Shown here one piece after another: positions 1 to 58,776 of a stretch of DNA of 58,776 nt. The notes beneath the pieces are model-generated. The model was not told the DNA's origin and did no database searches. It saw only the letters and a list, made by a program, of their open reading frames with translations. The position numbers and the translations under genes are program-made. The stretch lies in NCBI GenBank assembly GCA_905480485.1, contig CAJQQM010000165.1:1-58776 (forward strand). The letters are read 5' to 3'. The stretch's first letter is position 1. Each line of letters opens with the position of its first letter. Source of the stretch: an uncultured Aureispira sp. (GTDB lineage Bacteria > Bacteroidota > Bacteroidia > Chitinophagales > Saprospiraceae).

Positions 1-3000
1 CCACATATTTACATTAAATGTATTGGTCGTATTACTCGCAACTGCTGCTCCAAAATACAAATAGGCTCCTTGTATGTGCGTATTTGCACCTGCATAGCTG
101 TAAAAATCTGCCTTGGCTAGATCTCCGTATTGATTATGCCCCGCTACATATCCATTTGCACCATCATTATAGATGATTAAATTATCAGCAGGCTGAATGT
201 TTGTTATAGTATCGCAAGTATTCGCAATACAGCCATTCGGTACATTAACCGTCCCGAGACTGGTACAAGCATTTGCATCGGTTACTGTATAGCTGTAGGC
301 ACCTTGTTGTAAGGCTGTTGCTGTCGAAGAAGACTGCGACCCTGCAGCTGCATCCCAGGCAAATGTAAACCCGCCAGCACCTCCCGAAGCAGTTAGACTT
401 GCCGTTCCATCATTGGAGGAACAAGATTCGCTTGTAGCAGCCGTTGAAACAGATATGGCTGATGGTTCTGTAATCGTAACAGTTTCGGTAGCTGTGCAAG
501 GCGAAACATCTGTAACAGTAACGGTATAGATACCAGCAGTTAAGCCAATAGCTGTAGCCGTATTTTGTCCACCTGTCCAAGCGTAGGTATAACCACCTGC
601 CCCTGTTGGGTTCACGGTTGCCGTTCCGGTCGATGCGCCATTGCAACTAAGTACAGAACCTGTTGCAGTTAGACTTAAACCACAACAGCTATTCGTTACT
701 ACAATATTAGACGTGTTACTACAGCCATTTACATCCGTAACAGTAACACCATAAGAGCCGGCACTTAATCCGGCAAGCGTAGAACTTGTTTGACCCGTCG
801 ACCATATGTAAGAAATACTACCACTACCACCCGAAGCGTTAGCAGATGCCGTTCCATCGTTTGTTATACAGGTTTCGTCAGTACTAGACGGTGTTAAACT
901 CAATGCAGTAGCAGGTTCGGTTATAGTAACCGATGCCGTTGCAGTACAAGCTGTATTGTCCGTCATTGTAACTGTATAAACGCCCGCTGTTAAATTGGTG
1001 GCAGGGTTAATGGTCTGCCCTCCTGTCCAACTAAACCCAAATGGAGCCACGCCACTTGCTAATGCAGTTGCGGCACCATCGCTGCCTCCATTACAAGAAA
1101 CATTCGATGTGACGGTTGCACCAACATTACAGGTCGCTAAGGTAATCGTGAAATTATTATTTGACACATCAAAAAATGTTCCGTTGGCACAAATAACCAT
1201 CACTCTCGCCGTTGTAGAAGCTACATTAGGTACCGTAACAGGATGCGTACCATCATTCGGTACATTGCTTGCTAATACAGTAGGAAATGTTGCCCCACCA
1301 TCGGTTGATAACAAGATATCCACATTAGCACAGGCTACAGGCGCTAGATCTGTCCCCGACACATCCCAAGTTACTGTTTCGGTACTGTTACCCGCCCATG
1401 CGATTCCTGTATTCGATGGATAAGTCACTAAAAAAGGACCTGAATTACCATCGATTGTAATTGTAATATCATTGTTATCTGTACAACCTCCACCAGGAGC
1501 ATTATCTCTGACAGAAACCCTGAAGTTCATTGTTCTGCTTACCGAAGCGAGCACTTCCCAGGTAGGGTTGTTGCCGGCCAAGACATCAGGAAGATTTGGA
1601 AAATATCGTGTCGGGCTCGTTAATGGGGAGTTAGATCGGAAATTAGGTCCAACAGTTGATGTGGATGAAGGTGGTTGTGTCGAAACATTTGCATCCATCT
1701 GCTCCCAACAATAAGTCAATGTATTACCGTCAGGATCGGAAGCTGTGGCCGTAAGCGCAAAAGGCGTTGTTCCGGGCACAGTAACGCCTGCAGCATTCGT
1801 ACCCGTTACGGTAGGTGCCGTATTTGACAAGGGGGTTTTTACAGGACATGTATGCCCTCCGCTTGTTACAAAATTTCCAATTTCTTGGAGTGTAATGCCG
1901 TGAAAGTGATCATCACTGTTGTTTTGTACATTAGGATTACAAATACCAGCGTAGCCCATAATTGTAGACGCAGATCCAGGCTCTACGGACGTCACTCCGG
2001 TATTACGTTGGCAATTATTGTTTTGGGTATGATTGCCTCCAAATTGATGCCCCATCTCGTGGCAAACATAATCTATATCAAAAGGGTCGCCCACCGGTGC
2101 AAAACTACCGGTTACACCGCGCGCTTTACTACCATTGTTACAGGGGCTAAACAATTGAGCTATTCCACCGCCTCCTGTACTAAAAACATGCCCGATATCA
2201 TAATTAGCGGAACCTATTACAGCATCAATATTATTTTGATTTTCGTTGAGCATAGCCCCTCCATTATTGTTGGTATAAGGGTCACTACCTCCGTTGGTAT
2301 AAATGATAAGATTATTGTTTGCAATAATGTTCATTTGAATCGCTAGATCGCGATTGTACACTCCGTTGACTCGATTCATTGTAGTTACCTGCGCAGCTAA
2401 CGCCCCAGCTACAGTACCTCCATGAAACTGTGTGTATTCTCCCGTAGCAGCCAAGGCTAATCGATAGGTTCTAAGTTCACAAGACCCAAATCGACTCCCA
2501 GCATTGCCTGGCCGAAAATCTGAAGTATTGACAGCCTGACCATCTACCCCACAAACCATTGACTTGCCAGCTATTGGAGCAAAATCTTTTTTGTAATACA
2601 CCAAGTAATTTTTTATATCTCCGTTGAAAAAATAGGGATCTATATAAATGGTTCCCTCTCCGGCCGTTAAAACCATAGCGTGAAACCCTTTGGGTGTTAA
2701 ATCAAGTCGAATGTACAGGCTAGGATCTTCAACCGCTGAACCTGAGTAAGTTTTGATGGAAGGAAATTTTTCCATTAATGGTTGTTCCATTATTGGAGTC
2801 TCAATTATTTGAAACGACTTAATAGATCCGTCCGGCCAAGGTATATCTAGATAGGCAGGTGCTGTACGTACCGCGTCTGTTCCTGTAAAAGGCGCCTTTG
2901 CCAAAGCCGATTTAATTTGATCTACATTCAAACGTACCGTTTTATAATCATTAGGAATTATGTAGCGCTTCCCCTTTTCTTCGATAGCTGATTCCTCAAC

Positions 3001-3105
3001 AAAATCCCAAACATCGGAAGATTGCCCAATCATAAGCCCGGGAATAAACAATAACAATAAGCTGAGTAGCCTTAAGGTGAACGTCGATTTGTACAATAGA
3101 TTCAT
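1..3105 (-). CDS. Secreted M12B (reprolysin-like) metalloprotease with SprB repeats, partial at left edge
   Basis: A reading frame starting at ATG 3105 stays open to base 1, giving 1035 codons of an incomplete protein. It opens with a hydrophobic signal peptide ending about MIGQ, so the mature N-terminus is probably Gln. A propeptide-like region follows. The zinc site HEMGHQFGGNH is at about residues 349-359, with a Met-turn-like IMGY near residue 383, as in the reprolysin-like family common in Bacteroidota. After a beta-sandwich linker there are four SprB-type repeats (about residues 650-955, each ending in a YTVTVTD-like strand), then a further beta-rich domain that runs off the window. The missing C-terminus probably carries more repeats and a T9SS sorting domain (inference). 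It is likely a cell-surface or released protease. Several antisense ORFs lie over it and are shadows. Confidence 0.88.
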   Translation of the reverse strand, partial: MNLLYKSTFTLRLLSLLLLFIPGLMIGQSSDVWDFVEESAIEEKGKRYIIPNDYKTVRLNVDQIKSALAKAPFTGTDAVRTAPAYLDIPWPDGSIKSFQIIETPIMEQPLMEKFPSIKTYSGSAVEDPSLYIRLDLTPKGFHAMVLTAGEGTIYIDPYFFNGDIKNYLVYYKKDFAPIAGKSMVCGVDGQAVNTSDFRPGNAGSRFGSCELRTYRLALAATGEYTQFHGGTVAGALAAQVTTMNRVNGVYNRDLAIQMNIIANNNLIIYTNGGSDPYTNNNGGAMLNENQNNIDAVIGSANYDIGHVFSTGGGGIAQLFSPCNNGSKARGVTGSFAPVGDPFDIDYVCHEMGHQFGGNHTQNNNCQRNTGVTSVEPGSASTIMGYAGICNPNVQNNSDDHFHGITLQEIGNFVTSGGHTCPVKTPLSNTAPTVTGTNAAGVTVPGTTPFALTATASDPDGNTLTYCWEQMDANVSTQPPSSTSTVGPNFRSNSPLTSPTRYFPNLPDVLAGNNPTWEVLASVSRTMNFRVSVRDNAPGGGCTDNNDITITIDGNSGPFLVTYPSNTGIAWAGNSTETVTWDVSGTDLAPVACANVDILLSTDGGATFPTVLASNVPNDGTHPVTVPNVASTTARVMVICANGTFFDVSNNNFTITLATCNVGATVTSNVSCNGGSDGAATALASGVAPFGFSWTGGQTINPATNLTAGVYTVTMTDNTACTATASVTITEPATALSLTPSSTDETCITNDGTASANASGGSGSISYIWSTGQTSSTLAGLSAGSYGVTVTDVNGCSNTSNIVVTNSCCGLSLTATGSVLSCNGASTGTATVNPTGAGGYTYAWTGGQNTATAIGLTAGIYTVTVTDVSPCTATETVTITEPSAISVSTAATSESCSSNDGTASLTASGGAGGFTFAWDAAAGSQSSSTATALQQGAYSYTVTDANACTSLGTVNVPNGCIANTCDTITNIQPADNLIIYNDGANGYVAGHNQYGDLAKADFYSYAGANTHIQGAYLYFGAAVASNTTNTFNVNMW
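235..1135 (-). repeat. Four tandem SprB-type protein repeats within the metalloprotease
   Basis: About 70-75 codon units recur in the metalloprotease frame, roughly 1135-930, 925-705, 700-465 and 465-235. Each unit has a Cys-x-x-Asn/Gly-like start, a DGTA/TGTA turn, a central aromatic-W-s/T-G segment and an end of the type YTVTVTDxxxC, with TITEP linkers. The similarity is at protein level with diverged DNA. In the gliding adhesin SprB such repeats form long surface fibres. Confidence 0.75.
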
Positions 3106-3557
3106 AATATAATCTTTTTTGAAAAGATGTTTTTCAATTATGTAAAAAATAAAACCAGCTTTATAGCCAATTTTTGTTGGTTAAAACTATAAAATGCAAA
3201 ATAAAACAATAGGCCAACTATCTAAAAGGAAGACACTACCAATTTAGCAATAAATAAGGCTTTATAAAGGAGTTATTCAATTGAACCAATACCATAAAAT
3301 ATTAATTATCAACAATTAAGCGACTGATTCACCTAAAAAAAACATTTAAAAACCTATACTTAGACAAAGGAAACTATTAGGAAGCTGCCCTTTTTATAAT
3401 CAATAAAACAAATGAAGTGGAGTAGCTGATAAAGCTGAGTGGTGTATTATAATGAAGCCAAAACTACTATTATTTTCGATATATAGAGAATTAGGCTTTA
3501 ATAATCTTCCGATAGCATGAAAACCCAACGAATATTTTATCCGTTGGCAAATATAGT
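3106..3557. other. Non-coding gap of about 450 bp
   Basis: Very AT-rich sequence between the start of the metalloprotease gene and the stop of the Ig-like lipoprotein gene. It must hold the metalloprotease promoter on the minus strand. I saw no exact TAnnTTTG element, clear terminator hairpin, RNA gene or credible small ORF. Confidence 0.5.
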
Positions 3558-5339
3558 TTATCGCGACTTTAAATCAATAGACATAAAGTTTTCCCAGCCA
3601 GGTTTAAGGGCGATATTTTTACTAATTATTTTTAATTCAGCCTGCCTTTTTAGTTGATAGACACCGGGGTCCCACATTGCGTTTCGATTGTTATCTTCGG
3701 TTACCGCAATGGTGTAATTGCCCATCCCAATGTAGGGATACACCAATCGATAGCTACTACTATCTTTTAATGCATGTTCGAATAAAACAACCCCGTTTGG
3801 ACCAACTAATTGTGCTAGGTATTGCTTGATGCTATCAGCCTGATTAATTAGGCATTCAATTCGACCGTATTGGTCTTTGTTATTGATTCGATACAATCCC
3901 TCTAGGCTGTCTTTGTTGTGTTGCCCAAAAACATCTTGAATTGCACTATCTAGCAGCATCAATTTGTATTGATTTTTTTCAGATAATGGCGCATATAAAT
4001 GAATTGCCGTTGAGCGTTTTGTATCGCGCACAAGCGAATCAATTTGAATCCTCAAAAAAGTATCTACTAGAATATTTTCCAAGACAGTATCTACAATTGT
4101 CAAGCCCCTCAAAGAATCTAAAGTACTGTTTACAATATACCTAGATACAAGCAAATTTGAATCGATGTATAATTCCCATTTAGTCAAATCAACCTGTTCA
4201 AGTGGATTATTAAAGTTGAGTTCTATAGCTTCGAATGGACTCTGTTGAACAGCTAGAGTATCTTTATTATTGCGATACCCGTCAAAAACATCTTCTCCAT
4301 TTTGCTTATTCCTAAAACACCACCGAACGGCCTTTTCGTAATTTAACGTTGCATCAACGCTAAGGGTATCTTGCCATTGTTCTTCTTGATTACGAATAAT
4401 GAATTGCCAATCATCGGCTTGTAAAACAGATGCATCAAACCATAATCGGAGGCTATCGTCTCCTTGTTCAAGCGCCAAAACAGGCAGTTCTTCACCCATG
4501 AACTGAATTGCTGTTCGACCAACTAATGCCCTGTTAAACTGTAGTTGCACACATCCCTGCCCCACTTGTTTAGCATTTAATACAAAGGGCTTTGATCGTT
4601 CTTGAAACAACCGCAATCTAAAAAAACCATTGGTTGTATCATTTAATACAAACACTGAATCTAAAAAAGCTATTTGTTCATTGGGCAAATTATAAAGATA
4701 ATCGCTGTTCATGTCTTTGAGTGCAAATACTTTATAGGATCCTTCTCCTATATTATCAATGTTGAAAGTACCGTCTGCAGCGGTTTCACTAAAATAATAG
4801 GGCTTTTGAAGCAAAGGAACACTATCGTTTAAGTTTTTGTACAACATAACTAATACGCCTTCGAGGGCCTTACCATCATTGGCGTCGACAAGAATACCTT
4901 TACAAGATAAGGAGTCTAGATAAGGGCCCGTGGAAAACACAAACTTCAAATTTTTGACACTGTTATTTTCAGTAATATCTCGTACAGCATCGCCAAATGC
5001 AATGGTATAGGTTGTACTGTCTTTGAGCAGTTCTTTCCACTTTAAAACCAAGGATTTATTTTTGATTTTTATCTCCGGTTTATTTTGTAATGGAGGAGAA
5101 ATGACTAGCTGACTTTGCGCTGATTGCAATTTTATCCATTCATCAAAGGTGAGAATCACTTGACGCTCTTGGTAATTGACCGACTTGTTAGGAGAGGAGT
5201 ATTTTTTGGGGTGCAATGCGGGTGGCCTTGTGTCTTTTGGTCCACCTTGAGGTGGCCTTGGTTCGGCACAATTCGACATCAGCCCTATGAGCGATAAGGA
5301 ACAAAAGACCGCGAGTATCCGTTTGACATCAGACCACAT
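3558..5339 (-). CDS. Ig-like (SbsA/Big_5-type) domain lipoprotein
   Basis: The start at 5339 is preferred over 5387 because it places a basic N-terminus and hydrophobic segment just before a Cys (LMSNC). The Asn before the Cys makes this a loose lipobox. After the Cys comes the GGPKDTRPP motif that opens a Bacteroidota envelope family, followed by an SbsA-like Ig domain (about residues 40-130) ending in a LKFVFSTGP-type strand, then a carboxypeptidase-regulatory-like fold (about 140-220) and long beta-rich repeats. About 593 residues. The family has no assigned biochemical role; it is probably an outer-membrane structural or scaffold lipoprotein. It is last in the minus-strand run, 72 bp after moxR. 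Confidence 0.8.
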   Translation of the reverse strand: MWSDVKRILAVFCSLSLIGLMSNCAEPRPPQGGPKDTRPPALHPKKYSSPNKSVNYQERQVILTFDEWIKLQSAQSQLVISPPLQNKPEIKIKNKSLVLKWKELLKDSTTYTIAFGDAVRDITENNSVKNLKFVFSTGPYLDSLSCKGILVDANDGKALEGVLVMLYKNLNDSVPLLQKPYYFSETAADGTFNIDNIGEGSYKVFALKDMNSDYLYNLPNEQIAFLDSVFVLNDTTNGFFRLRLFQERSKPFVLNAKQVGQGCVQLQFNRALVGRTAIQFMGEELPVLALEQGDDSLRLWFDASVLQADDWQFIIRNQEEQWQDTLSVDATLNYEKAVRWCFRNKQNGEDVFDGYRNNKDTLAVQQSPFEAIELNFNNPLEQVDLTKWELYIDSNLLVSRYIVNSTLDSLRGLTIVDTVLENILVDTFLRIQIDSLVRDTKRSTAIHLYAPLSEKNQYKLMLLDSAIQDVFGQHNKDSLEGLYRINNKDQYGRIECLINQADSIKQYLAQLVGPNGVVLFEHALKDSSSYRLVYPYIGMGNYTIAVTEDNNRNAMWDPGVYQLKRQAELKIISKNIALKPGWENFMSIDLKSR

Positions 5340-5411
5340 AACAAATTTAATGTAAAAACAAAAGCCCCCTCTGTAAAGAGAAGGCAATGATGTATGTTGT
5401 AAAATTAAGGC

Positions 5412-6374
5412 TTAAAACAAACTCTTAATCGTATCTTCAATAGAAATACCTTCTGCCTCGGCTTTGTAGTTGCGTACTACCCTGTGTCGCAATACGAATT
5501 TAGCAATTGCTTGTACATCTTCGACATCGGGAGAATATTTGCCTGAAATTGCAGCATGGCACTTAGCGCCTAAAACAAGGCATTGTGAAGCACGAGGGCC
5601 CGCTCCCCATGAAACATAATTATTAACAAAGTCGGTAGCTAGTTCAGTATTAGGACGCGACTTATTGGCTAAACTCACGGCATATTCAAGCACATTATCT
5701 GAGATAGGGATCTTTCTGACTAACTGCTGAAAATAAATAATTTCTTCTCCAGTCAACACTGGGTTCACTTGCTTTTTGACGCCTGAAGTAGTGCTTTTGA
5801 CAATATCTACTTCTTCTTGGTAGGTTGGATAATCTAGAAATATGTTAAACATAAAACGATCTAACTGTGCCTCAGGCAAGGGATAAGTTCCTTCTTGTTC
5901 GATTGGGTTTTGAGTCGCTAAAACAAAAAAGGGCTTGGGCAACATATGTTGAACTCCAGCAACCGTTACCGAACGTTCTTGCATAGCCTCTAGCAAGGCA
6001 GCTTGAGTTTTAGGCGGTGTTCTATTGATTTCATCGGCCAATAAAATATTGGTAAACAAAGGCCCTTTATGAAAAGAAAAATTACGGTTTTCGTCCATTA
6101 CCTCGGACCCTGTGATATCTGAGGGCATCAAATCAGGGGTAAACTGTATACGTTTGAATCCAAGGTCAAGTGCCTCAGAAATTGTATTGACCAATAAAGT
6201 TTTGGCCAAACCCGGCACTCCTACCAACAAACTATGCCCATCACAAAACAATGAAATTAAAACCGTCTTAACGATATCTTCTTGACCTACAATAACTTTA
6301 GCAATCTCTTTTTTTAGCTTTTGATAGGAGTTGGCTAAGGCGTCTACTGCTTCAACATCAGTCTCAAATTTCAT
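5412..6374 (-). CDS. MoxR-family AAA+ ATPase
   Basis: A 320-residue AAA+ protein with Walker A GVPGLAKT (about residues 52-59), Walker B LLADEIN (about 111-117), sensor 1 ATQNP and the C-terminal lid, all typical of MoxR. MoxR ATPases act as cytoplasmic chaperones, often with DUF58/VWA proteins. No DUF58, BatA or BatB gene follows here, so its partner must be elsewhere; the downstream gene encodes an Ig-like lipoprotein. The second of two adjacent ATG codons is chosen; 6377 is equally possible. It follows surA by about 125 bp, an order I recall from other Bacteroidota. Confidence 0.9.
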   Translation of the reverse strand: MKFETDVEAVDALANSYQKLKKEIAKVIVGQEDIVKTVLISLFCDGHSLLVGVPGLAKTLLVNTISEALDLGFKRIQFTPDLMPSDITGSEVMDENRNFSFHKGPLFTNILLADEINRTPPKTQAALLEAMQERSVTVAGVQHMLPKPFFVLATQNPIEQEGTYPLPEAQLDRFMFNIFLDYPTYQEEVDIVKSTTSGVKKQVNPVLTGEEIIYFQQLVRKIPISDNVLEYAVSLANKSRPNTELATDFVNNYVSWGAGPRASQCLVLGAKCHAAISGKYSPDVEDVQAIAKFVLRHRVVRNYKAEAEGISIEDTIKSLF

Positions 6375-6499
6375 CATTATATTTGATTTATAGATTATTC
6401 AATAAGCGTTACACTACAAAAAAAGAAAAAAATTAGCTAAAACAATCTTTTGGAACTGTTAAAATAAGATTAAAAGAATAAAATGAACCGATTTAAATG

Positions 6500-7891
6500 C
6501 TATGGTTTGCCAGTGCTCGAAGAAATCCATTTTTCCATCACCTCGCATTCCATAACTTCTTTAGACATATCGCCTAGGTTATTTAGTTTGATTTCTATGT
6601 AGTTTTCAGACAATTTTGACGTTACCCAATTGCTGATAAACTGCCCCTTTTTTTCTTCTAGTGCAGCCATTCTTATTTTAGAATAATCATCTTGCATATT
6701 GGCTGGGTGCGGCTGCGTACGTGTAATGATTTTTACAATTCTGAACTGTTTTTCGCCGGTGCGCGAATCGAATTCAATCACTTTAGAAATATCGCCTTGC
6801 TGTAAACCATCAATGGCAAAATAAACAGAAGGTTCTAAATCTCCTAATTCAAAATAAGCATCACCGGTTGCAGGGTTGGTGATTCTACCTGCCCTTGTTT
6901 TGCTTTGTTCTTCTTCTGAGAATTGTCCAATCGCAGCCGAAAAAGAGATAGTATCCATTACGATTAGATTTCTGATACTATCGAGTTGCTGATAAGCTTT
7001 TTCACGGTCATCTGTAGTAATGTCGGGCCTTATTAAAATATGCCTTGTATTGATATTGTTGCCTAAGCGATTGATAAGTTGAATAATATGATAGCCAAAC
7101 TGTGTTTTTACAACTTCTGAAACTTCGCCGTCTTTTAGTTGGTAAGCAGTGGCTTCAAACTCAGGGACTAGCGTACCCCTAGGCTGTACGCCTAAACTAC
7201 CACCTAATGCCGCCGATGCCTTATCATCAGAATACTTGCGTGCTAGTAATTCAAAATCGACAGAATCCTCCACAATTTGAAGCAATAAATTACGTGCTAA
7301 TTTGCGCGCGCGAGCATCCTCCTGATCATTCACTTTGGGCTTGAGAACAATTTCTGCCAATTCTACTTCAGAATTAAAGTAAGGCAAACTATCTTTAGGA
7401 ATTCTATCAAAGAAATCTTTAACCTCTTTGGGTGTAATGGTAATAGAATTCATAATTTGTTGTTGCATTTTCTGCTGAACAAGCTGATCACGCATTTGGT
7501 CACGCATAAAATCTTTCATCTCCGCAGGCGTCATGTTGTAGTTTTCGACAAAACGATTTTCATCCATTCCCATGTAGGCCAAAATAGAATTAATTCGGCT
7601 ATCCAATTGAGCTTGCACTTCCATATCTGACACAACAATTGAATCTTTGTCGGCCTCAGCTAACAGAAGGGAATTGGCAAAAAGTTGATCTAGAATCATG
7701 CATCGTATATCACTAGGCATATCCACTCCCTGACTTTGATTGCGCATGATTTTGACTTGCGCTTCTATATCAGATACAAGAATAATTTTATTACCAACGA
7801 CTCCGACCACCTTGTCAATTTGCATTCTTTGTGCGAACAAACAATGACTTAATCCGACAAAAAGGAAGATAATTATGCTATTTTTTTTCAT
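6500..7891 (-). CDS. surA: SurA-like periplasmic peptidylprolyl isomerase
   Basis: The start at 7891 (MKKNS) is chosen because it directly opens a signal peptide ending LFA|QRM; an upstream start at 7945 would bury it. The product of about 463 residues has a SurA N-domain (about 25-160), a first parvulin domain (about 165-280, with LGGSLGV and FGYHIIQL) and a second parvulin-like domain (about 285-400, with TRHILIRP). SurA escorts unfolded outer-membrane proteins across the periplasm. An exact TACTTTTG element (7983-7976) upstream suggests its own promoter besides read-through from the lipoprotein gene. Confidence 0.9.
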   Translation of the reverse strand: MKKNSIIIFLFVGLSHCLFAQRMQIDKVVGVVGNKIILVSDIEAQVKIMRNQSQGVDMPSDIRCMILDQLFANSLLLAEADKDSIVVSDMEVQAQLDSRINSILAYMGMDENRFVENYNMTPAEMKDFMRDQMRDQLVQQKMQQQIMNSITITPKEVKDFFDRIPKDSLPYFNSEVELAEIVLKPKVNDQEDARARKLARNLLLQIVEDSVDFELLARKYSDDKASAALGGSLGVQPRGTLVPEFEATAYQLKDGEVSEVVKTQFGYHIIQLINRLGNNINTRHILIRPDITTDDREKAYQQLDSIRNLIVMDTISFSAAIGQFSEEEQSKTRAGRITNPATGDAYFELGDLEPSVYFAIDGLQQGDISKVIEFDSRTGEKQFRIVKIITRTQPHPANMQDDYSKIRMAALEEKKGQFISNWVTSKLSENYIEIKLNNLGDMSKEVMECEVMEKWISSSTGKP

Positions 7892-7975
7892 TATTGATTG
7901 ATTCAACTTTAAAATTTTACGCTTAAACGGCATGTTTTTCACCAAGCCTACCCTTTTAAAACGTCAAAGGGAAGA

Positions 7976-7983
7976 CAAAAGTA
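7976..7983 (-). promoter_or_regulatory. Candidate Bacteroidota -7 element upstream of surA
   Basis: On the minus strand this reads TACTTTTG, an exact match to TAnnTTTG, about 85 nt before the surA ATG. The expected -33 TTG about 20 nt upstream is not clear (T-rich instead), so this rests on the -7 element only. Confidence 0.35.
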
Positions 7984-8066
7984 AAGTTTATATTTGGATA
8001 AAAAGGAAATTTGCACCACAAAGGCATTAATTTGCTGTAAAAAACAGCCATTTTTAATCAATTAAA

Positions 8067-8915
8067 TTAATAAACTTCAAATGCTCCTTCTTTTTTGGCT
8101 TTTTCAAACACCTCCTTGCGTATATCCTGTAAAATTTGATTGCGGCGCTGATGAATTATAATTCTTCTAATCTCTTCTTGAACTTGCGAAAGCGGTGTTG
8201 CATCATCCTTGTCACGATATTCAAAAATTTGAAGTAAATACTGATAAGAATCGTCCGTCCTATCTAAAATAGATTGACGTTCGCGATGCCTTGAAGAAAT
8301 TGCATTAACTGGCAATGCCTCGGCTAACTTATCGTACTCTATCCATAAGTCTTCATTCAAAATGTGTACCGTATTATGCTGCGCACAAAATAATTTCACT
8401 TTTTCAAAATCAACACCTTCTTCCGATTTGAACCAACGTTTTAATTTTTTGATAGCGTCGACCGTTCGTTTGACCTTGACAAAATGACAGCGCACCCAAG
8501 ACAAGCCGGCTATATATTGTTCTTGGTTTTTGCTGTAATATTCGGCAAGTTGTTGTGGGGTTACTTCTGTGTTCAACCGTTGACTTATCAATACTTCTTC
8601 GTACTGATTCATCACTAGAGTTGCTTTATAATCTCGGACCATTTTTTCGACATCCTCCGATATTTCGATATTATCCTCAGCCACTTGTAGCATCAATTCA
8701 TCACGCAACCACTTGTTGACGTGCATTTTCAATTGATTCAAACTATCGTCTGTCGACATTCCTTTCCCGATGCCCAAGCCTGTTATATCTTTTTGGTACA
8801 AAAACCGTTGCCCAACTTTAGCTAAGGGCTTGGAGTTTATTTGTGTAGGTGGAGGAACTTGACATGCTTGAAATAAAAAAATAGCACTTAAATAGAAAAT
8901 AATATGTATAGCCAT
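8067..8915 (-). CDS. SurA-N-like lipoprotein, PPIase-related
   Basis: A 282-residue protein with a short signal peptide and lipobox FQAC (Cys18). Its N-terminal half resembles a SurA/trigger-factor-like helical chaperone domain (KVGQRFLYQKDI..., helices to about residue 130). The region after YIAGLSWVRCHFVK sits where a parvulin domain would be but lacks the usual glycine-rich turns. It therefore looks like a chaperone-only or degenerate paralogue of SurA. It is immediately downstream of gldA (6 bp) and upstream of surA, so the pair may handle outer-membrane protein folding. Function is inferred from neighbours and fold pattern. Confidence 0.68.
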   Translation of the reverse strand: MAIHIIFYLSAIFLFQACQVPPPTQINSKPLAKVGQRFLYQKDITGLGIGKGMSTDDSLNQLKMHVNKWLRDELMLQVAEDNIEISEDVEKMVRDYKATLVMNQYEEVLISQRLNTEVTPQQLAEYYSKNQEQYIAGLSWVRCHFVKVKRTVDAIKKLKRWFKSEEGVDFEKVKLFCAQHNTVHILNEDLWIEYDKLAEALPVNAISSRHRERQSILDRTDDSYQYLLQIFEYRDKDDATPLSQVQEEIRRIIIHQRRNQILQDIRKEVFEKAKKEGAFEVY

Positions 8916-8921
8916 TGTATT

Positions 8922-9827
8922 TTATTTGGTAACTTCTTGAAATACTTCTTCAATTGAGGTGCTTTTTTGATGCATTTCAAGCAAGGCTACCGACTGTTCA
9001 ACCGCAAAGTTGAAGATTGCTGGGCGAATATCTTCTTTGCTATTCGTCCGTATTTCATAGCGATTTGAACCCGTGCATTTCAAAGAGGTTATTTCTGTAT
9101 ATTTTTTTAACAATTGATCGTTGACGGGTGCACTAAACTCTACAAATATTTGGGTCTGCTTAGTCAGCTGTTGTTGAAGTAGCTCAATTGAATTATTTGC
9201 GACCATTTTCCCTTTGTTGAGAATAATCACACGATCGCAAAGTGCCTGTACTTCCTGCATTATGTGCGAAGAAAAAATAACTGTTTTTTCGCTACCTAAA
9301 GATTGAATCAAGTTTCTTATTTCAATCAGCTGATTGGGATCTAAGCCTGAAGTAGGTTCATCCAAAATAAGAACTTCAGGGTCGTGAAGCATCGCTTGCG
9401 CTAAGCCCACCCTTTGCCGATAACCCTTTGAAAGGGATCCTATTAACTTATGTCTTTCTAAACTTAGACCGGTGCGTTCAATCATTCGTTCTACCGCTTG
9501 TTTTTTGCCACTAACCTTGTGTAGGCCCGCTATAAACAACAAGTACTCTTGCACGTACATTTCGAGATACAAAGGGTTGTGTTCTGGCAAATATCCAATT
9601 CGATGTTTCACCGCTTTGGTATCCTGCCCTACCGAATAACCACAAACGCTAATTGATCCGCTTGTGGGTGGCGTAAAACAGGTGATCATTTTCATCGTGG
9701 TCGTTTTCCCGGCACCATTTGGCCCTAAAAACCCCAGAATTTGTCCTTTTTTGGCTTCAAAACTAATGTTATCAACCGCATTTTGAGTGCCGTATGTTTT
9801 GGTCAAATTGCTAACAATTACCGACAT
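8922..9827 (-). CDS. gldA: GldA, ABC transporter ATP-binding subunit
   Basis: A 301-residue ABC ATPase with Walker A GPNGAGKTT (about residues 34-42), signature LSKGYRQRVGLAQA, Walker B LILDEPTSGLD and switch His in FSSHIMQEV. Sequence features such as IGYLPEHNPLYLEMYVQEYL match the gliding-motility GldA group. GldA pairs with permease GldF and auxiliary protein GldG, whose genes lie about 45 kb away at 54.7-57.2 kb on the other strand. It is 62 bp after the glycosyltransferase gene, in the same minus-strand run. Confidence 0.85.
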   Translation of the reverse strand: MSVIVSNLTKTYGTQNAVDNISFEAKKGQILGFLGPNGAGKTTTMKMITCFTPPTSGSISVCGYSVGQDTKAVKHRIGYLPEHNPLYLEMYVQEYLLFIAGLHKVSGKKQAVERMIERTGLSLERHKLIGSLSKGYRQRVGLAQAMLHDPEVLILDEPTSGLDPNQLIEIRNLIQSLGSEKTVIFSSHIMQEVQALCDRVIILNKGKMVANNSIELLQQQLTKQTQIFVEFSAPVNDQLLKKYTEITSLKCTGSNRYEIRTNSKEDIRPAIFNFAVEQSVALLEMHQKSTSIEEVFQEVTK

Positions 9828-9889
9828 ATTTTTTATTTAGATTAATTGAATACAGTTGCAAAAATAAACTAATTTTGGGAAATTGTTGC

Positions 9890-11857
9890 TTAGGGAATAA
9901 ATTCATTGGTATCTCCGTAAAGAATTGGATTGCCTACACGGAAAGAAATTCTGAAATTATCCAATCGAAAAGGTCTTTTTTCTCGGTTCCAAAAGTAGGT
10001 TTTTATTTTGTAACCTTGAACGTTTTTATAAAACTTTTCGTGTGCAAACCGCGTCGAAATATAAAGACGCTGCCAGCTTGAGTCTACCGTCGTTTGTTGA
10101 TGCACTTCAACGCCTTTCCATTGTATTTTCGTTCCCTTACTAATTTCTAGTACCAAGACCGCACCAGGAATTCGTTTGATTGAATCAGATGTCTGTACAT
10201 CCATACTAATATCTAAAATAAAATTAGGATGCGGTAAAAAATCAAGTGCTGTTTGATAGCTAGGGCCCCATTCTGATGCTGTTTGAAAATAGTAATTTTG
10301 TCGGAATTGATCATAACGGACCTGTGCTGAATCTATTTGCCATCCATTACTTGTATCCGGTGGGTTAAATGTCGTCTTTTGTAAAAAGGCAGCTGCTAAA
10401 GGGTTGCCCTCTTTTGGATGCTTTGATAAAATATAATATTCGTAATTCACGCCCATAGATTTTTTGTGTACATAGGGGAATAAATCAAAGGCTAATCGAT
10501 AATGAGCCTCCGGCATATTACCAACAATCAGATAATCAAAACTATCGGCAACAATTATTTGTTTGAATTCTTGAAAAAAGATGGCTGGTTTAAAACTACT
10601 AACATACTCAAAATTAGCCTGATGATAGTTTTTGTAATAGTCTATATATTCAGGATTTTCGCCCAGTACAATAGCTACTTTCGAAGCAGGGTGCGTCTTT
10701 AAAAATTGATCTGTCTGTACCACAAAATGCTCATAAGGATGGCTATTCATCGTTTGAAAATGCTTTCTGCCGACCACTAGACTATAGCAATTAAAGCATA
10801 AAATGGTCAAGACAAGTAGGACCAAATGCTTAGATGTTAAACTTTTATTGAAAGGGGCCATCAAAAAAAACAAAAGAAAGGGGAACGAGAACAGCAGATG
10901 TGATGTACGTAAAATTGGTGAATAATTTACCGAATACCAATAGCCAAAAAGTAAGGGGAACAAAAACCAACACAATGCCATTTTTCGCAAAGACCGTTGT
11001 TGAGAATCGACTATTTTAAAGCGAAAACCATACAAAACAATTGCTAACAAGAGCAAAAGATTGAGATTTGAATAATGAAAAAGGTAGCGAAGGTGATTCC
11101 AAAAAAAGGATGGCCCAGGGATTTCGTACCATAAGTGTCCATCTGCATTTAGCAATTGATATTCAGTGATTGACCAATGAGGCGCAAATAAAATTAGCAT
11201 ACCGAAGCCCGAAAAAACATACTTTAATAAAATAGATTTGCGTAGCCAAAACAATCCACTAAGCCCCACCACAGCTGCAAATAGGAGGCTAAAATAATGA
11301 TTATACATGCACGCAGCCCCTGCCAAAACAAAGCCTAGCCAATACCGCTTTTTATCTTGTTTTTCTATCAACAGGCGCGTCCAAAAATGAACCATCAACA
11401 AAACACAGAATAGGCCACTTTGGTATTGACGAGCAATACCACTCCACCAAATTGGAAATTGCATACTCACAAAATAGGCCAGAATAATCAACGCAGCATT
11501 TTTAGAGAACCACCGGCATGCTAGGTGAAATACTCCATACATCGACAAAAATGAACAGCAGAAAAAAGGAAGCTTGATAAGCCATTCATCTGTTCCGAAA
11601 AGCAGGGTCCAATAATAGACAAAAACATACATTCCTACAGGATGCGAATCGACGGCTTTTATATTGTCGATAAGATCCGATAATTGATCGTAATTTACTT
11701 TTGACCAAGTACTTAGTTCATCGTTGATAAAGGATATTTCAAAAGGGTTGCCCAAACGAAGGAACAGCCCTAAGACTAAACAGCCCAAAAGCAATCCTAA
11801 CTGTATATTTGTTGTATTTGTCCTTGTATCTTTCATTATTTTTGACCAAATATTCAT
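9890..11857 (-). CDS. GT39/PMT-like polytopic glycosyltransferase with C-terminal jellyroll tail
   Basis: The start at 11857 lies just after the upstream stop; ATG 11836 is also possible, and 11902 would overlap the previous gene. The product of about 655 residues has roughly ten or more membrane segments. A first-loop acidic motif, INDELSTW, matches the catalytic position of GT-C transferases that use polyprenyl-phosphate sugars. From about residue 505 to the end is a soluble beta-sandwich predicted to face the periplasm, ending with KIKTYFWN and RLDNFRISF strands. This tail resembles that of the SGNH protein two genes upstream. It probably transfers a sugar to an envelope glycan; donor and acceptor are unknown. 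Confidence 0.72.
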   Translation of the reverse strand: MNIWSKIMKDTRTNTTNIQLGLLLGCLVLGLFLRLGNPFEISFINDELSTWSKVNYDQLSDLIDNIKAVDSHPVGMYVFVYYWTLLFGTDEWLIKLPFFCCSFLSMYGVFHLACRWFSKNAALIILAYFVSMQFPIWWSGIARQYQSGLFCVLLMVHFWTRLLIEKQDKKRYWLGFVLAGAACMYNHYFSLLFAAVVGLSGLFWLRKSILLKYVFSGFGMLILFAPHWSITEYQLLNADGHLWYEIPGPSFFWNHLRYLFHYSNLNLLLLLAIVLYGFRFKIVDSQQRSLRKMALCWFLFPLLFGYWYSVNYSPILRTSHLLFSFPFLLFFLMAPFNKSLTSKHLVLLVLTILCFNCYSLVVGRKHFQTMNSHPYEHFVVQTDQFLKTHPASKVAIVLGENPEYIDYYKNYHQANFEYVSSFKPAIFFQEFKQIIVADSFDYLIVGNMPEAHYRLAFDLFPYVHKKSMGVNYEYYILSKHPKEGNPLAAAFLQKTTFNPPDTSNGWQIDSAQVRYDQFRQNYYFQTASEWGPSYQTALDFLPHPNFILDISMDVQTSDSIKRIPGAVLVLEISKGTKIQWKGVEVHQQTTVDSSWQRLYISTRFAHEKFYKNVQGYKIKTYFWNREKRPFRLDNFRISFRVGNPILYGDTNEFIP

Positions 11858-11859
11858 CT

Positions 11860-13647
11860 TTAGTTGACCAAAACAGGTACCCGTCGATCGTATTGCATCC
11901 ACCCCAAACTATCGCCCGCAATTGGGTCAATTTGCAATTCATAGTTTCCTTTTTCCTTTGGAATATCTATTAAAACGTACTGATAGTACGTACTGAGGGG
12001 TTGCAAATCAATCTCAAGGGGATTTCTGTAACTTTCCCAATGTACTATTTTACCCTCTTTCCACCAATGATAGCCTATTTTAATTTGTGTGCCACTAAGT
12101 GCTTTTTTACCTAAATTATTCATTTTTATTAAGAAATTGATTTGTTCGCCGGCTTTACAAGGGCGTGGTACATAGGTTTTAATGCTGAGGTTTTGTTGGA
12201 GTGTTTGAATAGTTTGCAGCGGTTCGGCACCTCCGCTAAGGTATTGATAGCGCCCTGCTGGAAAATCAAAATAACGTGTGTTCACCTCTTTGTGCAAGTG
12301 CATCGAATCGAGTCGGTCATAAAAACTTCGAAAGCTAAACATGTACATGCTACTGTCTTGAAGCAGTCGAGCATTCGCCCCGCTGTCCCATTCTGAATCT
12401 CTAATAATTTGTATCGTTTTGCGTGTGGGAGACAGGGCAGAAATGAGCATAGATTCCATTCCTAATGTAAAACTTGTCCCTCCGAACAAGGGATTCCAAC
12501 TATATTCATGCATGATAAATTTGTTCCCCTCAATAGCTTGAGTGGCCTCGGCAATACGATGCATATAATCGACTCGGTGGGTAAAGGGTTTGATGTGTAC
12601 AGAAATTGCATAAAACCGATACAGTATAAGGACAAAAAAGCCCAAACTTAAAAACCAACGTGCTTTTTGAGACAGTTGATTGCTTATCTGAAACAAAAGC
12701 GGAAAACAGGCTACAAAAATAAGTGGATAATAACACTGTTCTTGATAGCGCGAATGTCGGATTCCTGGATAAGTAAGGGCAATAATATACTGCGTAAGCA
12801 CCAAAAACAGTATAAACCCCAAGGCGTTGCTAAATTTCCGCTGCCTTATGTACAATATAGTTGTAACAAAAGCTAGCCCCCATACTTCAATGTAGAATTG
12901 CCTGTAAAACTTCAATAAGGGAAGCCCATAATCGGTCCAACCATAGCTTCTATTGGTTAAATTATGTAAAAAATTCTGCATTTTAGCAATTTCGTAGCTG
13001 TGTGCTGTTAGGCTTTGTTTGAACAAAAAACAGAGTAAAATGATCAGACAACAAAATACATATTGGCGCATGTACCGAATGCCATATTGTTTAAAATGCA
13101 TCAACAAGACGCCTGCAATCATAAAAATGATCAATTGGTAATTAATTACCATCGTTATCAAGAACAAGCTTAAAAGTATATAGTGCCAAAATCCAGATTG
13201 ATTGCGATACATTTCCAGGGCAAATAAAGCTAAAAAAGCGGTAGCGTAATACAGTTCATAGCCTGGCGCACAAAATCCCCAAAGTATTCCAAGGGTTTGT
13301 GTTAATATCAACAACCACCCAATATAATGATGCTGATAGCGATACCTAGCTATCAAGTATATAAGGTAAAAGAAGACAACATGCCCTACTGAATAGGCTT
13401 GCAAAACAGTTCGCAAATCAAAGCCTAACTTGATACAAGTCAAGGGTAACCACTGCGAAAACACACGCATAAATCGATTAAGCTCCATCCAAAACGTTTC
13501 GTAATGAATTACTTTGCTAATAAAAAAACCCGAATCGCTGTACAGTCGTTCTTGAAAAAATACCAAAGCCATCCAAGCCCACAACAGAAAACTTAAATGA
13601 GTCAATCCATCATTTATTTTGGTATAGGTAGGCGAGGTTTTAATCAT
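11860..13647 (-). CDS. Polytopic membrane protein with C-terminal Ig-like domain, glycan-cassette member
   Basis: A 595-residue protein with about ten hydrophobic segments in the first 370 residues and a soluble C-terminal part. The start overlaps the end of the SGNH gene by 8 bp, indicating translational coupling. The last 110 residues form an Ig-like sandwich with a GYHWW...VHWES...LQPL pattern, a kind of tail I know from LPS/capsule enzymes. I cannot assign a named family to the membrane part; it could be a GT-C-like transferase or a polymerase/ligase-like protein. Its place between an O-acyltransferase pair and a GT39-like enzyme suggests a role in glycan assembly (inference). Confidence 0.62.
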   Translation of the reverse strand: MIKTSPTYTKINDGLTHLSFLLWAWMALVFFQERLYSDSGFFISKVIHYETFWMELNRFMRVFSQWLPLTCIKLGFDLRTVLQAYSVGHVVFFYLIYLIARYRYQHHYIGWLLILTQTLGILWGFCAPGYELYYATAFLALFALEMYRNQSGFWHYILLSLFLITMVINYQLIIFMIAGVLLMHFKQYGIRYMRQYVFCCLIILLCFLFKQSLTAHSYEIAKMQNFLHNLTNRSYGWTDYGLPLLKFYRQFYIEVWGLAFVTTILYIRQRKFSNALGFILFLVLTQYIIALTYPGIRHSRYQEQCYYPLIFVACFPLLFQISNQLSQKARWFLSLGFFVLILYRFYAISVHIKPFTHRVDYMHRIAEATQAIEGNKFIMHEYSWNPLFGGTSFTLGMESMLISALSPTRKTIQIIRDSEWDSGANARLLQDSSMYMFSFRSFYDRLDSMHLHKEVNTRYFDFPAGRYQYLSGGAEPLQTIQTLQQNLSIKTYVPRPCKAGEQINFLIKMNNLGKKALSGTQIKIGYHWWKEGKIVHWESYRNPLEIDLQPLSTYYQYVLIDIPKEKGNYELQIDPIAGDSLGWMQYDRRVPVLVN

Positions 13648-15040
13648 CTCTAGATCTCTTTTTTAGTTGCACGTCAAATTCATCTACCCACAAGTCTTTG
13701 TTGCCGTTGTTCCATACATATACTTTTAGTTCCGAATCTTCTGAGGCTGCCGCTATATTTAGTTGATGTTGCACGCTGTTCCATGTCAAGGTATCAAGCA
13801 ATTGAGGTTTTAGAGCTTGCGCATCCCACATTATACTCGAATCATTTCGTTCCAAAGCAACGACCAAATAGGCATCATTCAAATTCATTTGATAGCCAGC
13901 CCATACCCAAGCCGTGGCTTCTACTTGTAGGTCATCTGCTTTTATTTCAGCCATTGGCAATGAAAAAGTGCTTGAAAATCCTCCGGCAGCAATACGATTC
14001 GAAAAGTTTCCTTTAAAGGCCGTGTCTGAGCGCATGAACGGGTTCATATCCGACCAATTGCGAAGCGTAAATTGCTCCATACTGTTCGTTGTACTGTACA
14101 AAGGCGGGGACTGTTCAAATAAGCGTTTCTTTATTTGTTTTGCTAAGTAGATCGATAGTTTTTGGGCCGAACTTTTAAGCAAATGTGACCCGTCGTAGGT
14201 TTGGTATTGATAACGATCTTTTATGTCGATCCAAGTGCCACCCACTGCCTCTATTTGAGCTGCAATAGCCGATTCACGAAACTGGCTTAGGGTATTTTCT
14301 GCGCTTTCGAAATGTGCTGCTGCGGGCGGCCTAAAAGCAATTACTTCAATCCCCCTTGCTTCCCAGCCTGCAATTAAATGTATTAATCGGGTTTGGTAAT
14401 ACAGGCTCCAAACTGCTTTCTTATAGCCATCCTCCAACATCCACAAATCCTTCCACAAGTCAGTCGGTATTTTTTCAGAAGCTATCCAGCCATTTTTATA
14501 ATGTTTCTGGAAATACCCTTCTTTGTTATCTACTAGAAGATTGCGGACTAAAGATGGGGCACTCGGATCAAAATTGCCTAAAAATGTATTTAAATACCTG
14601 CGTTGTAGCTGTTCGGTATAAGAACGGTTTTTTTCTTGGTAATAATGGATGTTACGCATGTTTTCATCGGCCAAAGCAGAAGGAGATACTCCCAAAACTA
14701 AAATCGGAGGCTGTGCATTAGTATCTAATAAGCGAATAGCGTCTTCTATAAAAGCACTGTCTAAGCCCGCCGATGAAAAACCAAAATTAAAAACTTTAAT
14801 AGCTTGGTCACCCCCCATTAGCTTTTCTATACAAGCGGGGTCGACACCTCTATATATACGAGAATCTCCCACAATTACCATATCATATCGATCATTCGTA
14901 TGAATTTTATGATGCCAAAATAAGCCCGATTCTGTCGAAGAAGAGGGTTTAGCTGGCAAAAAATAGGCAAAGATTCCCCACAGGCACAAGCTTAGCCCAA
15001 CGGTGGTATAAAATCGTTTGTTCCAAGTATTTTTTAGCAT
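13640..15040 (-). CDS. SGNH/AlgJ-like O-acetylation protein with C-terminal jellyroll
   Basis: A 466-residue protein with an N-terminal membrane anchor (about residues 9-29), then an SGNH-type domain: block I VGDSR with the nucleophile Ser (about residue 58), and a late DGSHLL containing the Asp-His pair (about residue 277). This is the pattern of AlgJ/AlgX/DltD-like partners of MBOAT proteins, which complete acyl transfer to a polysaccharide in the periplasm. From about residue 325 a CBM-like beta-sandwich follows, ending KVYVWNNGNKDLWVDEF. The MBOAT gene is 6 bp upstream, forming an evident functional pair. Confidence 0.8.
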   Translation of the reverse strand: MLKNTWNKRFYTTVGLSLCLWGIFAYFLPAKPSSSTESGLFWHHKIHTNDRYDMVIVGDSRIYRGVDPACIEKLMGGDQAIKVFNFGFSSAGLDSAFIEDAIRLLDTNAQPPILVLGVSPSALADENMRNIHYYQEKNRSYTEQLQRRYLNTFLGNFDPSAPSLVRNLLVDNKEGYFQKHYKNGWIASEKIPTDLWKDLWMLEDGYKKAVWSLYYQTRLIHLIAGWEARGIEVIAFRPPAAAHFESAENTLSQFRESAIAAQIEAVGGTWIDIKDRYQYQTYDGSHLLKSSAQKLSIYLAKQIKKRLFEQSPPLYSTTNSMEQFTLRNWSDMNPFMRSDTAFKGNFSNRIAAGGFSSTFSLPMAEIKADDLQVEATAWVWAGYQMNLNDAYLVVALERNDSSIMWDAQALKPQLLDTLTWNSVQHQLNIAAASEDSELKVYVWNNGNKDLWVDEFDVQLKKRSRDD

Positions 15041-15046
15041 TTAATT

Positions 15047-16471
15047 TTAAAATTGAAAATAGATAAATTCGGCTGTAGGCCCTCTAAAATAAACACTAAG
15101 AGCAATTAAAAACGCCATAGATAAGCATTCATACCAAAACAACCGGCTAAAGGATCTTAATCGAGGGCTTCTTTGCTTTATAAAATACCAAGATTCTACG
15201 GCAACTGCAATAATTAGATAAATTATAGTGTCAAAATATTGGCTAAACAAAAGATCGTTACCGACACCGTTGGTCGAAAACATACGGCCTAATATTGTTA
15301 ATGCCTGTTCCATATCTTGGGCTCGAAAAAACACCCAAGCTACCAAAACCTGCCACATGACAATCAAATAGGCAAGAAACTTGCCCAAAGGCAAGCCGGA
15401 TAATCGCTTCGGGAATTGACTAATTCGTTCGAAGGATAAAAATGCTGCATGTAAAGCTCCCCAAACAACAAAATGAAGGGCCGGCCCATGCCATAACCCC
15501 GAAAGTATCATTGTGATCCACATATTGCGGTACCAAGACCATTTACTCCGACGATTTCCCCCTAAAGGTATGTACACATAATCCCGAAACCAAGTAGATA
15601 GTGAAATATGCCACCTTTCCCAAAAGTTTTTGAGTGAACATGCATGATAGGGATGTTTAAAATTAGATTTGAAGCGATATCCCATCCATTTAGCTAAGCC
15701 CCTAGCAATAGAACTATAGCCGGCAAAATCAAAATAAATCTGAAAACTAAATGCCAATACAACCATCCACCAAAACAAAGCGGAGGGCTGCGTGTCTATC
15801 TCCCAAAAAGCTTTGTTGACCACAACCGCAAGATTGTCGGCAAGGACCATCTTCTGAAAAAATCCATAGACGATCAATTTAAATCCCAACCAATACCCTA
15901 GGCTTGTTTGTCGACGATTTTCGGCTAATTGTCGCAACATATCTTTGGCCCTAACTATTGGTCCTGCAACCAATTGAGGGAACATCGACAAATAGGCAAA
16001 AAAGTGTAAAACGCTTTTGACGGGTTTTAAATTTGATCTGTACACATCGATGGTATAACTCATCGATTGAAAGGTGTAAAAACTGATGCCTACCGGCACT
16101 ACCAAAGACCATTCGGGTAAGCTTCCGACACAATTAATAGACCAACCAAAGGCAGCAAAAGCGGTATCGATGAGCCCTGCAAAAAAAGCACTGTATTTAA
16201 AAACTGATAGCCCCCCTAGGTTGCCAAATAACGACAACAACAACAAAAGTTTACGCTGACTGGGTTTTTGGTGCATGTACTTTGCTGCCCCAAAATCGAC
16301 CAATCCACTAAACAAGATAAGCAACAAAAAGCGCCAATCCCACCATCCGTAAAAAACAAAAGAAAAGAAAATAATACATATCCACCGACTCGTATCCCGC
16401 TGTTTTGCCCATTGCCAAACAGAAAAGAATAGTATAAAAAAAATAAAAAAAACCAGGGAATTAAACAGCAT
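15047..16471 (-). CDS. MBOAT-family membrane O-acyltransferase (AlgI-like)
   Basis: A 474-residue polytopic protein with the MBOAT start MLFNSLVF, the FDFAGYSSIARG segment, NFWERWHISLSTWFRDYVYIPLGG and the catalytic His in LWHGPALHFVVWG. These are hallmarks of AlgI/PatA/DltB-type enzymes that move acetyl groups across the cytoplasmic membrane to a partner acting on cell-surface polysaccharide. The partner is the SGNH protein 6 bp downstream. It lies about 105 bp after porZ on the same strand. The acceptor glycan is not identifiable from sequence. Confidence 0.9.
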   Translation of the reverse strand: MLFNSLVFFIFFILFFSVWQWAKQRDTSRWICIIFFSFVFYGWWDWRFLLLILFSGLVDFGAAKYMHQKPSQRKLLLLLSLFGNLGGLSVFKYSAFFAGLIDTAFAAFGWSINCVGSLPEWSLVVPVGISFYTFQSMSYTIDVYRSNLKPVKSVLHFFAYLSMFPQLVAGPIVRAKDMLRQLAENRRQTSLGYWLGFKLIVYGFFQKMVLADNLAVVVNKAFWEIDTQPSALFWWMVVLAFSFQIYFDFAGYSSIARGLAKWMGYRFKSNFKHPYHACSLKNFWERWHISLSTWFRDYVYIPLGGNRRSKWSWYRNMWITMILSGLWHGPALHFVVWGALHAAFLSFERISQFPKRLSGLPLGKFLAYLIVMWQVLVAWVFFRAQDMEQALTILGRMFSTNGVGNDLLFSQYFDTIIYLIIAVAVESWYFIKQRSPRLRSFSRLFWYECLSMAFLIALSVYFRGPTAEFIYFQF

Positions 16472-16576
16472 CTGATCGGTTTGCGAAGCGCCAAAAACGG
16501 CGTAATTTTCACAAAATACACAAGAAGCACTGCATTTTAAAAAATGACTCGATAAAAATGCTGTAACAAATAGTTG

Positions 16577-18925
16577 TTAATTATTGAACAATAATTTACA
16601 AACCTTTTTTTGCCCTCCTGATTCATTAACAACAAAAACTAAGTATACCCCTGATTGCGCTCTTCGACCGTTGTAATCGGAGCCGTTCCAGATAGCTTGA
16701 CCTCCTAAGGCAGTAGTTTCGTAAACCAGGCGGCCACTAATATCTGTTATCTTAACGTTGGCCATATCTGCCAAACCCGGAAAAGCGATAGGCCCATCAT
16801 AGCCGGGTGCAACCGGGTGAGGAAAACATTTACAAGACTCTACATTCATTTTGGGCCTCCCTACTGTTGAACTAGTACGAAAAGACTGAATGCCAACAGA
16901 TGTAGAAACGTACAACATCCCTGTTTGTCCGTCAAAAGCTAACTTATTGACTTCATTATCAAACAAGGGACTATTTTCTTTGTTGAGGTAAAGCAACTGT
17001 TCATAGCCATCCTCAGACAATAAAAACAAACCATTTTTCGTCCCTACCCATTTGCGGTTTGCTCCGTCTACCTCGATTGAAAGAATTTCTTCACCTCCTA
17101 ACAAATAGCCATTAAAATTGTCTTGGCTTATAATTGGTCGGTTACCCTGACAAGCCCCATCCATAACATTCGATGCACAATTAAAAATAGTAATCCCTTC
17201 GTTGGTACCTACCCAAATAACACCATTTCTGTCGGCCTTGAGTGTGGTTATATTGTTGTTGGGAAGCACTGTATTATTGTCGCCTAATTGAATAGAACGG
17301 TCGTCGGTATCGTCGTTGAGAACGCCACTATCAAAGACCGTTATTCGGCCAGTTATTTGTTTAATCCATTTGTATCCGTTGCGATCAATCGCCAATTCTT
17401 CTACCTGGTAATCGTTAAACTTTGAACTCGGGAATGCTTTCCAATCTCCATTCAATTTGCGCGCAACTAGTAGTGAATTATAGGTTCGTGAATTAGTCAT
17501 CCACAAGGTGCCATCATCATCGACTGCCAAGCCCATAATCCTAGTTCTAAGCGGATCGCCATCGGCAGCATTAAGCGGCACATTCGGACTGTATTGATCA
17601 AAAATTGTTAAGTTTTCGGCAGCATCTATTTCTAACAAACCACTCATAAAAGACCCTACATACACCTTGTTGTTGTCAGGATTAGACAATACTCTAATCG
17701 CATCATAAAAAGTATCTAGGGCGGGTTGAGTACTTTTGTTAAACAAAGACCAAGAACCATTTTCGTATTTAAAAACACCAAATGAATTAAAATATGCGGA
17801 ATTTGTGTTGTAGTTAGAGGATGTAACCCACAAGACACCGTCTTGATCAACATGCATGTCCGAAACTAAATTACGGTAGGGGGCATCGGGTCTTATGTAT
17901 TGAAAATTATGATGAATATAGCCTAAATCTGCAGCCCAGGTAAGGTTGTTTTGGTCCACTACCATATCTTGCAAACGCCAAGAACCCGCATAATAGGGGG
18001 TATAAATAGCATTGTCGGCCTCGACACGATGATATATATTAGTATTCGTAGTGATGATAAAATCATTTTTGTCATAGCTTAGCGAAAAATTATAATTATT
18101 GATATAATCGCTATTTCCGCTAGGCTTCCAAAAACTAAACGAACTCGTATCTCTGTAATCTACCCCACTTAGATGTTCCCACTGACCATTCGAATATTGC
18201 ACAAGCGTATCGCTTAAGTCGGCATAAATCTTCCCTTGAAAAAAAATAATATTTTTAGACGTATAGTTGATGGCATTTAGCCCATTAGCAGCCCCTTGAA
18301 GCTCCCAAATTCCAAAGTCCAATAAATTTCGACCATCCAAAACACCTGAAAAAATCCCAGCATTTGTAGAGATAAACAAGGTGTCATTTAATCTCGCACA
18401 AGCATTTACCTCTGAACTTGTAAAAGTAGTTTGGCTAAATGCTTCTATATCGAGATCGTATACTACCAAGCCAAAAGAACATGAAAAATAAATTTTATTC
18501 CCATCATTAAAAATATGATTGACTGATTTGTCCCCTACTACACTTGTATTGTTTAGAATAGACGACAAATTAACCACCGCCCCGTTATCATAAAACAAAT
18601 CGATATTTCCATTATTGTAAGCAACAACTAATAGGTTTTCAGATTGATTATATTCAATTGTAGAAATTCCCATATCACTTAGCCCACTCACTTTATTGAG
18701 GTATTCTAGGGACAAATCTTCTTTATTGACCTTAAGAACAGCCTGTGTCGATCCATAATAAACAGCATCTTGACTTTCGGTGACCGCTACGATTGATTCA
18801 TACGAGAGGTGTGAACGCCAAGTTCCTATTGCCACAGCATCATTTTGCGCAACAAGAACATTTAGATGCATCCAAAAGAAGATAATAACAAAAATACTTT
18901 TAAAGGCTTTTTTTATACTATACAT
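16577..18925 (-). CDS. porZ: PorZ-like T9SS beta-propeller protein with C-terminal sorting domain
   Basis: A 782-residue secreted protein with signal peptide ending LVA|QND, then IGTWRSHLSYES, the start motif of the PorZ N-terminal propeller. Repeated two-component-regulator-type blades follow (for example DGVLWVTSS, DGTLWMTNS, NGVIWVGTN, NRKWVGTKNGLF). The last 90 residues form a type-A T9SS sorting domain (VKITDISGRLVYE...NGRRAQSGVYLVFV). In Porphyromonas, PorZ is part of the surface attachment complex that recognises anionic LPS and helps PorU attach it to T9SS cargo. It heads the minus-strand run containing the O-acylation cassette. PorZ is the best fit; a generic propeller T9SS protein is the alternative. 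Confidence 0.78.
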   Translation of the reverse strand: MYSIKKAFKSIFVIIFFWMHLNVLVAQNDAVAIGTWRSHLSYESIVAVTESQDAVYYGSTQAVLKVNKEDLSLEYLNKVSGLSDMGISTIEYNQSENLLVVAYNNGNIDLFYDNGAVVNLSSILNNTSVVGDKSVNHIFNDGNKIYFSCSFGLVVYDLDIEAFSQTTFTSSEVNACARLNDTLFISTNAGIFSGVLDGRNLLDFGIWELQGAANGLNAINYTSKNIIFFQGKIYADLSDTLVQYSNGQWEHLSGVDYRDTSSFSFWKPSGNSDYINNYNFSLSYDKNDFIITTNTNIYHRVEADNAIYTPYYAGSWRLQDMVVDQNNLTWAADLGYIHHNFQYIRPDAPYRNLVSDMHVDQDGVLWVTSSNYNTNSAYFNSFGVFKYENGSWSLFNKSTQPALDTFYDAIRVLSNPDNNKVYVGSFMSGLLEIDAAENLTIFDQYSPNVPLNAADGDPLRTRIMGLAVDDDGTLWMTNSRTYNSLLVARKLNGDWKAFPSSKFNDYQVEELAIDRNGYKWIKQITGRITVFDSGVLNDDTDDRSIQLGDNNTVLPNNNITTLKADRNGVIWVGTNEGITIFNCASNVMDGACQGNRPIISQDNFNGYLLGGEEILSIEVDGANRKWVGTKNGLFLLSEDGYEQLLYLNKENSPLFDNEVNKLAFDGQTGMLYVSTSVGIQSFRTSSTVGRPKMNVESCKCFPHPVAPGYDGPIAFPGLADMANVKITDISGRLVYETTALGGQAIWNGSDYNGRRAQSGVYLVFVVNESGGQKKVCKLLFNN

Positions 18926-19052
18926 AAAAAGATATCATTATGGAATCTGGAAAAAAATGGTTCGATATATCCATTCTACATTCAATCAACGTGTAAAACT
19001 AAAAAAATGTTGATAGGCAAGCTAGAAATAGATGAATTAAAACCCTATAACC

Positions 19053-19082
19053 AAAAAAAGGACAGCAATGCTGTCCTTTTTT
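19053..19082. terminator. Strong hairpin with flanking A and T tracts
   Basis: GGACAGC (19060-19066), loop AAT, GCTGTCC (19070-19076), preceded by seven A and followed by six T, so it can stop transcription in either direction. It lies upstream of porZ and well beyond the PorE-like gene, and would shield porZ from read-through. Confidence 0.75.
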
Positions 19083-19356
<274 letters not shown>

Positions 19357-19357
19357 A

Positions 19358-19395
19358 AAAAAACCTCCTTTTGAAAAATCAAGAGGAGGTTTTTT
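19358..19395 (-). terminator. Terminator of the PorE-like gene
   Basis: Arms AAAAAACCTCCT (19358-19369) and AGGAGGTTTTTT (19384-19395), with extra TTGA/TCAA pairing inside the loop. It starts about 17 bp after the stop codon at 19412 on the minus strand and ends in a T tract, so it is a good intrinsic terminator. Confidence 0.8.
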
Positions 19396-19411
19396 GGGGA
19401 GAGGAATTAGA

Positions 19412-21247
19412 CTATTCTTGAGCCAATGGCAAATTAGCTTGGGCTCGGTCCGAATCAGTAACGCCCATGGTAGATACAGGAAGTTTACTTTCTTTGTATC
19501 CGACGCATTGTCCAATTAAACTGTATTTTTGGTCTGCCTCGAGCAAAACTTCTACTTCACCACGCTCGTTCGCTTCCACTATTTTTTCTTCTTGTGTAAA
19601 TTTATTTTTAACCAACACCCTAGCATCAGATAAAGGTCTTGAGTTAGCCACGTCCATAACTTTGAGGATGACCGTCAAAACTACTTTTGAACTTGTATTG
19701 GTTTCGGCAGCGACAGTTGTATTGGAATTATCAACCGTCTCTGTATTGTTTTGTTTATTTTTTTCTTGCTCTAGTGTTACTTTGTCAATATAGTTTTGAG
19801 TGTCAACATGATCCGGATTAGCGTTAGGCAAATCCAACTTGCCCTCTTCGTTTAGTCTTTTGAGATACTCTACATATTCAACATCTGTCATTTCATCCGG
19901 TTGTTCTGGAAACTCTGCATCCAAAACCGCCTCATGCCCAACCTCAGACATACCCGTACTTTTTCTGGGTCCGATATCATCTGGCAAAGTTTGACGTTCG
20001 GCGTCTTTTAGGCTGTATTTAAAAATATCATAGCTCTTAGAGCGATTAGAAGACATAAAACCACTTGTCTGATCATCAGCCATGATAAATGAAATATCAT
20101 TAAATGATGAATTAAAAGGCTGTCCTAGATTCTCTATTGGCAACCAATCTATTCCGTTCCCTAAAGGGCGCGTTCTGAACACATCGTAGCCACCAAAGCC
20201 AGGATGCCCTTTTGAAGAGAAATACAAATCTCCATCGGGGTGTATAAAAGGCCAAGAATCGTCTTGGTCTGTATTTATTTCGGCACCAAGGTTCTTAGGC
20301 GCTGTCCAACGACCATCTTCATAATTTGTTACCCATATGTCAAAGCCGCCAATAGAGCCCTTCATATCTGAAGAAAAATACAAGGTTTTGCCATCTGCCG
20401 ACAAAGAAGGATGTGTAAAGTTAGAACCAAGCAGTAAAAAAGGGAGTGGCGTAGCATCTGACCATTTTCCGTCCCTGAAAAAAGATTTCCAAATTTGCAA
20501 TGCCGTTCCTCCATTATTGGTTTTGACGCTTTGCGAATAAAAAATCTTAATACCATCTCTAGTAAAAGTAGCCGGTCCATCATGACGATCGTGTCCGTTA
20601 AGCGAGTGCGAAAATTTGTCGGATAATTTTAAATTACCTTCACTATCTAGGCCACAAGCTCTAAGGTTTAGATAATTTTTGTTGCGCATATCTCCTACTT
20701 CTTCACTTATTTCATCAGAGGCAAAAACCACTGCATCTCCGTAGTAAGTTACACCGATTTGCTTGGTGGTAGAATCGTTTACCGCTGCCTGAAAAGCCAA
20801 ATCTACTCCAGAAAAAAGCGGCTCAATGTTTTCAATGTCTCTACATTGTTGGATTAATTTAGCTGGTTCAAGCGATTTAATATTTTTTTCGGCATAAATT
20901 TCAAATTGTCTTATTGCCGCATCGTATTGTCCCAAAGACATCAAGACTTTTCCGTACTCCAAATAAACCCGCATCCTATCATCAGCATATTTGATAATTT
21001 GCTCATAAAGCTTTTGGGCCTTAAAAGGATATTCTAAAACCCGGTAACAATCCGCCAAATTCATTTTAGCATCCACCCCCAACAAACGAACACCTGAAGC
21101 CGACAAGGCCAATTGTTCGTATTCTGAAACAGCACTAGGATAATCCTTATCTTTGTAAAAAGCATTTCCTTTTTTGAGGTGTATGATTTTTTGGGCACAA
21201 ATATTGGATAATGGAAAAAGTATCAGAACTAATAGTAAAAATCTCAT
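19412..21247 (-). CDS. PorE-like TPR/beta-propeller secreted protein lacking an OmpA domain
   Basis: A 611-residue protein with signal peptide ending ICA|QKI. TPR-like helices span about residues 25-150 (GNAFYKDKDYPSAVSEYEQL). A PD40/WD40-like propeller spans about 170-430, with blades such as LSADGKTLYFSSD, IHPDGDLYFSSKG and SSFNDISF. A low-complexity acidic linker (about 440-525) precedes a carboxypeptidase-regulatory/transthyretin-like domain (about 530-605). This is the order found in the T9SS protein PorE, but PorE is a lipoprotein that continues into an OmpA-like peptidoglycan-binding domain; here the protein stops after the regulatory domain and has no lipobox. It may be a paralogue of PorE-type proteins. 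It is a single-gene unit with its own terminator. Confidence 0.72.
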   Translation of the reverse strand: MRFLLLVLILFPLSNICAQKIIHLKKGNAFYKDKDYPSAVSEYEQLALSASGVRLLGVDAKMNLADCYRVLEYPFKAQKLYEQIIKYADDRMRVYLEYGKVLMSLGQYDAAIRQFEIYAEKNIKSLEPAKLIQQCRDIENIEPLFSGVDLAFQAAVNDSTTKQIGVTYYGDAVVFASDEISEEVGDMRNKNYLNLRACGLDSEGNLKLSDKFSHSLNGHDRHDGPATFTRDGIKIFYSQSVKTNNGGTALQIWKSFFRDGKWSDATPLPFLLLGSNFTHPSLSADGKTLYFSSDMKGSIGGFDIWVTNYEDGRWTAPKNLGAEINTDQDDSWPFIHPDGDLYFSSKGHPGFGGYDVFRTRPLGNGIDWLPIENLGQPFNSSFNDISFIMADDQTSGFMSSNRSKSYDIFKYSLKDAERQTLPDDIGPRKSTGMSEVGHEAVLDAEFPEQPDEMTDVEYVEYLKRLNEEGKLDLPNANPDHVDTQNYIDKVTLEQEKNKQNNTETVDNSNTTVAAETNTSSKVVLTVILKVMDVANSRPLSDARVLVKNKFTQEEKIVEANERGEVEVLLEADQKYSLIGQCVGYKESKLPVSTMGVTDSDRAQANLPLAQE

Positions 21248-21603
21248 AATATTTTTAATTTGAAAAACAGTTATTTTCGTTCGACCTAATTAAAAAGTCA
21301 GTAGCAAATGCAACCACACAGAAACAAGGGGCAATTAATAAGTAAATTTAGGCTTATTTATTGATATTAAATTCATTTTTTATTTGAATCTTTATCAAGA
21401 TAATAAGTTTTGACTATTTTAGTCAGACTTTAGTGATACAAAAGGGCTATTTTTATTGAAAAAAATCGGTTTTGGGGCCAAAGACAAACAAAGCCGCCCT
21501 AAAGCACACAAACTATCTTCCGGTTTAAATTTACTTATACACTAGATAATATAGATAAAAAAATATCATAATCGTATTTTTTAATACACAAAAACAAAAT
21601 TTT
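21248..21603. other. Divergent intergenic region, about 350 bp
   Basis: AT-rich sequence between two divergently transcribed secreted-protein genes; it must carry promoters for both. Near matches to TAnnTTTG (TAAATTTA-like) occur but none has a convincing -33 TTG. No RNA gene or small ORF stands out. Confidence 0.4.
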
Positions 21604-22305
21604 ATGAAATCGTTAATGCTTACATTAATAGCATTTATATGCTGCTTAAATTACGCTGATTGTCAAATCGAAGCCTCTATCAAAGAGGAAACAAAAGCAA
21701 ATAGCCAAGGAAGTTTCAATGCTTTGGTGATGGAGTTGCCCGGAACAACCGGAAAAGAGGTCAATAAAGCCTGGAGTAAATTTATGAAAAAGTATCGTGG
21801 AAAAACCAAATTTGATCGAAGGGCAAACGAATACATGACGGATGATGCTACTATCAAAGAAATGAGTGACAATACGGTAGATATTATAGCAAAAGTTGAA
21901 GAACGCGGCGCAGACGGTACCGCTATTTCTGTTTGGTTTAATTTGGGCGTTTCTTATCTTTCGTCTAAAGACCATTCCGAACGTTATCCTGCTGGCGAAA
22001 AACTCTTAAAATTGTTTGCCAATCAGGTTTCTGCTGACATGATTGAACAAGAACTAGCAAAAGCAGAAAAAGCACTCAAAGACCTAGAAGATGCCCTCAA
22101 AAAACTAGAAAAAGAAAAAGTTCAGGGCGAGAAAGATATCGAGGATTATAAAGCGACTATTTTAAAGATGGAAGAAAATATTTTGAAAGGGGAAGATGCA
22201 CTCAAAAAAAATGACGAAGACCAAAGTAAAACTTCTTTAAGCATCGAAGAACAACTTAAAATAGTTGAAGAGATTAAAAGCCGATTGGAAAGTATTAAAA
22301 TTTAA
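21604..22305 (+). CDS. Secreted coiled-coil protein of unknown function
   Basis: A 233-residue protein with a signal peptide ending about YADC|QIE. A small alpha/beta-like middle part (about residues 35-130, with FNALVMELPGTTGKEVNKAW) precedes a highly charged coiled coil from about 145 to the end, rich in Lys-Glu heptads. I do not recognise a named family. It may be an oligomeric periplasmic or outer-membrane-associated protein. It has a good terminator about 50 bp downstream and is probably transcribed alone. Confidence 0.75.
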   Translation: MKSLMLTLIAFICCLNYADCQIEASIKEETKANSQGSFNALVMELPGTTGKEVNKAWSKFMKKYRGKTKFDRRANEYMTDDATIKEMSDNTVDIIAKVEERGADGTAISVWFNLGVSYLSSKDHSERYPAGEKLLKLFANQVSADMIEQELAKAEKALKDLEDALKKLEKEKVQGEKDIEDYKATILKMEENILKGEDALKKNDEDQSKTSLSIEEQLKIVEEIKSRLESIKI

Positions 22306-22354
22306 GCGTTTTCACTCGACATAGTAACTTAGCTTACAACTTATCGTTTCCTAA

Positions 22355-22405
22355 AGCTCACTTAAATATTAAACTTTTGTTCAATATTTAAGTGGGCTCT
22401 TTTTA
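22355..22405 (+). terminator. Terminator after the coiled-coil protein gene
   Basis: A 16-bp stem: 22355-22370 pairs with 22383-22398 through AGCtCACTTAAATATT and its complement (one G-T pair), loop of 12, followed by a T-rich tract. It lies about 50 bp after the stop at 22305. Confidence 0.75.
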
Positions 22406-22552
22406 TACGTTGATTTTAATTAATTTTGTGTTTGACCAAAGCAGAAAGCGAACCCAAACCACCCGATTATTCTGCACCCGAATTGATTTAATTTGCAATA
22501 GAATTCTCTATGTCGTTGCGAATTAAACAGATTCATTATATCGCCAAATCCA

Positions 22553-25500
22553 ATGTATTTTAAACTTCTTATTTCTCTTTTACTTCCCTCCTTTTTATTT
22601 ACCCAACACAGTTACGGCCAATGTCAGACACAACATGCCACTAATTATTACTGGAAAGGAAATGCTACCGCATCAACTACTTCCGACTACAACACAGGAC
22701 CAAATTGGTGGATAGGTAGTTATAACAGTGGCGTCAGCGCTTGCGAGCCGCCTAATTCGACCGATACCGTTTATTTTATCGACGCAGCTTTCCCGAGCGA
22801 TGGCCTTGTGCAAATTAGTGGATTTTCAAATTGCTACACAATGATATGGGACCCTGCCTTTAGCAATTCCGTTACTCTAAGCGGCCCGTCTAGCAGCAGC
22901 TTACAAATTAATGGCTCTTTATACCTGAGTCCTTCAATGAATTTTTCCTACAATGGAGCACTTTCTTTTACTGGCCAAGCAAATGCGACACAATATGATT
23001 TTGATCCAGCCTTTCACACTTTGAGCCTTTACAATATTTATGTGAGTATGGGGCCAACAAGTGAACTGAGGCTGCTTTCTGGGCTACGACTTGAAGCGCC
23101 CAACAACAACAGTGCTACTAAGTACCAAGGGGCATTAATATTGGAGTCGGGCCATTTGAACACGAACGGTCAGGAACTAAGAATAGATGCGTTCCAGTCT
23201 ACAAACAACAACCCGACACGTCGCCTTACCATGGATAACTCTACCATCACCGTCGATGTACGCGGTTGGTATCCCGAAATATGGCGCCTAGATTTTAATG
23301 GCGCAAACTATGCTGGGTTTTCCGCAAGTGGCTCGCATTTAATTATTCAACCAGGCGGCACGACCGATATTATCCGATTTGGGACGAATCTTCAGTACGA
23401 CTCTGTAACCATAGATGCGGGTCTGACACGACTTTACCTAGAAAACAGTTCTAATTTTAACTACTTTGCCCTAAGCCCAAACTGTATGCCGGTAATGCCT
23501 AGAAATGGAACGATTAGTACCAACGAATTGGTGATGGGTGCTGGAAGTGTACTTTTAATGTACGGTGTAACTATAGAAACCGATCTATTTAGCGGGCCTA
23601 CCGGTTGTGCAGCTGCGTCTATACAAAAAAGATCCGGAAACCCCGGCTTACGTAAAAAAACCCCCGGAGGCACCCTTAACATAAACAACGTAATTTTAAA
23701 TGGTATTAGCGGCGACCCTAGTAGCAACTACTCGGCAAGTAGTTCTTTTGATGCCGGTGGCAACAGCAACATAAACTTTAGTTCTACCTTTTCGACTTGC
23801 CAACCTAATCTATATTTTCGAGACCGCGTAAGTAATGACTGGAACGACATCAATAACTGGCAGACGGGACCTGCTCCTACAGCAGCTATCGCATCAAGCT
23901 TACCAAGCCCCGAGACTAACGTAATCATTGATCAACTTTCTTTTGCCAATCTCAATAACGGACTTTCTCTCAGTAGCGCTGCCTTTTGCCAAGACATTAG
24001 TTCTAGTGGTTTAACAGGCTCGCCAACCCTAAGCATTAATCACCCGCTTTATGTAACAGGTGATGTAGATTTAGATGGTTTTAATAGCATAAATGGCAGT
24101 AATGCAGGGTGGGAAATGAGTCGTGGATTTGTGTTGTATGGCAACAACACGGGTACGAGTCGCTTATTCAAAACCTACGGAACTGTCGTTAATCCCAAAA
24201 TTGTATTTTCATGCAACAGTGATTATACTATCGTGGACACACTCAAAACGAATACCATCCAAGCATTTCCCTCGAGTATGATGCGTGCGAATAATGCAGG
24301 AATTGAAGCAAGGAACATTGGCTTTGCAGGCCGAGATTTTACAGATACAAGAGTGTACTTTGTAGGCGGTGGGTGGCCTGCTTGTTGGGCTACAGACAAC
24401 AGTAACTACAGCTATAACGGCAATTGCACCTTTTTCTTTAATGGAAACACCGGAAGTGTTCAGACAGTATCAGGATACGTCCCGAACGTCGTTATAGATC
24501 AGGCTGACAGTCGAGTTGTCTATCCTGCCGGCATTCAAATATTGGGTAACCTTACCGTCAATAAAAGTATTGATTTTACCTTACAAAGTCGTGGCTATAC
24601 CCAACAAATTGACTGGAATGTATCGGGCGATTTCATCACCAAACCTGGTGTAGAAGTCATCCTTTCAGACAATACAGGGAGTGAATTATTTATTGCAGGC
24701 AATTATAACTCGCTAGGCACTTGTACCAATATCACTACCCTTCGTTCTTACACGGGAGGCACTTCCGAAGTTAATGTTTCTGGTTCGGTGAATATTCAAA
24801 ACAGTTATCTAAAAGGAATTTATTTTACCAACGCAGCCACTGTGACTGATTGTAATGATGGTGGTAACAATACAAATATCAACTTTACCGCAGGATCATT
24901 GGCTAAAACATTTTACTGGAGAGCACAACATAGCAACTCGAGCGACTTTGAAGGTAACTGGTCCGATCCAGGCCACTGGACCGACAATCCTGCTAATTCT
25001 GTCGGAGATAGCAGCTGTCTACCCTCAGCAAGAGATAATGTTATTTTTGATATTAATTCATTTAGCCCTACAAGTAACGGCTGTACCATTGATAATAATG
25101 CCTATTGTAATAATTTTTTGTGTACCGCAGGTATTACGCTAAATAGTCAAGGTAGCGGCCAGGGTAATTTATTTGTTGCAGGAGACTTACAATTAGTTGC
25201 TTCGGTTACTTTTGATTATTCGGGAAATATACGGTTAATCGGATCAGGGTCAATTACCTCTGCCGGTAATGCATTGATGATACGAGCATTGATTTTAGAC
25301 AATCCTAATGGGCTTTGGACCTTGCAAGATAGTCTGTTCATTAATGGCATCAATAACAACAGAAACTATGGCATTCTGCGGCTTAATGCAGGCAGCCTTC
25401 AGTGCAACGGACAAAATGTTCGGATTTTCAATCGGTTCGAAACTAGCAATAGCAACAATCGCAGCATTGATATGAGTAATAGTGCATGGACTTTTTTGAT

Positions 25501-27556
25501 GCGCGGGTATTATTATCGTCCAAACCCAGGCTATTATCCCTGGAATTCAGCCAATAGCTCTAATTTTTCAATTACGCACAACAATAGCAAAATTAGTTTT
25601 TTAGATGGTTTATATGCTGCTAGTTATAAAGAATTTCGCTGGGGTACAGGCCTTGATTTACCGTATATCTACGTACAAGATCACGACGAAACTATTTATT
25701 GGACAGGTACAAGTCAGTTTCAATATTTAGAAATTGACGCCGATATTGAATTGCTCAACCAAAACAACATGGACAGCCTAGCGCTACACGGTGGCCACTT
25801 GTATACGCTTTTAGCCAACAATACACAAACACTGAATAGTCCTCATGGTAAAATTTTGGCCAAAAATGTCGGCGCAAGTAGTCCAATAAACCTAGAGTCT
25901 AGTTCATCTACGGACACCGCCTTCATTCACAAATCCTATGGAGACGGCTTTTGCTTGGATTATATCAAGGTTCGAAACGTTAAAGCAACCAAAGAGACCA
26001 ACACCTCCTTGATACCGAATACGCCTGTAGACTACCAAATTATGCATCCTTTTTTGCTGATAGAAACTGGTATGAACAGCGACAATATCAACGGTTCTGC
26101 AACTGGTATATGGGCCTTTAGCCTCCCCCCTATAACGCCTCCTGCTTCGATCGGTGACGATACCGTAACGATTTGTAAAACTGGAAATAATTTATTTTTT
26201 GAAGTTCAAATAACGGGGAGTTCGCCTTATATTATAGAGTATAATTGGATTGACAATTTGAACAATACCGGAATGCAGACGGGTATTTTAGTTTCAGATG
26301 ATGATAACAACCCGAGTAGTCCTTTTAGCTATAGAATACCGCTCAACCCCACTGCTAGTTCGTTTGACTATACCGTTAATGTTTCGACAGTGGGTTGTGG
26401 CGATGCATTTGTCAGCAACCCTGTCAACACGCATGTAATCATTCCCACAGCCCAACCTTTGGTTGCTGTACCTCGTGCAGGAAGCTGTACTTTCGACAAC
26501 GAAGGAGACTGGTACGCCATCATTGACCAGGTAGAAGAACGTCCAATTTTATCCCTTAGGGACTCGGTAGATAACAGTGACAACACGGCCCTAGGGTTGG
26601 TTCAAACTCAGGTTAACTTTGAACCTTCGGTTCAGTTTTTAAATTTTGCTGGACAATCTAATCCCTACTTGCAACGTCATTGGGAAGTTATTCCTCAAAA
26701 CAACGATCAAGCGTTGGTTCGATTGTATTTTACACAAGACGAACTAGACAGCCTGGCGTCTTATACCTACTGGGGAAACAACCCTTTTAACCCTAGCAAC
26801 AGCCTAAATCCGGCTACTGAAATTATGGTTTTGAAATACGAAAACGGGCTAAATACAATGCCGGTTAGCGTTATTCCTCATACAGTTGTGCCATTATCTG
26901 GGATTAACGGAAGCCCTTTTTCGACAACATCGGGAATTATAGCTGTAGAGTTTAGCGTCAATTCTTTCTCTCAATTTGCCATCATCCCCTCACCTACAAC
27001 CTTGCTAGATGCCTCTAATATCAGGCAATTTGAGGCACAAAAACTAAATAAAACCGAAGCAAAAATTGACTGGGAGATAACTCAAGTAGAAACAATTGAC
27101 TACTTTGAAATCCAACGAAGCCTTGATTTTTTGAGCATCGATAACATTGCTAGCGTCGAATCTAAGCTTGATCAATTACAGTATGCTCTAATTGATAATA
27201 AACCCGCTGAGGGCGCCAATTATTACCGATTAAAAATCATAAACGAGGACGGAACGAATTCTTTTTCAGGATGGAAACACCTTCACTTCGAACAAAATGG
27301 CCTACATCCCCTTGTATTTCCTAATCCTACGCAGCATTTTATTAATATTCAATTTAGACAGCCTACTGATAAATCGTATCAATGGTCTATTATCAATGCA
27401 CTAGGGCAAATTAGTTTAAGTGGGGTTGCTGCTGTGCATAACAGCGGTCAAGTGCACCGCATACCCCTAAATACATTATCAAATGGTGTCTATTCCTTAA
27501 AACTGATCAACTTAACTAATAACAGCTCTAAAATGTATGCTATTATCAAGCGCTAA
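22553..27556 (+). CDS. Giant T9SS-exported repeat protein (1667 aa)
   Basis: Signal peptide ending SYG|QCQ. Three related modules of roughly 400 residues each open with an aromatic-W motif: YYWKGN (about residue 32), LYFRDRVSNDWNDINNW (about 419) and FYWRAQHSN (about 787). Each continues with a (S)LPS/Px(T/R)DNV(I)xD-type segment and then beta-helix-like repeats rich in Asn, Ser and Gly. A PKD/Ig-like region lies near residues 1200-1300. The last 80 residues are a type-A T9SS sorting domain (VFPNPTQHFINIQF...NGVYSLKLINL). It is probably a surface-attached or released adhesin-like protein. No catalytic motif seen. It is the largest gene in the window and stands alone. Confidence 0.85.
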   Translation: MYFKLLISLLLPSFLFTQHSYGQCQTQHATNYYWKGNATASTTSDYNTGPNWWIGSYNSGVSACEPPNSTDTVYFIDAAFPSDGLVQISGFSNCYTMIWDPAFSNSVTLSGPSSSSLQINGSLYLSPSMNFSYNGALSFTGQANATQYDFDPAFHTLSLYNIYVSMGPTSELRLLSGLRLEAPNNNSATKYQGALILESGHLNTNGQELRIDAFQSTNNNPTRRLTMDNSTITVDVRGWYPEIWRLDFNGANYAGFSASGSHLIIQPGGTTDIIRFGTNLQYDSVTIDAGLTRLYLENSSNFNYFALSPNCMPVMPRNGTISTNELVMGAGSVLLMYGVTIETDLFSGPTGCAAASIQKRSGNPGLRKKTPGGTLNINNVILNGISGDPSSNYSASSSFDAGGNSNINFSSTFSTCQPNLYFRDRVSNDWNDINNWQTGPAPTAAIASSLPSPETNVIIDQLSFANLNNGLSLSSAAFCQDISSSGLTGSPTLSINHPLYVTGDVDLDGFNSINGSNAGWEMSRGFVLYGNNTGTSRLFKTYGTVVNPKIVFSCNSDYTIVDTLKTNTIQAFPSSMMRANNAGIEARNIGFAGRDFTDTRVYFVGGGWPACWATDNSNYSYNGNCTFFFNGNTGSVQTVSGYVPNVVIDQADSRVVYPAGIQILGNLTVNKSIDFTLQSRGYTQQIDWNVSGDFITKPGVEVILSDNTGSELFIAGNYNSLGTCTNITTLRSYTGGTSEVNVSGSVNIQNSYLKGIYFTNAATVTDCNDGGNNTNINFTAGSLAKTFYWRAQHSNSSDFEGNWSDPGHWTDNPANSVGDSSCLPSARDNVIFDINSFSPTSNGCTIDNNAYCNNFLCTAGITLNSQGSGQGNLFVAGDLQLVASVTFDYSGNIRLIGSGSITSAGNALMIRALILDNPNGLWTLQDSLFINGINNNRNYGILRLNAGSLQCNGQNVRIFNRFETSNSNNRSIDMSNSAWTFLMRGYYYRPNPGYYPWNSANSSNFSITHNNSKISFLDGLYAASYKEFRWGTGLDLPYIYVQDHDETIYWTGTSQFQYLEIDADIELLNQNNMDSLALHGGHLYTLLANNTQTLNSPHGKILAKNVGASSPINLESSSSTDTAFIHKSYGDGFCLDYIKVRNVKATKETNTSLIPNTPVDYQIMHPFLLIETGMNSDNINGSATGIWAFSLPPITPPASIGDDTVTICKTGNNLFFEVQITGSSPYIIEYNWIDNLNNTGMQTGILVSDDDNNPSSPFSYRIPLNPTASSFDYTVNVSTVGCGDAFVSNPVNTHVIIPTAQPLVAVPRAGSCTFDNEGDWYAIIDQVEERPILSLRDSVDNSDNTALGLVQTQVNFEPSVQFLNFAGQSNPYLQRHWEVIPQNNDQALVRLYFTQDELDSLASYTYWGNNPFNPSNSLNPATEIMVLKYENGLNTMPVSVIPHTVVPLSGINGSPFSTTSGIIAVEFSVNSFSQFAIIPSPTTLLDASNIRQFEAQKLNKTEAKIDWEITQVETIDYFEIQRSLDFLSIDNIASVESKLDQLQYALIDNKPAEGANYYRLKIINEDGTNSFSGWKHLHFEQNGLHPLVFPNPTQHFINIQFRQPTDKSYQWSIINALGQISLSGVAAVHNSGQVHRIPLNTLSNGVYSLKLINLTNNSSKMYAIIKR

Positions 27557-27848
27557 CTAGTATTTCTTGCCTTTCAAAGCGGTCAGATATTCTGCCGCGA
27601 AATAGTCTATTTTTTTGTGAAAGATTGTATATTTATCCTTGCAGCAATGCGTTCAAAGTTTAGTCGTGAAAAATAATGTAATATTCTGTAAATAAACTGA
27701 AGCTCTTTGTTTTTGTATATTTAGTCGCTATTGGCATTTTTCATGTACTAGCCTTTGTACACCTTGTCTGTTTATCCCGCTATTTACTTAAAGTAGCTTC
27801 TTCCTTAATCTTTACCCTTAACTTTTTGGGGACTTTAACAGACAGACT

Positions 27849-29303
27849 ATGAGGCATGGAATAATAGCCGCAGGCCACGACAAAACAGCGGCGGCAGCCG
27901 AAATCATCTTAAAGGATGGCGGGAACGCCTTTGATGCTGCTATTGCTGCTTTCTTTGCCTCGTTTATTACCGAACCCTGTATGAGTTCTCCTGGAGGCGG
28001 CGCCTTTGCCAATATTTTCACAGCCGATCGCAAAGCCTTGTTTTTAGATTGTTTTTGTCAGACTCCGCAAAAAAAATTACCCCTGCATCAAATTGACTTC
28101 AAACCAATGGTCGTCAATTTTGGAGAAACGACCGAAACCTTTCATTTAGGCATGGGGTCGATTGCTGTACCTGGTGTAATTGCGGGGATTTATTATATCC
28201 ACCGAAATTTTGCAAGTATCCCCCTCAAAAACTTGCTCGAACCTGCCCTGCAACTTGCTAGAGAGGGCGTAATTATCAATAACTTTCAACACTTTGACAT
28301 ACGTGTACTCAAGGCAATCATGACCAATTGCCAAGAAAGCAAAGCGATATTTTATCCCGACGGGAAAGCACTTGCTGTAGGCAAATCATTAAAAATGCCC
28401 GGCATGGCCGATTACCTTGAATTTTTGATCGCTTCGGGTGAACGAGAGTTTTATGAGGGAGAATTTGCTAAACAACTGGTTAAAGACAGCATTGAAAAAG
28501 GTGGTTTTATTAGGATGAAAGATTTAAAATCCTATCAGGTTCGCACATCAGCGCCCCTCCGGTTCAAATACAAAGACAGAACCATACATACCAACCCTTT
28601 GCCAAGCATAGGCGGCACCTTGATAGGATTGATTATGCGTAAGCTTGAACAAAGACAAATACATGATTATTCTGCCGGAAGTCCGCAACATGTACAGGCG
28701 CTTCAACAAATCACAGAAGAAGTTTTTAGTATCGACAGGACCGTGACCAACTTGAATAAAAAATGGGGAAGCACCTCGCACTTTAATATTGTCGACAAAA
28801 AAGGAAATGCGATTAACATAACTATGTCAAACGGAGAAGGCTGTGGATATATGGTCCCTGGCACTAATATTATGCTTAACAATATGCTCGGTGAAGCCTC
28901 TTTGTTGCCAAACGGATTGCACAGTTGGACAGCCGATACCCGCCTTTCTTCGATGATGTCTCCGACGATTGTACTCGATGCCCTTGGTCAATTTCAGACC
29001 GCTATAGGCACAGGTGGTGGCAGCAGAATACCCTCTATGATAGCACAGGTTTTACATTATCTTATAGATTTTAACCTGCCGGTCAAGGCTGCCGTAGATG
29101 CCCCTCGACTGCACAACGAACACAACGAACTCAATCTTGAACCAGGTTTTGTAGGTAAACATCGAGCCGATGACCGACTCAACATTATCAATTGGGATCA
29201 AAAAGCTATGTTTTTTGGAGGGGTACACAGTATTCATCGTCAAGGTGAATTGATACAAGCGAGCGGTGATGACAGAAGAGAAGGCTTTGCTTGCATTGTT
29301 TAA
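27849..29303 (+). CDS. Gamma-glutamyltransferase family protein without signal peptide
   Basis: A 484-residue Ntn-hydrolase. It has the large-subunit start GGNAFDAAIAA, SSPGGGAF, and the autoprocessing site G-S-T-S-H, where Thr309 is the expected nucleophile and new N-terminus of the small subunit. GTGGGSRIP and DAPRLH near the end also fit. GGTs hydrolyse or transfer the gamma-glutamyl group of glutathione-like compounds. It is shorter than typical secreted GGTs (about 550-580). An in-frame TAA only nine codons upstream of the ATG rules out a missed signal peptide, so it is predicted cytoplasmic. It appears monocistronic. Confidence 0.87.
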   Translation: MRHGIIAAGHDKTAAAAEIILKDGGNAFDAAIAAFFASFITEPCMSSPGGGAFANIFTADRKALFLDCFCQTPQKKLPLHQIDFKPMVVNFGETTETFHLGMGSIAVPGVIAGIYYIHRNFASIPLKNLLEPALQLAREGVIINNFQHFDIRVLKAIMTNCQESKAIFYPDGKALAVGKSLKMPGMADYLEFLIASGEREFYEGEFAKQLVKDSIEKGGFIRMKDLKSYQVRTSAPLRFKYKDRTIHTNPLPSIGGTLIGLIMRKLEQRQIHDYSAGSPQHVQALQQITEEVFSIDRTVTNLNKKWGSTSHFNIVDKKGNAINITMSNGEGCGYMVPGTNIMLNNMLGEASLLPNGLHSWTADTRLSSMMSPTIVLDALGQFQTAIGTGGGSRIPSMIAQVLHYLIDFNLPVKAAVDAPRLHNEHNELNLEPGFVGKHRADDRLNIINWDQKAMFFGGVHSIHRQGELIQASGDDRREGFACIV

Positions 29304-29591
29304 AGGCCTTCAATTAAATTTTAATAGCGGGCGTTTGTTTTGGCTTTTATGACAAGTTTAACGCCGACTTCAAATTATATTCCACTTTTTTTATTAGTTT
29401 TGCGAGTCTTGCAATTTATTTGCATAGGACGTAGAGGATGTTGTACTAGACCCTATCCTAGCTATAAATACCCTTGCACTCCGTAATTAACGCCTTGACT
29501 CCAAAAACGAAAGGAGCTGAGTTGCGATTCTAAAATCAAGCAGTTTATAATCGGCTATTGCATGGTCGATACTGTTCTAATATATATTTAA

Positions 29592-30983
29592 ATGGGATGT
29601 TCGAATTGTTCTGTGGGAAGTTCCTCTACACCTAAAGGGTGTGGAAGTAAAGGAAATTGCTCTACAGGTGGATGTAATAAATTAAATTCTTTTGATTGGC
29701 TTTCGCACATAGATTTGCCTGATTATGGCAACTACGATTTAGTAGAAGTTAGTTTTAAAAATGGCGCTCGCAAAGACTTCTACAGAAAACCTGAATTTGT
29801 GCATGTTTCTACCGGTGATTTTGTTGCAGTAGAAAGTAGTTCAAGTGGTTATGACATTGGAAAAGTTTCTCTTTCGGGGGAATTAGTTAAGTTGCAACTT
29901 AAAAAACAACGCAAAAAAGAAGATTCTATACTCCCTAATATTATTCGAGCTGCTAATGAAAGAGATTTGGAGCGATTGAGTGATGCCCGATCGTCTGAAA
30001 AGGAAGCAATGATACGTGCTAGAGTAATCGTACGCGATTTAAAGCTAGAGATGAAGATTGGCGATGTGGAATATCAAGGTGACAAGCGTAAGATAACCTT
30101 TTATTACACGGCAGAAGGCCGGGTCGATTTCAGAGAACTTATTCGTGTTTTTGCTAAAGAATACAAAGTAAAAATAGAAATGCGACAGATTGGTGCTCGT
30201 CAGGAATCAGCTCGAATTGGCGGCATTGGTTCTTGCGGACGCGAACTCTGTTGTTCTACCTGGTTAACCGATTTTAAGTCGGTTTCTACCGTCGCCGCAC
30301 GTTATCAAAATCTAGCGATTAATCAATCCAAACTTTCTGGTCAATGTGGTCGCTTGAAGTGTTGCCTAAATTACGAGCTGAATGCTTATTTGGAAGTTTT
30401 GCAAGAGTTTCCCAAAAACGTAAACTTTATTAAAACAAAAAAAGGAAATGCTGTCTTGATCAAAACAGATATTTTCAAACGTTTAATGTACTTCGGGTAC
30501 AAAACTGATTTTGGAATTGCCGAAATACAGCCTTTGCGTATCGAACAAGTAAAAGAACTGAATGACCTGAACAAAAAAGGGGAAACTCCGGAAAGTCTCA
30601 AAGATGTAAGCATACACTTTTATGCTGAACCTGAAGAAAAAGAGCTTAGCTTTGTAGATGGTGCCGGCAGCCTTGAACTCAAAAACCTTGGAAGTACTAA
30701 AAAAAGAGGCAGAAAAAAAAGAAGAGGAAGCAAAAACAGAAATTCCTCAACTAAGAATCAAGGCAAACAAAATAAATCAAAAGATAAATCAGTTAATAAT
30801 AAGAACACAGAAAACAGTGGGCAGCCCAAGAAAGATGGAGCCCCTAAAGCCGAGCAGAAAAAGACGACTTCAAAAAACAAAAACAGGAATAGAAATAGAA
30901 ATCGCAGAAAAAACAAAAACCCCAACTCGGGCAACAACAATAGCAATAACAATAGTAAAAACAATGGCAACAACAAAAACTAA
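29592..30983 (+). CDS. ricT: RicT/YaaT (PSP1 C-terminal domain) protein with basic Asn/Lys tail
   Basis: A 463-residue protein. The N-terminus is Cys-rich (residues 2-28). The PSP1/RicT core spans about 45-320, with the diagnostic motifs GIGSCGRELCCSTWL and GQCGRLKCCLNYE holding four conserved Cys. In Bacillus RicT forms a complex that affects RNA maturation and binds Fe-S; its role in Bacteroidota is less clear. From about residue 370 the tail is a low-complexity Lys/Arg/Asn-rich stretch that may bind RNA. The last 20 bp overlap gldH, suggesting coupling; RicT-GldH adjacency is, as far as I recall, common in this phylum. Confidence 0.88.
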   Translation: MGCSNCSVGSSSTPKGCGSKGNCSTGGCNKLNSFDWLSHIDLPDYGNYDLVEVSFKNGARKDFYRKPEFVHVSTGDFVAVESSSSGYDIGKVSLSGELVKLQLKKQRKKEDSILPNIIRAANERDLERLSDARSSEKEAMIRARVIVRDLKLEMKIGDVEYQGDKRKITFYYTAEGRVDFRELIRVFAKEYKVKIEMRQIGARQESARIGGIGSCGRELCCSTWLTDFKSVSTVAARYQNLAINQSKLSGQCGRLKCCLNYELNAYLEVLQEFPKNVNFIKTKKGNAVLIKTDIFKRLMYFGYKTDFGIAEIQPLRIEQVKELNDLNKKGETPESLKDVSIHFYAEPEEKELSFVDGAGSLELKNLGSTKKRGRKKRRGSKNRNSSTKNQGKQNKSKDKSVNNKNTENSGQPKKDGAPKAEQKKTTSKNKNRNRNRNRRKNKNPNSGNNNSNNNSKNNGNNKN

Positions 30984-31467
30984 ATCGAATGCCCTGTTGA
31001 ATACGTTGTTCAATTTTTTCTTAGCGGTCTTTTTGGCCCTAGCTTTAAATGCTTGTAACAGTTCAATTTACGACAAAACATACGCTATTGAAGATGCCTC
31101 TTGGTCTTCACAAAACCCTGTCACCTTTGACTTTGAAATACTGGACACCCTCCCTCAATACAATTTGTTTTTAGAGGTAATTCACCAAAGCAATTTCAAC
31201 TACCAAAATGTCTATTGTTTGGTAGAATCCTATAGCCCCGAAGGCTTGGCACAACGACAAATTAACCCCCTAGAACTAGCCTCTAGAAAAGGAGAATGGA
31301 TGGGTCAATGTACGGACGAAATATGTACACGGAAAATTCCTTTTATGACGCGCTCTAAATTCGATTTGCCTGGCAAATACAGCGTTAAAATAACGCAACA
31401 TAGTCGCCTTGATCCGATACGGGGCATAAAAAGTTTAAGATTAATTATCGAACCCATACAATCATAA
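30964..31467 (+). CDS. gldH: GldH gliding-motility lipoprotein
   Basis: The ATG at 30964 overlaps the end of ricT by 20 bp. It gives a 167-residue protein with hydrophobic segment and lipobox LNAC, then YDKTYAIEDASWSSQNPVTFDFEI, the start of the GldH family, and a single beta-sandwich-like domain ending IEPIQS. The frame is open upstream to 30658, but that part reads the low-complexity ricT tail out of frame and is not a real extension. GldH is an outer-membrane-associated lipoprotein needed for gliding in Flavobacterium; its molecular role is not settled. Confidence 0.82.
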   Translation: MATTKTKSNALLNTLFNFFLAVFLALALNACNSSIYDKTYAIEDASWSSQNPVTFDFEILDTLPQYNLFLEVIHQSNFNYQNVYCLVESYSPEGLAQRQINPLELASRKGEWMGQCTDEICTRKIPFMTRSKFDLPGKYSVKITQHSRLDPIRGIKSLRLIIEPIQS

Positions 31468-31470
31468 CTT

Positions 31471-32478
31471 GTGAAAAACCTTCTAAGCTTGTTGGGCATC
31501 TCTGCCCTGTTAGGATGCCTTGTTAATAGCTGCGAAACAGCCAATCAAACAACGCCCCCTTCCCCTGTAGTTGCCGAGATCACCGCTCCTGTATTCAACC
31601 GAGACTCCGCCTTTCTTTTTGTTCAAAAACAGGTAGATTTTGGACCAAGAGTGCCGCAAACCTCCGAACATGCCGCTTGTGCTGACTGGATTAAATCTAC
31701 GTTCGAATCTTTTGGCTGGATAACTCAATTTCAAGAAGCCGAAGTAATGGGCTACGATGACCAAGCCATGAATATCAAAAATATAATTGCTACTATTAAT
31801 CCTGACAAAAAGCAACGGGTACTATTGTGTGCACATTGGGATACAAGGAGGATAGCAGACCAAGATAAAGAGCGTCAAGACGAACCCATTTTGGGTGCTG
31901 ATGATGGCGGATCCGGCGTAGCTGTTTTGATGGAAGTAGCCCGTGCAATAAGCCTTCAAGCAATCGACTTAGGTATTGATATAGTCCTCTTCGACGCAGA
32001 AGACCAAGGTGAATCTTCTTCGGCAACGCGCCCCTATCGTCAAAACACCTGGTGTATTGGTTCACAATATTGGAGCAAAAATAGACATCCTATGGTTAGT
32101 AAACCCTATATGGGAATCTTATTAGATATGGTTGGTTCTAAAGGGGCACGCTTTCCAAGAGAAGGCTTGTCTGTTAAGCACGCAGGAGGAATTGTATCGC
32201 AAGTTTGGAATGAAGCCCTCGATTTAGGATATAGCGATATGTTTGTAAATGAAAATTTCAATGAAATTGTAGACGACCATTTATTTATCAATGACATTGC
32301 ACGTATCCCCACGATTGATATCATTAACCTCCCTACGAATCCTTCTGCTAATGGCACCTTTGGCCACTATTGGCATACCCACAAAGATAATATGAATATA
32401 ATTGACAAACATAGCTTGGGAGCGGTGGGTGAAGTCTTGATCCAAGTATTATACAAAAACGCAAGTGGTGCCCTATAA
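31471..32478 (+). CDS. M28-family glutaminyl-peptide cyclotransferase-like lipoprotein
   Basis: A 335-residue protein starting with GTG, 3 bp after gldH. A lipobox is present (LLGC at Cys16 or VNSC at Cys21). The M28 core has FGPRVPQT, CAHWDTR, GADDGGSGVA (metal Asp), FDAEDQGE (metal Glu) and YWHTHKDN (metal His), the layout of type II glutaminyl cyclases rather than of most M28 aminopeptidases. Such enzymes convert N-terminal Gln to pyroglutamate. Many exported proteins in this window begin with Gln after signal cleavage, which gives an obvious substrate pool. An M28 aminopeptidase activity cannot be excluded. Confidence 0.8.
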   Translation: MKNLLSLLGISALLGCLVNSCETANQTTPPSPVVAEITAPVFNRDSAFLFVQKQVDFGPRVPQTSEHAACADWIKSTFESFGWITQFQEAEVMGYDDQAMNIKNIIATINPDKKQRVLLCAHWDTRRIADQDKERQDEPILGADDGGSGVAVLMEVARAISLQAIDLGIDIVLFDAEDQGESSSATRPYRQNTWCIGSQYWSKNRHPMVSKPYMGILLDMVGSKGARFPREGLSVKHAGGIVSQVWNEALDLGYSDMFVNENFNEIVDDHLFINDIARIPTIDIINLPTNPSANGTFGHYWHTHKDNMNIIDKHSLGAVGEVLIQVLYKNASGAL

Positions 32479-32575
32479 AAAGCTACTTATACGTTTCGTT
32501 TTCCTACTAACTATCTGTAAATTCAACCCTTAGATCTATTTTTTTATAATTGAATAATTTAAAAGCCATTAAAAA

Positions 32576-34123
32576 ATGAAGATTCCAAGTCTTATTCTCA
32601 AGCAACTATACACCTTTAACAGCCTTGAAAATGTCGAGGGTGGCATCAAATTCAGCATCAAAAACAGACTTAGTGACGCCTCTTTTACCGCCCTTAAGTC
32701 GGTTAAAGTAGCTGGCGTAGACATAGCACTCGATGCTATAAATCTACAACTCGGAGATGGCAGCAACATACAAGCACAATCAATCAGCAAAGACAACCCT
32801 TTAAGTTTTAAGCTTAAAGATTCTGTTGATATGATTTGCCAGCATACTCCTTTAGAGGATGGCAAATACAAGCTAGAAATCACCTTTGAAGCAGATCCTT
32901 TTGGTCAATTAACACTCGAGGTTGAAGACGGCGTATCTACTAAAAATACAGATCGTGTTGTTATTCCAAGAGATAAAAATGACGATTATTCTGAATCGGC
33001 GATCAAAGCAAGGCAAGACTTTGCTAAATCCTACAGCAATGCCGAACTTATCCACAGCAAAAACTATTCTTTCGACCCGCACACCCTTAGTGGAAACTGT
33101 GAAAACTTTACAGGAGTTGCGCAAATTCCGATGGGACTCGCAGGACCTATAAAAATTAACGGCGAACACGCTAAGGGAGAGTTTTTGGTGCCGATGGCTA
33201 CGACTGAGGGTACATTAGTTGCTTCTTACAACCGTGGTATAAAAGTAATGAACCTTTCGGGAGGTGTCAAGTGTACCGTAGTTAGAGATGCCATGCAGCG
33301 TGCCCCTGTTTTTGTCTTTGAAGACGCACGCGCTGCTAGAGATTTTGTCGACTGGACCAAAGAAAACTTTAGTAAAATTGCAGAAGAGGCCGAAGCCACT
33401 TCAAGTATAGCCCGTCTTCAATACATTGACCCTTATCTATCCAATAAATTTGCTTTTCTAAGGTTTAATTACTCTACTGGAGATGCAGCTGGACAAAACA
33501 TGGTTGGAAGGGCCACATTTGCAGCCTGTAGTTGGATTCTCGAAGCATACAAAGAAAATGAAGTAAAACACTTTTATTTAGAGTCTAACTTTGCTACCGA
33601 CAAAAAGGCATCACAAGTAAACATAATGCGTACTCGAGGCAAAAGAGTAACCGCCGAAATCACCCTCAAAAGAGATGTTCTGATTCAGCACATGCGTGTC
33701 GAACCTGAACAGCTTGCCTACCACTCGAGCGTATCTAATATTGGTTCTATATTGTCTGGGGCCAACAACAACGGTGCGCACTCTGCCAATGCTATTACGG
33801 CTATATTTATTGCTACAGGACAAGATGTTGCTAATGTTTCGGAATCTTCGGCGGGCATTGCCTATACAGAAATCACCAAAGAAGGCGATTTGTATATCTC
33901 AATAACAATTCCTTCCTTAATCATTGCTACTTATGGTGGAGGCACTGGGTTAGCTACTCAAAAAGAATGCTTAGATATATTGGGTTGTTATGGAAAAAAC
34001 AAAGTAAACAAATTAGCTGAAATAATTGCCGGGGTTGTTTTGGCTGGTGAAATTTCATTAGGTTCGGCTATTTCTTCTTCAGATTGGGTATCTAGCCATG
34101 AAAAGTACGGCCGAAACCGTTAA
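32576..34123 (+). CDS. Hydroxymethylglutaryl-CoA reductase with N-terminal accessory domain
   Basis: A 515-residue enzyme. The catalytic part (about residues 155-515) has ENFTGVAQIPMGLAGP, ATTEG (Glu211), STGDAAGQNMV, SNFATDKK (Lys343), ATGQDVAN (Asp417), YGGGTGLATQ and a C-terminal His508 in WVSSHEK, so all four expected catalytic residues are present and the motifs resemble the class I type. It makes mevalonate from HMG-CoA for isoprenoids. The first 120 residues are a separate beta-rich domain (KFSIKNRLSDASF...) not found in textbook class I or II enzymes. No other mevalonate-pathway gene is adjacent. Confidence 0.92.
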   Translation: MKIPSLILKQLYTFNSLENVEGGIKFSIKNRLSDASFTALKSVKVAGVDIALDAINLQLGDGSNIQAQSISKDNPLSFKLKDSVDMICQHTPLEDGKYKLEITFEADPFGQLTLEVEDGVSTKNTDRVVIPRDKNDDYSESAIKARQDFAKSYSNAELIHSKNYSFDPHTLSGNCENFTGVAQIPMGLAGPIKINGEHAKGEFLVPMATTEGTLVASYNRGIKVMNLSGGVKCTVVRDAMQRAPVFVFEDARAARDFVDWTKENFSKIAEEAEATSSIARLQYIDPYLSNKFAFLRFNYSTGDAAGQNMVGRATFAACSWILEAYKENEVKHFYLESNFATDKKASQVNIMRTRGKRVTAEITLKRDVLIQHMRVEPEQLAYHSSVSNIGSILSGANNNGAHSANAITAIFIATGQDVANVSESSAGIAYTEITKEGDLYISITIPSLIIATYGGGTGLATQKECLDILGCYGKNKVNKLAEIIAGVVLAGEISLGSAISSSDWVSSHEKYGRNR

Positions 34124-34161
34124 AAATTAGACTACATTTAAGAATTTATAATTACGTTAAA

Positions 34162-34662
34162 ATGAAATCTATTTATCAATTCAGCTGCTTATTGCTGATG
34201 TGTTTGTTGTTGTTGGCTGCCTGTGATTCTGACCCTTGCGAAGGCGTCAATTGCGACAATGGAGTTTGTGACACTGTTACAGGACTTTGTATATGTTCAA
34301 GGGGCTACTTACGCGATTCTTCTGATATTTGCAATCAGACATGGACCGAAAAATTTGTAGGCAACTACAACGTCAGTGATAGTTGTACCGGAAGCAATGC
34401 AGGCATGTATAGTTACCCTGTATCAGTTAGTGCACTTTCAGCGACCGTTATAGAGTTCGATCAGTTGGGCAGCAATATTACTCAAGCCTTTGCAGGCCGT
34501 TTTAACAATTCAAGTATTTTTGTGGTGGATACGACATTAACCGCTAATCTCATTCTAAAAGGCAGTGGTTCTTTTGTTGATAGTACTATTGTGCTGAACT
34601 ATATCCTGAGCGATACTATCAACGGAATTGCCGACAGTTGTTCAGCTGTTTTTATGCCTTAA
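34162..34662 (+). CDS. Small lipoprotein with an EGF-like Cys motif
   Basis: A 166-residue protein with signal peptide and lipobox LAAC (Cys21). Residues about 21-60 contain six Cys in an EGF-like spacing, including CEGVNCDNGVCD and CICSRGYL. The rest is a beta-rich domain of unknown function (YNVSDSC...). The EGF-like module is of the calcium-binding-like surface type seen in some Bacteroidota lipoproteins. It follows the HMG-CoA reductase by about 40 bp; no functional link is evident. Confidence 0.72.
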   Translation: MKSIYQFSCLLLMCLLLLAACDSDPCEGVNCDNGVCDTVTGLCICSRGYLRDSSDICNQTWTEKFVGNYNVSDSCTGSNAGMYSYPVSVSALSATVIEFDQLGSNITQAFAGRFNNSSIFVVDTTLTANLILKGSGSFVDSTIVLNYILSDTINGIADSCSAVFMP

Positions 34663-34860
34663 TTCTTGATCATTAACAACTAAAAACTAGCCTATTACCG
34701 TAATATCATTTCATTTTAGTCTTGTTTTTTTTATTTAATATTCAAATAGCGGTAACAAGTTTTTATTTTCAAGCATAAAGCTATATATTTGAATTAATTA
34801 AATCTTTTTATAAGTTTTTTTTATTTTTCTTAACAAGAAGGGTAACAAACAACTTTTACA

Positions 34861-34890
34861 TTGCATTAACTATTGTATTACATATATTTA
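34861..34890 (+). promoter_or_regulatory. Candidate Bacteroidota promoter for the 34919 lipoprotein
   Basis: TTG at 34861-34863 and TATATTTA at 34883-34890 are separated by 19 bp. This matches the TTG-N19-TAnnTTTG layout with one mismatch in the last base. The predicted leader is about 22 nt, and no competing element is nearby. Confidence 0.5.
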
Positions 34891-34918
34891 ATAAACGGAT
34901 CTAAATAATAAATTAACT

Positions 34919-35479
34919 ATGAAAAAGTATATTAGCCTATTTGCACTTAGCCTTACAGTCATTATGTTTACCACTTCTTGCTCTAACCCTGAAGCAAGTA
35001 CTGAACTTATCAACATCGAAAGTACACACTTCACAAGATCAGGTCAGGCAGAACAAATGAGTTTCACTTTCCAAGGAAAGAAGATCACATTGAGCCCATC
35101 TGATATTCTAGACATGCAAGAAATGAATGCTGAAGAAGATGACGATGCACAAGCCCTAATGAACATCAATCAGACCCTAATGGCTGCAGATAAAGAAGCT
35201 CAACTATTAGACGTTAATTTTGTAATGTCTGACGAGCCTGTTGAGAATGGTGTATTCATCTTTGGGATTGAAACAGAAAATGCTAAAAACCTAACTGTAG
35301 AAATGTTCGACGAAGAAGGTTTTGGTATGGTTGCTAACAATCAGTTGGAAATTACTGAAGGTAACAACTACAAAGCATTAAACGTAAACTCTATCGAAAG
35401 CGGTGACTATGTTTTCCGTTTGAAAGATGAGCAAGGAAAAGAGTTGGAAAAATCAGTAACTATCAGTCACCAAGAATAA
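34919..35479 (+). CDS. Small lipoprotein of unknown function
   Basis: A 186-residue protein with a signal peptide and TTSC lipobox (Cys21). The mature part is acidic and ends in an Ig/transthyretin-like strand pattern (GDYVFRLKDEQGKELEKSVTI). No family recognised. It has a promoter-like element about 30 bp upstream and a strong terminator about 30 bp downstream, so it is probably a single-gene transcript and could be abundant. Confidence 0.72.
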   Translation: MKKYISLFALSLTVIMFTTSCSNPEASTELINIESTHFTRSGQAEQMSFTFQGKKITLSPSDILDMQEMNAEEDDDAQALMNINQTLMAADKEAQLLDVNFVMSDEPVENGVFIFGIETENAKNLTVEMFDEEGFGMVANNQLEITEGNNYKALNVNSIESGDYVFRLKDEQGKELEKSVTISHQE

Positions 35480-35511
35480 GACAGATAGCTCATTACAACG
35501 ATAATCTTCTA

Positions 35512-35545
35512 AGGATTCAGCAAATGCTGAATCCTTTTTTTTTTT
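35512..35545 (+). terminator. Strong intrinsic terminator
   Basis: AGGATTCAGC (35512-35521), loop AAAT, GCTGAATCCT (35526-35535), then a run of about ten more T. It lies 32 bp after the stop of the small lipoprotein gene. Confidence 0.88.
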
Positions 35546-35713
35546 GTCAAAAAAATAATATACCTTCTAATAAGGCGTATTTTTAAGGCTATTTAAATCT
35601 GCTTAGCAAAGCTTAGTCAAGCAAATCTTGATAGTTCAGTAATTATTGACTATTTTACAGGAAGTCCCCTATAAATTAGGCCTTTAAAGTCTATATTCAC
35701 ACAATTCGTTATG

Positions 35714-38056
35714 ATGAAAAATCTATTTTTACTTGTTCTATGCCTTGTGACTTTTAGCACAATGGCACAAACTATTATTAGCGGAACTGTTCTCGAGAAA
35801 GAAAGTGAAACACCTTTAATGAGCGTCAATGTATTTATCAAAGGGGCAAGCAAAGGCACCGTTACCGACCTTGATGGACGATACGAATTATCTCTCGAGA
35901 AAGGTAGCTATACTTTAGTTTTTTCTTACATCGGCTACGAATCTATCGAAAAATTAATTGAACTAGATGGAACAAACCCTATCCTACTCGACATCAATCT
36001 TGGTACAGAACTCATCTCGAATCAAACTATTATTGTAACCGACGGAAAATACGAAAAAAGACTTGAGGAAAGCACCGTATCTATCGATGTAATTGGCGTC
36101 ACTGAACTACAGAACAATAACGTCACTAGTTTAGATGAAATCGTCCAAAAAACTTCTGGGGTGCAAGTAACAGACGGACAAATCAACATCCGTGGCGGTG
36201 CCGGATATGCCTATGGTGTCGGTAGTCGTGTTATATTCCTTACCGATGGGCAACCGTTATTATCTGCCGAACTGAGCGATGTAAAGTGGAATTTTATGCC
36301 GATAGAAAATGCACAACAAATTGAGATCATTAAGGGGTCTGCTTCTGTTTTGTATGGTTCGGGTGCACTCAACGGTGTCATCAATCTAAGAACAGCGTAC
36401 CCTAAAGGGGACAAACCTTACACAGCTTTCTCCTTGTATTCTGGTGTATATGATCAACCTAAATTAGATTATATGCGTTGGTACAAACCCGAAGACGGCA
36501 TAAGTAAAATGCCCTTTTTTACGGGCCTATATTTTGCACATCGCCAACGTTTTAACAAGAATTTCGATTTGGTTATAGGCGGCAATATTCATCTAAAAAA
36601 TGGCTTTATCAAAGATGTCGACGAGCGTAGATTTCGTTTCAACTTCAACAGCCGTTATCGATTGCCTAAATCCGATGGAAAAATCTCGATTGGTTTGAAC
36701 GGAAACATCATGTACCACGAGGAGGGGCGTTTCTTCATGTCGCTAGATATGCTGGAAAATGCCTACATTAATATATCAAATATTACGCGTGACCGTTACA
36801 TTTCAACAACCTTTGACCCCTATATAACGGCCTTTGATCAACACAACAACAAACATGACATAAGGGCTAGATGGTTTCGGGTAGCAAGGGCTCAAAGTGG
36901 TCCGGATTCTGAGGGTAATATCATGGGTTTAGAGTATCAATTTCAACGTGAATTCCCCAAACAATTTATACTTACGACAGGGGCTAGTGGTCAGTATTAT
37001 CACGTAAACAGTATTCTTTTTGCCGATATCAATGCCCCTTCGAATGAACGCGCCCTTTTTACCGCCGGCAGTATGGCGGCTTATGCTCAATTAGACAAAA
37101 AGTTTAAAGATATAGTATCGCTTACAGTAGGCCTTCGATGGGAGGGTTATATTGTAAACGGCGACTTTACACCTACCCTACCTATCCTTAGGGCCGGCGC
37201 TAACTTTACCCTTTCAGACAACGATTATATACGCCTTTCGTTTGGGCAAGGCTTTCGATTCCCCTCTATGGCAGAGCAGTTTTTTAATGAAAAAATCCCC
37301 GTTCAAGGGCCACTTAGTATTGGTATATTCCCCAATGCAGATTTGCTTCCCGAAACAGGTTGGACTAGCGAAATTGCTTATCGACGCACCTTAAATTTTG
37401 GGGCATGGAATTTTTATGCTGATATTGCTTTTTTCTGGATGGAGTACAAAAACATGATCGAATTTGCCCTTGATAATTATCCACAAGGCTTCGGTTTTAG
37501 TTTTGTAAATGTGAGTGAAGCACGAATAGCAGGCTGGGAAATTTCGGCTAAAAGTGCCGGAAAAATCGGAAAAATTCCGCTTCGGATTTGGGGAGGCTAT
37601 ACGTATAGCTGCCCTGCCGACCTCAGCGAACCTTCAGGCGTAATGAAAGACGCAGGCAATTATATAGGGTTTCTTTTCAAGACCTTTTTTAACGGTCTGA
37701 ATAGAAATACTGATATTAACTATGTACTTAAATACAGGAACTTGCACACCTTTAGAATGGATTTAGAAACAGAGGTACTCGGTATTACAATTGGAACCGC
37801 AGTCAACTATACGAGTTTTATGCAACGCATCGATCTTATTTTTGATTTTGACTTTATCTCTAAAGGCGTATCAACCTACCGTTCCAATCACACTGCGGGC
37901 TATTGGACATGGGATATCCGCCTAGGATATAACATTAATGAAAAACAAAAAGTAAATTTTGTCATTCAAAATGCGTTAAACGAAGAATACAGCCCTCGAC
38001 CAGCTCAAATGGGTGCCCCACGAAGCTTTTCACTCAAGTACAGCCATATTTTCTAA
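35714..38056 (+). CDS. TonB-dependent receptor with N-terminal carboxypeptidase-regulatory-like domain
   Basis: A 780-residue outer-membrane receptor with signal peptide ending TMA|QTI. Residues about 20-100 form the carboxypeptidase-regulatory-like domain (SGTVLEKESETPLMSVNVF...GTVTDLDGRYEL). A plug domain follows (SLDEIVQKTSGVQV, NIRGGAGYAYGVGSRV, IEIIKGSASVLYGSGALNGVINL), then a beta barrel of about 550 residues ending KYSHIF with a terminal Phe, as barrel proteins do. No SusD partner is adjacent, so a siderophore, metal or vitamin ligand is more likely than a polysaccharide, but this is open. The second of two adjacent ATGs is used. Confidence 0.9.
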   Translation: MKNLFLLVLCLVTFSTMAQTIISGTVLEKESETPLMSVNVFIKGASKGTVTDLDGRYELSLEKGSYTLVFSYIGYESIEKLIELDGTNPILLDINLGTELISNQTIIVTDGKYEKRLEESTVSIDVIGVTELQNNNVTSLDEIVQKTSGVQVTDGQINIRGGAGYAYGVGSRVIFLTDGQPLLSAELSDVKWNFMPIENAQQIEIIKGSASVLYGSGALNGVINLRTAYPKGDKPYTAFSLYSGVYDQPKLDYMRWYKPEDGISKMPFFTGLYFAHRQRFNKNFDLVIGGNIHLKNGFIKDVDERRFRFNFNSRYRLPKSDGKISIGLNGNIMYHEEGRFFMSLDMLENAYINISNITRDRYISTTFDPYITAFDQHNNKHDIRARWFRVARAQSGPDSEGNIMGLEYQFQREFPKQFILTTGASGQYYHVNSILFADINAPSNERALFTAGSMAAYAQLDKKFKDIVSLTVGLRWEGYIVNGDFTPTLPILRAGANFTLSDNDYIRLSFGQGFRFPSMAEQFFNEKIPVQGPLSIGIFPNADLLPETGWTSEIAYRRTLNFGAWNFYADIAFFWMEYKNMIEFALDNYPQGFGFSFVNVSEARIAGWEISAKSAGKIGKIPLRIWGGYTYSCPADLSEPSGVMKDAGNYIGFLFKTFFNGLNRNTDINYVLKYRNLHTFRMDLETEVLGITIGTAVNYTSFMQRIDLIFDFDFISKGVSTYRSNHTAGYWTWDIRLGYNINEKQKVNFVIQNALNEEYSPRPAQMGAPRSFSLKYSHIF

Positions 38057-38072
38057 TACCATACACCAGCAC

Positions 38073-38798
38073 ATGCTACAAAAAACACCTGGGGTTGTCT
38101 TAAGGACAGTAAATTACTCAGAAACAAGCATTATTTGCGATGTCTACACTTTCGAATGGGGCCTTTGTACATTTATTGCCAATGGTGTTCGAAAAAAAAA
38201 GCCTAATTTTAGCCCTGCAATATTACGGGTTATGTCTATGCTTGACCTTGTTGTTTATTACAACGAGGCCAAACAAATGCACCGCATTAAAGAAGCCAAA
38301 GCTGCATATATATACCAACAATTACCTTATGATATCAAAAGAGGAACCGTAGGGCTTTTCATAACAGAAATAATTCGAAAATCTATCCGAGAAAATGAAT
38401 CAAATCCTCCCTTATTTGATTTTATTCAACAGGCCTATATCACCATGGACCAACAGGCCTCTATTCTAAATTTCCCCGCTTGGTTTCTGGTTCATTTCGC
38501 CAATTTTATTGGTATTGCACCACAGGTAAGTCCACGACAAACACAAGCTTTTTTTGATTATTCCGCAGGTACACTTTGTGCAGAAGAACCCCTAGGGCAC
38601 CCTTACTTTTTTTCTAAGGAAAATAGCTTTTTATTGAAGCAGTTCATTGACATAGATAGCCAAACAGCCGAAGAAAAAAGCATAAAAACAGCGGATAGAA
38701 GGTTGTTTATTGAAGATATGTTACGGTACTACAAGTACCACATGGCTAATTTTGGTGACTTAAAGTCGGTGGGTATTTTACAGACGGTTTTTGGTTAG
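38073..38798 (+). CDS. recO: RecO DNA repair protein
   Basis: The start at 38073 (MLQKTPGVVLRTVNYSETS) matches the usual RecO N-terminus; the frame is open to 38013 but that part overlaps the receptor gene. The product has 241 residues: an OB-fold N-domain (about 1-80) and a helical C-domain. RecO loads RecA onto SSB-coated DNA with RecR and anneals strands. The Cys4 zinc site found in some RecO proteins is not evident. It is 16 bp downstream of the TonB-dependent receptor, so read-through is likely though the functions are unrelated. Confidence 0.85.
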   Translation: MLQKTPGVVLRTVNYSETSIICDVYTFEWGLCTFIANGVRKKKPNFSPAILRVMSMLDLVVYYNEAKQMHRIKEAKAAYIYQQLPYDIKRGTVGLFITEIIRKSIRENESNPPLFDFIQQAYITMDQQASILNFPAWFLVHFANFIGIAPQVSPRQTQAFFDYSAGTLCAEEPLGHPYFFSKENSFLLKQFIDIDSQTAEEKSIKTADRRLFIEDMLRYYKYHMANFGDLKSVGILQTVFG

Positions 38799-38805
38799 AG
38801 CTCCT

Positions 38806-39303
38806 TTACATCATTTTCATAAATGTACTCATTAGCCAATTAGCATCCGAATGAATTAATTTGTCGAGTGTTCTGTCTGCTTTTCCTGCAAAACGTTCGA
38901 TATCCTGAATGACCTCTAAAAACTCTTTTCGTTCGGGGCTATCGCCCTCAACATCATTCAATTCAGCAAGAATTCTCAAAACAGGTTCTAATTCCTTTTT
39001 TTTGCGATGTGTGATAATTTGGCGTACAACTTTCCACATATCTTTTTCGCTCACAAAATACTCACGGCGTTCGCCGGCTTTGTGCTGTTTGTAGACAAGT
39101 CCCCAATCAATCAAGGCCCTAATGTTCATATTAGCATTGCCTCTTGAAATTTTCAGAATATCCATGATATCGTCGGCACATAGAGGGTCGGGAGAGACCA
39201 ACAATAGGGCGTGCACTTGTGCCATCGTTCTATTGATGCCCCAATTTGACCCTAAAGTACCCCAAGCTTGTATAAATTTTTGTTTTGCTTCGTCTAATTC
39301 CAT
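38806..39303 (-). CDS. GbsR/MarR-family transcriptional regulator
   Basis: A 165-residue protein with a winged helix-turn-helix (about residues 20-95): GTLGSNWGINRTMAQVHALL, the recognition segment ILKISRGNANMNIRAL and the wing YKQHKAGERREYF. This matches the GbsR-like branch of MarR regulators. The C-terminal helices likely mediate dimerisation. It converges with recO (7 bp apart) and its own target is unknown; the SDR gene is about 95 bp upstream on the same strand. Confidence 0.82.
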   Translation of the reverse strand: MELDEAKQKFIQAWGTLGSNWGINRTMAQVHALLLVSPDPLCADDIMDILKISRGNANMNIRALIDWGLVYKQHKAGERREYFVSEKDMWKVVRQIITHRKKKELEPVLRILAELNDVEGDSPERKEFLEVIQDIERFAGKADRTLDKLIHSDANWLMSTFMKMM

Positions 39304-39396
39304 GCTTTAAATATAAAGAATCTTTTTAGCTTTCAAAAGATTTTGAAAGTTTAAAAAATAGAAATAGTTGTGAAGTAAGTCTTCAGAAAACAATAC

Positions 39397-40416
39397 TTAC
39401 ACGTTCAAGAAGCCGAACGATTGCCCTTCCGATTGATTCTTTACAAATTCCCGAACGGTTTCTTCTACACTTTCTTCGAAAGGGATAAACTGATAGTCAA
39501 TAGCTTCAACAATTTTTTGATGGCTGTACTCAAATTGTTCTTTCGTCGTACGAATTGTTTCTTTGGTTAGCAAAGGGCTTTTATTGAATAATTTCATTAA
39601 TAGCCAATCGATGCGATACAAGACTGCTAAAACAATAGGGTTGGCCTGTTTTGAAGGTGGGTTTTTGTCCATTGCTACCGCAATTTGATGAAAAAATGAA
39701 CGATAGGATAAATTGGCCCCGTTAACAATAAAGCGTTCAGCCTTAATTGTACTTTCCATAAGTGCAATACTCACTTGTGCGACATCTCTAACATCTACAA
39801 ACCCGGTAGCACCCTGCGGATAAAAAGCAAGCCCCTCCCACATTTTACTAAAAAGCTTACAAGAACCACTATTCCAAAAGCCCGCACCAATTATTACAGA
39901 GGGATTAATGATGACCGCATCTAAACCTTCTTGTATTCCCCGCCATACTTCGCATTCTGCTTTAAATTTGCTGATTGCGTAGTTAGAATTTAATTTAGAA
40001 TTTTCCCAATTAACAGACTCATCTATATTTTTTTGAAACTCCTTGCGGCCTAGGGCTGCAATAGAACTTAGATGCACGAATTTCTTTAGGCCAACATGTA
40101 AGGCTGCATTGACAATATTTGCCGTTCCCTCAGCATTTACTTTCATCATAGCATCCACCTCTTTAGGATGAAATGATATCATAGCAGCAGCATGTATAAC
40201 CATATCTACCTGTTCTAAACTAGACTCTAAAAAGGGTAAATCTAAGATATCCCCTTCTAGCCAATCTACCTTATCTATGACAGATTCGACCAACTGCATC
40301 GGACTATTTTTTCGTTTTAAGGCCTTCACCTGATAGCCCATTTGTACTAAATATCGAATAATGTACGACCCAACAAAACCTGTAGCACCGGTAACTAATA
40401 CTATATCCTTTTTCAT
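39397..40416 (-). CDS. Extended SDR, NAD-dependent epimerase/dehydratase
   Basis: A 339-residue Rossmann enzyme with the nucleotide-binding GATGFVG (about residues 10-16), HAAAMISF, the catalytic triad region SSIAAL...YAISK (Tyr-x-x-x-Lys), and a DVRDVA segment. It resembles dihydroflavonol-4-reductase-like SDRs. The substrate cannot be told from sequence; sterol- or aldehyde-type ketone reduction and sugar-nucleotide modification are both possible. It is divergent from pyruvate kinase. Confidence 0.82.
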   Translation of the reverse strand: MKKDIVLVTGATGFVGSYIIRYLVQMGYQVKALKRKNSPMQLVESVIDKVDWLEGDILDLPFLESSLEQVDMVIHAAAMISFHPKEVDAMMKVNAEGTANIVNAALHVGLKKFVHLSSIAALGRKEFQKNIDESVNWENSKLNSNYAISKFKAECEVWRGIQEGLDAVIINPSVIIGAGFWNSGSCKLFSKMWEGLAFYPQGATGFVDVRDVAQVSIALMESTIKAERFIVNGANLSYRSFFHQIAVAMDKNPPSKQANPIVLAVLYRIDWLLMKLFNKSPLLTKETIRTTKEQFEYSHQKIVEAIDYQFIPFEESVEETVREFVKNQSEGQSFGFLNV

Positions 40417-40518
40417 CTAAGCGTATTAAAATAAATCACAGAATTGTGTTTGCATTCATCAAAGAATTCTTAACTTAAAACTTCGAGAACCAAATTACGA
40501 AAAAAACAACAACCTGAC

Positions 40519-41952
40519 ATGGAAATAAGCAACTTTCAAAAAACCAAAATTTTAGCTACGATTGGCCCTGCCTCAAACAGCTACAGCACCCTCTTAAACT
40601 TAGTCAAGGCGGGGGTTGACGCCTTTCGTCTAAACTTTTCTCACGGAACACATGAGGACCACTTGAAAGTTTATGAAAATATAAAATACATCAATAAAAA
40701 ATACAAAACCACCATTTCGATACTTGCTGATTTACAAGGCCCTAAATTACGCGTGGGCGAAATGGAAAACGGTAAAATTCCACTCAAGAAAGGCGATATT
40801 CTAACCTTTGTTAACGAAGAGTGCCTCGGAACAGCCGAGAAGGTATACATGAGTTACGAACAATTTGCCAAAGATGTGAAAGTAGGCGAAAAAGTTTTGA
40901 TAGATGATGGAAATGTCCAGTTATTGGTAAAAGAAAGTAACGGTATTGATACCGTTAAACTCGAGGTTTTGTATGGAGAGTACCTAGCGTCTAGAAAAGG
41001 CGTTAATTTGCCTCAAACTACTATTAGTCAGCCTTCTCTAACCGAGAAAGATTTAGCCGATTTAGACTTTGTGCTTAAACACCGCTTTAATTGGATTGCT
41101 TTATCCTTTGTTCGTTCGGCCAACGATATCCACGAATTAAGAACCATTATTAAATCTAAAAAACACCGCGCCAAAATCATTGCCAAAATCGAAAAACCCG
41201 AAGCTATCGAAAATTTAGATGCGATTATTGAGGCATCTGATGGAATCATGGTAGCTAGAGGTGATTTAGGTATAGAGGTACCGATGCAGCAATTACCCAT
41301 TCTTCAAAAAATGATTATTGAAAAATGTATCTCTAAGGCTAAACCTGTAATTGTAGCTACCCAAATGATGGATAGTATGATTAAGAATCCAACACCTACA
41401 CGCGCCGAAATAATTGATGTGGCTAATGCCGTGATAGATGGTACTGATGCCGTCATGCTGAGTGGAGAAACCGCAATGGGCCAACACCCTGTCAAGGTAG
41501 TTAAGGCGATGAACAACATTATCGAGGAAGCCGAAAAAATGGATAGTATATATTACCGTCGCCTGACTCCAGACGAAGACTCAGATTCTTTTCTATCCGA
41601 CGCCATTTGCTATAATTCCTGTCGTATTGCACGCCAAGTAGATGCCAAATGTATCATTGGTATGACTAAGTCTGGCTATACCGCTTATATGGTTTCTAGT
41701 TATCGCCCTAAAGCAAATGTATTTATTTTTTCGTCTGACGAAAACATGCTTAATACGCTCAATCTTGTCTGGGGCATTCGTTGCTTTTATTACGACAAAT
41801 ACACAAGTACTGATGAAACAATACGCGATGTACAAGCATTGCTCAAAACCTCTGGACACCTAAAGAAGGGAGATGTTGTCATCAATACCGGTTCAATGCC
41901 GCTCAAAGACAAGAAAAAAACCAATATGCTCAAAGTTTCGGTAATCGAATAA
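40519..41952 (+). CDS. pyk: Pyruvate kinase
   Basis: A 477-residue enzyme with TKILATIGPAS, RLNFSHG, LADLQGPKLRVG, the active-site IAKIEKPEAIEN (catalytic Lys and metal Glu), MVARGDLGIE and VATQMMDSM. The C-domain (about 350-477) is present and carries no extra PEP-utiliser domain. It converts phosphoenolpyruvate and ADP to pyruvate and ATP. The B-domain is inserted at about 70-170 as usual. Its stop is 1 bp from the convergent apbE stop. Confidence 0.96.
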   Translation: MEISNFQKTKILATIGPASNSYSTLLNLVKAGVDAFRLNFSHGTHEDHLKVYENIKYINKKYKTTISILADLQGPKLRVGEMENGKIPLKKGDILTFVNEECLGTAEKVYMSYEQFAKDVKVGEKVLIDDGNVQLLVKESNGIDTVKLEVLYGEYLASRKGVNLPQTTISQPSLTEKDLADLDFVLKHRFNWIALSFVRSANDIHELRTIIKSKKHRAKIIAKIEKPEAIENLDAIIEASDGIMVARGDLGIEVPMQQLPILQKMIIEKCISKAKPVIVATQMMDSMIKNPTPTRAEIIDVANAVIDGTDAVMLSGETAMGQHPVKVVKAMNNIIEEAEKMDSIYYRRLTPDEDSDSFLSDAICYNSCRIARQVDAKCIIGMTKSGYTAYMVSSYRPKANVFIFSSDENMLNTLNLVWGIRCFYYDKYTSTDETIRDVQALLKTSGHLKKGDVVINTGSMPLKDKKKTNMLKVSVIE

Positions 41953-41953
41953 A

Positions 41954-43006
41954 TTATTGAGGCAATTTCAGCATTTCGAATTGATCGGTAGCATATACTT
42001 GCAAACTTGCATTCGTATCGGCATATATTAAATAAGCCTGGAGTTCGGGCATTTGCTTCAATAATGATTTTGTCTTTTCAAAACCCATTGCCATGAATGC
42101 GGTTGCATAAGCATCAGCCGTTGCACAATCGGAAGCAAAAACCGAGACACTCAACAAGCTGTTTTTTTCGGGGTAGCCTGTTTTTGGGTTTATCGTATGT
42201 GCATACTTCTGGCCAGTAGTTTTGTCTTCTAAATAATTCTCGTAATTACCCGAAGTGGCGACCGATAAATCTTCTAGCTGTATGCCTACTTGAACAGATT
42301 GCGCGGCAGTTCCTTCTTGTGGTTGTCGTATTCCACTGCGCCAAGGGTAGCCCGAAGCAGTATGCCCTCTTGCGCGAATTTCTCCACCAATTTCTACATA
42401 ATAATTCATAATCCCCTTCGATTCTAACAAACGACCTACTTCATCTACAGCGTCTCCTTTGGCGATGGCACTAAAATCAAGTTCCAGGCCTTCGACCGTC
42501 TTACTAAGAATCATTGAATCTCCTTTTTCTTGGACATTTACAGCATCAAACTGTACCAATTGCAGCAATCGTTCTACGGCAGTACTATCTATTTGCTGCA
42601 CAATATCCTTCGTTTGATAACCAAAGCCCCAATAGTTCACCAAGGGCATTACAGCAGGATTGAACCAACCGTCTGTGTTTTGGTAAACCTTAAAAGCTCG
42701 GGCATAATTTCGAAAAAAGTGTCCTTCTTTTGCCGTTATTAAACTATCGGATTGATTAAATTTAGATATTTCAGAATCGCTAATATAGGTAGATACCGAC
42801 TGATTAAAGGTAATGAGTAATTGCTCTAAAGGATCCATGAAATCCACGGACGTACTATCTAAATAGCTTATCGAAAATGTAGTACCCATCGTTTCTCCTT
42901 GAATATTTTCTTTTTTCAAGATCGTTTTTGTTTCCGAAGGAGCAGCACAGCCCCACAAGACGAGCATCAGATAGGCAAAAAAAAGGCTAATTAAATAATT
43001 TTTCAT
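41954..43006 (-). CDS. apbE: ApbE-family FAD:protein FMN transferase lipoprotein
   Basis: A 350-residue protein with signal peptide and lipobox LWGC (Cys20). ApbE motifs are in order: MGTTFSI, LDFSAIAKGDAVDEV, GGEIRARG, ATSGNYENY, HTINPKTGYP and CATADAYATAFMAMG with the metal-binding Asp. The enzyme attaches FMN covalently to Thr of partner proteins such as NQR or RNF subunits, in the periplasm. No obvious flavoprotein target is adjacent. It is the third gene of a tight operon after an alpha/beta hydrolase and an MbnP-like lipoprotein (3 bp gap). Confidence 0.92.
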   Translation of the reverse strand: MKNYLISLFFAYLMLVLWGCAAPSETKTILKKENIQGETMGTTFSISYLDSTSVDFMDPLEQLLITFNQSVSTYISDSEISKFNQSDSLITAKEGHFFRNYARAFKVYQNTDGWFNPAVMPLVNYWGFGYQTKDIVQQIDSTAVERLLQLVQFDAVNVQEKGDSMILSKTVEGLELDFSAIAKGDAVDEVGRLLESKGIMNYYVEIGGEIRARGHTASGYPWRSGIRQPQEGTAAQSVQVGIQLEDLSVATSGNYENYLEDKTTGQKYAHTINPKTGYPEKNSLLSVSVFASDCATADAYATAFMAMGFEKTKSLLKQMPELQAYLIYADTNASLQVYATDQFEMLKLPQ

Positions 43007-43009
43007 ACA

Positions 43010-43816
43010 TCAAAAAGTGCTAATAGCGTTGGCTATATTTTGTAATAATTTGGACTGGATTTCTGCCTCGGTATCGTTGAATACAGATACATTATTAAAT
43101 AATACATCGTAATTTAAACGTAGGGGCAAGATGGTATTTGAGCCATCCACAACAGCTCCATTAAACGGTAAAGCTAATTTCAAATAATTAACAAGTTTTA
43201 GTTCTTTTTGAAGTGCACCGTGTACCAAACTTAGTTGGATATCCAAGGCCAAATACGCCGATGAATCTTCATCAAATAGGTAGGGAATTGAGCTGTTAGA
43301 CAAAGGATGATTTTGTTCGCTGACCGACGAAGGGTCGGCAGCCTCAAGAATACTGTTTGTACCCACAAAAAACTGCACACTATCAAAGCTTCCTAACTCT
43401 TTCCATTCGCTAATATTGTAACTATAAATTTCGGGGCTAATAATAAAAAAATTATCTTCTACCTGAATTTCGCTACCATCAACACGCGACATACTTAATT
43501 GTTCGGCCCCACGCATACGCGTTGCCTGTGCGGTTTGAATCAGAGATGTCTCAGAACACAAAATAGCAAAAGAATTGAGAATAAAAGCCGTATCTAACGC
43601 ATCATAAAGCGTGTCCCCTAACAGAAGGGTGTCGTTTGTTGTAGCCGACGTAAAATGTTGCATTTCTAAAACAAGCTCATAAAAATTACAGGCTCCACTT
43701 TCGTCGGCTTCCGGATCAAAATTGATGGCCCGAGGGTGCATGCAGCCCGTTACTTTTTCTTGACAGCCCGAAAGCCAAAAGCTTAAAGATAGTAGGATAA
43801 AAATAAAATAATACAT
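43010..43816 (-). CDS. MbnP-like lipoprotein
   Basis: A 268-residue protein with signal peptide and lipobox LSGC (Cys18). Immediately after comes a Cys-rich motif, GCMHPRAINFDPEAD...ACNF, a short module frequent at the N-termini of Bacteroidota surface proteins. The remaining 220 residues are beta-rich with an arrangement like the MbnP-type domain (copper-chaperone-linked family): FILNSFAIL, GSFDSVQFFVG, ALDIQLSLVHGALQKEL. The match is weaker than for typical MbnP, so copper binding is only a suggestion. Confidence 0.5.
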   Translation of the reverse strand: MYYFIFILLSLSFWLSGCQEKVTGCMHPRAINFDPEADESGACNFYELVLEMQHFTSATTNDTLLLGDTLYDALDTAFILNSFAILCSETSLIQTAQATRMRGAEQLSMSRVDGSEIQVEDNFFIISPEIYSYNISEWKELGSFDSVQFFVGTNSILEAADPSSVSEQNHPLSNSSIPYLFDEDSSAYLALDIQLSLVHGALQKELKLVNYLKLALPFNGAVVDGSNTILPLRLNYDVLFNNVSVFNDTEAEIQSKLLQNIANAISTF

Positions 43817-43822
43817 CTAATT

Positions 43823-44650
43823 TTAGTTTGTTGTACCAACCAAGGCTTGATGGTTCTGAAAACACTCACAAAAATCTACAAAATCAGCAACAATCTGTAT
43901 GCAAGTTTCTTTTTTTTCAAACATAGCCATATGCCCAACATCTTCAAAAATATGAACAGAGGCCACAGAAGCTAAACTTAATTGTGCTAAACTATGCTGC
44001 AGGGCAATAGCATTGTCTTGACAACCTACAATAAATAACGCAGGACAGGACAATTTGGTAAGTACATCACTGTAATCTTTCCGACCGATCATTGCCATAG
44101 AAGCCGCAATTACAGCGTCATCGTGTTGCATACTTGTTTTGTAAATTAATTCTTCTAGGAACAATTCATTTGACTTTGCAAAAGTAGGTGCAAATAAATT
44201 GCGGACAAATTGCCCTGCAAAAGGGGCAATCCCGTGGCGCTGAATAAATCGTATTGTTTTGCGCCTGTTCTTAATCTTTTCTACAGAATCGGTGTAAGGG
44301 TGCGAATGAAACAAGCCCAAACCAGATAATATAGAACCATATTTGTGCGCAAATGCCAAACTTACGTAACCTCCCATAGAATGCCCTATCATGACGCATT
44401 TATGGATTTTTTTTTGATGCAACAAAGCTGCTACAGCTGCACTCATTGCCTCAATACTAGGGTCTTCTAAAAGGTCAGAATTGCCAAAACCTGACAAATC
44501 TATGGCTATAACTTGATAATTTTTTGCCAAAACAGGCATAAATTCTGCCCACATCGTACTATCTTCGCAAAAACCGTGCAGCAAGACAAGGCATGCCCCT
44601 TCCCCCATTTCCTGATATGCTACCTTTAAATTCTTGTACGTTATATGCAT
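43823..44650 (-). CDS. Alpha/beta-hydrolase fold protein
   Basis: The start at 44650 (MHITYKNLKVAYQE) matches the usual family N-terminus; 44725 would add an odd 25 residues. The 275-residue protein has the oxyanion LLHGF (about residue 25), nucleophile elbow GHSMGG (about 90), acid Asp in VGCQDNAI and His in DVGHMAMFE. It has no signal peptide. Substrate unknown (ester, lactone or haloalkane types are possible). First gene of the operon with the MbnP-like and ApbE proteins. Confidence 0.85.
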   Translation of the reverse strand: MHITYKNLKVAYQEMGEGACLVLLHGFCEDSTMWAEFMPVLAKNYQVIAIDLSGFGNSDLLEDPSIEAMSAAVAALLHQKKIHKCVMIGHSMGGYVSLAFAHKYGSILSGLGLFHSHPYTDSVEKIKNRRKTIRFIQRHGIAPFAGQFVRNLFAPTFAKSNELFLEELIYKTSMQHDDAVIAASMAMIGRKDYSDVLTKLSCPALFIVGCQDNAIALQHSLAQLSLASVASVHIFEDVGHMAMFEKKETCIQIVADFVDFCECFQNHQALVGTTN

Positions 44651-44789
44651 GTTTTTTTTACAAATAAAACAATTTAAATACGAATAGTAAATCTTTCTTG
44701 TCCCAGAATTTGTTTTATTTAACAAATAATAAGGAATACAGTTCGATAGGGTTGTATATCCCTTTCTTTTTAAATTAAAAATTACAAAA

Positions 44790-47700
44790 ATGAATCGTAG
44801 AATCTTGTTGCTTTTAATAGGTTTTATTGGGCATCAAATAGTCGGGGTTTCACAAACCACCTTCCCTAAAAATGGGGTTTATGACAACAGAGATGGTCAT
44901 TACGCATTTACGAATGCCACACTGATTGTTGGGCCTGACACAAAAATTGAGCAGGGTACCCTTCTTATCAAAAAAGGTAAAATCATCGAAGTTGGCACTG
45001 CAGTATCTATCCCCGAAGATGCCGTTGTTATCGACTTAAAAGGCAAGTATATCTACCCGTCTTTTGTAGAGTTGTCCTCTAACTATGGTATGCCAAAAGT
45101 CGAACCCTTGGCGAGCAACAGTCGCGGACCTAGAAGAATTTCTCAAAAAGAGGGCGCTTATAGCTGGAATGAAGCCCTAAAGCCCGAACAATCGGCTTCA
45201 ATGTTGTTTAAGGTTGACCCTAAATCGGCCAAAACAATGCGTAGTCTTGGGTTTGGCACCACCCTGACGCATCAACGCGATGGCATGGCAAGAGGTTCTT
45301 CAGCCTTGGTTTTGCTAGGGGAAGAGAACGAACATGATATGATTATTCAATCTGAATCTGCTGCGCATTATTCGTTTAGTAAAGGAAGTTCTAAACAACA
45401 GTATCCAAGTTCGAGAATGGGGGCTATTGCCTTGCTTCGGCAAACCTATAACGACGGACAATGGTATACCAAAAACACCGATGACCGCGGGTATAATATT
45501 TCGTTAGAACGTTGGAATGCGCTTCAAAAACTACCACAGTTTTTTGAAGTATCTAATCGACTCGATTTTTTACGCGCCGACAAAATAGGTGACGAATTTG
45601 GGATACAGTATATAATGCGGGGTGCTGGAGATGAATACCTTCGCTTAGATGCCATCAAGGCGTCTAATGCTGCTGTTGTTTTACCTTTAGCTTTTCCGAA
45701 AGCCTATGATGTAAGCGATCCTTTTGACGCAGAAAAAGTGAGCTTGACTCAAATGAAACACTGGGAATTGGCTCCTGGAAATCCGGCTGCATTAGTCAAA
45801 GCCAATATCCCCTTTGCCTTGAGTACCGATATCCTAAAAAACAAGAGCAGTTTTTGGAAAATGGCAAGAATTGCTTTTCAACATGGTTTAAGCGAAGCAG
45901 ATTTGCTTCGGGCACTGACATTAACCCCGGCTAAATTAATCAAGGCGGATCATTTAATTGGTAGCTTAGAAACAGGTAAAATAGCAAATTTCATTATCAC
46001 ATCGGATAATATTTTGAAAGAAAAAACGGTTTTGTTTCAGAATTGGGTAAAAGGCAAAGCCCACTTGATTAATGATTGGAGCGCTGCTGAATTGTTGGGA
46101 GAATACGACTTAAAAATCAACAACAAAACCTACCTTTTGAAAATAAAAGGACAGGCAAGTTCACCAAAGATGACGCTACAACTAAACCCTTCGGATAACA
46201 GTGCTGAAGTCAAAAAATTAAAATACAGTTACAAAAATCAAAATATCGTCTTTTCGTTCAGCCCTGATGCTGATTCGGTCGAACAAAAAGAAATGTATCG
46301 TTTGTCGGGTACGGTTGCCGGCCAAAAATGGTCGGGTCAAGCGACCCAATCAAATGGCAACTGGATTCAATGGAGCGCAAACAAGATTAAAAATATAGAG
46401 GCCAAAGAAAACCCTATGCCTACAGTAATTGATGACACAAAAGGTATGGTTCTATACCCTTGGTCGCCTTATGGGTTTGCCAAAGATGAAATACCGGTAG
46501 AGGAAACGGTTTTGGTTAAAAATACGACGGTATGGACGAGTGAAAAAGAAGGTGTTTTAAGCAATACAGATGTTTTGATAAAAGATGGAAAAATTGCAAA
46601 GATTGGCAAAAACATAAATCCCAAGGGAGCTAAAGAAATAGACGGAAGCAACAAGCACCTAACGGCAGGCATTATTGATGAACACTCCCATATATGTATC
46701 AATTATGGAGTTAATGAAGGAACCCAAGCGAGTTCTGCTGAAGTTCGTATTGGCGATGTAGTTAATTCCGAGGACATCAATATGTATCGACAATTAGCGG
46801 GTGGTGTTACCGCTGCACAATTATTACATGGCTCTGCCAACCCAATCGGGGGACAGTCTGCCCTGATTCGATTTAGGTGGGGAAGCTTGCCTGAAGCCAT
46901 GAAACACGAGGGTGCTGATGGCTTTATTAAATTTGCTTTGGGAGAAAACGTAAAACAATCTAACTGGGGTTCAGATGCCACTACACGATTCCCTCAAACT
47001 AGAATGGGTGTTGAACAGGTCTATGAAGATCATTTCACCCGGGCCTATGAATACGGAAAAGCCCTTAAGGCTGACAAACCCGTACGAGTAGACTTAGAAC
47101 TAGAGGCTTTGTGGGAAATTATCAACAAAAAACGCTTTATTTCGTGTCACTCCTACGTACAAAGCGAAATTACAATGTTGATGCGTATCGCCGAAAAGTA
47201 TGATTTTAGGTTGAATACATTTACACATATTTTAGAGGGTTATAAAATAGCAGACAAAATGAAAGAACATGGGGCTGGCGCCTCTACTTTTTCTGACTGG
47301 TGGGCCTATAAATATGAAGTATTAGATGCTATTCCATACAATGCTAAGATTTTGGACGAAATGGGTATTGTTGTCGCGATCAATTCTGATGATGCAGAAA
47401 TGGGCCGAAGACTAAATCAGGAGGCGGCTAAAGGGGTAAAATATGGTGGTATGTCGGAAGCATCTGCTTTAAAAATGGTTACTATTAACCCTGCGAAACT
47501 ATTACATATGGACGACAAAATAGGTTCGATAAAAGTAGGCAAACAGGCTGATATAGTTTTGTGGTCCGACCACCCTTTATCGATCTACGCAAAAGCAGAA
47601 AAAACCTTTGTAGACGGTATTTGCTTGTTCGACAAAAAGACGGATGAGTTAAAACGTCAACAAATTAAAGCCGAACGCAGTCGACTCATTCAAAAAATGC

Positions 47701-47828
47701 TCGCCGCTAAAATAGCTGGCCAAGCAACACAACCTGCAATATATCAACCCAAACAGCATTATCATTGTGGCAATACAGACTGCAACAAATATGTCGATTT
47801 TAATGTCGACCTTCTGCAGCAACGTTAG
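44790..47828 (+). CDS. Tandem amidohydrolase (1012 aa), degenerate N-half and active C-half
   Basis: Signal peptide ending GVS|QTT. The N-terminal half (about 30-430) is an amidohydrolase fold whose HxH position is replaced (PSFVELSSNYG instead of PGxIDxHxH), with no clear metal ligands. The C-terminal half (about 560-960) is a full amidohydrolase: TAGIIDEHSH (first metal His pair), SCHSY, FTHILEGY and the catalytic Asp in INSDDAEM. It ends with the usual small beta-sandwich (LLHMDDKIGSIKVGKQADIVLW). Probably a secreted or periplasmic metal-dependent hydrolase of amide or peptide bonds; substrate unknown. Confidence 0.86.
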   Translation: MNRRILLLLIGFIGHQIVGVSQTTFPKNGVYDNRDGHYAFTNATLIVGPDTKIEQGTLLIKKGKIIEVGTAVSIPEDAVVIDLKGKYIYPSFVELSSNYGMPKVEPLASNSRGPRRISQKEGAYSWNEALKPEQSASMLFKVDPKSAKTMRSLGFGTTLTHQRDGMARGSSALVLLGEENEHDMIIQSESAAHYSFSKGSSKQQYPSSRMGAIALLRQTYNDGQWYTKNTDDRGYNISLERWNALQKLPQFFEVSNRLDFLRADKIGDEFGIQYIMRGAGDEYLRLDAIKASNAAVVLPLAFPKAYDVSDPFDAEKVSLTQMKHWELAPGNPAALVKANIPFALSTDILKNKSSFWKMARIAFQHGLSEADLLRALTLTPAKLIKADHLIGSLETGKIANFIITSDNILKEKTVLFQNWVKGKAHLINDWSAAELLGEYDLKINNKTYLLKIKGQASSPKMTLQLNPSDNSAEVKKLKYSYKNQNIVFSFSPDADSVEQKEMYRLSGTVAGQKWSGQATQSNGNWIQWSANKIKNIEAKENPMPTVIDDTKGMVLYPWSPYGFAKDEIPVEETVLVKNTTVWTSEKEGVLSNTDVLIKDGKIAKIGKNINPKGAKEIDGSNKHLTAGIIDEHSHICINYGVNEGTQASSAEVRIGDVVNSEDINMYRQLAGGVTAAQLLHGSANPIGGQSALIRFRWGSLPEAMKHEGADGFIKFALGENVKQSNWGSDATTRFPQTRMGVEQVYEDHFTRAYEYGKALKADKPVRVDLELEALWEIINKKRFISCHSYVQSEITMLMRIAEKYDFRLNTFTHILEGYKIADKMKEHGAGASTFSDWWAYKYEVLDAIPYNAKILDEMGIVVAINSDDAEMGRRLNQEAAKGVKYGGMSEASALKMVTINPAKLLHMDDKIGSIKVGKQADIVLWSDHPLSIYAKAEKTFVDGICLFDKKTDELKRQQIKAERSRLIQKMLAAKIAGQATQPAIYQPKQHYHCGNTDCNKYVDFNVDLLQQR

Positions 47829-47880
47829 TCAATCTATCTAATTATTAAATTGTATCATCGCCACAACAAATTTTTATATA

Positions 47881-49170
47881 ATGAAACTTAATAATCAAAT
47901 ACTCTGGATATTAATAGTTGTTGTTGTTAGCCAATTTAGTCTGGCGCAAAACAAAACCAACAGCATCTTATTTACCAATGTTACCCTACATATTGGCAAT
48001 GGCAAAGTCATTAAAAATGGAATGATGGGTATAAAATCAGGTAAAATTGATCAAATCGCCCCTGCTGATGCTTCAGCTAAAGCTGCTTATGAAAAAGTAA
48101 TAGATGGTCAAGGACAACATATCTACCCCGGTTTTATAGCAGCAAACACGCGTCTTGGCCTCGAAGAAATACAAGCCGTTAGGGCAACACGTGATTATCG
48201 AGAAGTAGGAAATTTTAATCCGAATATTCGTTCTGTCATTGCCTACAATACCGATTCTGATGTGGTCCCCACTGTACGCTCAAATGGTGTTTTGTTAGCT
48301 CAGATTGTTCCGGAAGGAGGCCGTATTTCGGGCCAATCTTCGATCGTGTATACAAGCGGCGACAATTGGGAAGATGCTACCTTGGCTTTTGACAATTGCG
48401 TACACTTACGTTGGCCAAACCGTCTGAGATACACCGGATGGTGGGCACAAAAAGGCCGTACCGAATTAAATAAAAATTACGATAAAAACCTGGAAGCGAT
48501 TCGTGTATACTTTGAGGCGGCTAAAGCTTATTCAAAGAAAAAAGAGGTCGGCAGCAAAAACTTGAAATTTGAAACCATGAAAGCTGTTTTCGATCAACAA
48601 AAAAAGCTGGTAGTACATTGTGATGATGCGAAATCCATGATGGACTTAGTTAATCTTTTGGAAAAATATGGTGTAAAAATAGTCATTCAAGGCGGTACCG
48701 ATGCTTTTAAAATAACTGATTTTCTAAAAGAAAAAAACATCCCTGTCATACTTAATGATATTCATCAATTACCCAAAAATGACGATGCCGATATTGACCA
48801 ACCTTTCAAAACGCCGGCCCTATTGCAAGAAAAGGGTATAAAGTTTGCTTTTTCTTTATCCAATCAAGGTAGTTGGAATGTTCGCAACCTCCCTTTTCAG
48901 GCCGGACAAGCGGTGGCGCACGGCTTAGACAGAGAGGCAGCAATACGTGCACTTACCCTAAGCCCAGCTGAAATATTGGGCATTGACAAAACAGTAGGTA
49001 GTCTAGAGGTAGGCAAAGAGGCCACCTTTATTGTATCGAAAGGAGATGTTTTAGATATGCGGAGTTCTGTTGTAACCGATGCTTTTATAAAAGGCAAAGC
49101 AATCAGCTTAGAGGACAAACAAAAAGCTTTATACGAGAAGTATATGGAAAAATATCAGCTTAATGACTAA
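47881..49170 (+). CDS. Degenerate amidohydrolase-family protein
   Basis: A 429-residue protein with signal peptide ending SLA|QNK. It follows the imidazolonepropionase/amidohydrolase fold: an N-terminal beta-sandwich (IDGQGQHIYPGF), a TIM-barrel and a C-terminal DxKTVGSLEVGKEATFIVS strand. The metal site is lost: where PGFIDxHxH is expected it reads PGFIAANTRLG, and the Asp of the NSDD motif is missing (SLSNQGSWN). It starts about 50 bp after the larger amidohydrolase, so the two probably form a complex or operon in which this one is structural. Confidence 0.86.
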   Translation: MKLNNQILWILIVVVVSQFSLAQNKTNSILFTNVTLHIGNGKVIKNGMMGIKSGKIDQIAPADASAKAAYEKVIDGQGQHIYPGFIAANTRLGLEEIQAVRATRDYREVGNFNPNIRSVIAYNTDSDVVPTVRSNGVLLAQIVPEGGRISGQSSIVYTSGDNWEDATLAFDNCVHLRWPNRLRYTGWWAQKGRTELNKNYDKNLEAIRVYFEAAKAYSKKKEVGSKNLKFETMKAVFDQQKKLVVHCDDAKSMMDLVNLLEKYGVKIVIQGGTDAFKITDFLKEKNIPVILNDIHQLPKNDDADIDQPFKTPALLQEKGIKFAFSLSNQGSWNVRNLPFQAGQAVAHGLDREAAIRALTLSPAEILGIDKTVGSLEVGKEATFIVSKGDVLDMRSSVVTDAFIKGKAISLEDKQKALYEKYMEKYQLND

Positions 49171-49180
49171 TTAATCTATT

Positions 49181-49477
49181 TCAGATACTTTCTTTGAGTT
49201 CTTCAAGGAAGGTTCTGATTTTTACTAACTGACTAATTGTTTGTTGTCTTTTGTAGTGAAAATCCCCTTTCTTGAGTTCTTTCTTAGCGCCAATTATCGT
49301 AAACCCTCTTTCTTTAATGAGATGATGTATTAATTGAATAAATGCTACTTGGTCGTCAGAATAAACCAATTCACCTTCAGCATCTAGGCTAGCTTTAATT
49401 TTAAAATTTTTATTCCAAGACAACAGTGTTTTTTCCGCTACATTTAATCCAATTTCTATTTGTTTTAATTTGGCCAT
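49181..49477 (-). CDS. MerR-like DNA-binding protein, short
   Basis: The true start is ATG 49477; a TTG two codons earlier is not needed. The 98-residue protein has a MerR-type winged helix with weak N-terminal half (KQIEIGLNVAEKTLLSWNKNF) and a well conserved second half (YSDDQVAFIQLIHHLIKERGFTIIGAKKEL). It ends after the short coiled coil and lacks any effector domain. Related proteins are found next to the M23 peptidase gene in other Bacteroidota, as I recall. A terminator separates the two genes here. Confidence 0.72.
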   Translation of the reverse strand: MAKLKQIEIGLNVAEKTLLSWNKNFKIKASLDAEGELVYSDDQVAFIQLIHHLIKERGFTIIGAKKELKKGDFHYKRQQTISQLVKIRTFLEELKESI

Positions 49478-49527
49478 AAACAAGGGAGATGATTTGATGA
49501 TTGAGATACGCCTTCCATATAATATAA

Positions 49528-49564
49528 AAAAAACCTTTCAAGATTGCTACTTGAAAGGTTTTTT
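49528..49564 (-). terminator. Terminator of the M23 peptidase gene
   Basis: A 15-bp perfect stem, AAAAAACCTTTCAAG (49528-49542) and CTTGAAAGGTTTTTT (49550-49564), loop of 7, about 27 bp past the stop of the M23 peptidase on the minus strand. Confidence 0.85.
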
Positions 49565-49591
49565 ATTGTATCAAAAATTTTGATCGCTTGA

Positions 49592-50554
49592 TTATTCCAT
49601 AGACATTGCCTGATTTTCAGCTGTTGCTGCATTCACAAAGGCTTTGTATTCTTCAGGGCTAAGGCCATCAAGACAGAAAGGCAATGGATTAATTTTTTTG
49701 CTTTTGTAAATAACCTCGTAGTGTACATGTGGAGAGGTTGATGTTCCGGTATTGCCAACAAGACCAATCACTTCCCCTCTTTTAACTTTTTGACCTACTT
49801 TACATTTTACTTTTGACATGTGCCCATAAAGGGTTTTGTAACCATATCCGTGATCGATCACAACATTTCTTCCGTAGCCTGTTCTTTTGTATTCAACACG
49901 AACTATTTTACCATCACCTGTAGCATAAATTGGCGTACCCTTTCGAGCACCAAAATCAATACCTGTATGCATTTTTCTTCTTTTGAAAACAGGGTGTGTA
50001 CGATAGCCAAAGCCCGACAAGTGCTGTATCTTTTTCTTTAGCTTACGAATAGGGCGTATAGAAGGGATCGCCGACAACATATTTTCTTTGTCTTTGGCTT
50101 GTTGAACGATCTGATCTTGAGACTTCGCAGTTACTGCTAACTGATGACGAAGCCTGTCTAATTTTTTGGAAGTAGCTATCAGTAAATCGGCATCAGAAAG
50201 ATGTCTTAGGTCAGCATATTTATCACTGCCTCCTCGACCACCGTTCCATATACCCTGGTCTGTAGGGTCCATTTCAAGGACTTGACGATAAATAGCATCG
50301 TCACGATCGTGAACATTGCCCAAAGCAGTACTCATCATATCAATCTGATAGTTCATCGCTTTGTACTTTTCTTTCATGTCTGCCAACTCATTAGGGGAAT
50401 AATAATCTTTGGTGGCATACCACACAACAGCCGTAGAATAAACAGCTAGGCACAAGACTATCATCAGACCACGACTTAAGCTTGTCTTGATAGGAGTGCG
50501 AACTACTTCGTATTGTAGCGTTTGCGGATTGTAAAAATATTTTTCTTTTCTCAT
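49592..50554 (-). CDS. M23-family zinc metallopeptidase (LytM-like), membrane anchored
   Basis: A 320-residue protein with a cytoplasmic start, one membrane helix (about residues 29-47), a helical/coiled-coil stretch (about 60-175) and an M23 domain (about 180-295). Metal ligands are seen in HTGIDFG (His-x3-Asp) and HVHYEV (His-x-His), with the YGHMS strand between. Such proteins cut peptidoglycan cross-links or, if inactive, activate amidases; the complete ligand set here suggests activity. A near-ideal promoter lies about 70-100 bp upstream. Confidence 0.92.
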   Translation of the reverse strand: MRKEKYFYNPQTLQYEVVRTPIKTSLSRGLMIVLCLAVYSTAVVWYATKDYYSPNELADMKEKYKAMNYQIDMMSTALGNVHDRDDAIYRQVLEMDPTDQGIWNGGRGGSDKYADLRHLSDADLLIATSKKLDRLRHQLAVTAKSQDQIVQQAKDKENMLSAIPSIRPIRKLKKKIQHLSGFGYRTHPVFKRRKMHTGIDFGARKGTPIYATGDGKIVRVEYKRTGYGRNVVIDHGYGYKTLYGHMSKVKCKVGQKVKRGEVIGLVGNTGTSTSPHVHYEVIYKSKKINPLPFCLDGLSPEEYKAFVNAATAENQAMSME

Positions 50555-50620
50555 AAGAAAATAAGATGGTTATAAAAGGGACTGCCGAAACTCTAAACCC
50601 AAATCTCGACACATAACGAG

Positions 50621-50651
50621 CAAATTTAAGGAGAAAAAGGCTTAAATTCAA
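50621..50651 (-). promoter_or_regulatory. Candidate promoter of the M23 peptidase gene
   Basis: On the minus strand TTG (50651-50649), a 20-bp spacer and TAAATTTG (50628-50621), an exact TAnnTTTG. This fits the Bacteroidota sigma factor consensus and predicts a leader of about 60 nt before the ATG at 50554. Confidence 0.6.
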
Positions 50652-50984
50652 AAATTAGAGCTATTTAGTTTGATTTGAGCCACTTAACACCTCATAAAGT
50701 ACAACAAAACACAACCGCAAGCTCTTGTAACTTTAGGTTGAATAATCATTATAAACCCTTCTAATGTTCTCAATAAACCATCAAAAACGAAACATAATTC
50801 TATATTAAGTGGCATTAGAGCTGAAAGAAATGCATAGCTTTGGCCCGTTTTTTACGATCATAAAACAAACAATTTCTTAAATTTGAAGGTACATTCAATT
50901 CATTTCCACTCGAATACAAAACAAAAAAAATGGCTCAAGCTAAAATTAATTAAATGCAATACAGTTAAATAAGCTGCATACTGT

Positions 50985-50992
50985 TATATTTG
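50985..50992 (+). promoter_or_regulatory. Candidate -7 element of alaS
   Basis: TATATTTG, an exact match to TAnnTTTG, 39 bp before the alaS ATG. No clean TTG is found at the -33 position. Confidence 0.45.
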
Positions 50993-51031
50993 CATTCTAT
51001 TTAATTACACAACCCGTATTAGCTTCTTCTT

Positions 51032-53671
51032 ATGACAACATCTAAAGCAATCAGGCAGCAATTCTTAGACTTTTTTAAAAGCAAAAATCACAAAATTGTT
51101 CCTTCTGCCCCTATTGTTAATCAAAATGACCCTACCCTGATGTTCATCAACTCAGGTATGGCACAATTCAAAGATTTTTTCTTAGGAAATGAACAACCCT
51201 CCGCCGCACGAATAGCAGATACGCAAAAATGTCTTCGTGTGTCAGGCAAACACAACGACCTTGAAGATGTAGGAAGAGACAGTTATCATCAAACTATGTT
51301 TGAAATGCTTGGGAATTGGTCCTTTGGTGATTATTTCAAAGAAGAAGCAATTGCCTGGGCCTGGGAATTACTTACGGATGTCTACAAAATAGATAAAGAT
51401 CGACTTTACGTTACGGTATTTGAAGGAGACGAAAAAGAGGGGGTCCCCTTTGACGAGGAAGCTGCTTTAATTTGGACTAAGTGGATTGACAAGGACCGTA
51501 TTTTGCCCTTTGACAAAAAAGATAACTTTTGGGAAATGGGCGCACAAGGACCCTGTGGACCTTGTTCTGAAATACATATCGATATCCGTTCGGAGGATGA
51601 ACGAGCAAAAGTAGATGGCAAGAACTTGGTAAATATGGACCATCCTGAAGTTATAGAAATCTGGAATTTGGTCTTTATGCAATACAACCGAATGGCCGAT
51701 AAATCACTAAGGCCGCTCGCCCAAAAATGCATTGATACTGGAATGGGCCTCGAACGAGTTTGTATGGCACTTCAGGGCAAGAAATCGAATTATGACACCG
51801 ATCTTTTTGCGCCTTTTATAAAGCAAATAGAGCAAGCATCGGGCATTAAATATACCGGCTCCTATGCCAAGGACGCTTTAAGCGATATTGCCATGCGGGT
51901 TATCGCCGACCACCTGAGGGCTGTTACAATGGTAATTGCCGATGGACAACAACCCTCAAATACCGGTGCGGGCTATGTGGTACGCCGCGTATTGCGCCGT
52001 GCAGTGCGTTATTATTATAGTTTTCTAAATATCAAAACGCCCTTCATTTATACGTTGTTGCCAACTTTGGCAGACATGTTTGAAGATGTATTTCCTGAAA
52101 TAAAAGCGCAATTCAAACTTATTAGTCGGACCATCAAAGGCGAAGAAGAAGCTTTTTTGAGAACCCTAGAAAGAGGTTTAAAACTATTTGCCAATTTAAC
52201 CGTCAATAATAAGCAAATAAAAGGTGCTGACGCCTTTATGTTATTTGACACCTTCGGTTTTCCGTTTGACCTAACTTGCCTATTGGCCGAAGAACAAGGC
52301 TGGACAGTCGACGAAAAAGGCTTTAAGGATGCCTTAGCCCAACAAAAATCAAGGTCGCAGCAAGATGCGCACAAAGATGTAAGTGATTGGGTTGAATTGT
52401 CAGACGATTCTAAGGTAGAATTTGTAGGGTATACACAACAGCAAACCACGAGTAAGGTCCTGAAGTACCGAAAAGTAATTGCCAAGAAGAAAGAACTTTA
52501 TCAAATTGTTTTGGATAAGACCCCATTTTATGCCGAATCGGGCGGACAAGTTGGCGACACGGGGTGGTTATGGTTTGGCGATGAAAAAATAGCCGTTGTT
52601 GACACCAAAAAAGAAAATAACTTAATCGTGCATTGGGTGGCACAATTGCCTGCAGACCCTAAGCTAGCCGTTCGGGCTCAAATACATGTAGACAAACGCT
52701 TGCGCACCGAAAACAACCACTCAGTTGCGCACCTAGCCCACGCTGCACTCCGTCAAGTGCTTGGCAATCATGTTCAACAAAAAGGTTCTTTTGTATCCCC
52801 CGACAAAATGCGGTTCGATTTTTCACACAGTCAGAAAATGACCTTGGATGAAATTAAAGCTGTAGAACAAATAGTTAATGCTAAAATCAGGGCAAATATC
52901 CCTTTGGTTGAGCAAAATAACGTGCCGGTAGAAATAGCTAAAGAATCGGGGGCGATGATGTTATTTGGCGAAAAATACGGTGAGTTTGTGCGTATTATTA
53001 CTTTTGAAGAAGGGTTTTCAAAAGAATTGTGCGGCGGGTGTCACGTTGATGCTACTGGCCAAATTGGGTTTTTTAAAATTGTCCAAGAAACCGCTATTGC
53101 TGCAGGTATTCGAAGAATTGAAGCCTTAACTGCCGAACATGCAGAAACCTATATACAACATGAGTTTGACAAACTATCGGGTGTAAAATCGGTCTTAAAA
53201 AACCCGAAAGATATTGCTAAATCGGTGCAAGACTTATTGGACCAAAATAAAAAACTTAAAAAGGATTTAGAAAAAATGGCCTTGCTAGAAGCAAAGATTG
53301 CCAAAGAAGAATTAAAAAAATCCATTGTCAAAATTGGGGACATCCATTTCTTAGGAACCAAAACATCGATTCATTCAAAAGACGGAATCAAACAATTAGG
53401 CAATGAATTATCAGCAGAGTTCAAAAACCTGATTTTGGTTTTGGGTTCTGAAAACAAAGGGAAGGCACTTCTGACGGTAGTTATCGACAAGAACGTAGTG
53501 GATAATTTCGACCTAAAGGCTGGCAGCATCATCAAAGAAATTTCGAGAGAGATACAAGGTGGTGGTGGTGGACAAGCTGTCTTTGCAACGGCAGGAGGCA
53601 AAAATATAGCCGGACTTGACAAAGCGATTGCTAAAGCTAAAGCTATTACAGAACAAGCTGTTTTGAATTAA
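51032..53671 (+). CDS. alaS: Alanyl-tRNA synthetase
   Basis: An 879-residue enzyme of the full-length bacterial type. The class II catalytic domain (about 1-370) begins with RQQFLDFFKSKNHK and includes TLMFINSGMAQF and GAGYVVRRVLRRAVRYY. The editing domain has the zinc ligands NHSVAHLAH and CGGCH. The C-terminal Ala-rich domain ends with the GGGGGQAVFATAGG signature. It charges tRNA-Ala and clears Ser/Gly errors. Confidence 0.97.
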   Translation: MTTSKAIRQQFLDFFKSKNHKIVPSAPIVNQNDPTLMFINSGMAQFKDFFLGNEQPSAARIADTQKCLRVSGKHNDLEDVGRDSYHQTMFEMLGNWSFGDYFKEEAIAWAWELLTDVYKIDKDRLYVTVFEGDEKEGVPFDEEAALIWTKWIDKDRILPFDKKDNFWEMGAQGPCGPCSEIHIDIRSEDERAKVDGKNLVNMDHPEVIEIWNLVFMQYNRMADKSLRPLAQKCIDTGMGLERVCMALQGKKSNYDTDLFAPFIKQIEQASGIKYTGSYAKDALSDIAMRVIADHLRAVTMVIADGQQPSNTGAGYVVRRVLRRAVRYYYSFLNIKTPFIYTLLPTLADMFEDVFPEIKAQFKLISRTIKGEEEAFLRTLERGLKLFANLTVNNKQIKGADAFMLFDTFGFPFDLTCLLAEEQGWTVDEKGFKDALAQQKSRSQQDAHKDVSDWVELSDDSKVEFVGYTQQQTTSKVLKYRKVIAKKKELYQIVLDKTPFYAESGGQVGDTGWLWFGDEKIAVVDTKKENNLIVHWVAQLPADPKLAVRAQIHVDKRLRTENNHSVAHLAHAALRQVLGNHVQQKGSFVSPDKMRFDFSHSQKMTLDEIKAVEQIVNAKIRANIPLVEQNNVPVEIAKESGAMMLFGEKYGEFVRIITFEEGFSKELCGGCHVDATGQIGFFKIVQETAIAAGIRRIEALTAEHAETYIQHEFDKLSGVKSVLKNPKDIAKSVQDLLDQNKKLKKDLEKMALLEAKIAKEELKKSIVKIGDIHFLGTKTSIHSKDGIKQLGNELSAEFKNLILVLGSENKGKALLTVVIDKNVVDNFDLKAGSIIKEISREIQGGGGGQAVFATAGGKNIAGLDKAIAKAKAITEQAVLN

Positions 53672-53798
53672 AAGAAGACGGTGGCTTTCTTCTGCACCGC
53701 TAAGTTCGTTTACTAATCTGTACTCTTTGGAGTATTTGGTTTAGATTTTGTACTTAGCTAGCTTATATTACATTTTTTATTCACGGAAATTTCTATCT

Positions 53799-54473
53799 AT
53801 GCAGTATCATTTTCGTTATTACATCCTGTCATTCAGTTTATTTTTATTAAATATCTGCTGCTCTTTTGCACAGCAAAAAAAGAATGCATTACCGACCTTT
53901 GCAGATGGCGTATATGTTGATTTTAAGGCATTTAAAGAAAATCAACCTAATTTCCCACTATACGAAATCCCTGAATTTGGATATAAAACAGATGGAGAGG
54001 CGAATCTTTTGTTTCTAAAACAAGTCTCACTCGACCGATTAGATAGTTCAAAAATTAAGTCTATCGATAAAGTGTGGGGCTTATGTATCAACGGTACACC
54101 TTATATAAAAATTGAACAAATTGAAAAAGATAGTGCTCTTTACTTTGTCCGACTTTATTTAATTGGCAGTATTAGTTATTTTTATTATCCTTCCATCATC
54201 GATAAAGAAATAGAGATGGAGGTCTACAGCCCTTTTACCGGCAATTTGGTTGCCATGAAAACTATCGTAAACAAAGAACGTACCCTTATCAAAAAGATGC
54301 TGCGATATGCCTCAGGAGAAGTAGCTGCATACAGCCCTAGCAATTTCAAGAACTGGATTAAAAACGATACCCGCCTCTTAAAAACAGTGGAAGATTTATC
54401 GGAAGAAGCCTTGGAAGAAAAGCTATTCAAAACACTTAAAATTTATAATGACAGGCACCCGGCTTTTCAATAG
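53799..54473 (+). CDS. Secreted protein of unknown function
   Basis: The start at 53799 (ATG) is chosen because it gives a signal peptide ending SFA|QQK; the frame is open to a TTG at 53748. The product has 224 residues. The mature part has an alpha/beta pattern with conserved-looking segments (FADGVYVDFKAFKENQPNFP, DKVWGLCINGTPYI, LIGSISYFYYP). I do not recognise the family. It lies between alaS and gldF, about 125 bp after alaS. Confidence 0.7.
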   Translation: MQYHFRYYILSFSLFLLNICCSFAQQKKNALPTFADGVYVDFKAFKENQPNFPLYEIPEFGYKTDGEANLLFLKQVSLDRLDSSKIKSIDKVWGLCINGTPYIKIEQIEKDSALYFVRLYLIGSISYFYYPSIIDKEIEMEVYSPFTGNLVAMKTIVNKERTLIKKMLRYASGEVAAYSPSNFKNWIKNDTRLLKTVEDLSEEALEEKLFKTLKIYNDRHPAFQ

Positions 54474-54604
54474 ACTTCTGCTATTTTAGCCCATCAAGAA
54501 ATAATTCCTTGTTAATTTCGTTCTCTTAGCTAGCAATTAAATAGTTAATCCCCTCATAAAGCATATTCCTAGGGTTAGTTTTATAAGTTTTTTAATTAAA
54601 CGTT

Positions 54605-54612
54605 TAAATTTG
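54605..54612 (+). promoter_or_regulatory. Candidate -7 element upstream of gldFG
   Basis: TAAATTTG, an exact match to TAnnTTTG, 79 bp before the preferred gldF start (46 bp before the upstream ATG). The -33 TTG is not clear (TTT instead). Confidence 0.4.
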
Positions 54613-54690
54613 CTTTTCTAAATAGTCAAAGCTTCAACGCCTTAAGGCTTTTGGGTAATGACTGCATTTAAAGTATCCTACCAATTAGAT

Positions 54691-55422
54691 ATGTTTAGTA
54701 TTTTCAAAAAAGAGGTAAATTTGTTTTTAAGTTCCCTAATAGGTTATATTGCTATTGGGGTATTTTTGTTGGGAACCGGGTTGTTTTTCTGGGTATTCCC
54801 CGACTATAGTGTTATTAACTATGGTTTCTGTTCGATGGATTCATTTTTTAGAATGGCCCCTTATGTGTTTTTATTTTTGATTCCAGCGATTACCATGCGC
54901 ACCTTTGCTGAAGAGGCCAAAAATGGGACAATGGAACTTTTAGAAACCCGTCCTATATCGGCATGGGAAATAATCTTAGGGAAATATTTTGCCTGCTTAT
55001 TTCTTGTTATCCTCTCAATGCTTCCTACCCTTATTTATTACTTTTCTGTCTACGAACTAGGCATGCCAAAAGGAAACATTGATGTTGGTACTACTTGGGG
55101 GTCTTATATTGGTTTGTTTGGTCTGGGCGCAGTATTTGTAGCAATTGGTATCTTTTGTTCTTCAATTACGAGCGATCAGATTATCGCCTTTATGGTGGCG
55201 CTTTTTTTGTGTGGTTTTTTGTATGATGCCTTTTCTAGTATTGCCCGATTAGATGTTTTTTATGCCAAGGCCGACACCTTTGTTGAATCATTGGGAATCA
55301 ATTATCATTATGCTTCGGTCAGCAGGGGCTTGGTAGACTCTAGAGATGTCTTATATTTTGTCTCCATGATAATCGGTTTTTTATCCCTGACAAAATTCAC
55401 CCTAGAAAAACGCAATTGGTAA
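54691..55422 (+). CDS. gldF: GldF, gliding-motility ABC transporter permease
   Basis: A 243-residue polytopic protein with about six membrane segments. It begins MFSIFKKEVNLFLSSLIGY, matching the family start, so 54691 is preferred over an ATG at 54658. It has the conserved motif FAEEAKNGTMELLETRPISAWEIILGKYFAC of ABC-2-type permeases. With GldG and GldA it forms an ABC transporter needed for gliding in Flavobacterium. gldG follows after about 40 bp. Confidence 0.88.
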   Translation: MFSIFKKEVNLFLSSLIGYIAIGVFLLGTGLFFWVFPDYSVINYGFCSMDSFFRMAPYVFLFLIPAITMRTFAEEAKNGTMELLETRPISAWEIILGKYFACLFLVILSMLPTLIYYFSVYELGMPKGNIDVGTTWGSYIGLFGLGAVFVAIGIFCSSITSDQIIAFMVALFLCGFLYDAFSSIARLDVFYAKADTFVESLGINYHYASVSRGLVDSRDVLYFVSMIIGFLSLTKFTLEKRNW

Positions 55423-55463
55423 GTTCTTTTTAATTATCGCTACATTCTTTCAAGTTACGCATT

Positions 55464-57212
55464 ATGCAAAACAAACGATTCATACAATCTATACTGCGGC
55501 TCGCATCCATACTAGGTATTCTTATTTTTTTGAACCTTATTGCTAGTTTTTATTATGGTTCTATCGACCTCACCGAAGACAAACGTTTTACGCTAAACGA
55601 AGCCACTTATCAACTAATGGCAGATTTGGACGATGCGGTTACAATTGAAATTTTATTGGAAGGAGAATTTCCCTCCTCTTTCAAAAGGCTTCAATCGGCG
55701 ACAGATGATTTATTGACCAAATTAAAGAGTCATAGTTCTAAGATAAATATTCGATGGATTAATCCTATGTCGGGTACCAAAGAAGAAAACCTAGAAAACG
55801 GTAAGCGCTTACAAAATGACGGAATTTATCCAATCAACCTGACCAATGCAGGCAAAGGCGGTGCAGTCAAAAAAGCAATGTTGGTTTTCCCGTATGCCGT
55901 CATACGCTATAAACAACAAAAACAAATCATTCCATTACTAGAAACAACAGGTGCCTACAACACCGATTATACCCGGGTTGAAACCATCAATCCTTCGATC
56001 AATTTATTGGAATACAAATTTGCCAATGCGATTCACAAACTCCAACTCAAAGAACGTCCTAGAATGGTTATTCTTACAGGGCATGGCGAATTACAACGCC
56101 CCTTTACCGAATCGCTTGAGGCAGCTATGTATGAATATTACGATTATTCGCGGTTGAATCTTGACAAAGTCAACCACATCGACACGAATATTCATGTTGT
56201 TATTATTCCCAAACCGCTTCGGCCCTTTGGCGACAAGCATCTTTTTAAAATTGATCAATATATCATGAATGGGGGCAAGGTAATTTGGCTTATTGACCCC
56301 TTGAATATGGAATTAGACAGCATGCGCAAACTCGGTACCTTTATGCCGAACGAACACAAGTTGGATATACATAATTTATTATTTAATTATGGGGTCAGAA
56401 TCAACCCTAACTTGGTTTTAGACTGGGAATCAACCGTTATTCCGCTAGATGTCAGTGCTATCCCTGGTCAGCCCGATATTAAAGCAAGAAAATGGTTTTA
56501 TCATCCCAAATTAAAACCCTACATGACCCCGATAGATGCGCAGGAAACTGGCTTCAATACCATTCAACACCCAATTGTACAAAATCTTGAATTTGTAGAT
56601 GCTCGTTATCCGGCGAGTATTGATACTATACGCACCCTCAATTACATCAAAAAAACACCCTTATTGAGAAGTTCGAAATACAGTAAAGTACAGTATCCAC
56701 CCGTCCGGGTTAGCTTTGGGATACTTGACCAAGGTATTGGGCAAGCGGCTTTTGCTAAGGGCAATCAGGATATTGCTGTCTTGCTTGAAGGTTCTTTTTC
56801 TTCGTATTATAAAGACCGCGTGACAGACAGTATGATGGCTGGTCTTGCCAGAATGGGGCAACCCTACAAGGCCAACGGAAAGGCTACCAAAATGATAGTT
56901 GTAGCCGATGGCGATATCGCTAAGAATGATATTTATCCCAATGGAAAACCACTCCCACTTGGTTTCAATCGCTTTGATAAATTTAATTATGGCAACAAAG
57001 ATTTTTTGATGAACTGCCTGGAGTATATGATTGATAACCGCGGAATTATTGCTGCCCGAAACAAAGAAATTAAACTACGTCCTATGGACCAAGAAAGGGC
57101 CTATAGAGAGGAATTGTTTTGGCAATTCACCAACCTAATAGCCCCTATAATTGTCTTGGCTATGATAGGCATTTGTTACAATATCATTCGTAGAAAACGA
57201 TTCAGGAAATAA
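55464..57212 (+). CDS. gldG: GldG, gliding-motility ABC transporter auxiliary protein
   Basis: A 582-residue protein with an N-terminal membrane helix (about 12-30), the family start FYYGSIDLTEDKRFTLNEAT, a large periplasmic ABC-auxiliary domain, ILTGHGEL, and a C-terminal membrane helix (about 554-572) followed by RRKRF. It works with GldF and GldA. It ends at a strong bidirectional terminator. Confidence 0.9.
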   Translation: MQNKRFIQSILRLASILGILIFLNLIASFYYGSIDLTEDKRFTLNEATYQLMADLDDAVTIEILLEGEFPSSFKRLQSATDDLLTKLKSHSSKINIRWINPMSGTKEENLENGKRLQNDGIYPINLTNAGKGGAVKKAMLVFPYAVIRYKQQKQIIPLLETTGAYNTDYTRVETINPSINLLEYKFANAIHKLQLKERPRMVILTGHGELQRPFTESLEAAMYEYYDYSRLNLDKVNHIDTNIHVVIIPKPLRPFGDKHLFKIDQYIMNGGKVIWLIDPLNMELDSMRKLGTFMPNEHKLDIHNLLFNYGVRINPNLVLDWESTVIPLDVSAIPGQPDIKARKWFYHPKLKPYMTPIDAQETGFNTIQHPIVQNLEFVDARYPASIDTIRTLNYIKKTPLLRSSKYSKVQYPPVRVSFGILDQGIGQAAFAKGNQDIAVLLEGSFSSYYKDRVTDSMMAGLARMGQPYKANGKATKMIVVADGDIAKNDIYPNGKPLPLGFNRFDKFNYGNKDFLMNCLEYMIDNRGIIAARNKEIKLRPMDQERAYREELFWQFTNLIAPIIVLAMIGICYNIIRRKRFRK

Positions 57213-57247
57213 AAAAAGGGTTGGCGTTAAAAACGCCAACCCTTTTT
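57213..57247. terminator. Bidirectional terminator between gldG and iscA
   Basis: A 16-bp perfect stem, AAAAAGGGTTGGCGTT (57213-57228) and AACGCCAACCCTTTTT (57232-57247), with a 3-base loop. It serves both convergent genes. Confidence 0.92.
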
Positions 57248-57264
57248 AGGTAGTCAATTATTTG

Positions 57265-57594
57265 TTACACGGCAAAGCTTTCGCCACAACCACAAGTACG
57301 CGAAGCGTTCGGGTTGACAAATTGAAAACCCTTTCCGTCCAAGCCACCAGAAAATTCTAGCGTGGAATCGAACAGATAAAGGAAACTTTTCAGGTCAGTG
57401 ACTACTTTTACGCCGTTATGTTCAAAAACTTGATCCTCGGGCTGAGATTCGTTATCAAAATCCATGTTGTAACTCAAGCCTGAACAACCACCACTTGTAA
57501 CACTTACGCGCACAAAATAAGAAGCATCTATCTTGCTGCTTGTTGTCATAATGGTATTAATCTGTTTTTTAGCGCTTTCTGAAACGTAAATCAT
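57265..57594 (-). CDS. iscA: IscA/HesB-type iron-sulfur cluster carrier
   Basis: A 109-residue A-type carrier with the three conserved Cys: GGCSG (Cys37) and the C-terminal CGCG (two Cys). It accepts or transfers Fe-S clusters from the IscU scaffold. It follows iscU on the same strand with about 415 bp between starts, and shares the order iscS-iscU-iscA. The ErpA/SufA subtype cannot be settled. Confidence 0.92.
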   Translation of the reverse strand: MIYVSESAKKQINTIMTTSSKIDASYFVRVSVTSGGCSGLSYNMDFDNESQPEDQVFEHNGVKVVTDLKSFLYLFDSTLEFSGGLDGKGFQFVNPNASRTCGCGESFAV

Positions 57595-57622
57595 AATGAA
57601 TACTTTCGGTCGTACAAATAAT

Positions 57623-58009
57623 TTAGTCGTTGTTCTTTGATTGATAATCTTTGATTGCCGACTTTATGGCATCTTCTGCTAATACTGAACAGTGAATTTT
57701 TACTGGAGGCAACTCTAATTCTTCAACAATATCCATATTGTCGATTGAAGAGGCCTCGTCTAAGGTCTTGCCTTTTAGCCATTCTGTTGCTAAAGAAGAT
57801 GATGCAATTGCAGAACCACATCCAAATGTTTTGAACTTGGCATCTTTGATTACACCCGAAGTTTCGTCAACTTCAATTTGTAAGCGCATAACGTCACCAC
57901 ATTCAGGTGCCCCTACAAGGCCTGTTCCTACGTTTTTGCTGTTTTTGTCCAAGGTTCCAACATTTTTGGGTTTCTTGAAATGGTCTAATAATTTATCTGA
58001 ATAAGCCAT
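57623..58009 (-). CDS. iscU: IscU Fe-S cluster scaffold
   Basis: The start at 58009 (MAYSDKLLDHFKKPKNVG) matches IscU; upstream extension to 58078 would overlap iscS. The 128-residue protein has the three cluster Cys in PECGDV, FGCGSAIAS and HCSVLAEDAI, plus the LPPVK motif that HscA-type chaperones recognise. It assembles Fe-S clusters with sulfur from IscS. Confidence 0.95.
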   Translation of the reverse strand: MAYSDKLLDHFKKPKNVGTLDKNSKNVGTGLVGAPECGDVMRLQIEVDETSGVIKDAKFKTFGCGSAIASSSLATEWLKGKTLDEASSIDNMDIVEELELPPVKIHCSVLAEDAIKSAIKDYQSKNND

Positions 58010-58058
58010 AATATAATTTTTTAATACTAAACTTCTTAATGAATAATGTGGGTCAAAC

Positions 58059-58776
58059 CTAGTGTTCTGACCACTCAACTGAATCTAAATCAATACCTTC
58101 TTGGAACATTTCCCAAATTGGAGATAAGTCGCGCATGTGATTGACCCCTTCTGTAATAGCTTTGATAGCATAATCTACATCTTCTTCGGTCGTAAAACGG
58201 CCTAAGCTGATGCGCAAAGATGAATGTGCCAAGTCGTCGCCCAATCCTAAAGCCTTTAGAACATAAGAGGGTTCTAAGGAGGCAGAAGTACAGGCCGAAC
58301 CTGAAGACAAGGCTATATTTTGATTGAATGTCATCATCAAACCTTCTCCTTCTACGTGCTTGAACGAAAGATTGGTCATGTGCGGCATTCTAAACTCAGG
58401 ATGCCCGTTCAGAACAACTTCTTCTATTTTCATGAGTTCGGACTCTAGTTTATCTCTCAACGCTTCTAGTCGTTCAGCTTCAGATTCCATCTCTTGCATA
58501 CAAATTTCACAGGCCTTGCCCAAGCCAACAATACCAGGAACGTTTAAAGTACCTGAACGCATACCTCTTTCGTGACCTCCGCCATCCATTTGAGATGTTA
58601 CCTTAACACGGGGACTTTTTCTGGATACATACAAAACACCCACACCTTTAGGACCATAGATTTTGTGCCCTGTGAAGGCCATCAAATGTATCCCTAATTC
58701 ACGAACGTTTACGGGTATTTTACCGACCGCTTGCGTGGCATCTGACATAAACAACACTTTGTGTTTGACACAGATA
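58059..58776 (-). CDS. iscS: Cysteine desulfurase IscS, partial (5' end beyond right edge)
   Basis: The frame is open to the window edge; about 239 C-terminal codons are present. Seen are the end of the PLP domain (FMSDATQAVGK), the PLP Lys in FTGHKIYGPKG, GGGHERGMRSGTLNV and the flexible loop with the catalytic Cys in SSGSACTSASLEPSYVL. It removes sulfur from cysteine and passes it to IscU, whose gene starts 50 bp downstream. Confidence 0.95.
   Translation of the reverse strand, partial: ICVKHKVLFMSDATQAVGKIPVNVRELGIHLMAFTGHKIYGPKGVGVLYVSRKSPRVKVTSQMDGGGHERGMRSGTLNVPGIVGLGKACEICMQEMESEAERLEALRDKLESELMKIEEVVLNGHPEFRMPHMTNLSFKHVEGEGLMMTFNQNIALSSGSACTSASLEPSYVLKALGLGDDLAHSSLRISLGRFTTEEDVDYAIKAITEGVNHMRDLSPIWEMFQEGIDLDSVEWSEH

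Follow-up and report, generated by a model that had tools for sequence, protein, structure and literature searches.

The window analysed here, a stretch of 58,776 nucleotides from an uncultured Aureispira sp. (contig CAJQQM010000165.1), carries six genes on the minus strand in the order given by the earlier note. The first encodes PorZ (16577..18925, 782 aa), which matches NCBIfam NF052228 at 497.1 bits against a cut-off of 260 and the N-terminal propeller family PF21544 at 126 bits. It is followed by an MBOAT O-acyltransferase (15047..16471, 474 aa; PF03062, 81.3 bits, cut-off 27), an SGNH-like acyltransferase with an N-terminal helix and a C-terminal beta-sandwich (13640..15040, 466 aa), a polytopic protein modelled with a GT-C-like membrane domain and a C-terminal Ig-like sandwich (11860..13647, 595 aa), and a PMT_2/GT39-like membrane glycosyltransferase (9890..11857, 655 aa; PF13231, 36.3 bits, cut-off 26.1). 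GldA, the gliding-motility ABC ATPase (8922..9827; TIGR03522, 439.9 bits, cut-off 402.6), forms the constant downstream flank. The upstream flank, also on the minus strand, is a PorE/CHU_0125-like TPR-PD40 protein (19412..21247), whose matches to NF052230 (205 bits) and NF053607 (206 bits) both lie below the cut-off. The porZ-gldA interval contains no sugar-nucleotide gene, and an Rfam scan of the window returned nothing useful.

The close spacing claimed for these genes holds for the inner ones: 6 bp separate the MBOAT and SGNH genes, the SGNH and polytopic genes overlap by 8 bp, and the polytopic and GT39-like genes lie 2 bp apart if the latter starts at the ATG at 11857 (a longer GTG open reading frame overlaps). 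The claim does not extend to porZ. Since porZ lies 105 bp from the MBOAT gene, the tight run consists of the MBOAT, SGNH, polytopic and GT39-like genes without porZ. The gap between the GT39-like gene and gldA is 62 bp. Upstream of porZ, a hairpin resembling a terminator lies 3' of the PorE-like gene; none is evident after porZ in this window. One promoter pattern of our own, P1, had zero matches. Separate transcripts for porZ and the cassette, a point raised in the earlier note, find partial support: strong hairpins lie 3' of porZ in three sister lineages forming one clade (G152, G127 and G150), making co-transcription of porZ with the cassette doubtful in those lineages.

A probable acyl-transfer pair

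The MBOAT bears the signatures of acyl-shuttle chemistry. Its LWHG motif (15485..15496, minus strand) contains His328, which we take as the catalytic histidine, and its C-terminus is FIYFQF (15050..15067, minus strand), an instance of the FXYXXF acyl-shuttle motif that contains Tyr471. The universally conserved MBOAT histidine, the shuttle motif and the PatAB mechanism are described in sections of PMC12148441. Both features were kept in all seven cassette MBOATs checked, FIYFQF always as the last six residues. The shuttle motif is not peculiar to the cassette, being present also in 5/5 other MBOATs checked, two of which do not have the exact LWHG. The cassette MBOATs cluster separately from five other MBOATs of two cassette-bearing genomes. 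The MBOAT profile matches the DltB structures 6bug and 8jem (E ~1e-27), a likeness to DltB/DltD. In contrast to that system, the protein scores 138.5 bits against the DltB equivalog TIGR04091 (cut-off 375), and its shuttle tail is fused to the MBOAT rather than borne by a DltX-like microprotein.

The SGNH protein carries GDSR (block I, Ser60; 14858..14869) and DGSH (block V, Asp283 and His286; 14183..14194), both on the minus strand. GDSR and DG[SN]H were found in all six SGNH proteins checked, and GDS and D-G-x-H are invariant in the SGNH alignment. Profile scans of the Pfam/NCBIfam type gave no family above the cut-off, comparison of its profile with PDB sequences gave no relative, the protein did not match a profile built from the SGNH partners at five other MBOAT loci (of two of these partners scanned, one matches the AlgX family), and a plasmid search yielded nothing useful. 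In G005, G035, G106 and G122, weak relatives (E 5e-6 to 4e-4) are encoded immediately 3' of an MBOAT gene and in the same orientation. The AF2 model is of low confidence (pLDDT 61.8) and contains a helix at residues 2-27 and C-terminal strands; with this weak model, Foldseek placed the acyltransferase 8zbc at rank 24 (E 1.1e-3), below lectins, CBMs and others, and the lectin and CBM matches probably fall on the C-terminal end. Judged by sequence, the MBOAT-SGNH pair bears every tested hallmark of known acyl-shuttle chemistry. Like PatA/PatB, it combines an MBOAT that has a C-terminal FXYXXF tail with a neighbouring SGNH protein whose N-terminus forms a helix. Here, by contrast, the SGNH protein matches no family above the cut-off, and its last domain is common to a glycosyltransferase.

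Glycosyltransferase-like proteins and a common C-terminal domain

That domain spans residues 315-464 of the SGNH protein (13649..14098, minus strand). When compared by hhalign with columns 505-660 of the GT39 alignment, it matched with a probability of 97.4 and an E-value of 1e-11, indicating at the profile level that it is homologous to the C-terminal domain of the GT39-like protein (approximately 9923..10390, minus strand). Profile comparisons of the polytopic protein with the GT39-like and SGNH proteins gave no useful match.

The polytopic protein has no family above the cut-off in profile scans. Its AF2 model (mean pLDDT 86.8) matches ALG12 (Z 13.6, rmsd 5.5, 375 aligned residues), OST (Z 11.8), DPY19 (Z 10.2) and PglB (Z 10.0); the other top whole-domain matches are also GT-C enzymes, with the proviso that, for helical models, Z values as high as about 14 may be no more than background arising from arrangement alone. 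The C-terminal sandwich matches the Wzt carbohydrate-binding domain (Z ~9), and it drew most of the Foldseek matches of the model. A relative missing from the structural matches is not taken to be absent. Searches of PDB sequences with the GT39 and polytopic profiles produced nothing useful, one giving five weak matches (E >= 0.2). The protein thus models as a GT-C-like membrane glycosyltransferase by structural match only. Together, the two proteins recall PMT_2/GT39 and GT-C enzymes (ALG12, PglB/STT3), the GT39-like one by family match and the polytopic one by fold match, but unlike these they carry C-terminal sandwiches.

Acyl pairs also sit among glycan-assembly genes in the alginate (AlgI/AlgJ/AlgX) and cellulose (WssH/WssI) systems, as the pair does here, with GT-C-type proteins in place of a polysaccharide synthase. 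Part of PMC12148441 names AlgI/AlgJ/AlgX and WssH/WssI as MBOAT/SGNH pairs.

Recurrence within the genus and beyond

The genus, mostly Aureispira, consists of marine gliding bacteria. Seven of its genomes have a contiguous porZ-gldA interval, and glycan-type genes occupy it in every one of them. The four cassette proteins are 36-66% identical to those of the other genus members with the same arrangement, a recurrence that exceeds chance adjacency. The four genes do not form an obligate unit: of the eight genus genomes with porZ above the cut-off, two (G021 and G154) have no MBOAT or SGNH gene in the interval, and in G150 only a remnant of the polytopic gene is left. The GT39-like gene is followed by gldA in 7/7 porZ-bearing genus genomes whose contig reaches gldA, this one included, and also in G155. 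Flanking SurA-like and MoxR genes likewise keep their position in several genomes. A related lineage carries the polytopic-GT39 pair with no porZ nearby (G076, on a different contig from porZ; L133).

The earlier note had looked to conserved synteny of porZ with MBOAT/SGNH genes across Bacteroidota. We scanned 80 porZ loci hand-picked from a draw of 150 genomes of the family (two from the same genus, 78 from others) and 40 loci from 158 phylum-set genomes with a match (one of the same family, several from one genus). The spans were mostly ~12 kb downstream plus 5 kb upstream for the family and ~8.5 kb on each side for the phylum, less at contig ends. Profile scans found no relative of the MBOAT, polytopic or GT39-like proteins near porZ at any of the 78 family loci outside the genus or the 40 phylum-set loci, with the outcome unchanged between limits of E 1e-5 and the laxer E 1e-3. 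The expected synteny is therefore absent from the scanned loci beyond the genus, and a general porZ-linked acylation system was rejected, cassette relatives lying near porZ in genus loci only. That cassette genes sit next to porZ is particular to the way this lineage arranges its porZ-gldA interval and is no general part of the T9SS. No published link between an MBOAT and PorZ was found in the open-access literature searched.

A different membrane-protein family, GT-C-like by our own reading, lies beside porZ in two other genera: directly downstream in G090 (L095), and upstream with a GT2 gene between in G099 (L037). This family is common (86/150 genomes, one to four matches each), and two cases are near chance expectation (roughly estimated at 0.6 within 10 kb), so we conclude nothing from such genes beside porZ. 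A crude hydropathy scan also flagged two of the 40 phylum loci, one with a SpoIIE-domain protein and one with a protein of no family.

A candidate glycan assembly and O-acylation island

Most likely, the four genes are an island for envelope-glycan assembly and O-acylation. We put at about 0.6 the probability that they form an island, specific to Aureispira and its closest relatives, for building an extracytoplasmic glycan and O-acylating it. Observed in its favour are the motifs, the domains, the SGNH/GT39 C-terminal homology and the gene order in the genus; nothing indicates that porZ requires the island genes. The four products would act together. At the inner membrane, the MBOAT would load Tyr471 of its own C-terminal FIYFQF tail with an acyl group, probably acetyl drawn from acetyl-CoA. 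From this tail the group would pass to Ser60 of the SGNH protein, itself anchored in the membrane, which would transfer it to a sugar hydroxyl. The polytopic and PMT_2/GT39-like proteins may add sugars from polyprenyl-phosphate donors, presumably on the periplasmic side, and the SGNH and GT39-like proteins probably use their C-terminal beta-sandwiches to hold a common glycan acceptor.

It is somewhat unlikely that the genes are instead chance neighbours, common glycan genes simply not yet separated from porZ in one genus. Such genes are indeed frequent, since G000 has four MBOAT loci including that between porZ and gldA, and 102/150 family genomes have MBOAT relatives (E <= 1e-10); the SurA-like and MoxR flanks stay put as well. 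Against this, the gene order is kept though the SGNH proteins fall to 37-47% identity, and the four genes are joined by short gaps and overlaps in the window. These observations argue for a unit among the four genes, and less so for a bond with porZ.

The earlier note had proposed that the glycan used in the T9SS attachment step is made or decorated by the cassette. On this view, PorU/PorZ would attach cargo to that glycan, and O-acylation would tune its recognition by PorZ. The acyl pair, the glycosyltransferase-like proteins, their compactness and their recurrence beside porZ in the genus are borne out, and the link to T9SS attachment is not; we consider it improbable. The view accords with the linkage to porZ within the genus, and with PorU above the cut-off in 8/9 genus genomes (the best match in G151, 111 bits, lies below it), LpxC in 9/9 and LpxK in 7/9. 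In P. gingivalis, PorZ binds A-LPS, according to part of PMC8545088. Passages of PMC11969387 state that the glycan holding T9SS cargo has been worked out in few oral species only, and that the linking sugars vary between species, the authors suggesting that there may be several pathways. Weighing against the view are the absence of synteny beyond the genus, the two genomes whose interval has no MBOAT/SGNH genes, the hairpins separating porZ from the cassette in three sister lineages, the G076 pair on a contig other than that of porZ, and a linkage of the interval to gldA as firm as that to porZ. A review, PMC7956469, reports that the chemistry of A. marina suggests no LPS, but LpxC and LpxK are present, and we do not use an absence of LPS in Aureispira as support. 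Aureispira has predatory grappling hooks.

As improbable as the T9SS reading is a protein O-glycosylation module, in which exported proteins would receive glycans from the GT39/PMT-like enzymes, to be modified by the acyl pair. PMT_2 is named for protein mannosyltransferases, but its members have acceptors of many kinds. The best whole-domain matches of the polytopic model include oligosaccharyltransferases and a C-mannosyltransferase, but these are fold matches, with nothing that points specifically to a peptide acceptor. Peptidoglycan O-acetylation as by PatA/PatB, with incidental glycosyltransferase neighbours, shares the two-protein chemistry and shuttle motif of PatAB but is very improbable, because the SGNH protein has no family above the cut-off and its C-terminal domain, common to the GT39-like neighbour, points to the neighbour's glycan.

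The acyl- and glycosyl-transfer island, compact, confined to the genus and adjacent to porZ, is a concrete candidate for work on the T9SS cargo glycan. The genus shares the PorZ and PorU families with the P. gingivalis A-LPS/PorZ pathway, whereas the A-LPS gene list, as given in part of PMC7468200, names no MBOAT-SGNH pair. A speculative and quite unlikely extension is that Aureispira replaced or extended an A-LPS-type T9SS cargo anchor with its own GT-C-built, O-acylation-switched glycan, keeping the genes beside porZ. If the genus does have its own O-acylated anchor, island turnover between species would alter which surface proteins stay tethered and which are let go. Even if the island is unrelated to the T9SS, it presents an MBOAT-SGNH pair in which the C-terminal domain of the SGNH protein is homologous to that of the glycosyltransferase next to it, a hint as to how enzymes of this kind may locate the glycan they act on.

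The porZ–gldA island and its proteins

The six ORFs from porZ to gldA lie on the minus strand with the order and end points that the earlier note gave, and the four genes between them (9890-16471), encoding an MBOAT acyltransferase, an SGNH protein as its putative partner, a polytopic protein and a GT39-like protein, are packed, with gaps of 6, −8, and 2 bp. A gap of 105 bp separates PorZ from the upstream end of this run, and one of 62 bp lies between the run and GldA downstream. The window is one entire contig of a source genome in 272 contigs. The scores of PorZ and GldA exceeded the NCBIfam cut-offs, and those of the MBOAT and the GT39-like protein, a PMT_2 member, exceeded the Pfam cut-offs; the Pfam and NCBIfam scans yielded no family above cut-off for the SGNH and polytopic proteins.

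The MBOAT profile matched DltB structures at about 1e-27, and the C-terminal FIYFQF and LWHG were present in all seven cassette MBOATs checked. According to the excerpted text of PMC12148441, MBOAT hands the acyl group on to SGNH by way of the tyrosine in a C-terminal FXYXXF motif, and the FIYFQF end of the cassette MBOATs fits the motif of the systems described there. GDSR and DG[SN]H were retained in the SGNH proteins (6/6 checked), and by these sequence motifs the putative acyl pair agrees with known MBOAT–SGNH chemistry. The shuttle motif is common to other MBOATs and not peculiar to the cassette: it also ends five others, three of the window's own genome (G000) and two of its relative G127, and the exact LWHG string is absent from two of these five. 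The cassette MBOATs cluster separately from all five in the tree. When the SGNH protein was searched against the 150 genomes of the family, matches were obtained in 16 at E ≤ 1e-3, and, own genome aside, G127 held the only full-length relative. In G005, G035, G106, and G122, a weak match immediately follows an MBOAT gene in the same orientation, the placement expected of an SGNH partner, and many further weak matches span the C-terminal domain alone, inside larger ORFs.

This C-terminal region (SGNH residues 315–464) is homologous to residues 505–660 of the GT39-like protein (hhalign 97.4%, E 1e-11). The SGNH model is weak overall (pLDDT 61.8), and we infer from match length that the lectin and CBM matches in its structure search would belong to the C-terminal strands. 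For the polytopic protein, modeled from 12 sequences (pLDDT 86.8), the membrane part aligned best with ALG12 (Z 13.6, rmsd 5.5, 375 residues), where helical models can attain a Z near 14 through arrangement alone, as the structure-comparison tool warns, and then with OST, DPY19, ALG9, and PglB, all of which are GT-C enzymes. For that reason, we call this protein only GT-C-like, a class assignment that is not proven. The matches of its C-terminal sandwich include the Wzt carbohydrate-binding domain (Z about 9), and profile comparison of the sandwich with the SGNH and GT39 proteins found no sequence link.

Cassette layouts within the genus

Our search of the genus yielded nine genomes, that of the window among them, and found porZ above cut-off in eight. 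GldA follows GT39 on its 3′ side in all seven porZ-bearing genomes whose contig extends there, and also in G155, which has no porZ above cut-off and in which the cassette is split over two contig pieces (L129 and L134). MBOAT and SGNH are present in seven of the nine. G153 shares the layout of the window as far as MoxR, and G152 does so until its contig ends past the polytopic gene. G127 and G151, near-identical at porZ and counted as a single lineage, carry two additional genes, one for a membrane protein of 795 aa whose C-terminal domain is of the SGNH type, directly after porZ (L035:7966-10353 and L115:6959-9346; the L035 copy had no Pfam match), and one for a 268-aa GDSL protein (PF13472 in the G127 copy), just before GT39 (L035:15160-15966). 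The latter position is taken by a 266-aa relative of the GDSL protein in G150 (L116:10385-11185) and by a 264-aa ORF, assigned by position only, in G155 (L129:1817-2611). This second hydrolase is possibly an opposing esterase. G150 also has the MBOAT, SGNH, and GT39 genes, and its polytopic gene persists only as a fragment with five internal stop codons (L116:11282-11506; 21–46 residues aligned) that overlaps the end of the SGNH ORF.

The interval holds two polytopic genes and GT39 in G021, and one polytopic gene and GT39 in G154; MBOAT and SGNH were not found in either interval. The porZ tree has G154 at its base and unites G021 with G000 and G153 at a support of 100, and therefore the MBOAT and SGNH genes were probably gained after the G154 split and then lost in G021, or else gained twice.

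Beside the porZ region, on the opposite strand, a divergent gene (window 21604-22305) encodes a 233-aa coiled-coil-like protein with no family above cut-off. It is retained in six of the seven other genus loci at 57–78% identity, and the L116 stretch stops short of its place.

Transcription of porZ and the cassette

Between porZ and the cassette gene that follows it lie 105 bp in the window, 525 in G153, 329 in G152, 116 in both G127 and G151, 190 in G150, 91 in G021, and 14 in G154. Folding gave strong hairpins in this gap in G152 (z −4.5), G127 (z −3.2), and G150 (z −6.4), which form one clade in the porZ tree and are hence non-independent, and co-transcription of porZ and the cassette is doubtful there. 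The gap has no notable hairpin in the window (z −0.9), and none was seen in G021 (z −1.2) or in the folded portion of the G153 gap (z 0.4). T-rich stretches lie 3′ of the G152 and G127 hairpins, and less so for G150. The terminator script flagged G152 and G021 and left G127 and G150 unflagged, and therefore the two tests concur on G152 alone. The cassette is probably transcribed apart from porZ in the G127–G150–G152 clade, to judge from these sequence features, and read-through from porZ is possible in the window.

A TAAATTTG box, counted without a chance control, precedes the porZ ORF in five of the seven loci examined (G153, G152, G127, G150, and G021), with its end some 44 to 214 bp away from the ORF; TAnnTTTG is found in the porZ–MBOAT gaps of G152 and G150 as well. 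G154 has TACATTTG in its place, and no box of the TAAATTTG type was found before porZ in the window. The stretch around the box is conserved upstream of porZ in L117, L035, L116, L036, and L119, and CTATAGAATCTAC precedes the box in four of these five. This stretch resembles a promoter for porZ that is common to much of the genus and is not evident in the window, and in our reading porZ would have its own promoter across most of the genus. A terminator-like hairpin lies 3′ of the PorE-like gene, ahead of porZ, in the window.

The same gap between the PorE-like gene and porZ contains a perfect AAGT repeat (plus strand) of eight copies in the window (19184-19215), and runs of seven, five, and eight copies in G153, G127, and G150, respectively; 4-base-repeat runs of four or more copies were not found there in G152, G154, or G021. 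The repeat could be a slippage site.

Linkage beyond the genus and the T9SS attachment glycan

A profile scan found no relatives of the MBOAT, polytopic, or GT39 proteins in the 78 porZ neighborhoods taken from other genera of the family, or in 40 phylum-set neighborhoods (the first half of 80 chosen; 39 from outside the family), and the synteny beyond close relatives raised in the earlier note did not appear. In one family locus, L037, two other membrane proteins carry SGNH-type C-terminal domains.

A different family of GT-C-like membrane proteins, found in 86 of the 150 family genomes, adjoins porZ in two other genera (L037:14475-18973 and L095:7508-9331), accompanied in L037 by a GT2 gene.

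The confinement of the synteny to one genus, together with the hairpins between porZ and the cassette in G152, G127, and G150, argues against the proposal that the cassette serves the T9SS attachment glycan. In its favor, PorU is above cut-off in eight of the nine genus genomes (G151 being the exception), lipid A genes were found in genus genomes, and the linking sugars are species-specific in published work, as excerpted from PMC11969387. On balance, we regard such a role as unlikely.

Two neighboring PorU sortase genes, each above cut-off, are present in G127, G150, and G155, and one in the window's own genome. G151 is near-identical to G127, despite which no PorU above cut-off was found in it.

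At E ≤ 1e-5, GT39 relatives were found in five family genomes out of 150, namely three genus members, G076, which the genome set classes in another genus, and G107. In the last two, the relative and porZ are on different contigs, and the G107 porZ is truncated by its contig start, so that flank could still hold a neighbor. In G076 (L133), the polytopic gene is next to that for GT39, and porZ, MBOAT, and gldA are all missing up to a distance of about 10 kb; this pair can therefore stand alone. The island is real, compact, and genus-level, and the linkage between cassette and porZ is particular to one genus.
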